A stretch of 64,000 bases of DNA from Rhodobiaceae bacterium (GTDB lineage Bacteria; Pseudomonadota; Alphaproteobacteria; Parvibaculales; Parvibaculaceae): positions 1,488,001 to 1,552,000 of the forward strand of contig CP030277.1 of the NCBI GenBank assembly GCA_003330885.1, in the 5' to 3' direction. The position numbers and the translations under genes were made by a program. The notes beneath the pieces are model-generated. The model worked only from the letters and a program-made list of their open reading frames with translations. It did not search any database and had not been told where the DNA came from. Of this stretch, positions 1-64,000 are shown piece by piece (the stretch's first letter is position 1; every line of letters begins with the position of its first letter).

Positions 1-508
1 GGTGATCGTCTGGTGCCGCCGCCAGATAGAAATAGGTGTCAAATCTCTTCGGCATCATCTTGGGCGTAATCCAATGGGCAAAAGGCACCAGCGCGTCACA
101 TGCCAGATGAAGGTCTTCCTGCTCAAGGAAATCAGCCATGGGGACCTCTCCTTTGTGCAATCTGTCCCGCCAGGGTTCCATGCCTTCAAGGCGCTTCCCA
201 TCAACAAACGATGCTGATCCTTTGGGCCGCGCAAGCAGCACACCACATTCTTCAAAGGCTTCCCGAATGGCGGCAACTTGGATGGCGAGTTCACCGTCTG
301 AAACGCCTTCAGCGCCATCACAGCGGGTCCGAATAGCAGGCGCCTTGTCCCCCTCATCAAGCTTGCCGCCCGGGAAGACAAGCGCACCGGAGGCAAAATC
401 GATCTGGTGATGACGAACAACCATAAACACTTCAAGTCCAGGTTCACCGTCTCGTAACAACATGATCGTCGCTGCCGGGATCAATGGTTTTTCAGTTTTC
501 TCGCTCAA
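1..508 (-). CDS. NUDIX hydrolase, 3' part outside window
   Basis: The frame runs off the left edge, so the C-terminus is missing. About 169 residues are visible from a TTG start that has a GGGGGA site four bases upstream; the first ATG would remove the N-terminal strand. A Gly-Gly-Lys turn near residue 47 begins the Nudix box, and the second half (REAFEECGVL) follows after an insertion of about 30 residues. A split box of this type is known from NUDT19-like CoA or nucleotide diphosphatases, so hydrolysis of a CoA ester or nucleoside diphosphate derivative is the likely reaction. Substrate cannot be read from the sequence. The protein has no signal peptide and should be cytoplasmic. It is divergent from the EAL gene that follows. 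Confidence 0.8.
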   Translation of the reverse strand, partial: MSEKTEKPLIPAATIMLLRDGEPGLEVFMVVRHHQIDFASGALVFPGGKLDEGDKAPAIRTRCDGAEGVSDGELAIQVAAIREAFEECGVLLARPKGSASFVDGKRLEGMEPWRDRLHKGEVPMADFLEQEDLHLACDALVPFAHWITPKMMPKRFDTYFYLAAAPDDH

Positions 509-677
509 GTCATCCCCCAATTTCCATTTCGATGACCCTAGCGCTTCGGTCGCCATAGAAACAAATTTACTCAAATTTGCGCGGCGAACGCGACGTCATC
601 CTAACGCGCGAAACTTACACTGGGTCGTAAGTTCAGACAGATTTCGACCCCAGATTCTTTCTCGGTGCCATTGAATT

Positions 678-1640
678 ATGTATAGCAGCTCATCCCCCCT
701 ATCCACTGACGATCTCGATCAGGCATTCACGCAGGGACATTTCTCGGCGGTGTTTCAACCCAAGCTATCTTTGATTGATGGCCGAACGTTAGGCGTTGAA
801 AGCTTTATTCGCTGGCACCATCCAGAATTTGGAATCTTGTTGCCGGGCGAGTTTCTGAGTTTTATCGGGACCGAAGGACGCCTTCAGGAACTAACAGACC
901 TGATGCTCCATGAAGCCGCACGTGTTGTCTCACTCTGGCGCTCCCAACAAAGACACTGGACAGTCTCTGTGAACCTGAGTGCGGAAGACATCGACAATCC
1001 CCACTTGGCCAAACACATGTGTGATCTTTTCACAGCCTATGCGATTCCATCAGATGCGATTTCTGTCGATGTTCCTGAGGCGGCCCTGACAGAAGCCCCC
1101 GAGAAACGGCTAAGCGCGCTGAGCGAACTCAAGAAAAAAGGCATTGCGATCGCACTGGACACTGCCGGGATGGATCTGCTGCCCCACGAGCAGATCAGCT
1201 CTGAGTACTTCTCCGAACTGAAGATCGGTGGTACGTCTTTGATCAAGTTTGCCCGTAGCGTTAGCCGCTCCCGCAAAGGTCTCATCGCCGAAAGGTTGGA
1301 GGCAGCAGCCGCCAATGGCCTTTCCGTAACAGCCACCCGCGTAGAAGACATAGAAACCATCAAGCCATTGGCCGATATGGGCTTCAGCGCTGCTCAAGGC
1401 ACCTTCTTCCGCCACCCTGACACTCAGGAAGGCCTGGAGAACTGGTCATCCGATTGGCTGATGCCTGTCTTGTCAGGTGAGCGTCCACCTCGCGCCGACA
1501 CCATCGCCCGCGCACGGGCAGACCTCGCCGATCCCGACCTGTTGCGTCTACCTGAAGAAGACAGCGACGAAATCAAAGAGGCAGCACCTAACACGCCTGC
1601 AGAAGACGAAACTCAACCACTACAGGTTGCTCTCCACTAG
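678..1640 (+). CDS. Degenerate EAL-domain protein, probably non-catalytic
   Basis: 320 residues; nearly the whole protein is one EAL (c-di-GMP phosphodiesterase) fold. The fold is recognised from ESF at residue 41 followed by RWHHPEFG, from VNLSAEDI, and from the ALDTAG and LKIG strands. In active enzymes these are EAL, NLS, DDFG and LKID, and a later EGVE supplies another acid; here it reads TRVED. Several metal-binding acids are therefore lost and I infer that it does not hydrolyse c-di-GMP but may bind it or a partner. There is no signal peptide, no membrane segment and no GGDEF, PAS or receiver domain. The acidic C-terminal 40 residues look disordered. The ribosome site is weak. It ends 18 bases from the convergent thiolase gene. 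Confidence 0.8.
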   Translation: MYSSSSPLSTDDLDQAFTQGHFSAVFQPKLSLIDGRTLGVESFIRWHHPEFGILLPGEFLSFIGTEGRLQELTDLMLHEAARVVSLWRSQQRHWTVSVNLSAEDIDNPHLAKHMCDLFTAYAIPSDAISVDVPEAALTEAPEKRLSALSELKKKGIAIALDTAGMDLLPHEQISSEYFSELKIGGTSLIKFARSVSRSRKGLIAERLEAAAANGLSVTATRVEDIETIKPLADMGFSAAQGTFFRHPDTQEGLENWSSDWLMPVLSGERPPRADTIARARADLADPDLLRLPEEDSDEIKEAAPNTPAEDETQPLQVALH

Positions 1641-1658
1641 CCTGTTTGCAAACTCGGC

Positions 1659-2873
1659 TTAAACACGCTCAATGATCGTCGCAATGCCCTGGCCGACGCC
1701 AATGCACATTGTGCAGAGCGCATAGCGACCACCTGTCTCCTGCAATTCGTGAACTGCGGTCGTTACCAGCCGCGCGCCGCTCATTCCAAGCGGATGACCG
1801 AGGGCAATCGCACCACCATTCGGGTTCACGTGTGACGCATCATCTGCAAGTCCCAAATCACGCATGACAGCGAGCGATTGAGAGGCAAAAGCCTCGTTCA
1901 ATTCGATCACGTCCATGTCCTCAAGAGAAAGCCCCGTCTGATCGAGGACCTTGCGCACAGCCGGCGCTGGACCAATGCCCATCACCCGAGGGGGCACACC
2001 CGCTGTTGCCATTCCGACGACACGGGCAAGAGGCTTCAGTCCATGCTGCTCAACACCATCATGCGACGCCAGCAGGAGCGCACAGGCGCCGTCGTTTACA
2101 CCGGACGCATTGCCGGCGGTCACAGAACCACCTTCGCGGAACGGCGCTCTGAGTTTCGCAAGTCCCTCCGCCGTTGTTTCGGGGCGAGGATGCTCGTCCA
2201 CCGCAACAACAGTTTCGCCCTTGCGGGTGGATATGGTGACAGGCACGGTTTCTCTCTCAAATCGGCCCCGCGCCATCGCAGCACCTGCTTTCTTTTGGCT
2301 CGATAGCGCAAAGCGGTCCTGATCGTCCCTGGAAATCTGAAAGTCTTCAGCAACATTCTCGCCAGTCTCAGGCATCGAGTCGGTACCGTACTGGCTATTC
2401 ATCAGTGGGTTTACAAACCGCCACCCAATCGTCGTGTCATACATGGTCACATCACGAGCAAAGGCAGTCCCACCCTTTGCCACAACGAAAGGGGCCCGCG
2501 ACATGCTCTCCACACCGCCAGCAATCATGAGATCTGCTTCACCGGACTTGATGGCGCGCGAGGCAGTGCCAACCGCATCCATGCCCGACCCGCACAGGCG
2601 ATTGATTGTTGTCCCAGAAACATTTACCGGCAGGCCCGCCAGCAGCGACGACATACGCGCAACATTGCGATTGTCTTCACCAGCCTGATTGGCACAGCCA
2701 AAGATCACATCGTCCACCCGTTCCCAGTTAACACCGCTGTTCCGCTCCATAATAGCCATCAAAGGAACAGCCCCCAAATCATCCGGACGGACAGTCGCCA
2801 GACTGCCGCCATAGCGGCCTATGGGTGTGCGAACAGCGTCACAGATGAAGGCATCGGTTCGGGAATGGGACAT
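1659..2873 (-). CDS. pcaF: 3-oxoadipyl-CoA thiolase-type acetyl-CoA acyltransferase
   Basis: 404 residues, the normal thiolase length. Catalytic residues are visible: Cys94 in NRLCGSGMDAV (acyl acceptor), His360 in GHPLGMSG and Cys390 in CTMCIGVGQG. The stretch GCANQAGEDNRNVARM around residue 60 is characteristic of the PcaF/PaaJ branch, which cleaves 3-oxoadipyl-CoA to succinyl-CoA and acetyl-CoA at the end of the beta-ketoadipate or phenylacetate pathways. No other pca or paa gene is in the window, so a general beta-oxidation role is also possible. A GAGG site lies eight bases before the ATG. Cytoplasmic. The gene symbol is by family resemblance only. Confidence 0.85.
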   Translation of the reverse strand: MSHSRTDAFICDAVRTPIGRYGGSLATVRPDDLGAVPLMAIMERNSGVNWERVDDVIFGCANQAGEDNRNVARMSSLLAGLPVNVSGTTINRLCGSGMDAVGTASRAIKSGEADLMIAGGVESMSRAPFVVAKGGTAFARDVTMYDTTIGWRFVNPLMNSQYGTDSMPETGENVAEDFQISRDDQDRFALSSQKKAGAAMARGRFERETVPVTISTRKGETVVAVDEHPRPETTAEGLAKLRAPFREGGSVTAGNASGVNDGACALLLASHDGVEQHGLKPLARVVGMATAGVPPRVMGIGPAPAVRKVLDQTGLSLEDMDVIELNEAFASQSLAVMRDLGLADDASHVNPNGGAIALGHPLGMSGARLVTTAVHELQETGGRYALCTMCIGVGQGIATIIERV

Positions 2874-2949
2874 GGGATAAGCCTCGCGTCTCTAAGAAAG
2901 TCGAGCGCGCAGACTATCTCATTTGTCAGCTATTGCCAGTGGCCAAGCG

Positions 2950-4098
2950 CTAAACGAAACTCACTTGCTCGCTCGGCGTTTCGACATGCAGCTTGTCGGA
3001 AATGCGTGACATGCGGCTGAGCAGGAAATCCAGATCGTCTCCCTCCAAACCGTCATAGCTCGTCAACAAGCGCTCCAGCATGCGGAGACGGAAATTGTAC
3101 CGGTCACTCTCGGCGCCCGTGTAATCCATCTCCTGATAAATATCGACAGCAGACCGAAAGGCAGGAAAGAGAACCTGCGGCAGCCTCGCTCTCGCATAAA
3201 GCGCTTTCAGACCCAGCGGGCCCTTATCGTGCATTAGAGACCAGACTTTGGGCTCAGGCAGACCTGTGAGCTGAACGAAAATTGCCTCAGCAAAACGCAT
3301 TTCGCCCAAGCACATCGCACGGAGCAGCAGAGAGGAAGTCATACGTCCCGTAGTAGCCAGCTGTTCCACAAGCTTGGGAATATCTTTGCTCTCAATGCCA
3401 TCAACCAGATCGACTGTTGTCCGCTCGCGGCTGTCTTTAATGACCTGAGCGGCAACATCCTCGCTAATGTCATGGCGCTCAATAAGATATCCCCGCAATT
3501 CGTCAGAGACGGCAGTGACCAAGTGTTCGACAACGGTCACAGGCAGGTCGGCGCGTTTCACCAGTTTCTTGGCAATGGCTTCATCGTCACCAAACCGGTC
3601 AGCAACAGCAACAAGCGTCCCCTCCCAGAAACTAGCGCCTTCGTTTCCTGTAAGGCACAGGACCACGTCACGGTTGTCGGTTGAGACCAAGGCATCTGAC
3701 ACTTCTGGTGAGACAGTCGGGCGGCTTGCAATCGACATCTGCTTCGCTCGCGACCCACTATTCACTATGGAAATCAGCGCCTCGTCACTGAAGACAGGCG
3801 ATATTTCAAGAACGGGGCGCGCGACCTCATCGATATCGGCTGCCAATGATTCAAGAATGTCTTTTGGAGCGCCGGGCATGGAGCACAGGGATTTCGCCAA
3901 GCTCTCGCGCACCATCTGCGCTGTGTCTTGGACAAGAAGCGCCAGAATTTCGTGGGCCAATTCTCGCTCACGGTGCGTGATCAATGCGTTGTCAAAACGC
4001 TCAGCGACTTTTGTGCCAACTTCTACTCTAGCCTCAGGCGACGGATCGCGGGCCAGTGCGGCGACATCGAAAGCACTCAAAACTGGAGTATCTGTCAT
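2950..4098 (-). CDS. DUF2336 domain protein
   Basis: 382 residues from an ATG preceded by AGGAG at ten bases; an ATG 72 bases further upstream lacks a good site. The protein is almost entirely helical with repeated short alpha hairpins, resembling HEAT-type repeats, and matches the DUF2336 family common in alphaproteobacteria. No catalytic motif, signal peptide or membrane helix is seen. Some DUF2336 proteins are linked to stress or to c-di-GMP and flagellar control, but the function of this one is not established. It stands alone between the thiolase and desaturase genes. Confidence 0.75.
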   Translation of the reverse strand: MTDTPVLSAFDVAALARDPSPEARVEVGTKVAERFDNALITHRERELAHEILALLVQDTAQMVRESLAKSLCSMPGAPKDILESLAADIDEVARPVLEISPVFSDEALISIVNSGSRAKQMSIASRPTVSPEVSDALVSTDNRDVVLCLTGNEGASFWEGTLVAVADRFGDDEAIAKKLVKRADLPVTVVEHLVTAVSDELRGYLIERHDISEDVAAQVIKDSRERTTVDLVDGIESKDIPKLVEQLATTGRMTSSLLLRAMCLGEMRFAEAIFVQLTGLPEPKVWSLMHDKGPLGLKALYARARLPQVLFPAFRSAVDIYQEMDYTGAESDRYNFRLRMLERLLTSYDGLEGDDLDFLLSRMSRISDKLHVETPSEQVSFV

Positions 4099-4353
4099 GG
4101 GTGTCTCGCTCCTATTCCCTCCCCTGCAGGCACAGGGGGTTTGGGTCATTTCGGAAATAGTAGCGAGCACGGGTTAACGAAGACTTCAGGTGGTGTGTAT
4201 AAACAGCGCCTAAGCGTAAGAAAGTGGAAACCACAAAAAACGCTGTTTTCGCCCTTTTCAGAACGGCACCCCCACTTTCGCAGGTCTTCTGATCAACTTA
4301 CGACCTCTGTGGAAAACGTAAAAGTTTACCTATGGTCTGCCGCCAGAGAGGGG

Positions 4354-5268
4354 TCAGTCAGACGGTGGTGTCCGGAACGGATGGACCAATTGCTCTGTAA
4401 ACCCAGCGGGCATGGGCCCATGAATCCCGATCTTCGCTGGGGGCCGACGATCCGCATCAAAATATGTGCGAAACAAAATGTCCCAGAGCATCAGATTCTC
4501 GCCGTAGTTCTTATTGCCTTCGTTCAGGTCCAGCGAATGGTGCCAACGGTGAAGGCCTGGTGTGTTGAAGACGTAGTTGAGCGGCCCGGTACGAGTTTCA
4601 ATATTGCAATGGGTCAGAATACCTACGAACGCAGTGAAAGCACTCACCCAAAGGAATACTTCCATCGGCGCGCCCATCAGGAAGAGCAAAGGTTGGCTCA
4701 AAATGATGCTGAAGAACGAATCCACGAAATGGAAACGGCCTGTATTGATCACCCACAACCGGGTCACGGAATGATGCACCGCGTGAAAACGCCAGATATA
4801 GGGAATCTCATGCGCCAAACGATGAGCCCAATAGAGACCAAATTCAGCGATCACCAACCCCAGAACCACCTGCGCCAGCATGGGCCAGCCACCTGGCCAA
4901 TACCCATCTGTTGAACCAGCCGGTGGCTGCACAGCGCCCGCAATCCCCACAGTGGCTGTAACAATAACCAGGACCTGCACCAGCCCTTTGTTCAGCAGGG
5001 TATGCGCAAGGTTGGCAAAGGTCTGCTTGTCATCCTTCAACCAGGCGCGCTCATGGGGCATCAGCCGTTCCAGAATACCAACGGTCAGCGCGAAACTCAG
5101 ATAGACAATATTGAAAACGAGAATGGGCGAGTCAGTTGTCATCCCCCACCCTGTCAAGGTCACACCGGCTGCGAGCAGGCCGGGCCAAACAATGAAAGAT
5201 GCCAAAAAGCGAACCCGCCCGCTGTCTGCATACCCGCTTTTCACCGCACTCTGGTCCGTCACACTCAC
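4354..5268 (-). CDS. Sterol desaturase / fatty acid hydroxylase family membrane protein
   Basis: 304 residues with four or five hydrophobic segments. The di-iron histidine boxes of the family are present in order: HRLAH, then HAVHH about ten residues later, and HRWHH near the C-terminus. Members use O2 to hydroxylate or desaturate lipids or sterol-like compounds in the membrane; the substrate here is unknown. The start is GTG; a second in-frame GTG six bases downstream has better spacing from AGGAG and may be the true start. The gene is 18 bases behind the DksA-like gene on the same strand, so the two are probably co-transcribed. Confidence 0.85.
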   Translation of the reverse strand: MSVTDQSAVKSGYADSGRVRFLASFIVWPGLLAAGVTLTGWGMTTDSPILVFNIVYLSFALTVGILERLMPHERAWLKDDKQTFANLAHTLLNKGLVQVLVIVTATVGIAGAVQPPAGSTDGYWPGGWPMLAQVVLGLVIAEFGLYWAHRLAHEIPYIWRFHAVHHSVTRLWVINTGRFHFVDSFFSIILSQPLLFLMGAPMEVFLWVSAFTAFVGILTHCNIETRTGPLNYVFNTPGLHRWHHSLDLNEGNKNYGENLMLWDILFRTYFDADRRPPAKIGIHGPMPAGFTEQLVHPFRTPPSD

Positions 5269-5286
5269 TCCTGAACCCTCTTCTCT

Positions 5287-5631
5287 CTACTTCGCATGCG
5301 CGACACAGGTCGCCGCAGCGGGATCCAAATCCAATCGGCCACGCTCAATCGCGTCACCACAGGCTGCACAATACCCGAATTCGCCGTCATCGATACGAGC
5401 GAGCGCCGCGTCAATTTTGCGCAGATCAAGCGCCCGGCGGCGATCGGTCTCTTGAGCCATCGCCTGTGCTTGTAGCGCATCCATTCGACTGAGGCGCCCC
5501 ACACTTTGTTGATCAAGCTGAACAACCGCGCTCGCGTCTTTAGAAGACGCTTGCATCTCCTGCAAATCAGCCTTCATGGAATGCAAGAGCGCCGCAAAGT
5601 CAGCGAGTTCCTTGTCGGTCAAATCAGCCAT
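5287..5631 (-). CDS. TraR/DksA family zinc-finger protein
   Basis: 114 residues from the ATG that gives MADLTDKEL; an upstream ATG adds ten residues of unlikely sequence. An N-terminal coiled-coil-like helical region (residues about 1-80) is followed by the zinc finger GYCAACGDAIERGRL. Small DksA-like proteins bind the RNA polymerase secondary channel and tune transcription. The finger reads C-x2-C-x17-C-x2-H, so the fourth ligand is His rather than Cys. The protein is shorter than E. coli DksA (151 residues) and lies in a two-gene unit with the desaturase. Confidence 0.85.
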   Translation of the reverse strand: MADLTDKELADFAALLHSMKADLQEMQASSKDASAVVQLDQQSVGRLSRMDALQAQAMAQETDRRRALDLRKIDAALARIDDGEFGYCAACGDAIERGRLDLDPAAATCVAHAK

Positions 5632-5762
5632 GCCCCAGCGTAACACGAGAAGCAAAATCACCGAAAACCGGCCATTTTGACACCATGGCGGAAGTGTGGA
5701 TGATCCGCCGCAACAAGAAACAACACACCCGGCCCCATGTTGGCCGGTATTCGGGGGTTCTT

Positions 5763-6968
5763 ATGCTCGACGGCATTCGCGTGATTGAAATGGCAACTTA
5801 CATCGCAGCACCCGGCGCGGGCGGCATTATGGCTGACTGGGGCGCTGATGTGGTCAAAGTGGAGCCCCTACATGGCTGCCCAATGCGCCAGTTCCTCTCA
5901 AACATCGGATCTGAAGGTCTGCAAGGGAACCCGGTCTTCACCATCGACAATCGGGGCAAAAAAGGTGTGGCTCTCGACACGAGCAAACCTGAAGGCGTCG
6001 CAGCGCTGAAGAAACTGGTAGCGGACGCAGACGTCTTTCTCACAAATGTCCGCCCTGGCGGTTTGGAGCGCTCGGGCCTCGACTATGAAAGCCTCAAAGC
6101 CATCAATCCAAAACTCATCTATGCCAGCGTCACCGGCTACGGTCTGACCGGCCCCGACCGCGACAAGCCGGGTTTTGACGTTGCTGCTTTTTATGCGCGT
6201 TCCGGTATTGGCCGCATGGCAACGCCGAAGGGACAGGAACCCGCCCCACTCCGCATGGCCAATGGCGACCACACCACAGCAATGGCAACCGTTGCAGGAA
6301 TTCTGGCTGCGATCATCGAACGCGGCAAAACAGGCAAAGGCAAACTTGTTGAATCTTCCCTGCTTCGTACAGGCATTTACACAGGCGGATCAGATATGTC
6401 GATCCAGCTTATGTTCGGCAAGCTGGCCACCTCCAAGAGTCGCCATGAGGCACTAAGTCCAACATCCAACTTCTTCTTGACCAAAGATGACTATTGGATT
6501 GCGCTTGTGCCGCGCCAGGGCCAGAAGGATTGGGCCGGTGTTTGCCGTGCTTTAGGCCATCCAGACCTTATCGAAGATGAACGGTTCGCTACGCCAAAAG
6601 CCCGTCGCACGCACGCGGCGGCCCTTGTCGACATTATGGACGCAACCTTCCGCGAACACGATCTGGAATATTGGCGCGAGAGGCTAGACGCGGAAGATCA
6701 AATCTGGTCGCCCATGCAGCACCCAAGAGATGTCGTGGAAGATGAACAGGCCCACGCTGCGGGTGGCTTCGTCGACATTGCCGGTCCTGACGGCAAACCA
6801 GCCTTTAAGTCACCCGCGGGGCCTATCAGGTTCTCAGATGTGGAAGATGGTATGAAGGCCCCGGCGCCAGGCCTCGGTGAACACACAGAGGAGGTGTTGA
6901 GGGCTGCTGGTGTAACGGACGAAGAATGGAAAGCACTCAAAGCAACCGGGACCGTCCAGGAGGCTTAA
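5763..6968 (+). CDS. CaiB/BaiF family (class III) CoA transferase
   Basis: 401 residues from the ATG giving MLDGIRVIEMAT, the normal family N-terminus; a start 78 bases upstream gives a basic extension not seen in the family. Typical motifs are DWGADVVKVEP, the DNRGKKGVALD strand, and NGDHTTAM, whose Asp is the likely acyl-anhydride nucleophile. The enzyme moves CoA between carboxylic acids by an ordered mechanism; the substrate pair is unknown. Cytoplasmic. Its last four bases overlap the end of the convergent transglycosylase gene. Confidence 0.88.
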   Translation: MLDGIRVIEMATYIAAPGAGGIMADWGADVVKVEPLHGCPMRQFLSNIGSEGLQGNPVFTIDNRGKKGVALDTSKPEGVAALKKLVADADVFLTNVRPGGLERSGLDYESLKAINPKLIYASVTGYGLTGPDRDKPGFDVAAFYARSGIGRMATPKGQEPAPLRMANGDHTTAMATVAGILAAIIERGKTGKGKLVESSLLRTGIYTGGSDMSIQLMFGKLATSKSRHEALSPTSNFFLTKDDYWIALVPRQGQKDWAGVCRALGHPDLIEDERFATPKARRTHAAALVDIMDATFREHDLEYWRERLDAEDQIWSPMQHPRDVVEDEQAHAAGGFVDIAGPDGKPAFKSPAGPIRFSDVEDGMKAPAPGLGEHTEEVLRAAGVTDEEWKALKATGTVQEA

Positions 6969-7831
6969 GAGGCAGACGCGCTGAGCCTCAGTTCGTCATA
7001 AGCCTGTTCTTTACGCCGCGATGTTTCTGCATCAACACGTTCAGGCGCTTCCAGCGAAGCCAGAATATTCACAACCATCGGGTTGAGTTCCATGGTTGGC
7101 CGTGAGTAGCCCGTGGCCACTTGCAGTGGCGGCATGGCCGGGCCACCTGGGTTTCGGCGCGCAGGTGCTGGAATAGAGTCACCCGGCAACGCCGGAGCTG
7201 GATCGTGACTGCCTCCATCATGGCGGGAGATGAGATTGCGATAGACCTCGCGCATGGATTTCGCACGGCCTTCCCCATCAAAGAAAATGGATTTATTGGC
7301 ACTCGCCGCCCGGGGGAAGAGATCTGCCGCGGATCGCCCAGGAGCGACTTCTGTTGCCTGGATAAAATCGATGGCCCCGCCGGTCCCTAAGAAATGGGAC
7401 ATATAGAGCTCACCGTCGCTCACTTCCCGGTCGAGCTCACGCTCCATGCGGTTCTCCGCACCTCGGGTCATGGCACCGGCCATGAGCGCGGCACTGGTGG
7501 GATTATAACGCTCGGCAAGAATTTCCTGCTTCATGGCTGGATCGGCTACAAAATGCCGACCTCGACCATCTACCTCAATAGCCTCCGCATAGTCCGCGAG
7601 CCCGTGCTCCGCACCATTTTGTTTCACGGTGCTCAGCCACGTCTGATCGATGAACTGAAAAAGCCCCGCAGCGCTGGAAGTCCTTGCTTTTGCTGTACTT
7701 TCCAGGCTCGACTCGCGCATCGCTGTCTGCATCAGATAGTCAAAATCGACCCCTGTTGCATCGCTGGCCTGTGCAATCGCGCCGGTCACTTCTCGCGGCG
7801 TCGCCGCTATCTGTGTGTAAATCGAAGTCAT
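6965..7831 (-). CDS. SLT-domain lytic transglycosylase without signal peptide
   Basis: 288 residues. The soluble lytic transglycosylase fold occupies roughly residues 10-170: catalytic Glu40 in AMRESSLES, then SSAAGLFQFIDQTWL and the SHFLGTGGA segment. The last 100 residues are Pro/Ala/Ser-rich and probably disordered. No Sec signal or lipobox is present at the start, which has an AAGGTGAGAC ribosome site. Similar signal-less enzymes in alphaproteobacteria are exported through flagellar or other specialised machines to open peptidoglycan, but no flagellar gene is nearby. Cleavage of glycan strands to 1,6-anhydro ends is the family reaction. Confidence 0.8.
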   Translation of the reverse strand: MTSIYTQIAATPREVTGAIAQASDATGVDFDYLMQTAMRESSLESTAKARTSSAAGLFQFIDQTWLSTVKQNGAEHGLADYAEAIEVDGRGRHFVADPAMKQEILAERYNPTSAALMAGAMTRGAENRMERELDREVSDGELYMSHFLGTGGAIDFIQATEVAPGRSAADLFPRAASANKSIFFDGEGRAKSMREVYRNLISRHDGGSHDPAPALPGDSIPAPARRNPGGPAMPPLQVATGYSRPTMELNPMVVNILASLEAPERVDAETSRRKEQAYDELRLSASAS

Positions 7832-7973
7832 GTCTCACCTTTTCCCGACATCAACATCGCAAGGCTCGTGCCAGAAGCTCGCAGACCGGTGACCGACAGA
7901 AAACCTCACTTTTCCTAGCCCTTTCCAGAGAAGTGGGTAAGCTCGCGTTCGGGGAAATCAGGAGGAGAAAAGA

Positions 7974-9395
7974 ATGTCGGAGACCGAAGTCGCAGCGGAA
8001 GTATCTGAAACGCTGCACCATCCAGGCGCGTCAGTCCCAGGTGAAAAGCCCTATCCCAATCCTGTCTACGCCTGGTACGTGGTCGCTGTTCTGGTGGTCG
8101 CCTACACCTTCTCCTTCATTGACCGCCAGATTTTGAGCCTTTTGGTGGGCCCCATGAAGCGGGACCTGAGTATCTCAGACTTTGAGATGAGCCTGCTCCA
8201 GGGCTTCGCCTTCGCGATCTTCTACGCAGTGCTTGGCTTACCTATTGGCCGCATGGTCGACAGCAAAAAACGCGTCACCATCATCTCGGCCGGCATCCTC
8301 GTATGGAGTGCTATGACGGCCCTGTGTGGCACCGCCCGTTCTTACTGGGAACTGTTTCTCTATCGAATGGGCGTTGGCGTAGGCGAAGCAGCCCTGTCCC
8401 CTGCCGCTTATTCCATGTTGGCTGATTATTTCCGCCCAGAACGCATGGGCTTTGCCCTCGGTGTCTACGGCATGGGTGTCTATATCGGCGCAGGCCTCGC
8501 CCTCGTCATTGGGGCTCAGGTAATCGCCATCGTAAATACGACAGGCGCAACAACGCTCCCGCTCATTGGCGACATATACCCCTGGCAGGTCGTCTTTTTG
8601 GCGGTTGGTCTGCCCGGCATTCTGGTTGCCATTTGGATGTGGACGATTAAGGAACCCGAGCGCCGTGGTCATATGCGCACAGAGACCAATGAAGACGGCG
8701 AAGAAACCCATGCCCCTCTGCCACTCGGTGAAGTCGTGGGCTTCATGTGGCAGAACCGAGCCACCCTCGTTTCCCACCACCTATGCTATGCGCTAGGGGC
8801 CATGATGGCCTATGGCGTGGCGGCCTGGATACCAACCTTCCTCGTTCGCACCCACGGGTGGGCGATCGTCGATGCCGGCACTTATTACGGCCTTATCGTC
8901 ATGGTCTTTGGCACGGCTGGCGTCGTTGCTGGTGGCTGGATGGGTGACAAAGTAACAGCCTCAGGGCGACCAAACGGTCGTTTGTTGGTAATGGGGCTTG
9001 GCTGCCTTGCCGCAGCACCGTTCGCACTTACCTACCCACTTGTGGAGAATATCCCGCTTCTATTCGTGCTTCTCTGCTTCGCAACATTCTTCTCAACCTT
9101 TGCAATTTCCCCTGGCGCCGCCGCCATTCAGGAACTCATGCCCAACCAGATGCGCGGCTTTGCGTCTGCCTTCATGATCTTTGTGATCACGCTGATCGGC
9201 CTTGGACTTGGTCCTTCAGTGATCGCGGCGATGACGGATTTCGTCTACCAGGACGAAATGATGATCCGCTATTCACTCGCCTATCCGCCCGCGATCATAT
9301 TGCTCGCTGGTGGATTGATTGGCCTTGCAGGGCTCAAACCCTATCTGGTCAGTCGAGAGCGCGTAATCGCCTGGTCAAAGCAGCACGAAAGCTAA
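7974..9395 (+). CDS. MFS transporter, spinster-like
   Basis: 473 residues with about twelve membrane segments. The cytoplasmic N-terminal 30 residues precede TM1 (AWYVVAVLVVAYTFSFIDRQ). FIDRQILSLLVGPMK and the loop-2/3 motif GRMVDSKKR are typical of the spinster/hexuronate branch of the major facilitator superfamily. It is a proton- or substrate-driven carrier in the inner membrane; its cargo is not recognisable. An AGGAGGAG ribosome site lies before the ATG. Such carriers are often found beside CoA-linked catabolic genes, which fits the CaiB gene upstream. Confidence 0.88.
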   Translation: MSETEVAAEVSETLHHPGASVPGEKPYPNPVYAWYVVAVLVVAYTFSFIDRQILSLLVGPMKRDLSISDFEMSLLQGFAFAIFYAVLGLPIGRMVDSKKRVTIISAGILVWSAMTALCGTARSYWELFLYRMGVGVGEAALSPAAYSMLADYFRPERMGFALGVYGMGVYIGAGLALVIGAQVIAIVNTTGATTLPLIGDIYPWQVVFLAVGLPGILVAIWMWTIKEPERRGHMRTETNEDGEETHAPLPLGEVVGFMWQNRATLVSHHLCYALGAMMAYGVAAWIPTFLVRTHGWAIVDAGTYYGLIVMVFGTAGVVAGGWMGDKVTASGRPNGRLLVMGLGCLAAAPFALTYPLVENIPLLFVLLCFATFFSTFAISPGAAAIQELMPNQMRGFASAFMIFVITLIGLGLGPSVIAAMTDFVYQDEMMIRYSLAYPPAIILLAGGLIGLAGLKPYLVSRERVIAWSKQHES

Positions 9396-9509
9396 ACGGC
9401 GAGAAAATTCAGAGCGTTGGAAGGCGAGTCGGACTCAAGATGAGAACGGCTTATCAGCCTGTGGATGATTCCAAAATCAGACTCATCTTCAATGACTTAG
9501 CGCGAAACG

Positions 9510-9995
9510 TTAGCGCCAATCCGACAGACGGATAATGTTGCCACCACTTGTCGCTTGGCTCTCAACTACGTTGCGTCGTGAAGCCATATCAGACTGCCCG
9601 ACTGCGATCCTGTCGGAGGGATGAGGCATCCGGATTTTGCGCGCAAGCGTCGCATCATCGATGGGCTTGCGAATGTAATCATCGGCCCCAGCAATGCGAG
9701 CGTCATCGATCATGTCTGGTGTGAGCTCATGGCCCGTCAGTAAAATGATCCCATCGCGTCCATTCAGATCTCGAAGTCCGCCGAGCCCATAGCGCAGAGA
9801 CACGATCAGGGCGCCCACATCTTCAGCGCAGACAGATTGGTCAACGATCGTAAGATCAGGCTGAAAACGCCGAAATGCCTTTTTGAGCCCCTCACCAGAG
9901 GAGACTTCCATGCTCCGAAAGCCCAACCGTCCGCAAACACGCGCCGCAACCCGTCGCGCGAGATGAGATGAATCAGCAATAAGGCAAGTCCGCAT
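9510..9995 (-). CDS. Stand-alone response-regulator receiver protein
   Basis: 161 residues from an ATG preceded by GGGGGC at seven to eight bases; a GTG 27 bases upstream has no site. The receiver domain has Asp8 of the acidic pocket, Asp52 as phospho-acceptor (TIVDQSV), Thr87 (LLTGHE) and Lys110 (IRKPID). Only one acid of the usual pocket pair is evident at residues 7-8. No output domain follows; the C-terminal 45 residues look flexible. It probably works as a CheY-like or phosphorelay intermediate. No histidine kinase lies in the window. Confidence 0.82.
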   Translation of the reverse strand: MRTCLIADSSHLARRVAARVCGRLGFRSMEVSSGEGLKKAFRRFQPDLTIVDQSVCAEDVGALIVSLRYGLGGLRDLNGRDGIILLTGHELTPDMIDDARIAGADDYIRKPIDDATLARKIRMPHPSDRIAVGQSDMASRRNVVESQATSGGNIIRLSDWR

Positions 9996-10084
9996 AACAG
10001 CGCCCCCGAAATCTGAGAGCACAGAAAGCGCTCCCCTAGCTCAGAAACGCTAGCGCGGAGACCTGAAGTTTTTATTAACCATAA

Positions 10085-11155
10085 TCAAGCGGGCCGCGAC
10101 CGCTCCAAATCCTCAGCTCCGAGCCGGTACGCGCTGGGTGTCATGCCTTCCCGCTCTTTGAAGGCACGGTTGAACGGTCCGATCGAGCCATACCCCAAAT
10201 CCATGGCGATGGTGAGAATAGGAAGCCGCGCCAATTCCGGATCCCGGAGACGCTCTTTAGCCTCCGCTATTCGGTATTGGTTGAGGAAATCGTTGAAATT
10301 CCGGAAGTTGAGCTCCTGATTAATCAGCCGCCGCAGTCGGTGTTCTGGAATCTTTACCTGCTCCCCGAGCCTCCCAATCGTCAGGGAAGCAGCAAACAGC
10401 CCCTCCCTTTTTGTGATCCAGGTCTCAAGCGCCGCTAGGTCCCGTCGGGCGATCTGGACAGCGGCACTCGGCAAGTCCTCTTCAACCAAAGGCGTCTGTC
10501 TGGGCTCTGGAAAAAACATGGCATCAGGCGCCAGAGAGGCCGCACGCACCACCAGAGAGACGACGACCAGCCAGATGGCGAACGATTGCAGCGCCTGGAT
10601 CGGAACAAAAGGTGGTCCTATATCGACGGTGAGCTCGTAGATGGAGACGACAGACATCATTACAACGAGGAATGAAATGAAATAGAGCCGGAAACGCCTG
10701 CGCGCCTCGAGCAAATCATCCGCCCGCCCGCGCCAGGCGACCCATCCGAGATGCACCGCCAGCCCAATAACGATCAGCTGGTGCAGATTGTCGACGGCTG
10801 AATGCTCATGGTTGCCAGTCAGAACGTCAGGCCCCACCCGCCAAATGCCGAACATCAGGATGAAACTCAGAAGACCCCAATGAACCGGGCCAGGCTTGAA
10901 GCGATCCTCGAAGAGCGAAAGCCCAAAAATCCATAAAACCACTGAATTGGCAATACAAGCTGGCAGCAACAGCACCTCTACCCAGAAGTTATCGGTGATC
11001 GAACAGAACAGGTAGGCAGCAGTACAAAGCGCTGCCGCAACCCCCAGTCTGCCAGGCCAGGACTCCCGATGGTCCCGAAGAAGAAGTACAGCAAAGAGCA
11101 AGAGGCTGGTTACCGCCCCATAGCGAAACACCGCATCAAATGTCACAAGATCCAT
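10085..11155 (-). CDS. Membrane-anchored AraC-family transcription regulator
   Basis: 356 residues from an ATG with AAGGTGG upstream; a start 36 bases earlier is less likely. Residues 1-215 hold about seven hydrophobic segments, like a 7TM sensor. The last 110 residues are an AraC-type double helix-turn-helix with IGRLGEQVKIPEHRLRRL and the signature MDLGYGSIGPFNRAFKE. It should sense a membrane or periplasmic signal and bind DNA directly. It is divergent from the MFS gene at 11356 across a 200-base gap, which is the obvious target. Confidence 0.85.
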   Translation of the reverse strand: MDLVTFDAVFRYGAVTSLLLFAVLLLRDHRESWPGRLGVAAALCTAAYLFCSITDNFWVEVLLLPACIANSVVLWIFGLSLFEDRFKPGPVHWGLLSFILMFGIWRVGPDVLTGNHEHSAVDNLHQLIVIGLAVHLGWVAWRGRADDLLEARRRFRLYFISFLVVMMSVVSIYELTVDIGPPFVPIQALQSFAIWLVVVSLVVRAASLAPDAMFFPEPRQTPLVEEDLPSAAVQIARRDLAALETWITKREGLFAASLTIGRLGEQVKIPEHRLRRLINQELNFRNFNDFLNQYRIAEAKERLRDPELARLPILTIAMDLGYGSIGPFNRAFKEREGMTPSAYRLGAEDLERSRPA

Positions 11156-11355
11156 CAGCCACCACCTTTTCCTCAACGATCTCGCGAACATCCAGGCAAA
11201 TCAATCCTCCTGCGCCATCGAGATAGACCAAAAACCTCGCCGAATTCCCGAAACACTGGCCTTTTCCGGAAATTGGCCGGCAGGTTGAGCATTAGGCGAG
11301 CCCTCGCAGGCTCATAGAGGCCATGTGGATCTTCCAATGAGAGGAAGGACCAACC

Positions 11356-12693
11356 ATGACAATTGATACCCATAGATATCCCCTCGCCCGTGCCTCCTGG
11401 GTCGCCTTTGCGCCGGGCATTGAGAGCGTCAATGTACTGCTGCTCTATTTCATTTTTGCGCCCTACATGGTTCAAACCGTGCTTGGTGGTGGTTCGGAGG
11501 CTCAAAGCATCTGGGGAGTCGTGACGGCAATCGGTGGCATCTCCGTTGCGTTGCTTGGGCCGATCATCGGAACGATCTCCGACACGGTGGGAGGCCAGAA
11601 GCGGTTTCTGACAGGTTTTGTCGTTCTGGGTGCCGCTGCCAGTGCAACACTCTGGTTTGCGGTTCCCGGTATCCCTCTCGAAGGGCTCGTGACCCTCAGC
11701 TTTGTCGCCATTCTCCTCATGATCGGGGTTGAGCTGGCAGGGGTCACCTATAGCTCTCTCCTTCCCAATCTGGGCACACCAGCCACCATTGGCCGCTTGA
11801 GTGGAAATGCAATCGGGTTTGGCATTGCCTGGGGTCTCATCCTGCTGGGCGGATACATCGCCGCCTTTATGCTTGGCGACACGCCCTTCTTCGGTCTGGA
11901 CCGGGAAGCCCATGAGCACAGTCGCATTGCTGGCCCCATCGTTGCTGCAGCCCTGCTTTTTTTCCTGCTGCCGCTGCTCGCCTTCACTCCCCCAACGCCC
12001 ATCCGTCGGGTCTGCCTGCCAGTTGGACGCATTGTGCGCGGCGTCATCAAAGATGCTTATATCGCGATGCGCGCAGAACCCGCCATCGCTCGGTTTGTTA
12101 TCGCGCGTGTGATCTATCAGGACGGTATCGGCGTCGCCCTCACTTTCGGCTCCATCTACGCCGCTGGATTGTTCGACTGGGATACACTGGAACTCGCAGT
12201 GTTCGGCATATGCATTCTGGGTGCCGCCGCTGTCGGCGCGACAATCGGCGGTCAGATTGATGACCGCATTGGAGCGAAGAACACAATCCTGCTTGCCCTT
12301 CTCATCCTCGTCATAGGCATGGTGGCCTTGCTCAGCTTTCCCGCTCCCTCAGACATTTCAGAGGGGTTCTTATCCACACCTGCAGAACAAGCCTTTATCG
12401 GGGTGGCGCTGCTTCTTGGTATGGGCATTGGTCCGGCTGGCGGCTCCGGCAGAACCATGATGGCGCGGATCGCACCAGAAGGTCAGGCGGGCAAATGGTT
12501 TGGCATCATGGCACTGGCTGGCAATGCCGTTGCCTTCACCGGCCCGGCCCTCGTTGCGTTGGTCTCCTACCTCACAGAAAGTGAGCGAAGCGGCATGATG
12601 GTAGCTCCCGTCATTATAGGGCTCGGTGCCATTCTGATGTTCTTTGTGAAATCAGACCGGCCGCTGCTGAGCAAGCAATTAGTTACTGCTTAG
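11356..12693 (+). CDS. MFS transporter, UMF1/Atg22-like
   Basis: 445 residues with about twelve membrane segments. The first segment carries FAPGIESVNVLLLYFIFAPYM and the loop LGPIIGTISDTVGGQKRF, which resemble the UMF1 (MFS_22) branch; a conserved GGSGRTMMARIAPEG lies between later segments. Cargo unknown. AGGAAGG precedes the ATG. It is divergent from the AraC regulator, which probably controls it, and its last 11 bases overlap the end of the convergent HIT gene. Confidence 0.82.
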   Translation: MTIDTHRYPLARASWVAFAPGIESVNVLLLYFIFAPYMVQTVLGGGSEAQSIWGVVTAIGGISVALLGPIIGTISDTVGGQKRFLTGFVVLGAAASATLWFAVPGIPLEGLVTLSFVAILLMIGVELAGVTYSSLLPNLGTPATIGRLSGNAIGFGIAWGLILLGGYIAAFMLGDTPFFGLDREAHEHSRIAGPIVAAALLFFLLPLLAFTPPTPIRRVCLPVGRIVRGVIKDAYIAMRAEPAIARFVIARVIYQDGIGVALTFGSIYAAGLFDWDTLELAVFGICILGAAAVGATIGGQIDDRIGAKNTILLALLILVIGMVALLSFPAPSDISEGFLSTPAEQAFIGVALLLGMGIGPAGGSGRTMMARIAPEGQAGKWFGIMALAGNAVAFTGPALVALVSYLTESERSGMMVAPVIIGLGAILMFFVKSDRPLLSKQLVTA

Positions 12694-13096
12694 CCGCCTC
12701 TCGCAACGCGACAATCAATGCGTCAACCTGAAGTGTGCTGTAGGGGATGGCTTCCCCTACACCCCAGACCGGTGCGGGCCAGGCCGCATCGGTCGCAAAG
12801 CGCGCAACCACATGGATATGAAGTTGTGGCACCATATTGCCCAGTGCTGCCACGTTCATCTTCTCCGCTGAAGTCTCTGTTCGAAGGGCTCTGCTCGCCC
12901 GATCAATCTCAGCGAGAAAGGTTGGCTTGTCACTCTCTGCAATCTCGTCAAAGTCGCGAAGACCATTCTGCCGAGGCACAAGAATAAGCCAGGGGAACCG
13001 GGCATCATTCATCAGAAGAACACGGCAAAGCGTCCAATCATCAATAATGAAGGTGTCGGCTGCGAGTCTTGGGTGTAGGGAGAATTTTTCAGACAT
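12683..13096 (-). CDS. HIT-family (histidine triad) protein
   Basis: 137 residues from the ATG giving MSEKFSLHPRL; longer frames upstream belong to the neighbouring gene. The HIT core is DTFIIDDWTLCRVLLMND with WLILVPRQ and the catalytic segment PQLHIHVVAR. The first His of the triad is Gln here, a variant common in bacterial HIT proteins with a QLHxHV motif. The family hydrolyses nucleotide phosphoramidates or dinucleotides. Its start lies immediately after the stop of the two-helix membrane protein upstream, so translation is probably coupled. Confidence 0.85.
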   Translation of the reverse strand: MSEKFSLHPRLAADTFIIDDWTLCRVLLMNDARFPWLILVPRQNGLRDFDEIAESDKPTFLAEIDRASRALRTETSAEKMNVAALGNMVPQLHIHVVARFATDAAWPAPVWGVGEAIPYSTLQVDALIVALREAAKQ

Positions 13097-13097
13097 A

Positions 13098-13394
13098 TCA
13101 GTCTGAAGATGCCATCGATCTCCGCGAAACACCATCAACAACACCACTGGAAAAACCATACCACCGGCGCCCCAGGGCAATTCCCGAGATGCCGCCAAGG
13201 ACCAGAGCCCAAACGACCAGGAGAGCCCCCCAAATGACAATCATGGTCCAATCAGCAGAACCGAAGCGCGACGCAACATCGGTACCATAGCGGCTCAGCT
13301 GCAGAACAGAATTGATAAGCCCGAGACCAGCTCCGATTGCCAGCAGCCAGACGACCCATCCATTCCAATGTCGATCTCTCTTAGGCAACGTCAT
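13098..13394 (-). CDS. Small two-helix membrane protein, unrecognised
   Basis: 98 residues, not matched to a named family by me. Two clear membrane segments are seen at about residues 13-36 (VVWLLAIGAGLGLINSVL) and 47-72 (VIWGALLVVWALVLGGIS), with basic residues at both ends. The stop codon directly precedes the HIT start, so the two genes form a unit. A GTG six bases upstream of the chosen ATG is an alternative start. The coding case rests on the membrane pattern and the tight junction. Confidence 0.6.
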   Translation of the reverse strand: MTLPKRDRHWNGWVVWLLAIGAGLGLINSVLQLSRYGTDVASRFGSADWTMIVIWGALLVVWALVLGGISGIALGRRWYGFSSGVVDGVSRRSMASSD

Positions 13395-13484
13395 AAACAC
13401 ACCCAGCTAAACGACGTAAAGGCTGAGCGTCACCTCAGCATCGAATCTGCTGAGGAAAATATACAGTTCACTAGAAGTATTCAA

Positions 13485-14654
13485 TCAGTAAGATTTTGGT
13501 AATTCCAAGACTCTCTCAGCAATAAAACTTAAGACTAGTTCACGACTTACTGGAGCAATTCTAGCGATCATCACTTCGCGCAAGTAACGTTCGACATGAA
13601 ATTCCTTCGCATAGCCCATCCCGCCATGGGTCATGACGGAAGTTTCACAAGCACGAAATGCTGCCTCAGCAGCAAGATATTTCGCCGCGTTGGCCTCTGC
13701 GCCGCAAGCAGCATCAGCGTCGTAAAGCGCAGCTGCCTTGAAGACCATGAGATTGGCCGCTTCCAGTTCCGCCCAGGATTTTGCAAGTGGATGCTGGATC
13801 GCCTGGTTCTGCCCGATGGGCCGGCCAAAGACTTCTCGCTCACGGGCATAGGTCGTGGCTTTTTCTAAAGCGATGCGGCCAATACCAATGGCTTCAGCTG
13901 CAATCAAAACCCGCTCCGGATTAAGCCCATGAAGCAGATAGCGAAAGCCTTTCCCCTCTTCCCCGATGAGATCTTCCTTGGGAACGCGCAAGCCATCAAA
14001 AAACACTGCATTTGAATCGACCGCCTTACGACCCATCTTGGCAATCTCATGGACTTCCGTCGCACCGCCGCGATCAAGGTCAGTGTAGAAAAGGCTCAAA
14101 CCTTCAGTCGCCTTTTTGCAATCCTCTTTTGGTGTTGTCCGCGCGAGCAGGAGGATCTTGTTTGCGGTCTGTGCCGTTGACGTCCACATCTTTCGACCAT
14201 GAACGATGTAATGATCGCCATCCCGCTCCGCCCTGGTTGTGATGGCCATAGTGTTGAGGCCAGCATCTGGCTCAGTTACTCCAAAGCAGCAACGATCGGT
14301 TCCGGCAATCAGTGGCGGCAGGTTTTTCGCCTTCTGCTCATCCGTCCCGAAGACGACAATCGGCATGGGTCCAAAGAGATTGATATGGATCGATGACGCG
14401 CCTGAAAGACACGCTCCAGATTGCGCAATGGTCTGAGCGACAATCGCCGCTTCAGTCACACCCAATCCAGCTCCGCCATGGGCCTCCGGCATTGCAATAC
14501 CGAGCCACCCGCCCGCGGCGATATCTCTGACAAAGTCTTCCGGAAACACGCCGTCTGTGTCACGGGCGAGCCAATAGTCATCACCATACTTGCCGCAGAT
14601 TTTCGCTATGGCGTCCCGAATGGCCTGCTGATCGGCGGAAAACTCAAAATCCAC
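13485..14654 (-). CDS. Acyl-CoA dehydrogenase family protein
   Basis: 389 residues from a GTG with GGGGAG eight bases upstream, giving VDFEFSADQQ, the usual family N-terminus. FAD-binding motifs CCFGVTEPDAGLNT and GRKMWTSTAQTANK and the C-terminal helical domain with THGGMGYAKEFHVERY are intact. The family oxidises acyl-CoA to 2-enoyl-CoA. The segment where the catalytic Glu of medium-chain enzymes sits (normally YEGT) reads IAPVSRE, a variant I know from a bacterial subfamily ending in LPKSY or LPRSY. It is divergent from the MaoC-CitE pair and probably feeds it. Confidence 0.87.
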   Translation of the reverse strand: MDFEFSADQQAIRDAIAKICGKYGDDYWLARDTDGVFPEDFVRDIAAGGWLGIAMPEAHGGAGLGVTEAAIVAQTIAQSGACLSGASSIHINLFGPMPIVVFGTDEQKAKNLPPLIAGTDRCCFGVTEPDAGLNTMAITTRAERDGDHYIVHGRKMWTSTAQTANKILLLARTTPKEDCKKATEGLSLFYTDLDRGGATEVHEIAKMGRKAVDSNAVFFDGLRVPKEDLIGEEGKGFRYLLHGLNPERVLIAAEAIGIGRIALEKATTYAREREVFGRPIGQNQAIQHPLAKSWAELEAANLMVFKAAALYDADAACGAEANAAKYLAAEAAFRACETSVMTHGGMGYAKEFHVERYLREVMIARIAPVSRELVLSFIAERVLELPKSY

Positions 14655-14886
14655 AATCTGTCTCCCCAAAGCGTTTTCAGGGCGAGGATGAAGCCGCCAC
14701 CGGTTCAAGGCCAAGCCGAACGTGTGAACGGTTTTCCGCCCGAAAACGCGACAAAAAAAGAAGCCAGAGTCCATCTTACACAAATCAAAATTCGAACGGC
14801 TCTGGTGTGTTTAAGGTATAACTTACCCAAAGATGGAAGACGGTGACAGGCCGTCCAGAAAACAAACAAAAACACAGGGAAACCTC

Positions 14887-15345
14887 ATGCCAGGGCTCTA
14901 TTTCGAAGAATGCGAGGAAGGTCTCGTCCTTAAACACGCGATCCACCGCACCATCACGGAAACTGACAACACACTTTTCTCCGCGATGACAATGAACCCG
15001 GCTGCGCTCCATCTCGACCACCACTACGCAGAGACGGAGACCGAATTTGGCAAGCCCCTGGTCAACAGCCTGTTCACGCTAGGGCTTGTGATCGGCATCT
15101 CGGTGCATGAAACAACCCATGGCACCACGATCGCAAATCTCGGCATGACCGACGTGTCCTTCCCCAAACCTGTGTTCCATGGCGACACCATGCGGGTTGA
15201 AACCAGCATCATCTCCAAACGCAGATCTAAATCACGCCCGAAAGCTGGCATCGTGACCTTCGAGCATCGCGGCTACAACCAACGCGACGAACTCGTCGCC
15301 CAATGCACAAGACAAGCCTTCATGATTGCTAAGACGGACGGTTAA
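14887..15345 (+). CDS. MaoC-family hotdog dehydratase/hydratase
   Basis: 152 residues from an ATG with AGGGA seven bases upstream. The hotdog fold is recognised from [23 protein letters not shown], with the hydratase Asp/His pair in [13 protein letters not shown], and [14 protein letters not shown]. Such proteins hydrate enoyl-CoA thioesters. It lies three bases from the CitE-like lyase gene, an arrangement like the hydratase plus malyl-CoA-type lyase pairs that take mesaconyl-CoA-like compounds to shorter acyl-CoAs. The exact substrate is an inference. Confidence 0.85.
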
Positions 15346-15348
15346 CTC

Positions 15349-16224
15349 ATGCGCTCATTCCTTTTTGTTCCAGCAGACAGTGATCGCAAACTTGCCAAAG
15401 GAGCTGACTCTGGCGCCGACGCGCTCATCCTCGACCTTGAAGACGCGGTTGCCCTCAACAACAAACCCGCCGCTCGAGAAGGCGCCATTGACTATCTGCA
15501 GTCCCGCAAACCCGACGATGGGCAAACCGTCCTCGTCCGCATGAATGCGCTGGACAGCGAATTCTGGCAGCAGGATCTCGCAACCGTCGTGCCCACAAAG
15601 CCCGACGCCATCATGGTTCCCAAAACCATTTCCGGTGCGTGTATTGCGACGGTCTGCAAACACCTGACCGACCTCGAAAAAGCACACAGTCTGCAACAAG
15701 GTACGATCAAGCTCATGAACGTCGCGACAGAAACAGCAGCCTCGATGTTCAACTTGGGCACCTATGGAAATGTCAGCGAGCGTTTCTTTGCCATGACCTG
15801 GGGGGCTGAAGACCTCTCCGCCGACCTGGGAGCCAGATCAAACCGGGATGACGCAGGCAACTATACCGAGCCTTATAAACTGGCGCGTACACTGTGCTTA
15901 TTGGGCGCAGTTGCTGCCGATGTCATGCCAATCGACGGAATTTGCAAAGATTTTCGCGATGAAGCGGCTCTGGAAGCAGAAGCACGCGCTGCCATTCGCG
16001 ACGGATTTACAGGGAAAGTTGCGATTCACCCAGCGCAGGTGCCCGTTATCAACACTGTCTTCACACCCACTGAAGAAGACATTGCCGAAGCCCGCGCTGT
16101 CGTTAAAGTCTTCGCAGATGCAGGCAATCCGGGCGTCGTGAGCCTCGATGGAAAAATGCTGGACCGCCCTCACCTGCGTCAGGCTGAAAGCGTTATTGCA
16201 CGGGCCGCTGCCACAAAATCTTGA
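15349..16224 (+). CDS. HpcH/HpaI-CitE family CoA ester lyase
   Basis: 291 residues. The TIM-barrel aldolase fold is marked by RSFLFVPADSDRKL, LILDLEDAV, VRMNALDSEFW, the Mg-binding Glu in VATETAASM and Asp in WGAEDLSADLG, and KVAIHPAQVPVIN. It resembles citrate lyase beta chain and malyl-CoA or methylmalyl-CoA lyases. It lacks citrate-lyase partners, so a CoA ester is the likely substrate. The gene follows MaoC with three bases between; its own ribosome site is poor, which suggests translational coupling. Confidence 0.86.
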   Translation: MRSFLFVPADSDRKLAKGADSGADALILDLEDAVALNNKPAAREGAIDYLQSRKPDDGQTVLVRMNALDSEFWQQDLATVVPTKPDAIMVPKTISGACIATVCKHLTDLEKAHSLQQGTIKLMNVATETAASMFNLGTYGNVSERFFAMTWGAEDLSADLGARSNRDDAGNYTEPYKLARTLCLLGAVAADVMPIDGICKDFRDEAALEAEARAAIRDGFTGKVAIHPAQVPVINTVFTPTEEDIAEARAVVKVFADAGNPGVVSLDGKMLDRPHLRQAESVIARAAATKS

Positions 16225-16305
16225 TGATGAAAATGCTGGCCTTATTCGGCGGCACTGCTACGCTTATTGAGCGGCACCCCATGCAGCAGTGCAAGGAAGA
16301 CCTTT

Positions 16306-16596
16306 ATGTCGATAGTCAAAAAAATCATCGCAGCCTTAATCCTGGCAGCCAGTCTGTACACAGCATACATGATCTACCAGCAGAGTGCGCTCGCGGGTGT
16401 CCTGTTTGTGATCCTTGCCCTGACGGTAGTTGTGCCGCTTGCGGTCGGAACCGCCCAAAGGAACAGCAGGATCAAAACCAATATTGGTGAAATGCCCGAC
16501 AGCAAAATGGATGTTGGCGTGCGTCAGGCGCGAGCGACCATCATGCGCGAAGACGGCGAAGTCAGAGGCGCGCCAGCACGCAAACAGCCATCATGA
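16306..16596 (+). CDS. Small membrane protein, unrecognised
   Basis: 96 residues from an ATG with AAGGA eight bases upstream. Two adjoining hydrophobic segments (about residues 5-22 and 28-48) are followed by a charged tail with basic and acidic residues. No named family recognised. It follows the CitE-like gene after 81 bases on the same strand and its end overlaps the nitroreductase end by six bases. Confidence 0.6.
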   Translation: MSIVKKIIAALILAASLYTAYMIYQQSALAGVLFVILALTVVVPLAVGTAQRNSRIKTNIGEMPDSKMDVGVRQARATIMREDGEVRGAPARKQPS

Positions 16597-17163
16597 TCCT
16601 GACCAACGGGTGATGCGGTCGGCAAGATCGGGACGGACCCGCTCTGTCGGCTGAGCCTCTTTGCCACCGAGATAGATAAAGCCTGCCACCCGCTCGCCTT
16701 CGCCAAGCCCCAGTGCGCTCACGACATTCTCATCAAACGCATACCACTCGGTAAGCCATTGCGCGGCATACCCAAGCGCTGTGGCCGCGACCAACATGTT
16801 CTGGCAAACCGCACCAGCAGCGAGCTGCTGCTCCCAGACCGGGATCTTGATGTTCTCAGTGACACAGGAAACAACGCCAACCACCGTGGGAGCGCGCACA
16901 AAACGGAGCGTCTCGAGGCTGGCCCGCTCTGCGTCGCAATCCGGATTGGCCTTCGCAAAGGCATCCTCCAACACCGCCCCAAATTCAGCCCGCGCGTTGC
17001 CTTCAAAAACAATGAACCGCCAGGGTCCGAGTTTCCCGTGATCTGGTACCCTGTGCCCCGCTGCAAGAATGGTGTCTAGCTCGTCGGCACTCGGGCCCTG
17101 TTGCGTCATACTGCCCGCGACAACTGAACGTCGGGAGAGCAACAGGTCGATCATCTCATTCAT
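16591..17163 (-). CDS. Nitroreductase family protein
   Basis: 190 residues from the ATG giving MNEMIDLLLSRRSV; an in-frame ATG six bases upstream sits directly on the AAGGA site and is less suitable. FMN-binding motifs are SRRSV, HRVPDHGKLGPWRF and the later GYAAQWLTEW and GFIYLGG. It resembles the short YdjA-type nitroreductases, which use NAD(P)H and FMN to reduce nitro compounds or quinones. Cytoplasmic dimer expected. It is divergent from the barrel protein at 17280. Confidence 0.86.
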   Translation of the reverse strand: MNEMIDLLLSRRSVVAGSMTQQGPSADELDTILAAGHRVPDHGKLGPWRFIVFEGNARAEFGAVLEDAFAKANPDCDAERASLETLRFVRAPTVVGVVSCVTENIKIPVWEQQLAAGAVCQNMLVAATALGYAAQWLTEWYAFDENVVSALGLGEGERVAGFIYLGGKEAQPTERVRPDLADRITRWSGS

Positions 17164-17279
17164 AGTCATTCCTTCAACTTGCCAAGCCTCACCCATGACA
17201 TAAGGCACCCGGCAGAAATTGCAAATGGTTCGCAAATATTTTGTTGGACACAACGCAATAATAAAACTTCAATTTCCCT

Positions 17280-18095
17280 ATGGGGGAATTCGCGCAGAAG
17301 TTGTTCTATGGGTGTGTCGGCATCGGTCTGCTTTTCATCTTGGCTGCAGAATCTGTCCTGGCAGGGGCATGGCCTCAGCCAAAGGGTGAAACGGAGGTCA
17401 TCGTCTCAGCCACCCACGCATTGGCGCACAGAACCTTCGACCAGACCGGAAACGCAGTATCACGAGGCCGGTTCAAAAAGGTCGAAATTCAGGTCTATGC
17501 CGAGCATGGACTAACAGACCGGGTGACGCTCGTCGGAGAAGTCGCCCGCTCCACAGATAAGTCAGAAGCCTTCAACCGTCAGTTCACAGACACCGCGTTT
17601 CGTCGCGTAGAATTTGGCGCACGAACCCATCTCTTCACCTGGGATGAAACGCTCTATTCCGTAGACGCACTCGCGATACTCAACACCTCATCCGGCGGAG
17701 ATGACCCTGCCGCTTCGCAACCTGGCGACATGGACTACGAGGTCGCTGTGAACACCGGAACTCCCATCATGTTCATGGGCCTATTCGGTTTTAGCGCCCA
17801 ACGGTTTGCCTACAAGTACCGGCCGGGTATCCGCCCGGCCGTCGCGAGCGCAGATGCAACACTTGGTCTCAATTGGGGACCGGATTGGATGACCTTATTG
17901 AAATCAAATACCGAATATTCGATCGGGCGGACACCATCCCCACAAGGGCATTATTGGTCGAGCAAAGCGGAGTTCGGTCTCGTCCATCGACTAGAACCAG
18001 GATTTGCCATCGAAGCCGGTGCCTTCAGGACCTTCATAGGTAGAAATGTCCTGAAGGAAACCGGGCTCAAACTCTCACTCTGGTATGACTTCTAA
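17280..18095 (+). CDS. Exported beta-barrel-like outer-membrane protein, unrecognised
   Basis: 271 residues with an N-terminal signal peptide (hydrophobic residues about 10-25, cleavage near AESVLAGA). The mature part is rich in alternating amphipathic strands with aromatic edges, e.g. RVEFGARTHLFTW and MFMGLFGFSAQRFAYKYRP, and ends in WYDF, a terminal Phe as expected of an outer-membrane barrel. About twelve strands could be drawn. No family is recognised. The ribosome site before the ATG is poor; a TTG downstream is an alternative. Confidence 0.7.
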   Translation: MGEFAQKLFYGCVGIGLLFILAAESVLAGAWPQPKGETEVIVSATHALAHRTFDQTGNAVSRGRFKKVEIQVYAEHGLTDRVTLVGEVARSTDKSEAFNRQFTDTAFRRVEFGARTHLFTWDETLYSVDALAILNTSSGGDDPAASQPGDMDYEVAVNTGTPIMFMGLFGFSAQRFAYKYRPGIRPAVASADATLGLNWGPDWMTLLKSNTEYSIGRTPSPQGHYWSSKAEFGLVHRLEPGFAIEAGAFRTFIGRNVLKETGLKLSLWYDF

Positions 18096-18098
18096 GAG

Positions 18099-20069
18099 TT
18101 AGGCAGCGTCAACCAAATCTGGTGGTGTGGCTTCCGCCACAAGTGCGGCGATCGCCTCATCCACATCAACCACAGTCTGGTCCTTGGAGCCAAGGCGACG
18201 GATGGAAACCTTGCCTTCTTCCGCCTCCTTCATGCCCACCACCATGATCACAGGCACTTTGCCGACAGAGTGCTCACGCACCTTGTAATTGATCTTCTCG
18301 TTCCGCGTATCGCTCTCAACCCGAAGGCCTGCAGCTTTGAGTTTTTCTACAACAGCAAGGCCGTACTCATCCGCCTCGGACGTAATCGTTGCAACGACGG
18401 CCTGAACGGGCGCCAGCCATAAAGGCAGTTTGCCCGCGCAACTCTCGATCATGATGCCGATAAAACGTTCCAGCGTGCCAAGGATCGCCCGGTGAAGCAT
18501 GACCGCATGTTTCCGTGATCCGTCTTCTGCCACATAAGTCGCGTTGAGACGCTCCGGCAGAACATAGTCGAGCTGCAACGTACCCACCTGCCAGGATCGC
18601 CCAATCGCATCCTTCAAATGGAACTCAAGCTTCGGCGCGTAAAACGCGCCCTCACCTTCAGCAATGACATAGTCATAGCCAGTCGCCTGCAGAGCCGCGC
18701 CAAGGGCCTTCTCTGCTGCATCCCATCGCTCAACCGTGCCGCCAAACTTTTCAGGCCGCGTGGCAAGTCGGATGACCACGTCGTCGAAGCCCATATCCTC
18801 ATAAACCGCATACAGCAGATTGACGAAATGTTCGGTCTCAGACTGGATCTGTTCTTCTGTACAGAAGATGTGCGCATCGTCCTGCGTCATCTGCCGCACG
18901 CGCATCAACCCATGCAGCGCGCCATGTGCTTCATTCCGGTGACAACAGCCAAACTCCGCCATCCGCATCGGCAGGTCGCGATAGGACTTAATGCCCTGAT
19001 TGAAAATCTGGACGTGGGCTGGGCAATTCATAGGCTTGATCGCCATGAGATCGCCTTTGCCCGAGAAGATTTCGCCATCATCTTCCGTGTTCGGCACTTC
19101 GTCCGGAACAACAAACATGTTCTCGCGATACTTGCCCCAGTGACCGGATTGCTCCCAGAACTTGGACGCCATCAACTGTGGCGTCTTCACTTCTTCATAT
19201 CCAGCCTTGCTGATCTTGCGGCGGATATAGGCTTCCAGCTGGTTGTAGATGACGAAGCCCTTGGGATGCCAGAACACTGACCCTTGAGCTTCTTCCTGGA
19301 AATGGTAGAGGTCCATCTCGCGGCCGATCTTGCGGTGATCGCGCTTCTCTGCCTCTTCAATCATATGAAGGTAGGCTTTGAGCTCTTTGTCGCTCGACCA
19401 GCAAGTACCGTAAATGCGCTGCAGCACTTCATTATTGCTGTCGCCCCGCCAGTAAGCGCCTGCGAGTTTCGTGAGCTTGAAGGACTTGCCGAGTTTACCT
19501 GTCGACGGCAGATGCGGACCCCTGCAGAGGTCAAGCCATTCGCCCTGGCGATAAACACTGACATCCTCGCCCGCTGGAATGCTGGAGATGATCTCAGCTT
19601 TGTACTCTTCACCGATCTTTTTGAAGTAGGCGATCGCCTCATCCCGATCCCAGACTTCCCGCGTGATCGGTTCGTTCCGATCAACGATCTCTTTCATCTT
19701 CGCTTCGATCTTTTCCAGATCTTCCAGATGGAAAGGTTCCGCGCGCGCGAAATCGTAGAAGAAGCCATTTTCAATCACCGGACCAATCGTGACCTGCGTG
19801 CCTGGGAAAAGCTCCTGCACCGCTTCTGCCATCACATGGGCCGCATCGTGCCGGAGCAACTCAAGCCCATCTGGCGTATTGGCCGTCACGATTTCAACTG
19901 CAACGTCCCTGTCAAGCACGGTGGCAAGATCAACGACCTCACCATCAGTCTTCAGCGCAATAGCCTTCTTGGCGAGCGAGTTGGAGATGCTCTTGGCGAG
20001 CGCCAGCCCATCAAGCGGCTGCGCTTCTTCCCTAATAGAGCCATCTGGCATCGTCAGCTTAATCATCAC
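18099..20069 (-). CDS. thrS: Threonine-tRNA ligase
   Basis: 656 residues, full length. Domains in order: TGS (1-60); the editing domain with [11 protein letters not shown] and [10 protein letters not shown]; the class II catalytic core, including [13 protein letters not shown] and motif-2 region [20 protein letters not shown], with zinc ligands Cys and two His; and the anticodon-binding domain from about residue 545. It charges tRNA-Thr and clears Ser-tRNA-Thr. It is 18 bases downstream of yidD on the same strand, so the yidD leader may also control it (see the Thr-rich frame near 20744). Confidence 0.97.
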
Positions 20070-20087
20070 TTCTTCCTTTCAACTGCC

Positions 20088-20444
20088 CTACTTGTTCGCA
20101 GGCGGCAGTTCCTTCTTTTCAGGCGGCACGTCACGAAGTTCACGCGACCAATGCCCATAGCGCCACGGCGCATAAATCGGCTGGTCGGCGAGCTCTACCG
20201 GGACCGGATCAAACCCATGAGACCCCCAAGGATGGCATCGCGAGATGCGCGAGAGCGCCAACCAGCCCCCGCGCCACCCGCCATGTTGGCGGACGGCATC
20301 CAGGGCATATTCCGAACAGCTCGGCATGTGCCGACATCGGGGCCCAAGAAGCGGCGACAGGACCAGTCGGTAAAACTGGACCAGCCCCAACATCACAATG
20401 GCAAGCGGACTGCGCCGCATGGGTTTCTTTCTGATTTCGGTCAT
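20088..20444 (-). CDS. yidD: Membrane protein insertion efficiency factor
   Basis: 118 residues. The core GLVQFYRLVLSPLLGPRCRHMPSCSEYALDAV followed by a Cys-His turn is the invariant YidD signature (here given in part: PSCSEYALDAV). The conserved GSHGFDPVP follows. It is a small membrane-associated protein that assists YidC. A 30-residue C-terminal extension is Pro/Lys-rich. It lies directly upstream of thrS. Confidence 0.93.
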   Translation of the reverse strand: MTEIRKKPMRRSPLAIVMLGLVQFYRLVLSPLLGPRCRHMPSCSEYALDAVRQHGGWRGGWLALSRISRCHPWGSHGFDPVPVELADQPIYAPWRYGHWSRELRDVPPEKKELPPANK

Positions 20445-20580
20445 GGTCGATTCGTGAAAACCGCATGGCTTTAAGTATCGTGTAAGTCAGCGCTGCTCAA
20501 CAGATGGGCGCGACAGTTGAATGCCTCAAAAGCCCAGAAAGCTTGCTGATCTCGTATTTTGGTGGATTTGCGACCCGGCG

Positions 20581-20636
20581 CGAGCATCGCTCGGGGCCAC
20601 AGGCTCAATGAGCCAGGCTCGGTGTCAGACCGAGCC
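20581..20636 (-). promoter_or_regulatory. Three tandem hairpins, possible attenuator of yidD-thrS
   Basis: Read on the minus strand the hairpins come in this order: an 8-bp stem of GGCTCGGT with ACCGAGCC and a 5-base loop (20616-20636), a 5-bp GGCTC/GAGCC stem (20602-20614), and a CGAGC/GCTCG stem (20581-20593). The GGCTC and GAGCC arms are interchangeable, so alternative pairings exclude one another, as in attenuators. No U-tract follows, so a simple intrinsic terminator is not seen. The rest of 20445-20810 holds only the short Thr-rich frame. Confidence 0.4.
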
Positions 20637-20744
20637 GGTGCTAGTGAGGGTGGTGCCGGTTGCGACCCCCAGCTTGAACACGCGCACGATCGCAGCGGCC
20701 GTAGGGCCACCCGTCCAGTGCATATTTTGCGCGTCTGTCAGCAT
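20625..20744 (-). CDS. Possible 39-residue Thr-rich leader peptide
   Basis: An ATG with GAGGA four bases upstream opens 39 codons. Eight residues are Thr and five of them fall in residues 29-36 (TGTTLTST), directly before the first arm of the hairpin series; the stop codon lies in the hairpin loop. thrS is the second gene downstream. This is the layout of an amino-acid leader peptide. The frame has no homologue that I recognise and could be chance; the inference rests on position and composition. Confidence 0.35.
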   Translation of the reverse strand: MLTDAQNMHWTGGPTAAAIVRVFKLGVATGTTLTSTGSV

Positions 20745-20810
20745 CTCTTCCTCAGATTTGAGGCTCAATCTATAGCAGCATGGTAAGCGAGAGGTAAATA
20801 GGCCCATGAA

Positions 20811-21470
20811 CTAGGCACACGCCTCCACGGGAAGCTTTGCAACCTTCCAAGCTGGAAACCCATTCTCCAGATGACGAGCGGTTAACCCCCGATCCCTGAG
20901 TAGCTTGAGTGCATCAATAGAAAACAGACAATTCGGCCCCCGACAATAAGCAACAATTTCATTCCCCGCAGGGATGTCAGCCAACCTGGCCTCTAGTTCA
21001 TTGAAGGGAATATTGATCGCACCGGGCAAATGCCCAAGATCAAACTCTTCTTCGGGGCGCACATCCAATACCGTAACGCTCCCTTCCGCAATTCGGTCCA
21101 ACAATTCCTCCCGAGTGATGGCTTCTAAATTCCCCGAGCGAACAGCATGGTCAGAAATTAGCGCCCGTATCTCTGCCCGGTTGTGATCCACGAAGGTCTG
21201 TAAGGCCGCCAAAACATCTAATACCGGACCTTCACCCAATCGATAGATCACCCGCTTCCCGTCTCGCCGGGACAGCACGAACCCTGCCCTCTTTAAATGC
21301 TGGAGGTGTTGAGAGGCATTCGCCATGGAGAGGCCTGACAAGTGCGCCAACCGGTCGACCGACCTCTCTCCCTGAGCGATATGCTCAAGGAGCGCGATCC
21401 TGTGCATATGGCCCAGCACCTTTGCAAGGTCGGCAGCGGCAGCCACTTTCTCTATATCAATATCAGTCAT
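20811..21470 (-). CDS. ArsR-type regulator fused to rhodanese domain
   Basis: 219 residues. Residues 1-95 are an ArsR winged helix with SGLSMANASQHLQHLKRAGFV as recognition region (shown in part: SMANASQHLQHLKRAG). Residues about 115-215 are a rhodanese fold with DVRPEEEFDLGHLPGAINIP and the active-site loop YCRGPNCLFS, whose first Cys would carry persulfide. Fusion of the two suggests DNA binding controlled by reactive sulfur or another thiol signal. It is divergent from the DUF2938 gene over 71 bases that contain a perfect palindrome. Confidence 0.9.
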   Translation of the reverse strand: MTDIDIEKVAAAADLAKVLGHMHRIALLEHIAQGERSVDRLAHLSGLSMANASQHLQHLKRAGFVLSRRDGKRVIYRLGEGPVLDVLAALQTFVDHNRAEIRALISDHAVRSGNLEAITREELLDRIAEGSVTVLDVRPEEEFDLGHLPGAINIPFNELEARLADIPAGNEIVAYCRGPNCLFSIDALKLLRDRGLTARHLENGFPAWKVAKLPVEACA

Positions 21471-21508
21471 TGACCTCAGCCTACCGCAGCTTCAAATTAG
21501 TTTCAATT

Positions 21509-21520
21509 AATCAATTGATT
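21509..21520. promoter_or_regulatory. 12-bp palindrome, candidate operator of the ArsR-rhodanese regulator
   Basis: AATCAATTGATT is a perfect 12-bp inverted repeat, with further CAAT/ATTG half sites on both sides, in the 71-base gap between the divergent regulator and DUF2938 genes. ArsR proteins bind such AT-rich dyads. Confidence 0.55.
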
Positions 21521-21541
21521 GTTTATAGAAGATAGAAACTG

Positions 21542-22036
21542 ATGACTGGTTATGAAGAATTCCTTCTCGCTACGGGTGCAATCGGTATTGGTGCGACACT
21601 CGTAATGGACCTGTGGGCGCTCTTCCTACTTAGAGCGTTCAGCATCCCCTCCCTAAATTACGCGATGGTCGGGCGCTGGATCGGACACATCCCGCGAGGT
21701 CAACTGGTCCACATCAACATTGCAGAAGCGCGGCCCATCACAGGTGAACGAATTATTGGTTGGACCGCCCACTATGTGATCGGCGTAATTTTCGCTGGTC
21801 TTTTGATATCAATTTGGGGATTGAGCTGGACCGTTTCCCCGACTCCGTTTCCAGCGGTCGCCTTCGGGCTAACCACAATTGCTGCACCCTTTTTTATTTT
21901 GCAGCCAGGAATGGGCGCGGGCGTTGCGGCTTCGAAGACACCGGCACCAAACGTGGCCCGCTTTCGAAGTCTCTCAGCGCATATGAGTTTTGGGATTGGA
22001 CTCTACCTGTCGGCTCTTCTCTATGGCCTTCTCTAA
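21542..22036 (+). CDS. DUF2938 membrane protein
   Basis: 164 residues with four or five hydrophobic segments. The family signature is visible in GATLVMDLWALFLLRAF, VGRWIGHIPRGQ and HYVIGVIFAGLL. DUF2938 proteins are inner-membrane proteins of unknown function, often beside ArsR-type or sulfur-linked regulators. It is divergent from the ArsR-rhodanese gene, which probably represses it. Confidence 0.8.
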   Translation: MTGYEEFLLATGAIGIGATLVMDLWALFLLRAFSIPSLNYAMVGRWIGHIPRGQLVHINIAEARPITGERIIGWTAHYVIGVIFAGLLISIWGLSWTVSPTPFPAVAFGLTTIAAPFFILQPGMGAGVAASKTPAPNVARFRSLSAHMSFGIGLYLSALLYGLL

Positions 22037-22047
22037 CGAAGCAATGA

Positions 22048-22479
22048 CTACCCAGGTGCCATCGCAGCGTCCACCGCATCGCAGGTGGCATTGAAGGTGA
22101 GCAAGGTGGAGGTATGCCGGGCCTTGTAGTCACGAACAGGCGTGAGCACTTCTGCATCCGCCCATTTGCCTGTGGGTGGCTCGCCACCTGCCTTTAACAT
22201 TGCAACCATCTGGTCGCGAAGCTGATGAAGCTCCTCAGCCGTCGATCCGACCACATGGGCCGCCAGGATAGAGGAAGAAGCCTGCCCCAAAGCGCAGGCC
22301 TTCACGTCATGAGCAAAATCCGTGACGACATCACCTTCCATCTTCACTTCGACAGAAACCTTTGATCCACAAAGCTTGGAGACAGCTGTGGCCGAACCAT
22401 CTGGCGCATCCAGGTGCCCGATCCGCGGAATGTCCGCAGCGAGCTTTAAAATCCGCTTGTTGTAGATGTCATCCAGCAT
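22048..22479 (-). CDS. NifU/IscU-like iron-sulfur cluster scaffold protein
   Basis: 143 residues. The three cluster-binding cysteines of the IscU fold are present at Cys37 (KLCGSKV), Cys62 (VKACALGQAS) and Cys133 (NATCDAV), with the helix SSSILAAHVVG between. It should assemble Fe-S clusters for transfer, although no cysteine desulfurase lies nearby. It sits near yidD and thrS, an arrangement that I know from other alphaproteobacteria. Ribosome site weak. Confidence 0.85.
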   Translation of the reverse strand: MLDDIYNKRILKLAADIPRIGHLDAPDGSATAVSKLCGSKVSVEVKMEGDVVTDFAHDVKACALGQASSSILAAHVVGSTAEELHQLRDQMVAMLKAGGEPPTGKWADAEVLTPVRDYKARHTSTLLTFNATCDAVDAAMAPG

Positions 22480-22509
22480 CAGGTGTCTCTATCGCATTTT
22501 CCGACGAGT

Positions 22510-23910
22510 TTAACCCGCCAGTTTCCACTTTGTGCCTTCTGGCCCATCTTCAATCAGAACGCCTGCATCTGCTAGAGCGTCCCGGATCCGGTCGGCTTCC
22601 GCAAAGTCTTTCGCCGCACGCGCCGCGTTCCTTGCCTCTATTTGGGCCTCAATCGCGTCCGCATCAAGGTCAGAAGAACCACTCGCCCCTTCAAACCATT
22701 CATTGGCATCCTGTTGGAGCAGACCGATGAGAAGCCCGGATTGCAGCAAAGCCGCTTTGACCTGCGCCTGATCTTTCGGCTCTGTCGCCTGATTGGCGAG
22801 TTTCGCGAGCTGGAACAGTTCAGCCAATGCCTTTGGTGTATTGAGATCATCCAGCAAAGCCTCAAGGAACCCAGCTGGCACATGATCACCGGACGCAGGC
22901 TGAACCCCTTCTAGGTGACGCAATGCGCCATAGAGACGGTCCAGCTGCGCCTTCGCTTGCGGCAGCACATCATCATTCCAATCCAAGGGCTGGCGATAGT
23001 GACCATTGAGCAGTGCCAAACGAATGGCCTCGCCGGGCGCTTGCTCCACGAGGTCATGCACCAGCAGCACATTGCCGAGCGACTTCGACATCTTTTCCGA
23101 GTTCATATTGAGGAACCCGTTATGCAGCCAATAGTTCGCGAACGGCGCACCCTCATGGCTGCACCGGCTCTGGGCCAGCTCATTTTCGTGATGGGGAAAT
23201 TGCAAATCGATCCCACCCCCATGAATATCGATGGTATCGCCGAGATGCTTCTCAATCATGGCGGAGCATTCAATATGCCAGCCAGGCCGTCCCCGTCCCC
23301 AAGGGCTCTCCCACCCGGGTTGCTCATCGGTGCTCGGCTTCCAAAGCACGAAGTCGGCGGGGTCCTTCTTGTAAGGTGCCACTTCCACCCGCGCGCCCGC
23401 CACCATCTCATCCATGGCGCGGCGCGACAGCTGCCCATAATCAGGGAAGCTCGGCACATTGAAGAGCACATGGCCTTCCGCCTCATAGGCGTGACCCGCC
23501 GCGATAAGGCGCTCCATCATGGCGATCATCTCTGGGATGGTCTCAGTCGCCTTAGGCTCGATATCGGGCAGAATGACGCCCAACGCACCCATGTCGGCCC
23601 TGTAAATGTCCGCATAACGTTCGGTAATCACAGAGATTTCGACACCCTCTTGGGCGGCCATCTCAATGATCTTGTCCTCAATATCGGTAATGTTCCGGGC
23701 ATAGACGACGCTGGGGTAAAGGTGCCGAAGCAGGCGTGCCAGCATGTCGAAAATCACCGCTGGGCGCGCGTTGCCAATATGGGCGTGGTTGTAGACTGTT
23801 GGCCCGCAGACATACATCGTCACCCGATCCGGATTGATCGGCTGAAACACGTCTTTGTGACGGGTGAGTGTGTTGTAGAGCGTAAGGGTTTTGGAGGATG
23901 TCTCGGTCAT
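22510..23910 (-). CDS. cysS: Cysteine-tRNA ligase
   Basis: 466 residues, full length. Class I motifs are present: the HIGH variant in [10 protein letters not shown] and KMSKS in [11 protein letters not shown]. Zinc ligands are Cys in YVCGPTVYN, Cys in IECSAM, and the His and Glu of HHENELAQS. The C-terminal part is a shortened DALR and helical region. It charges tRNA-Cys. It lies 30 bases upstream of the NifU-like gene on the same strand, so cysteine use and cluster assembly may be co-expressed. Confidence 0.97.
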
Positions 23911-24122
23911 CTGGGTGTCTCATCGCGTATCAGGTCAGGCAAGGCCCTGGCTCACAGGACCCGCAACCGCGCGACATCCCCTAAGCCGGTGATTCTGTGG
24001 TGTTTTTTCTACAACATCGACAGGTCATAATCAGTCTCCTGAGGGCAACCTAACCACCTCAAAGGTTAATTTCCAGTTCTATTCATCCACTGACCTTTGC
24101 GTGAGGTATAGGTTGAGCCCAC

Positions 24123-24150
24123 TTGATAGGCTTTTTTGCAACGCTATATG
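24123..24150 (+). promoter_or_regulatory. Candidate sigma-70 promoter of folE
   Basis: TTGATA and TATATG are separated by 16 bases. Transcription would begin near 24157, giving a leader of about 160 bases before folE. The rest of the gene-free stretch 23911-24122 shows no gene; it holds only weak short repeats and the cysS upstream region. Confidence 0.45.
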
Positions 24151-24256
24151 CATGCTTTAGAAGGTGTCGCATCAGCAATGGCATGGCATAAGACCCGTGC
24201 TTGATGGGCAAATGGACTGGATCCGAAGGAGTGCCTTCGCCCCGTCCGTGACTTGA

Positions 24257-24296
24257 CCCGACCGTTCATCAGCGTGCGCAAGTACGTGCGGTTGGG
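24257..24296 (+). ncRNA. THF-II-like riboswitch (folE leader motif)
   Basis: An 8-bp stem CCCGACCG/CGGTTGGG (one G-U pair) encloses an asymmetric internal loop TTCATCAG/TG and an apical stem CGTGC/GTACG closed by a GCAA loop. The CCGTTCA core joined to a second hairpin is as I recall the folE-motif (THF-II) riboswitch of alphaproteobacteria. It lies 24 bases before the folE ATG. The segment CCCAA at 24301-24305 can pair with TTGGG at 24292-24296, competing with the main stem next to the ribosome site. A role in tetrahydrofolate feedback is therefore likely. Confidence 0.7.
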
Positions 24297-24319
24297 AAAC
24301 CCCAAAAGAGATTGGTCAA

Positions 24320-24949
24320 ATGGACATGAATTCTGTAGTCGACGACGTGCTTGAGAATATCGAAAAAAGCGACAACCCAAACCGCCCCAGCCGCAAAGAG
24401 GCTGAAGCAGCGGTCCGCACCCTCATTTCATGGGCAGGCGACGATCCGGCCCGTGAAGGCCTGATTGAAACGCCGAAGCGGGTCGTGAAGGCCTATGAGG
24501 AGTTTTTCGCCGGTTATGACGAGGACCCTGATCTGGTTCTTGGCAAGACGTTCGAGGAGGTCGAAGGCTATGACGATATGGTCATGCTGCGCGACATCGA
24601 TCTGGAAAGTCACTGCGAGCACCACATGGTTGCGATCCTGGGCAAAGCCCACATCGCCTATGTGCCCACCTCCAAGGTGGTTGGCATCTCGAAGCTCGCC
24701 CGTGTGATTGAAATTTACGCGAAACGGCTCCAGACCCAGGAAACTATGACTGCGCAGGTCTCAGACTCAATCAACCGGGTGCTGGCACCAAAAGGCGTTG
24801 CTATTCTGATCGAAGCAAAGCATCAATGCATGACAACACGCGGCATCAAAAAGCCTGATGTTGCAACGATTACAACGCAGTTTACTGGTGTCTTTAAAGA
24901 AGACCCGAATATGGAACGGCGTTTCCTGTCGATGATCCGGGGATATTAA
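24320..24949 (+). CDS. folE: GTP cyclohydrolase I
   Basis: 209 residues. The catalytic signature is intact: [20 protein letters not shown] (shown: SHCEHHMVA) with zinc Cys and His, then [16 protein letters not shown] and [11 protein letters not shown] with the third zinc ligand. It makes dihydroneopterin triphosphate from GTP, the first step of folate synthesis. It carries its own promoter and a THF-II-like leader, and lies upstream of hisI and a GNAT gene on the same strand. Confidence 0.96.
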
Positions 24950-24964
24950 TAAGCTCCGCTTCTT

Positions 24965-25006
24965 CACCGGGATACCGCTCCAAACACAATAGGAGCGGTC
25001 CCGGTG
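24965..25006 (+). promoter_or_regulatory. Hairpin covering the hisI ribosome site and start codon
   Basis: CACCGGGA, a TA bulge and CCGCTCC pair perfectly with GGAGCGG and TCCCGGTG across a 10-base loop, giving 15 base pairs. The right arm contains the AGGAG site and ends on the GTG start of hisI, so the closed form should block initiation. No U-tract follows, so it is not a plain terminator. Confidence 0.65.
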
Positions 25007-25432
25007 AGTGATCTCCCAAGTTTTTCCAAAACCTCGTCCAAAGACGAACTCGAGAACGGCACTCTGTTTGCACCCAGATTTGACGCAAATGGATTGATCC
25101 CGGCTGTCACCACCGATGCAAAGTCCGGTGAGTTGCTCATGCATGCCTGGATGAATGAAGAGGCACTCGCCCGCACAATTGAAAGCGGTGAAGCCTGGTA
25201 TTGGAGCCGCAGCCGCAACGAACTTTGGCACAAGGGTGCCACCAGCGGGCAAATCCAAAAAGTCGTTGAGATCCGGACAGACTGCGACCAGGACACTGTC
25301 TGGTTGAAAGTTGAGCCCCAAGGCGACGGTGGCTGCTGCCATGTCGGCTATCGGTCCTGCTTCTATCGGGTAAGCCCAATTGGACAGTCCGGCAGTCCCG
25401 CCCAACTCGTGACCGACCAGGAAAAGCTCTAA
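25004..25432 (+). CDS. hisI: Phosphoribosyl-AMP cyclohydrolase
   Basis: 142 residues from a GTG with AGGAG eight bases upstream. Family motifs: [38 protein letters not shown], then the metal-binding Asp run [13 protein letters not shown] and [16 protein letters not shown] with the zinc cysteines. It opens the purine ring in step three of histidine synthesis. The HisE domain is absent, as usual in alphaproteobacteria. Translation is probably controlled by the hairpin that includes its start. Confidence 0.95.
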
Positions 25433-25453
25433 GCGGTCGCGGGGTACACCTCC

Positions 25454-25987
25454 ATGAAGATCGAAACAGAGCGTCTGCTGATCCGTCCTTGGGCAGAGAG
25501 TGACCTCACGGCCTTTGCAGAGATCAACGCCGACCAGGATGTGCGCCGCTACTACTACCCCGCCATCCTGACCCGCGCCCAATCAGATGAAATCGCGGCA
25601 GAATGCATGGGTCACCTTGAAGAACATGGTTTTGCCTTTCTCGCCACCGTCAGAAAGGAAGATGGCGCACTAATCGGCGGCACCGGCCTTTCCTGGACGA
25701 ACGATGTGCCCGGCGAGCCTGCGGTTGAAATTGGCTGGATATTGCACAGGGCCTTTTGGCGCCAGGGCTATGCACGTGAGACCGGCCTTGCCTGGTTTGC
25801 TCATGCACGCTCATTGGGGATTAAAGAGGTGATCGGCTATACGTCTGCGATCAACCTGCCGTCCCGCGCTCAAATGGAAGCGCTTGGCATGACCCGGGAC
25901 CCAGCCGAAGATTTCGCCGACCCCACTGTGCCGGCAGACAACCCGCTCAGCCCCCACGTGCTCTACCGTCTAAACGGCATCACCTGA
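25454..25987 (+). CDS. GNAT family N-acetyltransferase
   Basis: 177 residues. The RimJ-like branch is recognised from ETERLLIRPWAESDL at the N-terminus, IGGTGLSW, EIGWILHRAFWRQGYARE (shown: WRQGYARETG, the acetyl-CoA loop) and the final IGYTSAINLPSRAQMEALGM. It would acetylate an amine, possibly of a small molecule or protein N-terminus; the acceptor is unknown. It follows hisI by 21 bases and may be the third gene of the folE unit. Confidence 0.85.
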   Translation: MKIETERLLIRPWAESDLTAFAEINADQDVRRYYYPAILTRAQSDEIAAECMGHLEEHGFAFLATVRKEDGALIGGTGLSWTNDVPGEPAVEIGWILHRAFWRQGYARETGLAWFAHARSLGIKEVIGYTSAINLPSRAQMEALGMTRDPAEDFADPTVPADNPLSPHVLYRLNGIT

Positions 25988-26094
25988 GCTAGCCAAACCT
26001 TAACGAACTCCAAACACCGTCTTCAGCAATAGGTCAGCAGACCAAACCTAGTCTTTGCAATTTAGAAATCCATAGCCGTCATACTAAGGGCACA

Positions 26095-27084
26095 ATGGGG
26101 GCCAGAATGGCTAAGATGAAGATAGGTATCGCGTTTGGTTCGGGCATTGCCCGCGGATGGGCCCATATTGGCGTCATCAAAGGTCTGATGAAGGCTGGTT
26201 ACAATCCGGACATTATTTCCGGCACCTCTATCGGTGCTTTGGTCGGCGGCGGTTTCGCTGCTGGAAAGCTCGGCGAACTTGAAGAGTTCGCTCTTTCCTT
26301 TCATGGCCGAAAACTCATCAATTTCATGGACCTAAGGCTTGGCGGCGCAGGGCTCATTGGCGGCAAGCGTCTGACGAAACTGATGAGTGAGCATATCGGC
26401 GACACCAAGATCGAAGACCTGAACCATACATTCGTCGCTGTCGCCACGGAGCTTGCGACAGGCCACGAAGCCTGGATCCGTAAAGGCTCCCTCGTGGACG
26501 CAATTGGTGCCTCCTACGCACTTCCAGGACTGTTTGAACCCGTGAGGCACGAAGGCCGCTGGCTGATTGACGGCGCGCTTGTGAATCCGATTCCAGTCTC
26601 CGTTTGTCGCGCTCTTGGCGCCCGCCTGGTGATTGCGGTGAACCTCAACACGGACGCTGTGGGCAAGAGCAATCACCATGACGGCCACATGATCGAGACT
26701 CTCTACTCCGAAGACCACGAGTCTGGATGGCGCAAACGGCTGGTGGATACTGGTCGCACCGAACGAGCCATCGCCCGCCAGTTTTTCGGAAAGAAAAAGG
26801 AGTCCCCCGGCATCGTCAATGTGATGATGGGATCTCTCAACATTATGCAGGATCGCCTGTCACGTTCGCGCCTTGCGACCGACCCAGCCGACGTCCTCAT
26901 CGCACCCCATGTCGGGCACATCAGTCTTATCGATTTTGACAAAGCACCAGAGCTAATTGCGCAGGGCGAAGCCGCAGCAGCCCACGCCCTCCCATTTATT
27001 GAGGATGCTCTCATCCGCTTAAATGGTCACGAAGACCAGGTCGATGAAACAGGTGCTGTAGAAACTCAGCCGCTGGCAATATAA
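26095..27084 (+). CDS. Patatin-like phospholipase
   Basis: 329 residues. The oxyanion region GSGIARGWAHIG (residues 15-26), the nucleophile Ser45 in GTSIGALVGG and the dyad Asp158 in LIDGALVNPIP define a patatin fold. It resembles the RssA/YchK branch of small bacterial patatins, which are cytosolic or membrane-associated acyl hydrolases. A second ATG at 26107 with GGGG upstream is an equally good start. The end overlaps the convergent CBS gene by 19 bases. Confidence 0.88.
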   Translation: MGARMAKMKIGIAFGSGIARGWAHIGVIKGLMKAGYNPDIISGTSIGALVGGGFAAGKLGELEEFALSFHGRKLINFMDLRLGGAGLIGGKRLTKLMSEHIGDTKIEDLNHTFVAVATELATGHEAWIRKGSLVDAIGASYALPGLFEPVRHEGRWLIDGALVNPIPVSVCRALGARLVIAVNLNTDAVGKSNHHDGHMIETLYSEDHESGWRKRLVDTGRTERAIARQFFGKKKESPGIVNVMMGSLNIMQDRLSRSRLATDPADVLIAPHVGHISLIDFDKAPELIAQGEAAAAHALPFIEDALIRLNGHEDQVDETGAVETQPLAI

Positions 27085-27494
27085 AGCCGGAGCTGTTCTG
27101 CTTCCATTTCAGTTTCTGCGATGCGGTGTTTCACCACGTCGCCGATGGACACAATCCCAATAAGTTCGTCTTCTTCGATCACCGGAATGTGGCGGAACCG
27201 GCCACCGGTCATGGCATCCATCAACTGATCCAGCGTGTCACTGCGCGTGCAGGTAATGACATTCGCAGTCATGACTTGCGCCACGGGCAAATCCATCGCC
27301 TCTGCGCCGGCAATATTGATCGACTTGATGATATCGCGTTCCGAGAGGATGCCGCGCACCCGTCCACTATCGACAACAACAACCGCACCGATTTTCTTAT
27401 CGCACAGAAGCGTCACAGCGCTTGCTAGCGTGTCGGACGACGAAATCGTCGTGACATCGGCACCTTTGGTTTTCAGAATTGCTTCAACATTCAT
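27066..27494 (-). CDS. CBS-domain protein
   Basis: 142 residues from an ATG with GGGAG eight bases upstream. Two CBS modules occupy about residues 6-62 and 72-130: VVDSGRVRGILSERDIIK ends the first and VIEEDELIGIVSIGDVVK ends the second (each given in part). Paired CBS domains bind adenine nucleotides or similar ligands and regulate partners. No other domain is present, so it is a stand-alone nucleotide sensor of the kind that is common in alphaproteobacteria. Confidence 0.88.
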   Translation of the reverse strand: MNVEAILKTKGADVTTISSSDTLASAVTLLCDKKIGAVVVVDSGRVRGILSERDIIKSINIAGAEAMDLPVAQVMTANVITCTRSDTLDQLMDAMTGGRFRHIPVIEEDELIGIVSIGDVVKHRIAETEMEAEQLRLYIASG

Positions 27495-27557
27495 GCGTCT
27501 TCTCCCAGGTCGTGGGTCAGAAAACGACAAGGCCTCCAACAAATCGGTCAGCCTCCC

Positions 27558-27571
27558 TGCCCTATAGGGCA
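27558..27571. promoter_or_regulatory. 14-bp perfect palindrome upstream of the CBS gene
   Basis: TGCCCTATAGGGCA is its own reverse complement and lies about 65 bases upstream of the CBS start. The remaining part of the 309-base gap 27495-27803 holds no gene that I can support; it includes the promoter side of the DUF2157 gene. The palindrome may be an operator. Confidence 0.4.
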
Positions 27572-27803
27572 AACAATGTCCGACTTGCCAACAGACAAGC
27601 GAGGTTAAAAAGAAACTTATCCACGCCTTGCCGCCGTTGAGTAAAATCATGATCGACGAAACCCAAACACGCAAGGGCAAGACGATGATTTAGGTAAACA
27701 GGACAGCCATTCTGCCTCAATTCCGCCCCAGTCGACGCCAAACTGAGACATAACAACAAAACCTGACGCCCGCGTCACGATTATCCGTTCCCGGAGAAAC
27801 ACT

Positions 27804-29081
27804 ATGTGGCCCACATCCTACGCAAAACGAGTCGCAAGCGACCTAGAAGCCTGGGTCGAAAAAGGCTGGGTGTCGGCTGACAATGCGCCAAACATCCTCG
27901 CGTCCCTCAATACTGAGGACGGTCCCAGCAAACTGCCCGTCGTCATCACAGTGTTGGGGGCAGTGCTGATTGGGTTTTCGGCAATGGCTTTTGTCGCTGC
28001 CAACTGGGCAGAAATGTCAAAGTCTCTTCGTCTTGGTATTCTTGGTTTAGCCATGTGGTCGGCCTATGGCGCAGCAGCATTTCTTCATTTGCGAAACCAG
28101 GTCGCCTTTACAGAAGCCGCCTTTGTTGTTGGCGTTGCTCTCTTTGGCGCAAACATCATGCTCATCGGACAGATGTATCACCTGCCCGAGGATTTCCCCG
28201 CAGGCCTGCTCGCCTGGTCCCTTGGCGGGCTTGTCACGGCCTGGGCTGTTCAGTCACGTGCCGCACTCGCTACAACACAACTGTTGCTCATGGGCTGGAC
28301 AATGGCGGTCATCTCTGAAGGCGACATCCATCTGATGTATTTGCTGCCCTGGGGGGCAGCGGCCCTACTGGCCTTCCGCTTAGACTGGAGTCCGGCGAAA
28401 CATTTGGCGCTCATCGGTCTCATCGTTTGGTTGCTCGGAAACTCTCCCAACCTTGCGGAGAATCTTGGCTGGGGCCCGATCGAGTTGCTCACAATCCTGT
28501 CTTCGCTCTTCGGAGGTATTTGGCTCATAGGAATTGTCGGCGAAGAGAGGCAGCAACCTTTCGCCCGTGCCCTGCAGGGATATGCAGCCATCACGCTTCT
28601 GGTCATGTTCTGGCTGGGCCATGTCGTTGATGACGGGCTCGAAGAGGGTGCAGGTTACCTGATACCCGCCCTCTCCGTTGTCGTGCTGTCGGGCGCATCT
28701 ATTCTCGCATTCGCACGGACAAAACTACTCGCACCACAGGACGTCATCGCATTCGCCGCATTCCCCGTAGGTATTCTCTTGTCAGGAGGCCTCACGACCA
28801 GTGAAGGCGACGTACCTCTCATCCTCACCGCGCCACTCTTCCTGATCCTCTGCGTATGGCTCGTGACGCTTGGGACCCGCCTGCACAATCGCTTCCTGAT
28901 CAATCTGGGCTTTGCAGCTTTCGGCGGTGAAGCGCTCTACCTCTATCTCGAAACCTTCGGCACCCTGCTCGACACAGCGGCTTTCTTCGCCATTGGGGGC
29001 ATATTGCTCATCGCTGGCGGCTTTGTCTGGGAACGATTAAGACGCCGAGCGACCGCCACGCAAGCGGAGGCGACATCATGA
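27804..29081 (+). CDS. DUF2157 multi-pass membrane protein
   Basis: 425 residues. A soluble N-terminal helical segment (1-45) with VASDLEAWVEKGWVSADNA is followed by about twelve membrane helices, beginning VVITVLGAVLIGFSAMAFVAANW. This is the DUF2157 layout. DUF2157 genes are commonly followed by a GDYXXLXY-family gene, as here, with a 4-base stop/start overlap. Function unknown; an envelope role is plausible. Confidence 0.85.
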   Translation: MWPTSYAKRVASDLEAWVEKGWVSADNAPNILASLNTEDGPSKLPVVITVLGAVLIGFSAMAFVAANWAEMSKSLRLGILGLAMWSAYGAAAFLHLRNQVAFTEAAFVVGVALFGANIMLIGQMYHLPEDFPAGLLAWSLGGLVTAWAVQSRAALATTQLLLMGWTMAVISEGDIHLMYLLPWGAAALLAFRLDWSPAKHLALIGLIVWLLGNSPNLAENLGWGPIELLTILSSLFGGIWLIGIVGEERQQPFARALQGYAAITLLVMFWLGHVVDDGLEEGAGYLIPALSVVVLSGASILAFARTKLLAPQDVIAFAAFPVGILLSGGLTTSEGDVPLILTAPLFLILCVWLVTLGTRLHNRFLINLGFAAFGGEALYLYLETFGTLLDTAAFFAIGGILLIAGGFVWERLRRRATATQAEATS

Positions 29082-29668
29082 GCAACACACGCATCCTGAT
29101 GGGCATCGCCATTGCCGTTCTCTTTCAGACGGCCCTTCTCAGCCAAATGGTCTGGGCACAAATCACGCTGCTCAGCTCGCCCACTGAAGTCGTTCTTAAA
29201 ACAACGCCAGTTGATCCCCGCGACATCTTCCGCGGCGACTATGTGATCCTCAACTATGAGATTTCCACATTCGACGGAAACAAGGTGCCTATCGCGAGCA
29301 GTTTGGAGTCAGGGGACGACGCCTATGTGCTCCTGAGCACAGTGGGAAGCACGGCCACACCATTGGAAGTCCTGCCAACTGCGCCCGGCGACCTGCGCCG
29401 GGATCAGGCCCTCATTCGTGGCCGCGTCAATTATGTGCTGCGGGACAATGTCGCGACAACTGGGGAAGACTGCAGAGACTGCACAAGCATCGTCATCTCC
29501 TATCCTATCGACAGCTACTTCGTGCCGGAAGGAACAGGAACAGAGCTTGAGCAGTATCGAGACGAGCGCGCCCTTGGCGTGATCGTCGCCCTCAATGAAG
29601 AGGGCGACGCCGCCATTAAAGGCCTGATGATTGAAGGCCGGAAGATCTACGACGAGCCTTTGTTTTAG
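29078..29668 (+). CDS. GDYXXLXY-family membrane-anchored protein
   Basis: 196 residues. An N-terminal signal anchor (residues 5-27) precedes FRGDYVILNYE at 51-61, the name-giving motif. The rest is a soluble, probably periplasmic, beta-rich domain with a Cys pair (EDCRDCTS). Its start overlaps the DUF2157 stop, so the two are translationally coupled; the pairing is widespread and suggests a complex. The function is unknown. Confidence 0.88.
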   Translation: MSNTRILMGIAIAVLFQTALLSQMVWAQITLLSSPTEVVLKTTPVDPRDIFRGDYVILNYEISTFDGNKVPIASSLESGDDAYVLLSTVGSTATPLEVLPTAPGDLRRDQALIRGRVNYVLRDNVATTGEDCRDCTSIVISYPIDSYFVPEGTGTELEQYRDERALGVIVALNEEGDAAIKGLMIEGRKIYDEPLF

Positions 29669-31089
29669 CTCGCGTCCGCCCAGTTCCCGTGGAAACCAAA
29701 CGGCACACGCGTCGGCAGTTCGACCTTGGCGATTGGACCTTTCGAAATGTCGTCCGTGTCGAGCACGATAAAGTCAGACAAATTTTTCGATCCGTCATAG
29801 ACAAGCGAAACAAGATACCCGTTGCCCTCCTCTGCTTTCTCAGTGCGCGGCACAAAGACCGGCTCGTGGACAAAGCAGCCTTCACCGGGCTCATATGTTT
29901 TGGTGTTGCCGGTCTTGAGATCAACATGAACAAAGGTATCAAACGGCGCCCCTTCTGCTTCAGGGCGGGTCATGGTCGCATAGTACCCGTGACGGTATTC
30001 ATGGCCAACAAAGCGCTCATCAAATCGAGGAAATTCGCCGCCAATATCATTGAGTTCTGTCTCGGTATAATCGTTCGTGTTCCCATCAAGGTCGAACGTC
30101 CACCGCACCAGCGTGCCTGCTTCGGTTCCTAGGTCTGTTGTCTTCGTCCCATCCACATTGGGGAAGAGTGGCACACGTGAATATTTCATCATGTCGGCAA
30201 CAACTTTGGTCTTGCCGCCCTCATGTGTCGTATACGCATTCATCGGGTGATAGACATAGCAAGGATCGCCTTCAAACCACCGAATGCTGTCCACGCCCTC
30301 ATTGCGTCCCATAATGCCAACCCATGTGGACTGGCTAGGGTCCCACGCAATCATTGGTCCGCCCTTCATGATGCGGTCTATATCGATCGTGGCTGGGAAG
30401 ATTGGGAAGATCACATGTTCGTCTGTGGTGATGAAGTCATGCACCATGCTGGCATAAGGCGCCTTGAAGGTTTCTGAGCGTGTCAGGTTCCCCTGTGCAT
30501 CGACCACTTGATAGGAGATGTCGGGAGACGCAGGACCAGCAGCCATATAACCGAAGAACATCATCTCTCCGGTCTTTGGGTCAAACTTCGGATGTGCCGT
30601 CATCGGCCCTTCATACTTGCCACCAAATGTATTCGAGCCTTCGGTTTCCAACGTCTTCATATCCATCAGGACAGGACTGGACCCTTCATCAAGCGCCCAG
30701 AGTTTGCCTGCATGCGCTACGACATTTGTGTTCGCTACATTGTTGGGCAACTCTTCCGCACCCTCTTTGCGCGGTTCGCCAAAGGCCGTTCCGACCAGAC
30801 GCTCACCGGCTTCCCGCTGCGCATTGTATTGCTCAGTGTGCACCCAACGATTGCGATAGCTTGCCTTGCCATCCTCCACGTTAATCGCATGGATCATGCC
30901 CTCACCTAAGAACCAGTGGTGGTGATGCCCAAGCGGCGGGAACATCGGGTTTGGCCCATTCCGATAAAGTGTCCCGGCCAAGGTATCAGGCAGGTCGCCG
31001 TGAACAATCAGATCAGGCGCGTCGCATTCCACCATCACAGGGGCGAAATTATTCTTCAGAACAGGATTATTCGGAAACGGCTTGGACAT
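29665..31089 (-). CDS. Carotenoid oxygenase family dioxygenase
   Basis: 474 residues from an ATG with GGAG seven bases upstream. The seven-bladed propeller family is recognised from YRNGPNPMFPP, MIHAINVEDGKASYRNRWVHT and the four Fe(II) histidines, which I place in TAHPKFDP, VHDFITTDEH, VYHPMNAY and the C-terminal FGFHG. Members cleave a double bond of carotenoids, apocarotenoids or stilbenes such as lignostilbene. No carotenoid genes are present, so a stilbene or aromatic substrate is as likely. It is divergent from a TetR regulator. Last four bases overlap the previous gene. Confidence 0.9.
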   Translation of the reverse strand: MSKPFPNNPVLKNNFAPVMVECDAPDLIVHGDLPDTLAGTLYRNGPNPMFPPLGHHHHWFLGEGMIHAINVEDGKASYRNRWVHTEQYNAQREAGERLVGTAFGEPRKEGAEELPNNVANTNVVAHAGKLWALDEGSSPVLMDMKTLETEGSNTFGGKYEGPMTAHPKFDPKTGEMMFFGYMAAGPASPDISYQVVDAQGNLTRSETFKAPYASMVHDFITTDEHVIFPIFPATIDIDRIMKGGPMIAWDPSQSTWVGIMGRNEGVDSIRWFEGDPCYVYHPMNAYTTHEGGKTKVVADMMKYSRVPLFPNVDGTKTTDLGTEAGTLVRWTFDLDGNTNDYTETELNDIGGEFPRFDERFVGHEYRHGYYATMTRPEAEGAPFDTFVHVDLKTGNTKTYEPGEGCFVHEPVFVPRTEKAEEGNGYLVSLVYDGSKNLSDFIVLDTDDISKGPIAKVELPTRVPFGFHGNWADAS

Positions 31090-31158
31090 GGGATTGCTCC
31101 ATGAAAATGCGTGAGGCAACCCCGTGGCCACCTGGTGCGTTTGTCTGTTGCGATTAAA

Positions 31159-31171
31159 ATAACACTGTTAT
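31159..31171. promoter_or_regulatory. Candidate TetR operator
   Basis: ATAACA-C-TGTTAT is a perfect 13-bp inverted repeat in the 110-base gap between the carotenoid oxygenase and the divergent TetR gene. AT-rich flanks hold the only promoter-like positions in the gap, so bound protein could block both transcripts. Confidence 0.6.
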
Positions 31172-31199
31172 ATAAAAGATCAAGCTCAAGGCTGCACAA

Positions 31200-31901
31200 A
31201 TGAAACCAGGTCGAGACTCAAAAATGAACAGCCGGCAAAAAGAGAAAACGAAGCGGCCTCGCCGCATCTCCGCCGAGGTGCAGCGTACGGAGCTCCTGGA
31301 CGCTGCCAGCGAAATGTTGGCAAGTGGTGGACCAGAGGCCCTTTCTGTTCGAAAGCTGGCAAATGCCGTGGGCACGTCAACAATGACGATCTACACCGCC
31401 TTTGAAGGCAAAGACGGCGTCATCGCTGCACTCTATGAAGAAGCCTTCGCGCGGATGGCGGACTTCCAGGAAGCAGTGCCACATGGTGATAGCCCACTTG
31501 AATGGCTGGGCGGTCTAGGGGCGGCCTACCGCGCCTTCGCACTGAAGAACCCCTCCTACTACGCTCTCATCATGTCTGAGACGTTGCCCATTTCGCTGTT
31601 TCAGAAACAAGACGCAGAGCCGCTTGCGCGGGGCATCGCGCGCCAGCGGTCGTATAGATCTCTTTTTGATGCGGTAAGCGCCTGCCAGGCCCAGGGTTTC
31701 ATGTCTTCAAACAATGAAACAGAGGAGATCACTGCCGTCCTTTGGGCGACGGTCCACGGGCATGTGAGCCTGGAACTCGCAGGCTTCCACGAAAGTCAGG
31801 AAGCCGCGGACAGCCGTTTCCTGCTGCTAACCCAGTCAGTGCTCGCGGGGCTTCTCACGGCCAAGGGCACAAAGGCCTGGAAAGCATTCGCGCCCACCTA
31901 A
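31200..31901 (+). CDS. TetR-family transcription regulator
   Basis: 233 residues. The N-terminal helix-turn-helix reads TELLDAASEMLASGGPEALS then VRKLANAVGTSTMTIYTAF. The rest is a helical ligand-binding domain (TetR_C_33-like, with FALKNPSYYALIMSE). Start has AAGG eight bases upstream. Divergence from the dioxygenase gene and the palindrome between them indicate that it represses that gene until a carotenoid- or stilbene-type inducer binds. Confidence 0.88.
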   Translation: MKPGRDSKMNSRQKEKTKRPRRISAEVQRTELLDAASEMLASGGPEALSVRKLANAVGTSTMTIYTAFEGKDGVIAALYEEAFARMADFQEAVPHGDSPLEWLGGLGAAYRAFALKNPSYYALIMSETLPISLFQKQDAEPLARGIARQRSYRSLFDAVSACQAQGFMSSNNETEEITAVLWATVHGHVSLELAGFHESQEAADSRFLLLTQSVLAGLLTAKGTKAWKAFAPT

Positions 31902-31923
31902 GTCCTACCGATCGATGAGCGAC

Positions 31924-32259
31924 TTAGTCGTCGTCTAAGTCACGCGCTTCGGGAAACGGTCCGAACGGGAACGGTTTATCGTCACGATCAAACGTAATGA
32001 AGCTGAGGCATTCAAAGACATACGCAATCAGCCGTCGGCTGAAACTCAAGAGTTCCTCATTCTTGCCACCGCTTAAGAAAACAACGATCAGCTGGATGGC
32101 GCCAAGAAGGATGGAAAGCGAGAAGGCAATGTTCCCAAGAAACCAGAAGCCGGCCATATAGAGCAGGCGTTGCCAGAGAGGTTCATGCTCTTCCTGGTCA
32201 ATTGTGACGGTTTCAGGACGGGAAGCTTCAGGCTCGGAGGAAGTCGAAGCATCACTCAT
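31924..32259 (-). CDS. DUF4389 protein
   Basis: 111 residues from an ATG with GGAG eight bases upstream. An acidic/Ser-rich N-terminus precedes a membrane pair (about residues 33-65, WFLGNIAFSLSILLGAIQL shown in part) and the motif RRLIAYVFECLSFITFDRDDKPFPF (in part: YVFECLSFITF), which is diagnostic of DUF4389. Function unknown. It lies upstream of no obvious partner; the rhomboid gene is 105 bases away on the same strand. Confidence 0.8.
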   Translation of the reverse strand: MSDASTSSEPEASRPETVTIDQEEHEPLWQRLLYMAGFWFLGNIAFSLSILLGAIQLIVVFLSGGKNEELLSFSRRLIAYVFECLSFITFDRDDKPFPFGPFPEARDLDDD

Positions 32260-32363
32260 AGGGGGATCTCCATTCGTTAGGACATCAATAGGTGGCCTAT
32301 CAGCCACCCTTTACATTTGGGTGTCCGCCCCCCTTCCTTCAATGATCCAGAACAAAGGTTAAG

Positions 32364-33152
32364 TCAGTCTCCGCGCCATTCTCCGTACCCGACATTCCCC
32401 GGGCCGCCTGAAGGCGACTGTTTCATAGGGTCAAAGAACCCGAACAGCAGCAGACCAGCCGCAAAGCCGCCTAAATGCGCTTCCCAGGCGATTGAGACCG
32501 TTTCGCCTGAGAGCGAAAGGCCGGATAGACCAAATAGAAGGTTGAGGCCGAGCCATACACCGACAAAAATCAGTGTCCGACGGTCGCTCAGCGCCTGGAG
32601 GATGGTCGCCTGCGCGCGCGGCGCACCCGGCAATGAAGGGTCCCGCGCTGTGATCAGCCCGAGCGGACCACCGGCAAGAAAGACAAACCTTGCAGCCCCC
32701 CCCATCAAGCCGCTGACAGCGCCGGACGCACCAACAACAAAAACCAACTCACCTGCGTGAATAATCACATGGGTTAGGCCACCAATGATCCCGCATATAA
32801 GGAAAAAGATCAGAAACCGTGTAGCCCCGAACCGGCGTGCAACCGGCGTACCGAATGCAAGGAGCCAGATAGAGTTAAAGATCAAATGCCCCCAATCTGC
32901 ATGCAGAAAGATATGGGTCACGAACCCAGCCAGATCGACCAGCATTCCGCCAGGAAGTGGCACGACTTCCCCGGTCGCAAGAGGCGCATAACGCGCCGGG
33001 CTCAACGCAAAATAGGCAATCAGACGGTTGGCTTCTGCCTGGTCCATAAAGGTGGCCAGCAGATGGACACCAAAAAGTGCCCCAACAAGGCCCAGAACAA
33101 CCGCAGGAGCATTAAAGGCAGGTGGTTCACTAATCTGATGTTGGTCAGCCAC
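32364..33152 (-). CDS. Rhomboid intramembrane serine protease
   Basis: 262 residues with six or seven membrane helices. The serine is in GASGAVSG and the His in AWEAHLGGFAAG; the THIFLHADWGHLIFN loop is typical of the family. It cleaves membrane proteins within the bilayer. Start is GTG with GAGGA eleven bases upstream. It overlaps the end of the DsbA-like gene by eight bases, so the two are co-transcribed. Confidence 0.9.
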   Translation of the reverse strand: MADQHQISEPPAFNAPAVVLGLVGALFGVHLLATFMDQAEANRLIAYFALSPARYAPLATGEVVPLPGGMLVDLAGFVTHIFLHADWGHLIFNSIWLLAFGTPVARRFGATRFLIFFLICGIIGGLTHVIIHAGELVFVVGASGAVSGLMGGAARFVFLAGGPLGLITARDPSLPGAPRAQATILQALSDRRTLIFVGVWLGLNLLFGLSGLSLSGETVSIAWEAHLGGFAAGLLLFGFFDPMKQSPSGGPGNVGYGEWRGD

Positions 33153-33747
33153 GATTAAGAGCGTCCTCTACTAGCGGCAACCGGTCATTGCCAAAATACA
33201 TATCGTCCCCATTAACAAACATGGTCGGAGACCCAAAGCCCCCCCGCTCTATCACTTCTTCGGTGTTTTGTCTGAGGCGGGCCTTAACATCATCTTCTTT
33301 AATCCGCGCAGCAACGTGAGCCGGGTCGAGCCCTACCTTTTGACAGATCTCCGCCAGAATGTCCGGCTGGGAGATGTCTTTCAGGTCGCCCCAATAGGCC
33401 TCAAACACCCCCCAGGCGAATTCAGGCAGTTTCCCCTCGTCCAGGGCCACAATAGCTGCCCGCATAGGGTCAACGGCGCGCACAGGGAACACAGGTGGTT
33501 GACCGATCTTCACCCCGCAATAGCGAGCCCAGTCCTGCAAATCCTTAACGTAGTAGCGTCCTTTGACAGGATGAGGGTTCGCCCTCTGCTCGTAGACGGA
33601 TTCGTTAACTTTATTGAAGATGCCGCCCACCAATACAGGCTTCCACTGGATCTCAGCCTTCGTGCGCTCAACCATCGCTTCCACGCGGGCAAAACACAAA
33701 TAGGTCCAAGGGCTTGAACAATCAAAATAGAACTCCAGCACCGCCAT
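33145..33747 (-). CDS. DsbA-like 2-hydroxychromene-2-carboxylate isomerase family protein
   Basis: 200 residues. The thioredoxin-fold start reads EFYFDCSSPWTYL, followed by KPVLVGGIFNKVN and the C-terminal GGFGSPTMFVNGDDMYFGNDRL (in part: SPTMFVNGDDMYFG). This is the HCCA isomerase branch, which uses glutathione in naphthalene-type degradation. The CSSP motif has one Cys only. Whether the substrate is a chromene or another aromatic cannot be told. GGGAG site before ATG. Confidence 0.87.
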   Translation of the reverse strand: MAVLEFYFDCSSPWTYLCFARVEAMVERTKAEIQWKPVLVGGIFNKVNESVYEQRANPHPVKGRYYVKDLQDWARYCGVKIGQPPVFPVRAVDPMRAAIVALDEGKLPEFAWGVFEAYWGDLKDISQPDILAEICQKVGLDPAHVAARIKEDDVKARLRQNTEEVIERGGFGSPTMFVNGDDMYFGNDRLPLVEDALNRG

Positions 33748-33990
33748 ATTGATCTCCCGTTACCTCGTGTCGGAGGCGGAGTGTGACGGTCTGCCCCTGG
33801 ATTCGCAAACCCGCGTTAACACTTGGACGTCCCTGTTTCATTTCAGAACACCGAAGGCCCAGCTGTTAACGAAGGGCGTTCCCGCACGACCCAGTATTCC
33901 TCTTTGCTAGCCCTACCTCCCACCAGCGAATTTCGCAAAAACAGCCCGAAAACTAGGGAATTTTGGGAAGTGTTAACGAGGACTGACGGG

Positions 33991-34006
33991 TGGCACACCC
34001 GTTGCA
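33991..34006 (+). promoter_or_regulatory. Sigma-54 (RpoN) promoter
   Basis: TGGCACACCCGTTGCA matches the sigma-54 consensus at the -24 (TGGCAC) and -12 (TTGCA) elements with exact spacing; only the seventh base differs. Transcription would start near 34017, giving a 30-base leader. Upstream, TGTTAACGA occurs at 33864 and 33971, and a third GTTAAC at 33815; they could be enhancer-binding sites. The rest of 33748-33990 holds no gene. Confidence 0.8.
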
Positions 34007-34046
34007 ACCATCTGGATGACTTTAACAGATGACCTAAGAAAAGATT

Positions 34047-34244
34047 ATGACAACCCGTTTTCCACAGCTCAGCCTCGCGATTGCCCTCGGCGCCGCATTG
34101 GCTCTTCCGCTTCTGACGGAAGATGTATTTGTGGCGAATGAAGGTACGGCTTCTGTTACCAGCGCAATTGGCACCCCAAACAACGACCAGAAAAATTCTG
34201 GCACGCCAGCTGCACTGTTCCTGCTCAACAACGAAAACAAGTAA
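34047..34244 (+). CDS. 65-residue exported N/T/S-rich peptide, HfaA-position gene
   Basis: 65 residues. A signal peptide occupies about residues 1-30 (hydrophobic LAIALGAALALPLL), leaving a mature part of roughly 35 residues rich in Asn, Thr, Ser and Ala, e.g. SAIGTPNNDQKNSG and FLLNNENK. No named family recognised. It is first in a sigma-54 unit and ends twelve bases before the CsgG/HfaB gene, the position of hfaA in Caulobacter-type holdfast-anchor operons. It could be a secreted subunit or an accessory of the pore; this is inferred from position. A short AAGAAAAG ribosome site is present. Confidence 0.65.
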   Translation: MTTRFPQLSLAIALGAALALPLLTEDVFVANEGTASVTSAIGTPNNDQKNSGTPAALFLLNNENK

Positions 34245-34256
34245 CGGAGAGATCCA

Positions 34257-35366
34257 GTGTTCTCTACGACAAAAAAAGCTCTCAGCTCTCAGAACGGCAT
34301 CAAGAAAGCCGCAATCCTGCTTGGTCTCGGCGTAGCGCTGACAGGCTGCATCAGCCCGACAGCAGGTAGCGACGGTCGTTATACGACACCGATCGGCAAC
34401 GCTCCGGTGATCAATAATGAGACACCTTATTCCAGCGCCCTGCGCTGCATCGGTAGCAGCATGGCTGGTACCGCAGCTGCACCGCGCATCGCTGTTGGCA
34501 ACATCAAGGATTATACCGGCAAGGTAGAACTTGAAGGTGGCGCAAAGCTGACCCAGGGCGCATCGCTTATGGCGATCTCAGGCCTCTCAAAGGCTGGCGT
34601 CATGCTAGTGGAGCGTTTTGACACATCAGTCGCAGAACTTGAGCTGAAATATGCCAATGATCGCCTGATCTCAGATGCAAACCCGGGCGAGTATCGTCAG
34701 ATCCATGCCGGTTCAATTCGCGGCTCCGACTATAACATGGTTGGCGGCATCACCGAGCTGAACTTCGACATCCGCAATGGCGGTCTGGACAGCGCGTTCT
34801 CTGATCTTGACCCAACAGGTCTGTCAGCAACCGTCAGCGGCCGTCTCTTTGTCATGAACGTTGGTCTTGACCTTCGTCTTGTCGACAGCCGCTCTTTGGA
34901 AGTTGTGCATGTTGTTTCCTACCAGAAGCAGATCATCGGTCGCGAGATTGTTGCGGGTGTGTTCGACTTCCTAAACGGCAACACGTTTGAGATTGGTGCC
35001 GGTGAGCGTGCCAATGAGCCACTGCAGCTTGGTGTTCGTTCTGTTATCGAACGCGCCATCCTGGAAATGATTGTGCCGCTCTATGGCACAAACCCAGCTA
35101 ACTGCACGAACTTCGGTTCGGATGGTGATCCGCTCGGCGAAATTCACTATCGCTCTGCGCCGCAGAACTATGGTGTGCAGCAGGCCGAGGTCACAGCACC
35201 AGCGCCGCAGGCTTATGCTCCAGCAGCACCTGCAGCCCGCACGGCACCGGTTCAACCACAGACGGTAGCAGCCCGCACGACAGTAGCTGCACCGATCATG
35301 AACGACCCGTATGGCTACTATTCTGAGCCAATCTTCTCAGACCGCCTGCGCAGCAGCCAGTACTAA
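34257..35366 (+). CDS. CsgG/HfaB family outer-membrane secretion lipoprotein
   Basis: 369 residues. Lipobox LTGC with Cys31 as lipidated residue after the hydrophobic LGLGVALTG. The CsgG domain covers about residues 60-285, with IAVGNIKDYTG, LTQGASLMAISGL, MVGGITELNFDIR, and VSGRLFVMNVGLDLRLVDSRSLEVVHVVSYQKQI (each in part). CsgG forms a nine-subunit pore for curli export and HfaB anchors holdfast proteins. The C-terminal 70 residues are Ala/Pro/Gln-rich and disordered. The GTG-like start lies directly after an SD (GGAGAG). A strong terminator follows. No csgE or csgF is evident. Confidence 0.88.
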   Translation: MFSTTKKALSSQNGIKKAAILLGLGVALTGCISPTAGSDGRYTTPIGNAPVINNETPYSSALRCIGSSMAGTAAAPRIAVGNIKDYTGKVELEGGAKLTQGASLMAISGLSKAGVMLVERFDTSVAELELKYANDRLISDANPGEYRQIHAGSIRGSDYNMVGGITELNFDIRNGGLDSAFSDLDPTGLSATVSGRLFVMNVGLDLRLVDSRSLEVVHVVSYQKQIIGREIVAGVFDFLNGNTFEIGAGERANEPLQLGVRSVIERAILEMIVPLYGTNPANCTNFGSDGDPLGEIHYRSAPQNYGVQQAEVTAPAPQAYAPAAPAARTAPVQPQTVAARTTVAAPIMNDPYGYYSEPIFSDRLRSSQY

Positions 35367-35510
35367 ACACTCCCCCATCCGGGAGAGTGACCTACAGCAA
35401 GACACGAAGACTAATTTCAAGAGCCGGCCCAAGGGAAACACTTCCCAAACGACCGGTGGATGAGGCGGCGCGCCTGCCCTTCCAACACCAAGTTCGTTGA
35501 GAGCAACTTA

Positions 35511-35538
35511 GGGAGAGCTTCGGCTCTCCCTCTTTTTT
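35511..35538 (+). terminator. Rho-independent terminator of the CsgG/HfaB unit
   Basis: GGGAGAGC-TTCG-GCTCTCCC, an 8-bp stem with UUCG loop, is followed by TCTTTTTT. It closes the sigma-54 unit. The rest of the 314-base gap 35367-35680 has no gene. Confidence 0.9.
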
Positions 35539-35680
35539 GAGAATTTTCCTCTCCTTTAAACTCGAGCAAAAAGAAGACGTCACTAAGCCTCGTGCACAAC
35601 CCGTTTTGTGCCATACGCTGCCTTTCCCAGCCGCTCCCAATGTGACTACAATCAGTCAGAATTTAACTCGGTGCTAGAAG

Positions 35681-36055
35681 ATGATTGATCACATCACCAT
35701 TGCGACAAAGGATGTTGAAAAGAGTAAGGCGTTTTACGAACTTGCATTCCAGCCCCTAGGATATGAGGTCTCTTTCGGAGAAAAGAACAAGTTCTGGGCA
35801 TTTCAACTAGACAACAATGCTTTGTTCGAAATTCGCGCGGCTCGAGCAGATGAACAGCCTGTTACGAGTTCCCATGTCGCTTTTCGAGTGGTGAGCAAGA
35901 ACTACGTCGATGAGTTCCACAAGGCCTCACTGCATGCAGGTGGCAAGGACAACGGCGGACCAGGCTTGAGGCCACAATACGGTGATCGCTATTATGCATG
36001 TTTTGTACATGACCCGGACGGCCATAACATTGAAGCTATGCTAGAAGTCGAGTGA
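35681..36055 (+). CDS. VOC family glyoxalase-like protein
   Basis: 124 residues, a single vicinal-oxygen-chelate domain: MIDHITIATKDVEKSKAFYELAFQPLG (in part), FWAFQLDNNALFEIRA, and ACFVHDPDGHNIEAML with the metal Glu. Members bind Fe, Ni or Zn and act as dioxygenases, lyases or resistance proteins; the substrate is unknown. Its base usage is slightly more AT-rich than its neighbours by eye. Confidence 0.82.
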   Translation: MIDHITIATKDVEKSKAFYELAFQPLGYEVSFGEKNKFWAFQLDNNALFEIRAARADEQPVTSSHVAFRVVSKNYVDEFHKASLHAGGKDNGGPGLRPQYGDRYYACFVHDPDGHNIEAMLEVE

Positions 36056-36103
36056 TAGAGATTGTAGTTACTCTCTCAATGAGATTATCACCCAACAGTT
36101 TCG

Positions 36104-36667
36104 ATGCGGCTTTTCTATTTCAGCGACGATCCATCCATCACAGAGTTCGTTCCGCGCGCCGTCACCACGCCAGTTGATCGCCCAAAGGTCCAGGAGTGGC
36201 TCAATGGTCCACTCGTCTGGGCCGTGAGTGACAGCCACGACTTTCTCTACATGTTTCCGCGCGAATGTCCCCGCATATTGGTGTGGCCAACATCTGCAAC
36301 CACACAACAGGCTAGGAAAACATGGTTCGGAGACACGTCAGCAAGCGTGCGTGCATTTGTCGAAAAACGCTGGCTCAAACGGTTGCAGGCACGTGTCGTA
36401 TACAGATACGAACTGCCGACTGAAGCTTTTGAAGATGTCGGCGATGTTGGTATGTGGGTCAACCGGTCGGCAGTCATACCTCTGCAAACCAAAACCATCT
36501 CAGACTTGCCGGCCCGCATCAGAGACCGAGACATTGATCTCACAGCATTAGATGATCTGGCTGAATTGAAAGGTGTCTGGGATACGACCCTCCACGCCAG
36601 CGGCATCCGTCTTCGCAACGCCAAAAAATGGGGGCACCCAGGCTGGCCACATTCACCTCCCTCATGA
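36104..36667 (+). CDS. DUF6886-like protein
   Basis: 187 residues, no signal peptide or membrane segment. MRLFYFSDDPSITEFVPR, VWAVSDSHDFLYMFPRECPRILVW (in part) and YRYELPTEAFEDVGDVGMWV resemble DUF6886, known to me mainly from Gram-positive bacteria. The start begins 48 bases after the VOC gene. Function unknown. The family match is by memory of its opening motif (YFSDDPSI) and DCPR-type strand. Confidence 0.6.
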   Translation: MRLFYFSDDPSITEFVPRAVTTPVDRPKVQEWLNGPLVWAVSDSHDFLYMFPRECPRILVWPTSATTQQARKTWFGDTSASVRAFVEKRWLKRLQARVVYRYELPTEAFEDVGDVGMWVNRSAVIPLQTKTISDLPARIRDRDIDLTALDDLAELKGVWDTTLHASGIRLRNAKKWGHPGWPHSPPS

Positions 36668-36809
36668 AAGCCCAAGGGTCCTCTCGCGTTCGCCGCGTTG
36701 AGGTGTCGCTGTGTGCAGGTAAGGGCCAATGCTGAAGGACAGAAAACTAAAATTCATCAAAGGCTATCTCTGTTGAATTGATGTTTGTCACCCCACAAAG
36801 AAACCTCCT

Positions 36810-37319
36810 TCACTTTCCCTCTGGGCGATAAAACACTTGCGCGCCAATGACACCTGAGATCGTTCCATCATCCGCGAACACAGGCAGCCCGACACTCTGC
36901 GTTCGTAAATATTCTTTGCCCTCGACTGCAGAATGCGAGTCTGTTGACACAGGCCCTTCGGCTTTCACGACCAGGTCAAGGAAAGCACCTACATACTGAT
37001 CCACGAGGTTTTCCTCTGACCTGTCCAAAGTTTCTGTTGTCGGATCATTGCCGCGAACGCCAACGATTTCCGAGCCGAAAAAACGACATACCCAGCTCTT
37101 GTCATCCTGCAGCGTGTACCAGAACACCAAGGGCAGAAAACGGACCGCGTCGAGCAAATCGATCTTCGTTTCATCAGGCCCTGCGTGGGAAGAGGTCCAC
37201 CCTTTCACCACCTCCAAAAAGTCGAACAAAAACGGGTCTGTAAGCCGGAAATCCGCCCCCCATCCCGCTTTACCATCATGGCCGTCAAATCCATAATCCG
37301 ACGACTGCGTCTTTCCCAT
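36810..37319 (-). CDS. PAS-type sensory protein (PAS_5-like)
   Basis: 169 residues, soluble. WVCRFFGSEIVGVRGNDPTTETLDR (in part) and PVFADDGTISGVIGAQVFY form a PAS-like core of the COG5388 kind seen in many alphaproteobacteria. It has no output domain. The ligand is not recognisable. The start has TTGGGGG before the ATG. A second protein of this general class lies at 39760. Confidence 0.65.
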   Translation of the reverse strand: MGKTQSSDYGFDGHDGKAGWGADFRLTDPFLFDFLEVVKGWTSSHAGPDETKIDLLDAVRFLPLVFWYTLQDDKSWVCRFFGSEIVGVRGNDPTTETLDRSEENLVDQYVGAFLDLVVKAEGPVSTDSHSAVEGKEYLRTQSVGLPVFADDGTISGVIGAQVFYRPEGK

Positions 37320-37522
37320 GCGTCCCCCAAGGCGTTAACCACCTTCCCCAAAGTCTAACGGTCACACAGCTGGAGATTCGTCTCAAGACCAGGAAACCGC
37401 CGCTCTATGGTTGCTGCTTTCAGCAAAAAGAAGGGCCTCCCAGAGTGCCTCAAATCATGTTATCCTCCGCGTGAGGAATGCTGATCGGCCCTTTGATTCT
37501 TGTGAATTTGGGGCGTTTGATC

Positions 37523-38266
37523 ATGGGTGGATTTGCTACAAAGACCATTGAGGTGGGCCTGGAAGAGCGCCACGCTCGGAAGCGTGGGCGACCTCTAAGA
37601 GACGGGCCTGATCGACGTGAAGACATCATCAAAGCCTCGACACTTCTCTTTCTGAAAGACGGTTACACCAGCACAACGCTTCGACGTATTGCCCGCGCCG
37701 CTGATGTGAATGTTGCGCTGATCCACTATTACTTCACAAGCAAACAAGGGCTTTATCAGGAAGTCCTCAATTCAACACTGCAAGCGACACTAGCCACACT
37801 GAAGGATCTTCAGCAGACCCCATTGTCCGTTGACGAGATCGCCAAGGCCCTGACAGCACCCCTCTTTAAACATCCCACTCTGGTTCAAACGCTGACGATA
37901 GTAGACTCTTCACAAGAAGCACACGAAGCAACGGCAGCTGTCATGAGGCGGCTCTCACTCAGCCTCACAGCATGCATCAAGTCATTGCAGAAAACAGGAA
38001 GCATTCGCCGCGATCTGGATCCCGAATTGTTTGCACAGACCTGCCTGGACCTGTGCTGGGCACCCTTCAAGACCGATCAAGCAGGAACTATGGGCAATTA
38101 CAATGAACCACTCACGCCCTGTACCAGCGTCCTCCTGACGCGCCATGTGGAACAAAACACACTCGTTCTGGCAAGCGCGGCTGCATACAGAACGAGCCCC
38201 CCTAACGGAACAGAAAAAAGGGGGACCCAGATGGTCCCCCTCTCCGCCACTTCCCCGAAAGGGTAA
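37523..38266 (+). CDS. TetR-family transcription regulator
   Basis: 247 residues from the ATG giving MGGFATKTIEVG; the ATG 45 bases upstream has its SD directly abutting. The helix-turn-helix is DIIKASTLLFLKDGYTSTTL then RRIARAADVNVALIHYYFTSK. The C-terminal domain is shorter and the last 60 residues look unusual, running into the terminator hairpin of the opposite gene (38214-38241). No neighbour is divergent, so the target is unknown. Confidence 0.82.
   Translation: MGGFATKTIEVGLEERHARKRGRPLRDGPDRREDIIKASTLLFLKDGYTSTTLRRIARAADVNVALIHYYFTSKQGLYQEVLNSTLQATLATLKDLQQTPLSVDEIAKALTAPLFKHPTLVQTLTIVDSSQEAHEATAAVMRRLSLSLTACIKSLQKTGSIRRDLDPELFAQTCLDLCWAPFKTDQAGTMGNYNEPLTPCTSVLLTRHVEQNTLVLASAAAYRTSPPNGTEKRGTQMVPLSATSPKG
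38214..38241 (-). terminator. Rho-independent terminator of the Asn-rich protein gene
   Basis: On the minus strand AGGGGGACC-ATCTG-GGTCCCCCT is followed by a T-run (TTTTTT). It lies 27 bases beyond the stop of the Asn-rich gene, inside the last codons of the TetR gene on the plus strand. Confidence 0.85.
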
Positions 38267-38267
38267 T

Positions 38268-39296
38268 TTAGTAGCCAACGCCGCCGTTGAAGGTCGTCGC
38301 ACCGCGGAAGGCAGTTGTTTCTGATGCATAGCCACTTGATTTGCGGTTGAGGAACACCTCAGCATACCGAACATGTGATCTGCGATCAGAGCCTGCAAAG
38401 TAGGCATTGCTGCTTGGTCCACAAGCCAGACGCCCTTCATTCCCATAGTGAAGAGACTGGCCGTCCAGGCACTCTATCACCTGACCATGAGTATAGTCGG
38501 GCTGTCCGCCACCATCTGGCACTTCACCAATGGTCGCAACAAGCGCGTCGCCCATCTGGCAGTACATCAGTTCGCCGCTACCTGTCGCAATATCGATCTG
38601 AGAGGACGACACCGCAAGGTAAGCGGCTTCCTCAAGACCTTTCGCGTCAAGGCATACACCACGAACAGCACGGCTCTTGACCCGCTCTTCCTTAACAACT
38701 ACGCGCAATGGTCCAATGGAGATCGGTGCACGGGCGGCATTAACGATCGTGCCGCCGGCGCCACGGCGTTCTTCGCCAAACACATTGTTCCTCAAATTGC
38801 TGGTGTTCAACCGGCCACCAGCACGTGATGCTGCTGTTGCAGCACTCGTTGCTGCAGAATTCGCGATTGCCTCTGCAGCGGCGTTCGCGTTGGACGATGC
38901 GTTGACATTGACATCACCACCGCCTTCACCTCCACCATCGACATTGACGATGATGACGTTGTTATTATTGTTCGTGTTGTTGTTGTTATTCGTATTGTTA
39001 TTCGTATTGTTATTCGTGTTGTTGTTGTTGTTCGTGTTGTTGTTTTCGACGTCTACATCAACATCAAGGTCAAGCTTGACCTTGTTCCGAACATCCACGT
39101 TCACATCACCGCCGTCATCATCATGGCAGCCACAATCATCGTCCCAACCATCATCCCATTCGGGTTCTTCCCAACCGCCACCGCAGTCGTCTTCATACCC
39201 ACAAGCCTGTGCCTGGTCGGCGGTGAGGGTCATTACAATCGCACCTGCAGCGAACGCGAACAGGCCGAGAAAGAGAAATGTATAAAGTCGTGTCAT
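38268..39296 (-). CDS. Exported Asn/Thr-tract protein, candidate amyloid or adhesin
   Basis: 342 residues. Signal peptide 1-31 (ends DQAQA) leaves a mature N-terminus starting with Cys32. Residues 32-63 are Asp/Gly/Cys-rich; 64-84 alternate Asp, Val and Asn (DVNVDV); 85-113 are 24 Asn and 5 Thr with Thr at 88, 94, 98, 102 and 108; a Gly/Ser/Ala linker follows; and the C-terminal 170 residues are a cysteine-containing beta-rich domain. Eight Cys in the mature part fit disulfides. The DNA of the Asn tract (38958-39044) is a near-perfect AAC/AAT trinucleotide repeat. No family recognised. Confidence 0.85.
   Translation of the reverse strand: MTRLYTFLFLGLFAFAAGAIVMTLTADQAQACGYEDDCGGGWEEPEWDDGWDDDCGCHDDDGGDVNVDVRNKVKLDLDVDVDVENNNTNNNNNTNNNTNNNTNNNNNTNNNNNVIIVNVDGGGEGGGDVNVNASSNANAAAEAIANSAATSAATAASRAGGRLNTSNLRNNVFGEERRGAGGTIVNAARAPISIGPLRVVVKEERVKSRAVRGVCLDAKGLEEAAYLAVSSSQIDIATGSGELMYCQMGDALVATIGEVPDGGGQPDYTHGQVIECLDGQSLHYGNEGRLACGPSSNAYFAGSDRRSHVRYAEVFLNRKSSGYASETTAFRGATTFNGGVGY
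38958..39044 (-). repeat. Trinucleotide (AAC/AAT) repeat coding for poly-Asn
   Basis: 29 codons, 24 of them Asn, with Thr codons every four to six residues. Units of one codon can be gained or lost without breaking the frame, so the tract length may vary between strains. Confidence 0.9.
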
Positions 39297-39759
39297 TTTG
39301 GCACTCCGGAGAGCTGTTACTGCTCCATTTTTGGAGCTTTTGGGTTTCTTGACCCGATCAATGCAGATGCCATGCCGTTTTGTGAGAGCACCATCGTGTC
39401 CCTATTGCGGACCCGGGTCACGTACTTCTTTGCAACTTCACCGCCAGCACAAGCGTTAAAGGGTTAACGCGCTGAACCATCATGGAACCGATGCCACGCG
39501 CCCTCATTCCAGAAAAACAGAGGGAAACAGCCCATTCCGGAGGCACAGTTTCTCGCGTCACAGGCGCTTCGTTAAGTTTTGGCATGCTTTTCGCTGAGTG
39601 TTGGTCCAAGAAGGCCAGCGCCAGTCCCCACTGTTCTAAAACGGGATTAGTGCCGGTGGTATGAGACAGTTAGTAAGGGACCAGCGGTCGAGTGTTCCGG
39701 ACAGGGAGAGCAAAGATATGACATCTCTCTCCTACCGGCACCAAGATCTGGAAGTGTAA
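39297..39759. other. 463-base gap with no supportable gene
   Basis: The stretch is between two divergent starts. It contains the upstream region of the Asn-rich gene, an 18-bp palindrome GCGTTAA-AGGG-TTAACGC at 39453-39470, and a small GCTCC/GGAGC hairpin near 39330. An open frame of 60 codons at 39482 has no family or ribosome site that I trust. Confidence 0.6.
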
Positions 39760-40425
39760 ATGACGCATCAGACGGTACAGGGGCTACTTGACTATTGGAA
39801 TGAGCTGCGTGGCAGCCGCCCTGCTCCCAAACGCAGTGAAATAGAACCACGAGACTTGAAGCGCGTGCTACCACACGTGTTCATCCTCGAACGAAACGAC
39901 AGATGGACGTACAGATTTCGCCTCGCAGGAACAGGGCTTTGCAACGTCTACGGGATGGAATTCCGGCGCCACAATATGGCAGCGCTCTGGCAGGATGAAA
40001 GCCAACAGGAAATACTTACGCTTCTGAATGATGTCACAGGCACAGGCACAATTGGACTGGTCGAGTACACTGCAGAGACACCGGACAATCGCCAACTATC
40101 GCTAGAGATGGCTCTCCTGCCTCTGGCACAGGACAATGGTGCCATCACCCGTGTATTGGGTGCCATTGTAGCTGTCGACGAATTTCCTTGGGTTGGCGAG
40201 CATATGCTGGTGAGACAGTGGGTCGACCGGGTCCAACGCCTTGACCCGGAAGAACTACCGGCGGCACCGCCAGTGATAAATGCCGCACACAAAGTGATTC
40301 AGGCAGTGCCTCCGCGACCCGCCGCCATACCGAGCCTTGGCACCCGGCGGCAGACACACACAGCTGAACGGCCTTACTTACGCCTGGTGCGCGATGCAAG
40401 CCTGCAAATTGATAAGGCAAAATAG
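39760..40425 (+). CDS. PAS_5 domain protein
   Basis: 221 residues, soluble. The first 150 residues match the COG5388/PAS_5 family: LLDYWNELRGSRPAPKRSEI, IEPRDLKRVLPHVFILER and YRFRLAGTGLCNVYGME. This family is widespread in alphaproteobacteria, often near motility or cell-cycle genes. The tail (165-221) is Pro-rich and may be disordered. GGAAG site before ATG. It stands alone upstream of the pentapeptide gene on the opposite strand. Confidence 0.78.
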   Translation: MTHQTVQGLLDYWNELRGSRPAPKRSEIEPRDLKRVLPHVFILERNDRWTYRFRLAGTGLCNVYGMEFRRHNMAALWQDESQQEILTLLNDVTGTGTIGLVEYTAETPDNRQLSLEMALLPLAQDNGAITRVLGAIVAVDEFPWVGEHMLVRQWVDRVQRLDPEELPAAPPVINAAHKVIQAVPPRPAAIPSLGTRRQTHTAERPYLRLVRDASLQIDKAK

Positions 40426-40435
40426 CGGAGAGAGT

Positions 40436-41827
40436 TCAGCCTGCCGCGGTCTTAGCGGCAGGTGCGCCGGTCTTTTTTGGCTTTTGAGCCAAAGACGCAT
40501 CTATGCCGATGACATCCGTCAGCACACATGAGCTGAAGTCGACGCCTTCGACAGTTGCGTCCGTCAGGTCCGCGCCCTCAAAGTTCGCGCCGCTCACATC
40601 AACAGACGTGAGATCCGCCCCCTGAAGAGTAGCCCCAGTGAAATCACACTGGCTTAGATCTGCGTGCGTGAGGTCAGCATCAACCAAATTGGCGCCGCGT
40701 AAGTTTGTCGGCCAGGTTCGTCCCCCACCACCGGCAATCGGCATTGCGGAAAGGTCTGCTGACACCAAAGATGCTTTCGTCATCTTTGCGCATTGGAATT
40801 TAGCGCCGCGAAGGTCCACATGGGAAAAATTCACCTGTGCCAACATGGCTCCGGAAAAATTCGCCATGGAAAAGAAACTATGCTCAAAATTCGCGTGGGT
40901 CAGGATCGCATCGCTAAACTCAGCAGCTGACAATGCAATACCCGGATGAGCAAATCCCGTAAGATCAACACCCTTAAAGACAGCCTGCTCGCCTTTTGCG
41001 CCGCCTGACATCATCCAGGCTTTGTGGTCGGCCATCAGTTCATCGACAGATATCCCTAAATCTTCAGCCGTTCTGGGCATTATCGCGCCCTCAATCGATT
41101 TCGCAGCCATGATTTCGGATTTGCGAAAACGAGCGGCAGTAAGGTCAACACCTTCCAGACAGGCGCCGTCCAACACGACACCAATCATTTCTGCGCCTTT
41201 GAGATTCGCGCGTGCAAGGTTGGCATCACTCAGGTCTGCACCATCGAGAACAGCTCCAGACAAATCAGCGCCAGTAAAATCACACCCTGACAGTCGCGCG
41301 CCTTTGAGATTTGCCTGGAACAGGTCTGTTCCTGACCCCATAGCGCGCCCCATTCGAACCTTCTCAAGGTTTGAATGTCGCAAGTTCGCATCATCAAACC
41401 GCGAGTCTGAGTTGCCATTATCTATGTAGGACAACTCGCCTTCATCAGACTGGCGCATAATCTGCCCTTCACGCAGATCACTGTCCGTCAGGTCTGCACC
41501 TTCCAGATTTGCCCTGGCAAAACGGGCGCCACGGAGGTCTGCCCGCGTCAAATCAGCATTAGAAAAATCAACGCCGGTTAGGTCCGCACCAAACAAATTG
41601 GCCCGCGTGAGGAGCGCACCTTTAAAACTCGCATTTGCCGCATGAAGCCCAACCAGCTCAGCATCAGACAAGTCAATTTTGTCGAAGCGAAGTGATTCAA
41701 CATTTTTGTGGCTGAGATTGAGACGGTCGCCACCGCGTTGGCGCTTTACATACTTCATGTGAAGTTGAAGCGCGTTCTTAAGCTCCTGGATATTCATCCG
41801 AGCATAATCGACAGCAGAGTCTGACAT
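40436..41827 (-). CDS. Pentapeptide-repeat protein
   Basis: 463 residues from the ATG giving MSDSAVDYARMN; a start 18 bases upstream is less likely. After a 55-residue helical N-terminal region with IQELKNALQLHMKYVKRQRGG, roughly 45 A(D/N)LXX units form a right-handed beta-helix in at least two blocks, split near residue 255 by VDLTAARFRKSEIMA and a helical insertion. No signal peptide. Such helices may mimic DNA or act as scaffolds; no gyrase partner is nearby. The function is unknown. Confidence 0.9.
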   Translation of the reverse strand: MSDSAVDYARMNIQELKNALQLHMKYVKRQRGGDRLNLSHKNVESLRFDKIDLSDAELVGLHAANASFKGALLTRANLFGADLTGVDFSNADLTRADLRGARFARANLEGADLTDSDLREGQIMRQSDEGELSYIDNGNSDSRFDDANLRHSNLEKVRMGRAMGSGTDLFQANLKGARLSGCDFTGADLSGAVLDGADLSDANLARANLKGAEMIGVVLDGACLEGVDLTAARFRKSEIMAAKSIEGAIMPRTAEDLGISVDELMADHKAWMMSGGAKGEQAVFKGVDLTGFAHPGIALSAAEFSDAILTHANFEHSFFSMANFSGAMLAQVNFSHVDLRGAKFQCAKMTKASLVSADLSAMPIAGGGGRTWPTNLRGANLVDADLTHADLSQCDFTGATLQGADLTSVDVSGANFEGADLTDATVEGVDFSSCVLTDVIGIDASLAQKPKKTGAPAAKTAAG

Positions 41828-41905
41828 AGGTGGGCCTTTTCCCAATACGACATCCTACTATCGCTCTATGCCTGTTTATTTTTCGTAAATCATACCCGTA
41901 ATACA

Positions 41906-41940
41906 CAGGGCCATGTCCGGTTCACCCAAACATGGCCCTG
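41906..41940. terminator. Hairpin between GMC oxidoreductase and pentapeptide genes
   Basis: CAGGGCCATGT and ACATGGCCCTG pair perfectly (11 bp) around a 13-base loop, 25 bases beyond the GMC stop. No U-tract follows on the minus strand, so it is a structural terminator candidate. Confidence 0.55.
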
Positions 41941-41964
41941 CACCATTAAGAATTGAGTAAGAGT

Positions 41965-43611
41965 TTATGCCGCGTTTGCGGCATCATCTTCCGCAATACG
42001 CACAGGTTCCGCAGGAAGCGGTGCTTTCCCCAACATGTCATCAGAGATCTTCTCTGCGATCATAATAGTCGGGGCATTGGTGTTTCCGCCAATGAGCGTC
42101 GGCATGACGGATGCATCCACAACCCTGAGCCCCTCAAGTCCGTGCACGCGGCACCGGTGATCAACGACGGCCATGTCGTCATTACCCATTTTCGCCGTAC
42201 CAACCGGGTGATAAATGGTTTCCGCCTTTTCGCGGATCCAGGCATCAATCTGTTCGTCCGTTTGAACATGCGCACCAGGCATCACTTCATCCCCAGAGTA
42301 AGGAGCCATCGCAGGTTGTCTCAGAATATTCCGTACCATCTTCACGCCATCACGCATGACGGTGCGGTCATTCAAAGATTCCAGATAGTTGGGTTGAATG
42401 AGTGCCGGTGCTTCAGGGTCCGTTGATTTCAAACCGATGTACCCTCGGCTTTCCGGCCGCAACTGACAGACATGAACTGTGTATCCATGGCCATACGGGT
42501 CAGCGCGCGCATGATCCTGCATCACTGCGGCAACGAAGTGGATCTGCACATCTGGCATCTCCAACTCAGGACGTGTTTTGAGGAAGCCACCAGCTTCAAG
42601 GCCATTCGATGTCCCAAGACCTGATTTGAAGAACACATATTGCATGCCTGTCATTAACATACGCGCTGGGTTGGTCTGACTGTGCAAAGAGACCGGCTGC
42701 AGACATTCTTCGATCACCGTCGCGTCCAAATGGTCCTGCATATTTTGACCGACACCCGGAAGGTCAGCCACAACATCGATCCCAAACTTCCGCAGATACT
42801 CACCGTTACCAATGCCTGACAGCATAAGGGTTTGAGGTGAGTTGATGGCACCACCACTCAGCACAACTTCTTTGCCAGCCCGCGCTTGTACTGTGTTGCC
42901 CTTCTGGGTGTATTCGACACCAACAGCCTTTTTGCCCTCAAAGAGAATGCGCGACGTCAGGGCTTCTGTCTCAACCGTCAGATTTGGACGATCCAGAATG
43001 GGAGTCAGATACCCTTTCGCGGCACTACACCGCTGATTGTTTTTAATTGTCAGATGGTAAGGACCAACACCTTCCTGTTGAGGACCGTTGAAATCCTTTG
43101 TCGACGGGTGTCCAGCCTGAACGCCAGCTTCCTTAAACGCATCAAACAACACATTCGTATTTTGTACGTCAGAAACGCCAAGCGGGCCTTCTCCGCCGTG
43201 GAATTCGTCTGATCCGCCGTCATAACCTTCTGAACGCTTGAAATAGGGAAGCACGTCGGCGAACCCCCAACCTTCAAGGCCCAGCTGACGCCAATGATCA
43301 TAGTCACGTGCATGACCGCGAATATAGATCATGCCGTTAATGGAAGAGGAACCGCCAAGCACCTTGCCGCGTGGCCAGAACAAACGGCGATTGTTGAGGT
43401 AGGGCTGCCCCTCCGTATCATAGTTCCAATTCGTCTTGGTATTATTGCCGATCAACTGCCCAACACCTGCGGGCATGTGGATCATGATGCTCTTGTCCTT
43501 GGGACCTGCTTCCAGCAAAAGAACCTTGTTCTTGGGGTCTGCGGACAATCGGTTGGCGAGCACGCATCCAGCACTGCCGGCGCCTATAATGATGTAGTCA
43601 AATTCGCTCAT
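41965..43611 (-). CDS. GMC-family FAD oxidoreductase, choline/alcohol dehydrogenase-like
   Basis: 548 residues from the ATG giving MSEFDYIIIGAGSAG. FAD-binding GAGSAGCVLANRLS, the GMC signatures GKVLGGSSSINGMIYIRG and GGAINSPQTLMLSGIG, and the catalytic His/Asn region YHPVGTAKMG are present. The family oxidises primary alcohols (choline, alkanols, PEG) with a quinone or O2 as acceptor. No betaine-aldehyde dehydrogenase is beside it, so choline is not certain. GGGAG site upstream. Confidence 0.9.
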   Translation of the reverse strand: MSEFDYIIIGAGSAGCVLANRLSADPKNKVLLLEAGPKDKSIMIHMPAGVGQLIGNNTKTNWNYDTEGQPYLNNRRLFWPRGKVLGGSSSINGMIYIRGHARDYDHWRQLGLEGWGFADVLPYFKRSEGYDGGSDEFHGGEGPLGVSDVQNTNVLFDAFKEAGVQAGHPSTKDFNGPQQEGVGPYHLTIKNNQRCSAAKGYLTPILDRPNLTVETEALTSRILFEGKKAVGVEYTQKGNTVQARAGKEVVLSGGAINSPQTLMLSGIGNGEYLRKFGIDVVADLPGVGQNMQDHLDATVIEECLQPVSLHSQTNPARMLMTGMQYVFFKSGLGTSNGLEAGGFLKTRPELEMPDVQIHFVAAVMQDHARADPYGHGYTVHVCQLRPESRGYIGLKSTDPEAPALIQPNYLESLNDRTVMRDGVKMVRNILRQPAMAPYSGDEVMPGAHVQTDEQIDAWIREKAETIYHPVGTAKMGNDDMAVVDHRCRVHGLEGLRVVDASVMPTLIGGNTNAPTIMIAEKISDDMLGKAPLPAEPVRIAEDDAANAA

Positions 43612-43777
43612 TCTGGATCTTCTCCCGTTCAGCCAATCCCGCTTACCCTCGGCAGAAACCGCCGCGCGCCGCATTATGGCTCACTTTTTCTTTGAACCCA
43701 TAATCGACCGAGTTCAATCATGACGCAAGCGTCAACTTTGAATTTTCGGCTGAAAACGGTGCTCCGGCGTCCCTGCG

Positions 43778-44677
43778 TCAAGGAACGAGCGTGACAACCG
43801 TCCGTCGGTTAAGCGGCTCCCTCACGCCATCGCCTGTCTGCACAGCAAGGCGGCTTTCACCATATCCAATCACCTCAACAGCGTCGGCAAGCGCCCCCAT
43901 TTCAATGAGGGTGAGCTTCACAACTTCTGCGCGACGCACAGAGAGCTCATCATTGTAGAAGGAGGACCCTGATGTATCCGTATGGCCCGCAGCGATGATT
44001 TTGCTGTGACCCCCTGCTCTGGCAGCATCAATCGAGGTAGAGAGAACTTCCAATGCCTCCGCGGACAGGAACCACTCATCGAACCCGAAATAGACGATGA
44101 ATTCCGCTGCATCGGGAAGCGCAATTACGGGCTCTGGTGCAGGCGCAAGATCCACTTCAAGACGCCCCATCTGGGTCAGGAATCTGGCACGGCATTGATA
44201 AAGCTGCTCTGCAGGAGCTCCCAGCGATAATTCATGAGCCCAGCAATCGTACGCAGCCTGCGCGCGAGCAGCCATGTCCGGCGCGATTTCTTTGGCACCA
44301 CGTGAAAATGCACTCATCAGCCGATCGCGCGCGTTTTGCAGGTCTTCCTTGGCGGCGCCTTCGCCCGATGGCTGCAAGGGTGTCACATCTCCACCGTTTC
44401 CAGCCAGAATGGCCCGTTCGGCATAAAAATCAGCGCTATCACCAGCGCCAAATCCGCTGCCGCGGCTAACCGCAAGATCAAGGTAATGCTTGTAGAGCGC
44501 CTGCTGAAACGCTGAGCCGGACGGGCTCATGTCTTGGGCATCATCAACAAGGGATGCACAGCTCGCCAGAAACACAGCGGTCAGCCCAACAAAAAGAGGC
44601 CTCAAAAGTGAAAATACACCGCTCTTTCTCGAATTATGGTTAATTATGCGTTGCCCCAAACTCTGCGCATCTGACAT
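43778..44677 (-). CDS. OmpA-family lipoprotein
   Basis: 299 residues. A 38-residue signal peptide with lipobox FLASC (Cys about 40) anchors it; residues 60-180 are helical with unknown role; the C-terminal 120 residues are an OmpA-like peptidoglycan-binding domain with GHTDTSGSSFYNDELSVRRAE. It should tether the outer membrane to the cell wall. An AAGGG site lies eight bases before the ATG. A hairpin of GCGTAC/GTACGC lies upstream near 44711. Confidence 0.85.
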   Translation of the reverse strand: MSDAQSLGQRIINHNSRKSGVFSLLRPLFVGLTAVFLASCASLVDDAQDMSPSGSAFQQALYKHYLDLAVSRGSGFGAGDSADFYAERAILAGNGGDVTPLQPSGEGAAKEDLQNARDRLMSAFSRGAKEIAPDMAARAQAAYDCWAHELSLGAPAEQLYQCRARFLTQMGRLEVDLAPAPEPVIALPDAAEFIVYFGFDEWFLSAEALEVLSTSIDAARAGGHSKIIAAGHTDTSGSSFYNDELSVRRAEVVKLTLIEMGALADAVEVIGYGESRLAVQTGDGVREPLNRRTVVTLVP

Positions 44678-44893
44678 GGAATTCGCCCTTTATTGACCCA
44701 AATTTGCCGCGTACGCCCCTGTACGCTTGCGATTTTGTTTATAGCGCGATGAATGAGGCGCTGACCAGCCATTCTCCAATCCCGCACCTTGGTTGTATTT
44801 CAATGCGATAAGACCTCTTTAACCCGCATTCTCTAGCGTGAAACCAGCAATTGCCGCGCTGCGGCGGCAGGTATGTTGCGGAGGATGAAACGC

Positions 44894-45502
44894 ATGTCTC
44901 AATCCGTTTCGGTGCAGACACGTGATAACGGCACGAACAGACGCCAGTACGAGCGCACGAGTCTCTCGGTCGCCGGTCGTCTCATGCTGCCATCCGGCGG
45001 TGAATTTCCTTGCGACGTTGAAGACATTTCAGAAGGCGGCATCGCCCTTCATAGCCAGGCTGACGGGGAAATTGGCGATCGGGTGATAGTCTATCTCGAT
45101 AGGCTTGGGCGGTTTGAGGGTCAGCTGGTGCGCCGCTTTAACGGCGGATTTGCCATTGAAACACACCTCCAGACCAACCAGCGGGCCCGCCTGATTGAGC
45201 GGATTGAACTCCTCAAAAACCACCGCGGCGGCGACGAAATTGCAGCCCTCCCGCGGCGTGCGCTAAGACGCGCTCCGACGAGCGAAGAAGCGAATGAAGG
45301 CGCCCGTCTGACAGTCGACAATGGAGAAGAAGTGGCCTGCAGGGTCCTCGACATCTCCCTGACCGGTGCTCACATCAGGCTGAGCAACCGCCCCAAGGTT
45401 GGGACGCATGTGACCGTCGGCAGAACACTCGGTCGTGTCGTGCGCCATACAGACGAAGGCATTGGCGTCGAGTTTCTCTCGACGGGCAAACTCGCAAGCT
45501 AA
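44894..45502 (+). CDS. Tandem PilZ-domain protein
   Basis: 202 residues from the ATG whose GGAGG site is nine bases upstream; two earlier ATGs abut the site. Domain one (15-115) has RRQYER and D44-x-S46-x-x-G49; domain two (125-200) has RRALRR and DISLTG. Both carry the c-di-GMP-binding pattern, so it is a probable c-di-GMP effector. No output domain. Its target is not evident; the EAL protein of the window is probably inactive. Confidence 0.87.
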   Translation: MSQSVSVQTRDNGTNRRQYERTSLSVAGRLMLPSGGEFPCDVEDISEGGIALHSQADGEIGDRVIVYLDRLGRFEGQLVRRFNGGFAIETHLQTNQRARLIERIELLKNHRGGDEIAALPRRALRRAPTSEEANEGARLTVDNGEEVACRVLDISLTGAHIRLSNRPKVGTHVTVGRTLGRVVRHTDEGIGVEFLSTGKLAS

Positions 45503-45578
45503 CCTGCGCTAAAGAACGCTCCCCTTTTTGAAGCCAGCCATTTAGACTTCCGCGCAATCAAAACAATCGAGGCGCGGA

Positions 45579-46280
45579 ATGTCTGAGTCAATTCTGAACT
45601 ATGATCTAAAAAATGGTGTTGCCGTTCTTCACATGGATGACGGCAAAGCAAACGCCCTGGGTCACGATATGATCGGCGCGCTGTCAGACGCGTTGGACCG
45701 AGCAGAAACAGAGGCAAATGCGGTGGTCCTGATGGGGCGCGAGAAGCGCTTTTGTGCGGGCTTCGACCTTTCTGTCATGTCCTCCGGACCAGAGGCCGTG
45801 AATAAGCTTGTCTCCAGCGGCGCTCATCTCATGACGCGACTCTATACCTACAAACTCCCCATTATTGCCGCCTGCACAGGCCACGCGCTTGCAGCTGGCG
45901 GGTTGCTTCTCCTGGCATCAGACTATCGGGTTGGCACAAAAGGCGACTTCAAGATCGGCCTGAATGAAGTCTCAATCGGCATGACCACTCCTCAGTTCCT
46001 GATTGATTTTGCGAGGGACCGTGTCCCCACCCGACTGCTTGCCCAGGCCGTAATACACGCGCAGTTGTTTTCGCCAGACCAAGCAACAGAAGCTGGTTTC
46101 CTGGACGAAGCGGTCGCAGGCGATGCGCTTGAAACAACAGCCCTCACCGTCGCGGAGCGATTGGGTGCCCTCCCACAACCGGCATTTGGAAACTCAAAGA
46201 AGAAGGTCAATGCAGACACAGTCGCACATATCAACGCGACCCTGGACGCCGATTCTTCGACTTTTGATGGCGCGTCATAA
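45579..46280 (+). CDS. Crotonase-family protein (enoyl-CoA hydratase/isomerase-like)
   Basis: 233 residues, shorter than the usual 260. Oxyanion-hole regions KRFCAGFDLSVM and ALAAGGLLLLASDYRVG are present. The usual catalytic Glu positions are replaced (GLNEVSIGM), so the reaction is uncertain; it may be an isomerase or thioesterase-like member. GAGGCG site upstream. No partner gene. Confidence 0.85.
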   Translation: MSESILNYDLKNGVAVLHMDDGKANALGHDMIGALSDALDRAETEANAVVLMGREKRFCAGFDLSVMSSGPEAVNKLVSSGAHLMTRLYTYKLPIIAACTGHALAAGGLLLLASDYRVGTKGDFKIGLNEVSIGMTTPQFLIDFARDRVPTRLLAQAVIHAQLFSPDQATEAGFLDEAVAGDALETTALTVAERLGALPQPAFGNSKKKVNADTVAHINATLDADSSTFDGAS

Positions 46281-46355
46281 GGCTGGCCCCTTTTACCATC
46301 ACACGGTATGATTCTCCTGCAGGTAGTCGATGATGACCCATCGAGAGGAGCTGTC

Positions 46356-46913
46356 ATGCACCATTCAAATGCGAAAGCCATCGCGCAACAGAACCGCGCA
46401 CAGTGCGCTTACGTCAAGGCCACGTGGGGAACCATAGCGGTCGCGACTGCTGTGGCATTCTTCATTGGCCTTTCGTCGCCAGCAAAAGCATCCTGTGACC
46501 CGACAAGCACGGAAGGTGTCATTGGTGGCATAGCAGGTGCAGCAATTGGTGGCTTTCTTGGGTCGAAAGTCGGCAGCGGCAGCGGACGCACCTTCGCCAC
46601 TATCGGCGGCGTCCTCGCTGGTGGCCTTCTCGGCAATCAGGCCGCAACACGCCTGACCTGCCAGGACCAACAGGAAGTCTACTCCACCACCCAATCAACG
46701 CTGGAAGACTATCCCAGTGGCAGATCCGCAACCTGGAACAATCCAGACAGCGGGCACTGGGGCACAGTGACGCCAACCAAGACCTACGTAGACGGTCGAG
46801 GTCAGAACTGCCGAGAGTTCGAGCAGACCATCTACATTGACGGTCGCCCGGAAAAAGGTGTCGGGGAGGCCTGCCGTCAGCCAGATGGGTCCTGGCGCAT
46901 TATCGACGGCTAG
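46356..46913 (+). CDS. Glycine-zipper 2TM-like exported protein
   Basis: 185 residues from an ATG with GAGGAG five bases upstream. A signal peptide of about 40 residues ends near AKASC. A glycine zipper follows (GVIGGIAGAAIGGFLGSKVG, in part: GGIAGAAIGGFLG), then a soluble part with CRE and CRQ cysteines. It resembles 17-kDa-antigen or surface-protein families of alphaproteobacteria. Role in the envelope is likely but unproven. Confidence 0.75.
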   Translation: MHHSNAKAIAQQNRAQCAYVKATWGTIAVATAVAFFIGLSSPAKASCDPTSTEGVIGGIAGAAIGGFLGSKVGSGSGRTFATIGGVLAGGLLGNQAATRLTCQDQQEVYSTTQSTLEDYPSGRSATWNNPDSGHWGTVTPTKTYVDGRGQNCREFEQTIYIDGRPEKGVGEACRQPDGSWRIIDG

Positions 46914-47106
46914 TCCCACCCTCCAATTCAAAACAAGACAGACCTGAGCCCTGCCAGTTATCTGGTTGGGGGTCACTATGCCTGCTTGCCTACAATTTGA
47001 ATCGAATTCCAGTATTTAAAAATGTATTGCAATTTTATTCTATACTTATTCAAATGAAAATAAATAACCACAAGTAAAATTGACTTGATATCAAAACATC
47101 ATCTGC

Positions 47107-47898
47107 ATGATGACCAATACAAATCGACAGATTGGGATTGGTTACATGTATCTATTGCGTATCACTGCAGGGTTTGCGGGAGCCCTCCTTCTCGCAGCTT
47201 GTGGGACGGGCTCGGCAGGTGTTCCAGGCTCTACAGCCACGATCGGCGGGTTTTCATCAGATGTGCCATATGTGGCGCCCTCGACTGCACCCACGTTCAT
47301 CTCTCGCGGAAATTCAATGCCTGTCGGGGCTGAAACCTCGCCCCCCTTTGGCTTCGTGGGATTTTGCCAGCGACACCCGAACGACTGTACTGGAAGCTCC
47401 GCAAGACCAGCATCCCTGGCACTAACGGACAATCGGTGGAGCCAGCTCCAGCAGATTAACAGGCAGGTCAACAAATCCGTGACGCCTGTAGAAGACGCAG
47501 ATCTCTACAACACGCCTGAATGGTGGGCTTACCCCGCCGCCAGCGGTGGCGACTGCGAAGATTATGTTCTGTTGAAACGCCGGCTGCTCATCGAACAGGG
47601 CTGGCCCGCTGATGCGCTGCTGATCTCAGTGGTCAAAGAACGAAGCGGAGCCGGTCACGCAGTCCTTCTTGTTGTCACAGCGGACGGTGAATATGTGCTC
47701 GACAATAAAACCCGCCATATCCGCCTGTGGCAGGAAACCCCTTACACCTGGGTGAAGCGACAATCCCGCCACCATCCTTATGTTTGGGTAAGAACCGGTG
47801 ATGGACGGGGAGGCAAAAGCGCTGCGCTCGAAGATCACGATCTCATGGCGCCCATTTCAGAGCCGATAACACCGCTGCGACCGGCACTGTTCTCGTAA
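47107..47898 (+). CDS. Bacterial transglutaminase-like cysteine peptidase (BTLCP) lipoprotein
   Basis: 263 residues. A signal with lipobox LLAAC (Cys32) is followed by a BTLCP domain. The catalytic triad is Cys150 in GGDCEDY, His184 in GAGHAVLL and Asp199 in VLDNKT. The family includes LapG, which cleaves adhesins. No LapD or LapA is near, so the substrate is open. The ATG at 47146 is an alternative start. The gene is preceded by a strongly AT-rich region (46985-47105) with no coding potential. Confidence 0.85.
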   Translation: MMTNTNRQIGIGYMYLLRITAGFAGALLLAACGTGSAGVPGSTATIGGFSSDVPYVAPSTAPTFISRGNSMPVGAETSPPFGFVGFCQRHPNDCTGSSARPASLALTDNRWSQLQQINRQVNKSVTPVEDADLYNTPEWWAYPAASGGDCEDYVLLKRRLLIEQGWPADALLISVVKERSGAGHAVLLVVTADGEYVLDNKTRHIRLWQETPYTWVKRQSRHHPYVWVRTGDGRGGKSAALEDHDLMAPISEPITPLRPALFS

Positions 47899-47904
47899 TT
47901 CCCC

Positions 47905-47970
47905 GATCAGACTGACCCCCCATCGGTCTGATCCTGTCGAGACCGGCCCTGCTTTCCCAGGCAGGGCCGG
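47905..47970. terminator. Two tandem terminator hairpins between convergent genes
   Basis: GATCAGAC with GTCTGATC (11-bp stem, one wobble, 47905-47933) and CCGGCCCTGC with GCAGGGCCGG (10-bp stem, 47943-47970). They lie between the BTLCP gene and the convergent enoyl-CoA hydratase gene. The second is followed by AACTCGTTTT on the plus strand. Confidence 0.75.
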
Positions 47971-48001
47971 AACTCGTTTTGCGATACCGGTTAAAACCGC
48001 C

Positions 48002-48781
48002 TCAGCGCCCTTTCCACTGTGGCGCACGCTTCTCGGCAAATGCCATCGGCCCTTCGATCAGATCTTCACTCTTAAAGAGAGCGCCAACAGCTGGATAGTG
48101 ACCAGTGACCGCTTTCTCAAGATTGGCTTCATCAAGCCCCTGATAGACAGATTCCTTCGAAGCCCGGATCGACATAGGCGAACAAGCCATAATCTGAGCT
48201 GCCCATTTCTTTGCTGTCTCCATGAGATCGGCAGCAGGCACAACGTCGTTCACAAAGCCCAGCGATTGTCCCTCTGCTGCTGGAACTGTGCGGCCGGTAA
48301 GGATCATCCCCATCGCCTGTTTCACAGGGATCTGCCGCGGCAGACGATGAAGACCACCAGCCAGAGCCGCAAGACCAACCTTTGGCTCAGGCAACGCGAA
48401 CGTTGCAGTGTCTGAGGCAATAATCAGGTCCGCGGCCAACGCGATCTCAAAACCACCACCCATTGCAACGCCATTAACGGCAGCGATGACAGGCTTGGGC
48501 ATGTCATAGCGCGCGGTGAGACCAGCAAAACCAGTTTCTGGAACTTCTAGTTTGTTACCCTCAGCCTGCCATTTCAGGTCATTGCCAGCACTGAATGCGC
48601 GATCACCAGCACCGGTGATGATCGCAACCCAAAGGTCGGGGTCCGCAGCAAAATCATCAAACGCTTTGGCCAATTCAAAATTCGCAGGCGGATGGAGTGC
48701 ATTCATCCGATTAGGTCTGTTCATTGTCACAATGAGCAGATGTCCATCCTTTTCGACGGTGCAGTGTTCATAGTCAGCCAT
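48002..48781 (-). CDS. Enoyl-CoA hydratase/isomerase
   Basis: 259 residues from the ATG giving MADYEHCTVEKDG, with GGAG seven bases upstream. Oxyanion hole: DRAFSAGNDLKWQAEG and NGVAMGGGFEIALAADL. The position of a catalytic Glu is ambiguous. It probably hydrates or isomerises enoyl-CoA in fatty-acid degradation. One of three crotonase-fold genes in the window. Confidence 0.88.
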   Translation of the reverse strand: MADYEHCTVEKDGHLLIVTMNRPNRMNALHPPANFELAKAFDDFAADPDLWVAIITGAGDRAFSAGNDLKWQAEGNKLEVPETGFAGLTARYDMPKPVIAAVNGVAMGGGFEIALAADLIIASDTATFALPEPKVGLAALAGGLHRLPRQIPVKQAMGMILTGRTVPAAEGQSLGFVNDVVPAADLMETAKKWAAQIMACSPMSIRASKESVYQGLDEANLEKAVTGHYPAVGALFKSEDLIEGPMAFAEKRAPQWKGR

Positions 48782-49003
48782 AAGACGTCTCCGAGTGTCG
48801 TTTTTGAGCTCAAATTTGGCGCGACTTTGCCTTGCGACAGACCCTCTCGCAACCATTCCGCCAAAAACGCAGGGGATTGCGCCAATCTGGAAACGAATTC
48901 TAAACCACAAATTCATAAAGTATGAACGGGTGGAAGCTCATACTGACCCGCAGTTTTTGGAAAAGGCGCTGCTGCCAGACCGGCGCGCCAGCGATCAGAG
49001 CAA

Positions 49004-49645
49004 ATGACGATGCAAAACAGTGCCGACCAGATAGATGACATGGCTCCTGAGGCTCAAGCTGACGTGCCTGAAGACCGCGTTCTAGCGGACGGGCATTGGT
49101 CACTGAAACATGGGGATGAAGTCTATGGTCCCTACACGTTTGAAGCGATGGAGACATATATCGCTGAAGGCCGCGTCGCCGGCCATTCTGTGATTGCGCC
49201 AACAGGCACGGAAGATTGGACGGAAGCAAAAGACGTCGCCATGTTCGCTGGATTTTTCGATGAGGAAAAATCAAAAGTAACAGCAAGCACGCCGTCCCAC
49301 CCGCAAGACAGGCGGACAGTTTATGGCCCCAAAAAAGGCCAGGTGGACCGCCGCAAGCGTCCCGACACATCAAACTTCCTGATCATTACCGACATCAAAT
49401 CACGTCACGGCGCGACACTTGAACAATCAATCATGTCGCTGGGTGCTGCGCTCAAAGTGGCAAACAATGCGTGGGTTGTGAACTGCAAGGGCACAGCGCC
49501 AGGGTTGTTGAACCAGCTCTCGAAAGTCCTCTCAAGTCAGGATGGGCTTTTCATCGCCGATGCCACGCGGGATCGGACTGCCTGGTACAATTTTGGTCCG
49601 GAAACCGACGCAAAGATCCGTCGCGTCTGGCGCCGCCCCGTCTGA
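49004..49645 (+). CDS. GYF_2-domain protein
   Basis: 213 residues. The GYF-like module (residues 30-85) reads GHWSLKHGDEVYGPYTFEAMETYIAEGRV (in part: YGPYTFEAMETYI). The second half resembles an adenylate-free soluble domain of unknown role and has a conserved SRHGATLEQSIMSLG and CKGTAPGLLNQL. No signal peptide. GYF modules bind proline-rich partners. Ribosome site weak. Confidence 0.72.
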   Translation: MTMQNSADQIDDMAPEAQADVPEDRVLADGHWSLKHGDEVYGPYTFEAMETYIAEGRVAGHSVIAPTGTEDWTEAKDVAMFAGFFDEEKSKVTASTPSHPQDRRTVYGPKKGQVDRRKRPDTSNFLIITDIKSRHGATLEQSIMSLGAALKVANNAWVVNCKGTAPGLLNQLSKVLSSQDGLFIADATRDRTAWYNFGPETDAKIRRVWRRPV

Positions 49646-49655
49646 CCCCAATTAG

Positions 49656-50726
49656 CTAATTGCGAGCTGGTCTCGCCCGAGGCAGGTAACCCTGTGTCGG
49701 TTCAGAACCAACTGTGTCCTGCCTTCCAGGCCGGACACGCGGTAGCCTTGTCAAACCTGACGTACGGACCTCTCCATCAGCACTCACCGCCCCGTCAGAA
49801 GCAGGCGAGGCCCGGGTTATTGCTGTCGGTGAAATCGGCGCCGGCGCCCCCTGCGCGACCTCGAGCGGTTCATCGCCAACCAGTTCCCGCATAATGTCGT
49901 CTGCCCGCCGCCAACGCAGCATCAGTGGCCCACTCATTGCACTCACATCCGCGCATTTGGTTTCTGGCGAAAGTCCCCTGTCGCACTTCACTGTTTCGCG
50001 AATAAGTTCCAGTTGAAAGTTCGATTTCCTCAAGAACTCATTCAGCAACCCCGCATCGCGGACTGACGTGATCGAGCTCAAATAAGCCCTACAATCTGTA
50101 CGCTGCCGCTCCAGCATCTGATCAAGATCCCCGGCAGCAAAGACACCATTGGGCGGCCTTGTTGTACACACACGCCACAACACTTCAGCAGCAGCATGAT
50201 CAAAAAGCTGGATCAGCTCGCGGTACCGGCTCTCAAGCGAAACATAAATCCGCGCCATATCAGCCGGGTCCCAATCGCGAAACGCGTCAATAAACTGAAT
50301 GATATCGACGTCAATTCCGCGAGGTGGTGCTGCGCGGTAAACGGATGGCTTTGGAAGTTGAAGCCCCTTTTGCACAAACGAGTAATCCGTGGCACCTGCG
50401 ATGTCAGGCCCTTGCTCAGGTGTTTTAGGGATCAGCAAAAATTGAACCCCCAACGGACGCTCTTCTAGATGAAAGAAGAAACTCTGACCGGAACGCTCGA
50501 CGGAGCCCTGAGCTGCATCACCTGTTCGACGTCCATTTAGAGAGAAAGCCTCACCCCGACCGGAATGAAAGCGTCCAACAACGCGATCGTTGGATTCCTG
50601 CAGCGTGAGAGTCATGCCGCCCGCGGTACCAATCCCCTCAAACTGGCCAGCAAACCCAGCCGCAATTGCTGGCGATGCCCCAATGAGGGAAACCGTGAGG
50701 ATGCACCACCTGACAATCTTTAACAC
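49656..50726 (-). CDS. Exported protein of unknown function
   Basis: 356 residues from a GTG with GGGAG ten bases upstream. Signal peptide: residues 1-20 (ASPAIAA). A beta-rich domain of about 100 residues with Gly- and aromatic-rich strands (GQFEGIGTAGGMTLTLQ) is followed by a helical domain with four Cys (about residues 180-270), and a C-terminal Ser/Pro/Arg-rich tail. No family recognised. Probably periplasmic. Confidence 0.65.
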   Translation of the reverse strand: MLKIVRWCILTVSLIGASPAIAAGFAGQFEGIGTAGGMTLTLQESNDRVVGRFHSGRGEAFSLNGRRTGDAAQGSVERSGQSFFFHLEERPLGVQFLLIPKTPEQGPDIAGATDYSFVQKGLQLPKPSVYRAAPPRGIDVDIIQFIDAFRDWDPADMARIYVSLESRYRELIQLFDHAAAEVLWRVCTTRPPNGVFAAGDLDQMLERQRTDCRAYLSSITSVRDAGLLNEFLRKSNFQLELIRETVKCDRGLSPETKCADVSAMSGPLMLRWRRADDIMRELVGDEPLEVAQGAPAPISPTAITRASPASDGAVSADGEVRTSGLTRLPRVRPGRQDTVGSEPTQGYLPRARPARN

Positions 50727-50786
50727 AAGGCCCAAGCTCCCATCGATCCGGGCTTACACATACAGATACTCTACATGGAAGCGTCT

Positions 50787-51602
50787 TTACCGGCCTTTAA
50801 AGTCAGGGTCCCGCTTCTCAACGAACGCCGCCATGCCTTCTTTGACATCCTCAGTGCGCAACAGTGGCAGCAACTGCAGATAGACATGGTTCACATGCTC
50901 TCCAAAAGGCTCATTCAGCCCCATACGCATCATCCGCTTGGCAGATTGAACCGCTAGGGGGGCATTAGCTGCAATTTCCAACGCGAGAGCTCTCGCCCGC
51001 CCCATCAGTTGATCGCCGGGAACCACTTCGGAGGCGAGACCCCATTCAACCGCCTCATTCGCCGTTAGCGTCCGGCCGGTGAAGATGAGCTCAGATGCCT
51101 TCGACCAACCTAACAATCTAGGCAGGATCCAGGTCCCACCGGACTCCGGCACAATTCCGCGTTTTGTAAACGCCGCCGCGAGCTTCGCCGTGTCAGCCAT
51201 AATTCGAATGTCACAGCCGAGCGCCGTATCAAGGCCATAACCCGCAGCTCCCCCATTGACCGCACAAATTGTCGGCGTGTCCATGGCCTGCAATGTGGTC
51301 GGCGGCGCGTTGCGCAGGTCCAGATTTTTGAACCCACGATTTTCTTTGAGCATGCCCGTACCGCCGGCTTGCGCCTTCACATCCAGCCCTGCACAGAAAG
51401 CCCGTCCGTTGCCCGTCAACACCATCACACGAACATCAGGGTCTTCATCCGCCTGAACGAACCTCTCCGCCATAGACCGCAACATGGTCGGCGAAATGGT
51501 GTTCATCCGCTCCGGTGCGTTGAGCGTGATCGTCGCGATGTGATCGGAGACCTCATAGAGAACCTCCTCTGACCCTTGGTCCAAATTGTGTACTTCGCTC
51601 AT
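50787..51602 (-). CDS. Enoyl-CoA hydratase/isomerase
   Basis: 271 residues. Oxyanion motifs NGRAFCAGLDVKAQAGG and NGGAAGYGLDTALGCDI; catalytic Glu in VPESGGTWILPRLLG. AGGAACAGA before the ATG. A typical beta-oxidation or isomerase-type crotonase. It is 44 bases downstream of the carbonic anhydrase gene. Confidence 0.88.
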   Translation of the reverse strand: MSEVHNLDQGSEEVLYEVSDHIATITLNAPERMNTISPTMLRSMAERFVQADEDPDVRVMVLTGNGRAFCAGLDVKAQAGGTGMLKENRGFKNLDLRNAPPTTLQAMDTPTICAVNGGAAGYGLDTALGCDIRIMADTAKLAAAFTKRGIVPESGGTWILPRLLGWSKASELIFTGRTLTANEAVEWGLASEVVPGDQLMGRARALALEIAANAPLAVQSAKRMMRMGLNEPFGEHVNHVYLQLLPLLRTEDVKEGMAAFVEKRDPDFKGR

Positions 51603-51646
51603 TCTGTTCCTCGCTCAAATCATCAAATGCGTTGCTTCGAATTCCC

Positions 51647-52177
51647 TCAATCAATCCGCTTTAGGTCTCGCGCATAGCGCTGCCAATTCTCAACATAGTG
51701 AGCAGCGGAGAATTCGAGGCCGGCGGCCTGTTCATCCGTCAGCTGCCGTACCACTTTCCCGGGCGCGCCTAGAACCATAGAATTGTCAGGAATGTCCTTG
51801 CCCTCGGCAATCAGAGTGTTTGCCCCTATCAAGCAATTTTTCCCGATTTTCGTGTTGTTGAGAATAATACTTCCAATGCCGATCAAGGAATTGTCCCCAA
51901 CACTACATCCGTGCAGCATGACCTTATGGCCAATCGTGACATTTTTCCCCAGCGTCAGCGGTGACCCCGGGTCCGTGTGAAGAACGGAGCCGTCCTGCAC
52001 ATTTGAATTTTCGCCTATCGTGATCATCTCGTTATCACCGCGGAGAACCGCGCCGAACCAGACACTGGCATTCTTGTGAAGGGTCACATTGCCCATCACC
52101 TGGGCATCAGGCGCCACCCAATAGTCTCCTTCTGCAGGCAGCGTCGGTTGGGTTTCACCCAAAGCATAAATCGGCAT
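51647..52177 (-). CDS. Gamma-carbonic anhydrase-like protein
   Basis: 176 residues of left-handed beta-helix hexapeptides. Zinc histidines are in SVLHTDPG and [11 protein letters not shown], as in the YrdA/CaiE type. Asn and Arg neighbours of the active site are visible in NVQDGS and WFGAVLRGD. Cytoplasmic trimer expected. It hydrates CO2 or carries out an acyl transfer in relatives. AGAGAG site. Confidence 0.9.
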
Positions 52178-52264
52178 GTAGGTCTCTCTTCTTCATCAGG
52201 TAATAAGCGGTACTATCGCATGGACGCTGGCCAATGTCTCGGCGGCGGAAATCTGGGATCACCT

Positions 52265-52282
52265 ATGTCATAGCCCCTTCAT
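52265..52282 (+). promoter_or_regulatory. Candidate Pho box upstream of phoX
   Basis: ATGTCAT and CCTTCAT are separated by AGCC. Against the CTGTCAT-N4-CTGTCAT pattern the matches are 6 of 7 and 5 of 7. It lies 42 bases before the phoX ATG and would place PhoB-type control there. Confidence 0.45.
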
Positions 52283-52323
52283 CAGAAGCGTTGTAAGCTC
52301 TTAAAAAAACCTGTGAGAGCCTC

Positions 52324-54288
52324 ATGACCGACAAATCCTACGATGAAACGGAAGACATTCCAGTCGATCGCCCCATGGGCAAATCCCTGAGCGCCATCTG
52401 GGACACACGCCTGAACAGACGAGGCTTTCTCAAAAGCTCCACGAGCACGCTCACTGTTGTTGCGACAGGACTCGCACTTCCCGTCTCCCTTGCAGCCTGC
52501 AGCAAGCAGCTTCCATCATTTGACTTTGCTGAAATTGAGCATGGTGTCGATGAAACCCATCACGTCGCCGCAGACCACACCGCAGACATCCTTGTCCGCT
52601 GGGGCGACCCCGTCACGGCAGACGCGCCGGTTTTTGATCCGGACAATCAAACTGCAGCCGCGCAGGCAAAACAGTTTGGCTACAATAACGACTTCATTGG
52701 TTTCATTCCGCTGCCTCTCGGCTCCGAGCTCAAAGACAACGCATTGCTGTGCGTCAACCATGAGTTCACCAATGACGATCTGATGCATTCTGTTTTTGAC
52801 GGGGCGGCAAACCCTCTCGCCGTTTACACGCGGGAGATTGCCGAAATCTCGATGGCAGCCCATGGCGGATCCATTCTCGAGATCGCCCGGGATGCCGACG
52901 GCAAGTGGCGGATCGTTCCCGATAGTCCTTTCAACAGGCGGATCACGGCTTCGACCACAGAGATGAGTCTCGCCGGCCCTGCCGCAGGCCATCCGCGTCT
53001 TCAAACCAATCGCGATCCATCCGGTCGCACGGTGATCGGCACAATGAACAATTGCGCCGGCGGCATCACGCCATGGGGGACCTACCTCATGGCGGAAGAA
53101 AATATTCATGGCTATTTTATGGGTGCACTTGATGGCCATCCCGAAAAAGCCAACTACACGCGCATGGGCATCCCAGGACAGTTTTATCCATGGGGTCTTT
53201 TTGATGAGCGGTTCAACATCAACAAGGAGCCCAATGAAGCAAACCGTTTCGGCTGGGTGGTTGAAGTTGATCCTTTTGACCCGACATCCACGCCAGTCAA
53301 GCGCACGGCCTTAGGACGCTTCAAGCACGAGGGATGCGAAACGGCGCAATGCCCCTTAGGACGTGTGGTCGTCTATTCAGGTGATGATCAACAGTTCGAA
53401 TATCTCTATCGTTTCGTCAGCGACAATGTCATCAGCCCAGACAATCGCGAAGCAAATCTCAACCTGCTGGACAACGGAACACTCTCTGTCGCCAAGTTTT
53501 CCGAAGATGGAACCGGAACATGGGAACCACTGATCTTTGGGCAAGGCCCCCTTACGCCAGAGAACGGATTTGAAAGCCAGGCTGACGTGCTCATCGAAAC
53601 ACGACGGGCTGCAGACCTACTTGGAGCCACCCCTCTTGACCGTCCGGAAGACGTTCAGCCGAATGTGAAATCAGGCAAGGTTTATGTAGCCCTCACCAAC
53701 AACGCCAAACGAACGGCGGAGCAGACCGACGCGGTCAATCCCAGAGGACCAAACCTCTGGGGCCAGATTGTTGAACTGTCGCCGGAGGCAGAGAACCATG
53801 CCGCTGCGAACTTTACTTGGGACATGTTAGCCCTCTGCGGCAGCCCAGCTGATGAGACCGTTAATGCCCGCTGGAATGCAGAAACAAGCGAGAACGGCTG
53901 GTTCGCCTGCCCCGACAATCTGGCAGTAGACCCAGCCGGACGCCTCTGGGTCGCCACAGACCAGGGCAAAAACTGGGCGAAGGCATCTGGCACCGCTGAC
54001 GGCATCTGGGCAATAGACACAGACGGTGACTTGCGCGGTCGAGGAAAAATGTTCTTCCGTGTACCAATTGGCGCAGAAATGTGCGGCCCCTGCTTTGCAG
54101 ATGACGGTGAGACACTCTTCGTGGCCGTCCAGCACCCCGCATCAGACGGTGCGGAAGCTTTCCCCGGGTTTGAGCGAAAATCGACCTATAGCGACCCGGC
54201 AACCCGCTGGCCGGACTTTGACCCTGCAACCCCGCCACGGCCATCAGTAGTGGCAATCCGGCGAAAATCCGGCGGCTCTGTGGGGTAA
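52324..54288 (+). CDS. phoX: PhoX-family alkaline phosphatase, Tat-exported
   Basis: 654 residues. A twin-arginine signal (NRRGFLKSS at about residues 37-45) precedes a hydrophobic stretch that also has an LAAC lipobox-like site. PhoX (DUF839) motifs: FGYNNDFIGF, LCVNHEFTNDDLM, NNCAGGITPWGTYL, NRFGWVVEVDPFDP and VATDQGKNW. It needs Ca and Fe and releases phosphate from organic esters outside the inner membrane. The Pho-box-like site upstream suggests induction under phosphate starvation. Confidence 0.9.
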   Translation: MTDKSYDETEDIPVDRPMGKSLSAIWDTRLNRRGFLKSSTSTLTVVATGLALPVSLAACSKQLPSFDFAEIEHGVDETHHVAADHTADILVRWGDPVTADAPVFDPDNQTAAAQAKQFGYNNDFIGFIPLPLGSELKDNALLCVNHEFTNDDLMHSVFDGAANPLAVYTREIAEISMAAHGGSILEIARDADGKWRIVPDSPFNRRITASTTEMSLAGPAAGHPRLQTNRDPSGRTVIGTMNNCAGGITPWGTYLMAEENIHGYFMGALDGHPEKANYTRMGIPGQFYPWGLFDERFNINKEPNEANRFGWVVEVDPFDPTSTPVKRTALGRFKHEGCETAQCPLGRVVVYSGDDQQFEYLYRFVSDNVISPDNREANLNLLDNGTLSVAKFSEDGTGTWEPLIFGQGPLTPENGFESQADVLIETRRAADLLGATPLDRPEDVQPNVKSGKVYVALTNNAKRTAEQTDAVNPRGPNLWGQIVELSPEAENHAAANFTWDMLALCGSPADETVNARWNAETSENGWFACPDNLAVDPAGRLWVATDQGKNWAKASGTADGIWAIDTDGDLRGRGKMFFRVPIGAEMCGPCFADDGETLFVAVQHPASDGAEAFPGFERKSTYSDPATRWPDFDPATPPRPSVVAIRRKSGGSVG

Positions 54289-54406
54289 ACAACCCATTGA
54301 TTAACCACGCGACTTGGCAAAACGGTCAACCTGGCGCACTCTAGGCACGCAATCCGGTAGGTCTTGCCGGGACGATTGCCGCAGGGGTGCGTAATGGGGT
54401 TTTTGT

Positions 54407-55465
54407 ATGCGTCTTTTCAATTTTCTCTTTGTCGTTCTTGTGGCCCTCCCGGTGGCTTTTGCACTCGCCTTCGAAGCGGGACTTCTTGACGACTATGTCG
54501 ATGAAAACCTCATCCCGGCAGAGCCCTTTATCCGTGCCGAGATAAAGGCAACGGTGCCAGCGGAAGAACTTGATCTCGCTGTGAACGACTCACTGGACTC
54601 AGGCGAATATGAAGATGCGCTGATGTATGCCGAAATCGCGGAATATGCAGGGATTGCGCTAGCACCAGAGACAACCAAACGATTGGAAGATGCAGGAGCA
54701 CTGCTCCTCCGCGTCTCTCGGGACACAGGCAGCTTCTTTGAGGGATTTCTCACAGGCGAAGGCAGCGACACGGCGGGCTTCGTTGGAGCGATTACATCTG
54801 ATCTGACAGTTGTCGGCGACGTACGGGATATTGGACGCGAGGGCTCAAAGCTCGTTGCGGGCGAAGAATACTCCCAGCTCATTTTGGGGCTGTCCGTCGT
54901 CGGCGTTGCAGCCACTGGCGCGACCGTCGCAACCGGCGGTGGCGCCCTGCCGGTTAAGGTGGGCGTTTCGCTGATGAAAGTCGCCAAAAGGACAGGTGCG
55001 CTGACAGCCGCCTTTGCCCGCCAGCTGGGCGACTTGATGCGCAAAGCGATCGACTTTCCAGGCCTCCGCCGCACACTCTCAAATGTGAGCCTCACCGATA
55101 GCACAGCGACACGACGCGCTGTCACCAACTATGCCAGCGGTGTAAATCTGAAACCTCTGACACCCGTTCTGGATGATATGGCAGCCCTTCAACGCAATAC
55201 AGGTCCGGCAGAAAGCGTACGTCTGCTATCGCGTGTCGAAGACACCAACGATCTACGCCGGATCACTGAGATGAGCGGCACGCTTGGTGTAAAGACCCGG
55301 GGTGTCATGGCGCTCACTGGAAAAACCAGCCTCAGGGCATTCAAGACCTTTGCCAATATGATGCGGTGGCTGCTGGAGTGGGTCTGGGCAATCGCTGCCG
55401 GCATCGCCACCCTCCTCTTTGGTGCGGGCTCAAGGCGCGTTGTTCGAAGGGTGCGAAGGGCCTAA
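54407..55465 (+). CDS. Membrane-associated protein of unknown function
   Basis: 352 residues. N-terminal signal or anchor (4-23). Residues 60-110 are acidic helices (YEDALMYAEIAEYAGI); a Gly-rich stretch (175-205) with VVGVAATGATVATGGGA may be a membrane pair; a helical region with several Arg follows; and a hydrophobic C-terminal anchor ends in a basic tail (RRVVRRVRRA). No family recognised. Confidence 0.7.
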   Translation: MRLFNFLFVVLVALPVAFALAFEAGLLDDYVDENLIPAEPFIRAEIKATVPAEELDLAVNDSLDSGEYEDALMYAEIAEYAGIALAPETTKRLEDAGALLLRVSRDTGSFFEGFLTGEGSDTAGFVGAITSDLTVVGDVRDIGREGSKLVAGEEYSQLILGLSVVGVAATGATVATGGGALPVKVGVSLMKVAKRTGALTAAFARQLGDLMRKAIDFPGLRRTLSNVSLTDSTATRRAVTNYASGVNLKPLTPVLDDMAALQRNTGPAESVRLLSRVEDTNDLRRITEMSGTLGVKTRGVMALTGKTSLRAFKTFANMMRWLLEWVWAIAAGIATLLFGAGSRRVVRRVRRA

Positions 55466-55560
55466 AAAAAACCCACCCTGCACAAACACATGCAAAGCGG
55501 GTTTCGTTGGTTTGGGACCTTCTTTCGTTACCGAAAGCGCTCAACCGGGTCTAGTGACCG

Positions 55561-55630
55561 CGGGAACTGTCCCGATTTTCTTAAGGGCGTTTTCAGGACA
55601 GGTGCGCCCACCTGTCCATCGGCAAACGCC
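55561..55630. terminator. Hairpin cluster between convergent genes
   Basis: CGGGA-ACTG-TCCCG is followed by ATTTTC (55561-55579). Next to it GGACAGGTG-CGCC-CACCTGTCC lies inside an outer GGCGTTT/AAACGCC stem (55586-55630). They sit between the end of the 352-residue gene and the convergent small membrane gene. The first probably ends the plus-strand transcript. Confidence 0.55.
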
Positions 55631-55645
55631 GCATCAAAACGGGCC

Positions 55646-55936
55646 TCAGCTGAACGTCAGGACCTGAGCGACAACCAGTGTGCTCAATCCCGCTACAACG
55701 AGACCAGACAGATAGCTCACAGACGAACCATGGCTAGCCGGTTTGGTGAAAATTGACGCCAAAGCCTGGCCGAGAGGCTGGTTTTCGCGCGCAAGCAACT
55801 GATTGCCTGTGTAAATCGCCAGGACAGTGAAAGCGATGAAGAAGGCGTCGCGGGGAGCGACATATCCGACCTCAAAAGCAACGGTCGAAAGGACCACTAC
55901 TGAAACGGCAACAAAATTCCAAATGAGAGAGCGCAT
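55646..55936 (-). CDS. Small membrane protein
   Basis: 96 residues from an ATG with AGGAG ten bases upstream. Three hydrophobic segments (about 5-25, 33-52, 75-95) make a compact membrane protein. The family is not recognised. It is likely to form a group with the two small membrane or exported proteins at 56087-56655. Confidence 0.6.
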   Translation of the reverse strand: MRSLIWNFVAVSVVVLSTVAFEVGYVAPRDAFFIAFTVLAIYTGNQLLARENQPLGQALASIFTKPASHGSSVSYLSGLVVAGLSTLVVAQVLTFS

Positions 55937-56086
55937 TGGGGGGTCACTCCTGTTTACTTCGCAGTGCACCAAAAAAGGGGTTTGCAGTGCACAGGAGAGT
56001 AAATAGGTATGAACTGACAAATAGTCAAGTATCGGAGCGCAAATTAGCTCACAGAAATTCTTTCAGACTTTACAAGGAGTTAACCG

Positions 56087-56386
56087 TCAGACGAGCAAAA
56101 GGCTTAGAACAAATATGCCAACAAGAAAGCTCCACAGCCCCGCCATGAGCGAGCTAACAACCAACCAGCCTGGAGGACGGTTTTCAATAACCTGAGCCCT
56201 GAGCGCATTGCGCATAATCACACTGGGACCGGCGAGTACGAGCGTCAATACGCCCCCGATGATGCCAGCAGTCGTTTCCTGCCACATCTGAAAGCTGGGC
56301 GGCTTGTTGGTGACCAACCGGTAGAGACTAGACACCAAACCAGCCGTCACGACACCGGTTACAAAGGTCCAAAAGAAAGCAGTCAT
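56087..56386 (-). CDS. Small membrane protein
   Basis: 99 residues with three hydrophobic segments, beginning FFWTFVTGVVTAGLVSSLY. Its start overlaps the stop of the upstream gene by one base (TAATG), so the two form an operon. Not recognised as any family. A possible hydrophobic partner of that exported protein. Confidence 0.65.
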   Translation of the reverse strand: MTAFFWTFVTGVVTAGLVSSLYRLVTNKPPSFQMWQETTAGIIGGVLTLVLAGPSVIMRNALRAQVIENRPPGWLVVSSLMAGLWSFLVGIFVLSLLLV

Positions 56387-56655
56387 TATTGCTCAAACCC
56401 TATCCCTGAGCGCAAACCCACTTCCGTGAAGGAAACTGCGCTGTTTTGAACTTTATTATCAACAAACAGGTCAACGCCCGCTACCACGGCATGCGAAGGT
56501 GTTATCCGGTTTTCAGGATCGATACGCTCCACCAACACATCCTGGTTTTGCGGGATGTTTTCCCCTTGCACGATCAAGGTCACCGCATCAATGGGACCGC
56601 CCGCATAGAGCATGACCCCCAGGAGAGTGAGCATTTTGGCGACAAAAGCAGTCAT
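56386..56655 (-). CDS. Small exported protein
   Basis: 89 residues from an ATG with AAGGA eleven bases upstream. Hydrophobic N-terminus (8-20, MLTLLGVMLYAGG) is a signal peptide or anchor; the rest is soluble and acidic (ENIPQNQDVLVERIDPEN). Not recognised. Coupled to the downstream membrane protein by overlapping stop and start. Confidence 0.6.
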   Translation of the reverse strand: MTAFVAKMLTLLGVMLYAGGPIDAVTLIVQGENIPQNQDVLVERIDPENRITPSHAVVAGVDLFVDNKVQNSAVSFTEVGLRSGIGFEQ

Positions 56656-56896
56656 GGACGCGAATTTCCTTAAGCAACGAGCTGACCTGTTCGTGCATAA
56701 GGATCGCAAAGGTCGTACCAGAGACCCGCTTTACAGAAAGTCTTTGGAAACCTTAGAAAAATCAAAAGGTTGGCTGAAATTCTAGGAGCGCTATGCTGGG
56801 CGACGCGGCATCTGCGTTTCAAACCGACGTGCCGACCTTGTAAAAACTGTCCCAAAACAGGCCACCTTCCGCCACAACCATTCAAGATTTGAGAAA

Positions 56897-57652
56897 ATGA
56901 GCAACGGATCAGACCAATATGTAAAAGAGCGGCCAGCCTGGTTAATCCCAGCGACCGTTGCTTTGGGTGTCAGCCTCTTTTCTGCTCTGTTCGGATATTA
57001 TTATTTCGGCCCAACACCTTCGGAGATTTTGGGGCTCGACCCGCGTGCCAGCGACAGCAGCGAGAGGGTCGACATGATGATTGGCGGGGAGCGCTTTCTT
57101 ATACCAGCGAATTTCACCCGCTATCCCCTGCAGCGCGTCGGTGGAACACAAGATGAGATAGACCTGCACGCGCTGTTGCCGGAACTCGCGCCCTATACAG
57201 CAAACCGTCAGGCGGCATTCGAAAACAACACTCCAGACGCCATTGTGGTTCACATCAAAATTCACCGCTCAGAAGGTCTGATGCCTGCAGCCAGACGGTT
57301 GGACGATATCTACGCTCGACATCTGCTCAGCCGCACGCCTGAGAGCGGCGCTGCAGGACTTGACCTCTATAGGTTTGCCGAAGGAACCGGCTACAAAGAT
57401 CAGGAGCTCTATGTCGCTGACCAAGCAGATGGACAGCCACTTCTGCTCTTATGTTTTAAGCATTCTGACGTGATCTTCAGCCCCAACTGCACTCGCACTT
57501 TTCATCTCACCGATACCGTCGCGGTCACCTATCGCTACAAACGGGCTCAGCTGGAGAATTGGCAGTCCACTGACCAGGCGATCATCGCGCTGGTCAAGAG
57601 CTTCATCACAGAGCCTCTGCCAGAGGACGATGCTGCAGAAGACATCCAATAA
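56897..57652 (+). CDS. Single-pass membrane protein of unknown function
   Basis: 251 residues. One membrane segment (about 15-38, LIPATVALGVSLFSALFGYYYFG) leaves a large periplasmic part. That part has beta-strand-like segments and two Cys. No family is recognised. Position between two divergent units gives no clue. Start has TTGAGAAA upstream. It ends 21 bases from the convergent RND gene. Confidence 0.65.
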   Translation: MSNGSDQYVKERPAWLIPATVALGVSLFSALFGYYYFGPTPSEILGLDPRASDSSERVDMMIGGERFLIPANFTRYPLQRVGGTQDEIDLHALLPELAPYTANRQAAFENNTPDAIVVHIKIHRSEGLMPAARRLDDIYARHLLSRTPESGAAGLDLYRFAEGTGYKDQELYVADQADGQPLLLLCFKHSDVIFSPNCTRTFHLTDTVAVTYRYKRAQLENWQSTDQAIIALVKSFITEPLPEDDAAEDIQ

Positions 57653-57673
57653 GTGCTGTGCAGGCAAAGCAGA

Positions 57674-60028
57674 TCACGCCTCAGCAGCCTCAGGAACACG
57701 TGTTCTGTATTTCGGGAACCGTCGGTGGAGAACAGCAGCAAGCGCCGGTAGCCCAGTCACGGCACCGATCATGTTCGCGAAGAACATGAAGCTCAACAAC
57801 AGGCCCATATCCGCCTGGAACTTTAATTCGGAGAAGACCCAGCTTGCAACGCCTAGTGAGAGTGTCAGGCCTGTAAAGATCACCGCCATGCCCGTTTCCT
57901 GCATCGCAAGAGTGAAGGCACTCACGATCTCCTCCCCCGCTTCCAGGTGGAACTGCAGTCTTGTGTAAATGTAGAACGCATAGTCCACACCGATCCCTAC
58001 AGCGAGAACCAGAACCGGCAGTGTCGACACTTTGAGCCCGATCTCCAACCAGCTCATCAACCAATAACCCATGAAGGTCGCGACCAAAAGCGGCGCACAG
58101 CAACAAATGATTGCGCGCCAATCACGATAGGCGACAAGAACCAGGAAGATGATTACGCCGAACACATAGAACAGGATCGGAAGCTCTGAGCTCTCAATCA
58201 CATCATTCGTCGCAGCGATGAGCCCCACATTGCCTGATGCCAATCGGAAGGTGTGCTCTGGATATTTCGGACCGTTTTCAGCAATCCACTCGTCTGCCGC
58301 GCCAATCAGGCGGTTAATGGTTTCCGCCTTATGGTCCTCGGTGAAAACAATAACGCTCAGGAAGTTGCAATTGCGATCGGTCAAGCCAGTACTTGGCCCA
58401 AAGCTGTTGGTGGTCAGCACAAGCGTATATCGATTCCGCGGCAACTCGCGGAACTTGGGATTACCCTCCATCCACACGCTATAGACAGTCTTGGCAGCCT
58501 CCGGCAGAGAAACAACAGACCTCACGCCTTCCACATTCATCAGATGGTAGCCGAATTTTTCCACCGGCTTCATCAGGTCCCAGCTAATACAGGAATTTTC
58601 AGGTGTTTCCACAAGAGCGACAAAGGCGTCGAGATTCACGTCGAAATTTTGAACAATGAAGCGAGAATCTACATTAAAGCGCGCATCTTCGCGAAGTTCT
58701 GCAGCGCCTGCGTGAACGTCTCCTATATTTCTGTTCCGGCTTTCATAGACTGCAACAACGAACAAGGTGCCAATCAGGGTCAGTGTAATCGCCGACGGCA
58801 CAGGCCGGGTGATCTGCGCAACACGCGCCATCAGACGTACCCGACGCGCGCGAAGGCGCGCTGCCTTCTCAACATAACCCTCGGGCACCGAGAAATATGC
58901 AGCCGCCAGGGGCAGCATAATCAGATTTGAGACAATCTTCAGCGCAACGCCGATCGAGGCAACAATCGCCATCTCCTGGATCATCGGCACGGGAATGAGA
59001 TAAAGCGTTGCGAAGCCAGCCAGGTCAGTTACCAGAGCCATTGAGCCCGGAACGAGCAAGCGGGAAAAAGTTGCTCTGGCAGCCGTATCAGCATTCGCGC
59101 CTGCAACAACCTGTGCGGAAATCAGATTGATCTGCTGAATGCCGTGGCTCACGCCAATGGCATAAACGAGGAACGGCACCAGGATCGCCAGCGGGTCGAG
59201 CCCATAGCCCAAAATATCCAGAATGCCGAATTGCCAAACCACGGAGATCAGAGACGACCCGACCGCGAGCGATGTCAGCACAACAGAGCGGCAATAGACG
59301 AACACTGCCGCCGTGGTGAGGAAGAAGGAAATCACGAAGAAGAAGACGACACCGCCTGCCCCATCAGCAATATCGCCAATCATTTTGGCAAAGCCGATGA
59401 TGCGGATATTAATGTCCTCACCTTCATACTTGTCGCGAATATCGCTCTCAATCCGCTGCGCAAAATCGATATAGTCGAGCTGCTCGCGCGTGATTGGATG
59501 AATTTCCTGCAGTTCAAAACGGATCAAAGCCGCGGAACTATCGTTGGAAAAGAGTGTTCCTTTGAAACCCCAACGGTCCGCATCTTCACGAATGCTTTCC
59601 ACTGCTTCCTGATCGATATTCGTTCGGGTAACGTTTGAGGGGATCAGATTATAAGCGAGAAACCCTTCCTCGGTGATCTGAAACACCCGTGTATTGGGCG
59701 TCCACATAGATTTGACCGACCCACGAAACACACCGGGCAGGAAGAAAATGTCGTCGGTAACGTCGTAGAGCACCTTCATAAATTCAGGTGTCCAGATGTC
59801 GCCGCTCTTCGACTCGACGGCGACCATGAGCGCATTACCGCCCGGAAGCTTTTCCCGGTACTCCAAGAATGTCTCAATATAGGGGTGATCTGACGGCAGC
59901 TGCTTCAGGTAGCCAGCATCCGGTCGCAGCTGAACCGCTTGATAGCCCATCCAGATGGTGAAAACGCCGAGCGCGATCAAAACGATCGCCTTCAGACGAA
60001 ACAATAGGTTTTCGAGCAGCTTGACCAT
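57674..60028 (-). CDS. RND-superfamily (MMPL-like) exporter
   Basis: 784 residues from the ATG giving MVKLLENLLFRLK. Two halves each have one large periplasmic loop and five or six membrane helices; typical are VVFFFVISFFLTTAAVFVY, LAILVPFLVYAIGVSHGIQQINLIS (in part) and VLVLAVGIGVDYAFYIYTR, with the Asp of the proton path in GVDYAF. It is of the COG1033 hydrophobe/lipid exporter kind (HpnN- or MmpL-like). Cargo unknown; lipids or hopanoids are candidates. AGGGATAAG site. Stop is followed by the convergent 56897 gene. Confidence 0.87.
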   Translation of the reverse strand: MVKLLENLLFRLKAIVLIALGVFTIWMGYQAVQLRPDAGYLKQLPSDHPYIETFLEYREKLPGGNALMVAVESKSGDIWTPEFMKVLYDVTDDIFFLPGVFRGSVKSMWTPNTRVFQITEEGFLAYNLIPSNVTRTNIDQEAVESIREDADRWGFKGTLFSNDSSAALIRFELQEIHPITREQLDYIDFAQRIESDIRDKYEGEDINIRIIGFAKMIGDIADGAGGVVFFFVISFFLTTAAVFVYCRSVVLTSLAVGSSLISVVWQFGILDILGYGLDPLAILVPFLVYAIGVSHGIQQINLISAQVVAGANADTAARATFSRLLVPGSMALVTDLAGFATLYLIPVPMIQEMAIVASIGVALKIVSNLIMLPLAAAYFSVPEGYVEKAARLRARRVRLMARVAQITRPVPSAITLTLIGTLFVVAVYESRNRNIGDVHAGAAELREDARFNVDSRFIVQNFDVNLDAFVALVETPENSCISWDLMKPVEKFGYHLMNVEGVRSVVSLPEAAKTVYSVWMEGNPKFRELPRNRYTLVLTTNSFGPSTGLTDRNCNFLSVIVFTEDHKAETINRLIGAADEWIAENGPKYPEHTFRLASGNVGLIAATNDVIESSELPILFYVFGVIIFLVLVAYRDWRAIICCCAPLLVATFMGYWLMSWLEIGLKVSTLPVLVLAVGIGVDYAFYIYTRLQFHLEAGEEIVSAFTLAMQETGMAVIFTGLTLSLGVASWVFSELKFQADMGLLLSFMFFANMIGAVTGLPALAAVLHRRFPKYRTRVPEAAEA

Positions 60029-60116
60029 CTTATCCCTCTCCCGCGGCATGCCCCAGATTACCGCCCGCGGTCTTACGACCGTCTAAACATGCCACAGGTG
60101 GGTAAACGAAACCCGA

Positions 60117-60332
60117 TCAAGCCTCCGGCAAGTCAATATCGAGGATCGCCATATTGAAAGCGTAAGATACTTCGCCTTCGTCCTCGTCCTTGAACACGAC
60201 ACCAATGAATTCTTCACCAATGCTCACTTCAGCCGAATCGTCTTTGTTAGGGCGCCCCTGAACGACAATCGTGTCGAGCCGGAAGAGCTTGCGAAAGTAT
60301 GATTCCAACCGATTGATTTCCGATTTATCCAC
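60117..60332 (-). CDS. DUF3126 protein
   Basis: 71 residues. Start is GTG with GGAG eight bases upstream. Single small domain, mixed alpha/beta, with INRLESYFRKLFRLDTI and IGVVFKDEDEGEVSYAF, diagnostic of DUF3126, a family confined to alphaproteobacteria. The function is unknown. It lies upstream of the RND gene on the same strand; the gap is 88 bases. Confidence 0.88.
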   Translation of the reverse strand: MDKSEINRLESYFRKLFRLDTIVVQGRPNKDDSAEVSIGEEFIGVVFKDEDEGEVSYAFNMAILDIDLPEA

Positions 60333-60597
60333 GAGGAGTGCTCCGCATTCGATGAGTGAGTTAGGGAAGTTAGCGACTCGTTTTGTAGCGGTTCACCCCC
60401 ACCGGCGCAAATCGCCTTGTTTCCTGGATCTTCTGGATAGAAGCATGGGGATGCCTTCCCGGCATTTACCCTGCGGCGGTTCGTCCGATTGCTGCAGGGT
60501 CACAGCCTATGAAAGGATGAGAAACGCAATTGGATGGGCTCCAGATTACACCGAGTGATGCCCTGAGATGCTCAATGAAGTGATCGGGAGGATCAGG

Positions 60598-61134
60598 ATG
60601 GAGCATAGATTTACGACAAAATGGCTCGCTGTAGCGGCTGCCCTGATCACGGTGGGAGCCTTGGCTGCTCTCGCCCGTGCAGCTGAACCCGAAATTGGCC
60701 TCTCTGATGCCTGGGCGCGGCCCACTTTAGGAGCCGGAAGGACCACCGCTGCCTATGTCACCATCACAAATATGGGCACAAACGCTGACAGGTTGACCGC
60801 GGTAGACGCACCCGGAGCTGGGTCCGTCGAAATCCACACTGCTGGCATGGAAAATGGTGTCATGCGGATGCGCCGACTTGAAGGTCTCGACATTCCAGCC
60901 GGTGAAACGGTGGCCATGGCGCCGGGCGGCTACCACATCATGATCATTGACGTTGAAGAACCAGTTCAGACTGGGTCCACTGTGCCTCTGACACTTACAT
61001 TCGAGACATCCGGGAACGTCACAATAGACGCTACTGTCTCCATGACCCCGCCATCCTCAACGAGCTCGCAGCCAGTTGAGAATACGGCGGAAGACATGGG
61101 TGACCACCAGGACATGATGCATGGTGGCCACTAA
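60598..61134 (+). CDS. PCu(A)C-type periplasmic copper chaperone
   Basis: 178 residues from an ATG with GGAGG six bases upstream. Signal peptide ends near ARAAE (about 29). The Cu(I) site follows the family rule exactly: His80-x10-Met91-x21-His113-x-Met115. The final tail carries further His and Met (DHQDMMHGGH) and may bind more copper. Such proteins deliver Cu(I) to the cytochrome oxidase CuA site. No cox genes are in the window. Confidence 0.9.
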   Translation: MEHRFTTKWLAVAAALITVGALAALARAAEPEIGLSDAWARPTLGAGRTTAAYVTITNMGTNADRLTAVDAPGAGSVEIHTAGMENGVMRMRRLEGLDIPAGETVAMAPGGYHIMIIDVEEPVQTGSTVPLTLTFETSGNVTIDATVSMTPPSSTSSQPVENTAEDMGDHQDMMHGGH

Positions 61135-61143
61135 AGCGATCGC

Positions 61144-61935
61144 TTATCGAGCTGTGTAGCCGCCATCCACAACCATTTCAGATCCGGTCATAAAGGACGA
61201 CTCGTCTGAGGCAAGGAACAGGATCGCGTTGGCGATTTCCTTGGGGAACCCCAACCGTCCGATAGGATGAAGCATGGTGAGGAGCTCAATCGCTTCATTG
61301 GCGCTTCCCATGCGCCCCGCGATCACCCCCTCTTCCACCACATTGCGCACAAGCGGCGTGTCAATAAAGCCAGGGTGAACAGAATTCACCCTGATGCCAT
61401 ATCCCGCTTCTGCGCACTCAAGGGCGGCGACTTTCGTCAGCAACCGCACGCCCCCTTTTGCAGCATTGTAATCTGCTGCATTTGACGTGCCGACAATGCC
61501 CATGATGGACGAGATATTGATGATGGAGCCACCGCCCGATTGCTTCATCGCGCGGATGCCGTGTTTGCACCCCAGAAAGACGCTATCCAGATCGATGGCA
61601 ATCGTGTTCCGCCAGGCGTCGAGTTCGAGGTCTTCAATCGGTGCACCGGGAGGCGCAATGCCCGCATTGTTCACAAGAATATCCAGCTGACCGAAGCTGT
61701 CGACGGCATGGGCAGCGACTTTCTCCCACTCGTCCTCACTGGTCACATTGTGTGCCATGAAGGTGGCCTTGCCGGCATTGTTCTGAATGGCGTCTGCCAC
61801 AGCTTCACCAGCCGATACGTCAATGTCCGTACAGACAACCGCCGCGCCCTCCTCCGCGAGCAGTCCAGAAGCGGCAGCACCGATACCCTTCGCAGCCCCT
61901 GTGACAATCGCAACCTTCCCGTCTAGCCGTCCCAT
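61144..61935 (-). CDS. Short-chain dehydrogenase/reductase
   Basis: 263 residues from the ATG giving MGRLDGKVAIVTGAAKGIG (GGGAG site). Rossmann motifs TGAAKGIG, DILVNNAGIAPPG and the catalytic triad Ser (NISSIMG), Tyr and Lys (YNAAK). VCTDID at the end of strand two suggests NAD(H) preference. Substrate unknown; similar to 3-alpha/3-beta hydroxysteroid or cyclopentanol dehydrogenases by the overall motif set. It overlaps no neighbour. Confidence 0.9.
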   Translation of the reverse strand: MGRLDGKVAIVTGAAKGIGAAASGLLAEEGAAVVCTDIDVSAGEAVADAIQNNAGKATFMAHNVTSEDEWEKVAAHAVDSFGQLDILVNNAGIAPPGAPIEDLELDAWRNTIAIDLDSVFLGCKHGIRAMKQSGGGSIINISSIMGIVGTSNAADYNAAKGGVRLLTKVAALECAEAGYGIRVNSVHPGFIDTPLVRNVVEEGVIAGRMGSANEAIELLTMLHPIGRLGFPKEIANAILFLASDESSFMTGSEMVVDGGYTAR

Positions 61936-62066
61936 ATCCAATCTCCCTGATTTTGTTTGGCCACATAGTGGAAGAAGGAACGCGCTCTTAACAAGGCCAA
62001 AAGCACTTCCGGTTGGGTGGCCACGCTGATATGACGACAGCAACAACCAATTAGGAGGTTTTAGGA

Positions 62067-62354
62067 ATGACCATCGCCCATTTGATCACCTACGTAACAA
62101 GCTCGGTCGACACGGTGGTCGCACAGACGGTCGCCTACAAAGAACGTGAACTGGATCGCTCCCCGCCCGAAGGGTTCTTGGGTGTCCACATCTATGCAAA
62201 CAAAGACGCAGACGCAGTGATTTTCCTCACCGAGTGGGAAAGTGCTGAGCATCTCGCAGAAACGGCAGACCAGGCCCCATGGGAAGCAGCCCAGGACCTG
62301 AATGAAACCTTCTCGGACAAAGTGACCGCTACCACGTTTAAAATCATAAGCTGA
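62067..62354 (+). CDS. ABM-like dimeric alpha/beta-barrel protein
   Basis: 95 residues with AGGAGG upstream. The size and pattern (IAHLITYVTSS, FLGVHIYANKDADAVIFLTEW, ESAEHLAETAD) fit a ferredoxin-like antibiotic-biosynthesis-monooxygenase domain. It could be an oxygenase, a heme- or quinone-handling protein or an unrelated dimeric barrel. Next to the FAD oxidoreductase gene on the same strand. Confidence 0.72.
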   Translation: MTIAHLITYVTSSVDTVVAQTVAYKERELDRSPPEGFLGVHIYANKDADAVIFLTEWESAEHLAETADQAPWEAAQDLNETFSDKVTATTFKIIS

Positions 62355-62405
62355 GCTCACCGGTCCGGCTGGCGCTAAATCCGCACACCTGCGTATGATA
62401 GTGCC

Positions 62406-63722
62406 ATGACACGCGACGCATTTGCAGGAACAGACCACCCGCCATCCTACTACGCAGCAACCGCCAATGGCGCGCCTGCGCTCGGTGCACTTGATGCGGA
62501 TATCACCTGTGACGTTTGTATCGTGGGCGCAGGCTATACCGGTCTCTCCGCTGCGATCCATCTTGCAGAACGCGGCTATGACGTTGTCGTTCTCGAAGCC
62601 GCCCAGGTCGGTTGGGGCGCCTCTGGACGCAATGGCGGACAGCTTGGCACGACACTGCGCAAAAGCCAGCCGGAACTCGAAGAAATGCTTGGGCGCGATC
62701 AAGGTCGCGCCTTATGGGACCTTGCTCAGGACTCAATTGCGACGGCCAAGTCTCTGATTAAACGGTTCGAGATTGAGTGCGACCTCACGCCCGGCATCAT
62801 GCATACAGCCTGGAAGAAAGGCGACATGTCCTGGCTTCGCGAAGAAGCTGATCACATGGCTGAGCACTATGGGTATGACAAGCTGCGCGTTGTAGAGAAG
62901 GACGAAATCGGCGACATGGTCGCCACCGATCGCTATTGGGGCGGTGTTCTGGACGAAGAAGCCGCGCATCTCCACCCTCTCAATTATGCGCTCGGGCTCG
63001 CCCGCGGGGCAATCAGCCTTGGCGCCAAGATCTTTGAACGAACGCGGGTCACCAGCATCTCAGATGGAACACCCGCGGCAGTCACCACCGACAATGGAAC
63101 CGTTACCGCCAAGCAGGTAATCCTGGCATGCAATGGCTACCTGGGTGGTTTAGAGCGCAAGGTGAACGGCTATATTATGCCGATCAACAACTTTATCATC
63201 GCCACAGAACCACTTGGCGACGAAGGTGCAAAAGCCCTTATTCGCGACAATGTCGCCATCGCCGACTCCAAGTTTGTCATCGACTATTACCGGCTCTCAG
63301 CTGACGGACGTTTGCTCTTTGGTGGCGGTGAGAACTATTCAAGCACCTTCCCCAAAGACATTGCTGCGTTTGTGAGCAAGCCAATGTTGCGGGTCTTCCC
63401 GCAACTCAAAGACAAGCGTATCGACTATGCATGGGGTGGAACGCTGGCCATCACTCTAAAGCGCATGCCGCATTTTGGCCGCATCGGCCCCAATCGTTTC
63501 TTCGGTCATGGGTACTCTGGCCAGGGCATCAATGTTGCGACGCTTGGCGGCAAACTGCTCGCCGAAGCGGTCGCCGCCGAGGCAGAAGGCAAAGGATCAC
63601 CCGAACGGTTTGATCTGATGGCAGACATCAAGGCAACGAAGTTCCCTGGCGGCACGCTGCTGCGCTATCCTGGCCTGGTCGCCGGCATGCTGTTCTATGC
63701 CATGAAGGACCGACTGCCTTAA
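62406..63722 (+). CDS. FAD-dependent oxidoreductase, DAO/PuuB-like
   Basis: 438 residues. The dinucleotide fold CDVCIVGAGYTGLSAAIHLAERG (in part: VGAGYTGLSAAIHLAE) starts at about residue 37; the C-terminal FGHGYSGQGIN marks the gamma-glutamylputrescine oxidase (PuuB) group of the DAO family. It oxidises an amine to aldehyde or imine. No puu operon genes are near, so the substrate is uncertain. No signal peptide. Confidence 0.88.
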   Translation: MTRDAFAGTDHPPSYYAATANGAPALGALDADITCDVCIVGAGYTGLSAAIHLAERGYDVVVLEAAQVGWGASGRNGGQLGTTLRKSQPELEEMLGRDQGRALWDLAQDSIATAKSLIKRFEIECDLTPGIMHTAWKKGDMSWLREEADHMAEHYGYDKLRVVEKDEIGDMVATDRYWGGVLDEEAAHLHPLNYALGLARGAISLGAKIFERTRVTSISDGTPAAVTTDNGTVTAKQVILACNGYLGGLERKVNGYIMPINNFIIATEPLGDEGAKALIRDNVAIADSKFVIDYYRLSADGRLLFGGGENYSSTFPKDIAAFVSKPMLRVFPQLKDKRIDYAWGGTLAITLKRMPHFGRIGPNRFFGHGYSGQGINVATLGGKLLAEAVAAEAEGKGSPERFDLMADIKATKFPGGTLLRYPGLVAGMLFYAMKDRLP

Positions 63723-63740
63723 CAGTCCATTCAAAGCAGG

Positions 63741-64000
63741 CTAGATGCCCTCGCCGTCCTTGCCATTCTCTTCGATGATCTGGTTCATCGCGCGAGAAGG
63801 CTCGTCACATCCCGCGCACCCAACGACCTTGGCAGGCACACCGGCAACGGTGCAATTCGCAGGCACATCCGCAAGCACCACACTCCCAGCACCAACGCGC
63901 GCGCAGTCCCCAATCGTGAGATTGCCCAGGACCTTACAATCAGCACCGAGCAGAACACCGCGCCCGACTTTCGGATGACGATCTCCGGTCTCTTTACCGG
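63741..64000 (-). CDS. cysE: Serine O-acetyltransferase, 5' part outside window
   Basis: The frame enters from the right edge and ends at the TAG. The 86 visible residues are left-handed beta-helix hexapeptides with [37 protein letters not shown] and [16 protein letters not shown] (each in part), the CysE signature, then a short tail. It acetylates serine for cysteine synthesis. The catalytic N-terminal helices and active His are outside the window. Confidence 0.85.

Follow-up and report, generated by a model that had tools for sequence, protein, structure and literature searches.

The closest described counterpart of the locus analyzed here is the hfaABD system of Caulobacter crescentus, and the anchor of Caulobacter is described as HfaABD together with HfaE. 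According to PMC6707917, the anchor density seen below the outer membrane consists mainly of HfaB; this periplasmic density needs HfaB and survives the loss of HfaA and HfaD, whose targeting depends on HfaB. The same source reports that the holdfast is poorly retained also in hfaA, hfaD, and hfaAD deletions, and an anchor without HfaA and HfaD would therefore not be expected to work in Caulobacter. In PMC6372794, hfaE (CCNA_02722) encodes a secreted protein of no known protein family that is present in many stalked bacteria and whose loss leads to holdfast shedding. Gene numbers come from two further sources: hfaA is CC_2628, hfaB is CC_2629, and a choline dehydrogenase is CC_2642 (PMC13001252), and both CC2639 and CC2628 appear in a list of proteins special to the genera Caulobacter, Oceanicaulis, and Maricaulis (PMC2241609). 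With regard to regulation, a screen of Caulobacter flagellar mutants found rpoN and tacA among the regulators with an effect on adhesion, and the passages on adhesion from that report (PMC7885107) do not mention hfaA or hfaB. No statement tying hfa to the sigma-54 activators of flagellum and stalk genes was found in the literature listings and passages searched.

We analyzed a 64-kb window (positions 1488001 to 1552000) of the genome of a Parvibaculaceae-type alphaproteobacterium, which is assembled as one contig of 3.86 Mb. The locus is probably a known holdfast-anchor system in altered form, and its promoter footprint and the likely partner described below go beyond a preliminary description of the same DNA.

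Organization of the hfaB locus

Read directly from the sequence, the gene unit at 33991 to 35538 opens with a sigma-54-type site, continues with a 65-amino-acid (65-aa) open reading frame (ORF) and hfaB, and closes with a stem-loop and T run that resemble a terminator, and the coordinates and motifs of the preliminary description proved to be correct (Table 1). The peptide stop codon and the GTG start codon of hfaB at 34257 are separated by 12 nt. The stem at 35510 to 35531 has 9 pairs (AGGGAGAGC-TTCG-GCTCTCCCT) and is followed by CTTTTTT, in agreement with the terminator that had been said to close the unit.

Table 1. Positions of the sequence features in the window
Feature	Position	Strand	Evidence or remark
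GTTAAC, distal copy	33815..33820	.	Within stretch 33796-33825 conserved among close relatives
TGTTAACGA, middle copy, possible activator site	33864..33872	.	~127 nt upstream of -24 element
TGTTAACGA, proximal copy	33971..33979	.	Locus comparison
Sigma-54-type promoter TGGCAC-ACCCG-TTGCA (TGGCACACCCGTTGCA)	33991..34006	+	Genome pattern search, 43-locus comparison
5' leader	34017..34045	+	Nearly invariant among 5 close relatives
65-aa signal-peptide protein in hfaA position	34047..34244	+	pN/pS, alignment of 7 members
hfaB, CsgG-family outer-membrane lipoprotein	34257..35366	+	NF037935, PF03783, profile comparison
Intrinsic-terminator-like stem-loop and T run	35510..35538	+	Sequence read
Asn-rich secreted protein, C-terminal four-Cys domain ending GGVG; probable HfaE-type anchor partner	38268..39296	-	
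Weak sigma-54-like site TGGCGG-TGAAG-TTGCA before Asn-rich gene	39431..39446	-	Pattern search, locus comparison

On sequence evidence, the large gene is HfaB, of the holdfast-anchor lipoprotein family. Its product scored 368.7 bits against the HfaB equivalog NF037935 (cut-off, 300) and 54.4 bits against PF03783 (cut-off, 20.8), so that the earlier annotation as a CsgG/HfaB gene stands, with HfaB as the family. When an HfaB profile of 19 relatives was compared with Protein Data Bank entries, it matched CsgG chains with an E value of ~1e-10. By this match and by PF03783, the protein belongs to the same CsgG family as the curli exporter CsgG of Escherichia coli, from which it differs in its score on the CsgG equivalog NF011731 (22.4 bits, far below the cut-off of 505). 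CsgE and CsgF, which the preliminary description had called absent from the locus, are parts of curli, whereas the host gene is of the HfaB type, and none of the 10 window proteins scanned against Pfam matched another curli family. The HfaB protein carries the lipobox VALTGC at residues 26 to 31, as befits a lipoprotein, and Cys31 was, by eye, aligned in the relatives whose N terminus is contained in the alignment. In all 29 complete HfaB proteins of the family, the C terminus consists of a linker and a PYxYY tail (20 of the 29 have PYxYYSE), where Caulobacterales-type HfaB proteins mostly have DPSRW..RD instead. The predicted structure of HfaB was poor (mean pLDDT, 50.6). Among named records, the nearest hfaB genes were those of "Alpha proteobacterium Mf 1.05b.01" and of Rhodobiaceae metagenome bins.

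A promoter element shared by hfaB loci

The site at 33991 contains TGGCAC and TTGCA with the GG and GC 10 bases apart and is kept in relatives. Over both strands of the 3.86-Mb genome there is a single exact match to TGGCAC-N5-TTGCA (reversed control, 0), and the relaxed pattern TGGCAYN5TTGCW occurs five times versus once for its reversed control. Three of the five relaxed matches are inside long ORFs; those outside long ORFs on their own strand are the site at 33991 and one before a cell-wall-hydrolase-like ORF.

For comparison, 43 hfaB loci were counted, with L001, L008, L024, L025, L027, L028, L029, L033, L035, L050, and L053 left out as copies or fragments. Of the 43 loci, 41 had TGGCA[CT]N5TTGC[ATG] in the 600 nt preceding hfaB (0.04 expected from order-1 shuffles), although these 41 are not independent because near-duplicates stayed in (e.g., L006/L007, L010/L011, and L018/L019), and the match in L022 (Halomonas) should not count as a promoter because it is inside an upstream ORF. 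Three controls (the reversed pattern, the opposite strand, and equal-length stretches from 300 nt inside hfaB) gave 0 matches, and the two loci in which the element was absent were L013 and L016. Conserved columns in the 39-row promoter alignment are expected because the rows were picked by the pattern; L011, L013, L016, and L022 are not among them. Since the same element is found upstream of hfaB in nearly all loci, the site at 33991 is no chance match, and the TGGCAC/TTGCA promoter that had been claimed for this position is both an exact match and part of a footprint that emerged from the comparison across related genomes that the preliminary description had recommended. The same element precedes the hfa genes of Caulobacter sp. 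17J65-9 and 17J80-11. Judged from sequence, the promoter is conserved by phylogenetic footprint, and it is presumably used by sigma-54.

The position of the site relative to the genes was inspected in 12 loci. In 10 of them the site ends 24 to 51 nt ahead of the leading gene, which is hfaA in nine loci; in L012 it encodes a secreted protein of 157 aa. Of the two remaining loci, Woodsholea (L020) has a site upstream of hfaA and a second one that precedes hfaB by 41 nt, and L022 lacks such a leading gene. In the window, 40 nt lie between the site end and the ATG of the 65-aa gene, a spacing equal to that at hfaA in Tepidicaulis and in two Caulobacter sp., where the promoter likewise precedes hfaA. 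Fifteen Parvibaculum-type loci were inspected out of the 21 non-Tepidicaulis family loci outside the genus that has the peptide, and in all 15 the promoter is directly before hfaB, 41 to 108 nt from the aligned hfaB start, with no exported peptide between.

The TTAAC repeats upstream of the promoter vary in their conservation. The distal GTTAAC is kept in four of five close relatives, counting the copy in the window, and L021 has GGTAAC. The middle copy, within a poorly conserved stretch, reads GTTAAC in three and ATTAAC in two of the five relatives, so that TTAAC is common to all five. A proximal TTAAC with similar spacing from the -24 element was found in 23 of 41 loci (0.2 expected), which are 23 of the 30 family loci and 0 of the 11 others. 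These repeats had been suggested as activator sites. They are present at the positions given and the upstream GTTAAC copies could serve as an enhancer, but the proximal copy looks too near the -24 element for an ordinary enhancer. The promoter-proximal repeats do not, by eye, fit the full CtrA site, which we take to be TTAA-N7-TTAA. With regard to possible activators, the host genome encodes FlbD (802.3 bits; cut-off, 750) and has three further strong activator-type matches; two weak PF00158 matches (27.5 and 23 bits) were ignored because PF00158 also matches all 14 control genomes.

A genus-specific peptide in the hfaA slot

Judged by its substitution pattern, the 65-aa peptide is translated and under selection, loosely so in its mature part. 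An ORF of 65 to 70 aa with a conserved signal part is open in all seven genomes of the genus (the start in L005 was set by eye), and this comparison of the frame across relatives, which also had been recommended, gave a pN/pS of 0.25 over five close relatives, with 0.09 in codons 1 to 25 and 0.35 thereafter; the pN/pS of hfaB was 0.026 over four of those five. Among the five close relatives, 16 of the 28 variable sites in the peptide are third positions of the 65-aa frame, and an overlapping 41-aa ORF at 34016 in another frame was set aside for this reason. The ORF and its signal-like N terminus agree with the exported 65-residue peptide described previously, but the mature part is, by eye, nearer 40 residues than the 35 or so that had been given. 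We saw the peptide in no more than one genus, and the L004 and L005 peptides are 31% and 45% identical to it, chiefly in the signal part.

The peptide had no match in Pfam and NCBIfam, and the curlin-like core of HfaA (GNxxxVxxxGxxNTV...QxNxG) is absent from it. An HfaA remnant recognizable by sequence was rejected, as an hhalign comparison of the seven peptides with nine HfaA proteins gave a probability of 0.9%, and a faint likeness of the end LLNNENK to HfaA ends such as ILNGELD was dropped, being kept in neither L004 nor L005. The peptide is the successor of HfaA by position, not demonstrably by sequence. In L012, the secreted protein in the slot also is without the core and has a C terminus, ILNGGLALD, much like that of HfaA; since the slot there holds a different HfaA-like protein, its content has apparently changed repeatedly.

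Additionally, the 5' leader showed a mean difference of 1.4%, versus 44% at -420 to -300, in an ungapped comparison of the five close relatives, and the synonymous rate of the peptide gene (~0.16) is half of that of hfaB (0.32), which together hint at constraint on the messenger. The leader RNA had no Rfam match, and its fold was no better than that of shuffles (z, -0.8).

HfaA, HfaD, and polysaccharide genes

Neither HfaA (NF037934) nor HfaD (NF037936) had a match in the host genome at an E value of 1, while both models match Caulobacter vibrioides among the control genomes; the HfaD partner that the preliminary description had considered absent is indeed not found by its model. In the family, HfaB is present in 36 of 40 genomes, HfaA in 2 (both Tepidicaulis-type), and HfaD over the cut-off in none, with weak matches in 6, so that absence of both HfaA and HfaD is the family rule. 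Two of the four hfaB-less genomes are incomplete (57% and 68%). The host genome contains two polysaccharide export clusters and an HfsE-like protein below the cut-off (324.8 versus 750).

An Asn-rich four-Cys protein as probable partner

A gene that the preliminary description had missed, and that encodes a likely partner, lies 2.9 kb downstream of hfaB on the opposite strand, in convergent orientation. Its 342-aa product begins with a signal-like sequence, after which come a region rich in Cys and Asp and a long run of Asn and Thr; four Cys residues are invariant in its C-terminal domain. The protein had no Pfam or NCBIfam match over the cut-off (sub-threshold matches were MACPF, E of 0.087, and fimbrillin, E of 0.034), and the four-Cys domain had no match by sequence to solved structures at an E value of 1. 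The weak structural model of the domain (mean pLDDT, 68.7) gave no Foldseek match at an E of ≤0.001 and VIA-align Z scores of ≤3.3, results that exclude nothing.

The four-Cys domain is present in 35 of the 40 family genomes, always together with hfaB; four genomes have neither and one (G009, 70% complete) has hfaB alone (Fisher p of 5e-5, uncorrected for the kinship of the genomes). In 32 of these 35 genomes a single contig carries both genes, which are convergent in every case and 0.8 to 9.7 kb apart (median, 3.4 kb), although this linkage is partly plain synteny because dsbA and a rhomboid gene also are linked to hfaB. A second set comprised the 14 genomes from which the named hfaB loci come, with two genomes shared with the family set; the domain was found in 10 of the 14 and not in the other 4. 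In 7 of the 10 it is on the hfaB contig within ~11 kb (two Caulobacter sp., Woodsholea, Tepidicaulis, Parvibaculum, and two further bins): ~6 kb from hfaD in the two Caulobacter sp. and ~2 kb away in Woodsholea, Tepidicaulis, and Parvibaculum. In Euryhalocaulis caribicus the distance from hfaB is ~42 kb, and in two genomes the domain is on another contig. Most of eight members have a signal-like start and a low-complexity middle (VNVxV, SASA, or Asn-rich).

The weak sigma-54-like site before the Asn-rich gene is accompanied by GTTAAC at 39463 to 39468. Shared sigma-54 control of this gene was rejected, as four of the five loci with the site (among 40 loci; 0.13 expected) belong to the host and three close relatives, and a fourth close relative, L093, lacks it.

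By description, the Asn-rich protein resembles HfaE in being secreted and in having no known protein family; in the host protein, the central stretch is long and Asn-rich. The third gene beyond the Asn-rich gene in the window is of the choline-dehydrogenase type (NF002550, 793.9 bits; cut-off, 605). We take CC_2639 to be CCNA_02722 and the HfaE gene to lie near hfaABD. The traits of CCNA_02722, the listing of CC2639, and the position of the choline dehydrogenase gene make identity with HfaE likely. By position, by domain distribution, and by the presumed equivalence of the two gene numbers, the Asn-rich protein is probably HfaE.

Discussion

On balance, we lean toward reading the locus as a reduced holdfast anchor unit of the HfaB-HfaE type in a Parvibaculaceae-type alphaproteobacterium, not as a two-gene peptide exporter. 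It is like the hfaABD locus of Caulobacter in its HfaB equivalog and in the order of promoter, small secreted protein, and hfaB, and it differs in having no HfaA or HfaD model match in the genome and, in the hfaA slot, a peptide devoid of the curlin-like core. In such a unit, an enhancer-binding activator would set off sigma-54 RNA polymerase, which would transcribe the peptide gene and hfaB from the single promoter. HfaB, an outer-membrane lipoprotein of the CsgG type, would provide both base and pore of the anchor if its function can be carried over from Caulobacter, and HfaA and HfaD, the usual surface parts, appear to have been lost. The Asn-rich four-Cys protein, probably of the HfaE type, would be exported in an HfaB-dependent manner and would tether polar polysaccharide to the cell, the polysaccharide presumably being the product of one of the two export clusters. 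The 65-aa peptide would be a genus-specific product of the hfaA slot that its signal peptide takes out of the cytoplasm, most likely as an accessory at the HfaB pore or as a shrunken successor of HfaA.

The preliminary description had proposed instead a minimal two-part exporter in which the peptide is the HfaB substrate, passes the pore, and decorates the surface. The arrangement of peptide and hfaB genes in one unit, 12 nt apart, speaks for this, as do the signal peptide and purifying selection of the peptide and its place in the hfaA slot at the 40-nt spacing found in several hfaA loci; Caulobacter HfaA also needs HfaB to reach the outer membrane, according to PMC6707917. However, HfaB is found in 36 of the 40 family genomes and the peptide was not seen outside one genus, the 31% and 45% identities of the L004 and L005 peptides are mostly in the signal part, there is no curlin-like core, and the HfaA profile comparison failed (0.9%). 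With the peptide seen in a single genus and a better partner candidate 2.9 kb downstream, the peptide and HfaB do not hold up as the whole minimal system, and such an exporter is improbable. A different reading makes the peptide a decaying hfaA remnant or a translated leader that merely sets hfaB translation, the protein itself being idle. The hfaA position, a 12-nt junction that fits coupled translation, the almost invariant 5' leader, a synonymous rate of the peptide gene half that of hfaB (~0.16 versus 0.32), and a drifting mature part (pN/pS of 0.35) would all suit it, but the pN/pS of 0.25 for the whole gene and of 0.09 for its signal part, the frame open in seven of seven genus genomes, and an RNA structure not above chance (z, -0.8) point the other way, and we consider it possible but rather unlikely.

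HfaB might also serve another job in the envelope that has no link to a holdfast; it could, for example, export an unrelated fibre or retain polysaccharide off the pole. To our knowledge, no holdfast is known for the host organism, our literature look-up found no holdfast description for these bacteria, and the word does not occur in the paper on "Ca. Phaeomarinobacter," a possible relative. The missing HfaA and HfaD matches in the host genome and their scarcity in the family agree with such a job, and a distant HfaB-like gene of Halomonas comes after an unrelated Asn/Ser-rich protein. Against these points stand an HfaB score over the equivalog cut-off, a conserved hfa promoter that has been kept, the co-occurrence of HfaB with the probable HfaE partner, and the presence of polysaccharide clusters in the genome, which leave an unrelated envelope function improbable.

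Returning to the HfaB-HfaE-type anchor, a wider and distinctly tentative proposal, about which we are doubtful, is that HfaB and the Asn-rich HfaE-type protein form an alphaproteobacterial anchor core that is self-sufficient without HfaA and HfaD and is expressed from an ancient sigma-54 promoter, and that the promoter-adjacent slot is a testing ground for small exported pore-associated proteins (HfaA, the repeat-less HfaA-like protein of L012, and the 65-aa peptide). A family in which most members retain HfaB and a probable HfaE without HfaA and HfaD is a natural knock-out, which shows which parts of the anchor may be core. The promoter common to 41 of 43 hfa loci leads to the testable hypothesis that the anchor is tied to the sigma-54 activators that run flagellum and stalk genes.

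HfaB tail and HfaB-like proteins

The PYxYY tail of HfaB, the holdfast-anchor lipoprotein, was kept in all 29 complete proteins from the family Parvibaculaceae, where it is carried on an Ala/Pro/Gln-rich linker. In Caulobacterales HfaB, by contrast, a DPSRW..RD tail is common. One family genome additionally contained a second, divergent HfaB-like gene (37% identity). In Halomonas alkaliantarctica (locus L022), the gene for a distant HfaB-like protein (40% identity) comes after one for a secreted protein of 261 aa rich in Asn and Ser; the two may form a further export pair of the HfaB type outside Alphaproteobacteria. At locus L012, the hfaA slot upstream of hfaB was occupied by a 157-aa secreted protein whose C-terminal end was HfaA-like but which lacked the curlin-like core. 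In genome G047, the gene for the four-Cys domain was present in two copies, almost identical within the domain.

Promoter-associated sites and polysaccharide genes

In the window and in relatives, a dyad like GCGGAnTTCCGC, preceded by an AAA run, lay shortly upstream of the TTAAC in many Parvibaculum-type hfaB promoters and is a possible second regulator site. The hfa locus of Woodsholea maritima (L020) had two sigma-54-type sites, one upstream of hfaA and the other 41 nt before hfaB. Elsewhere in the window's genome, a second sigma-54-type site, TGGCACAGGCATTGCT, was followed about 111 nt downstream by the start of a 233-aa ORF whose product, judged by eye, looks like a SleB/CwlJ-type cell-wall hydrolase. 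In the same genome, genes for Wza-like, Wzc-like and WcaJ/HfsE-like proteins and for a PgaB-like deacetylase are grouped in an exopolysaccharide cluster, which is a candidate source of the anchored polysaccharide.

Coordinates of the features described
Feature	Location
Dyad	window 33940-33970
PYxYY tail	window 35301-35363
Second sigma-54-type site	L060:1501-1516 (G000:C1:264236)
Exopolysaccharide cluster	L073 (G000:C1:1119001-1138500)
Divergent HfaB-like gene	G013:C34:201729-202691
Four-Cys domain gene copies	G047:C1:141578-142009; C1:683877-684308
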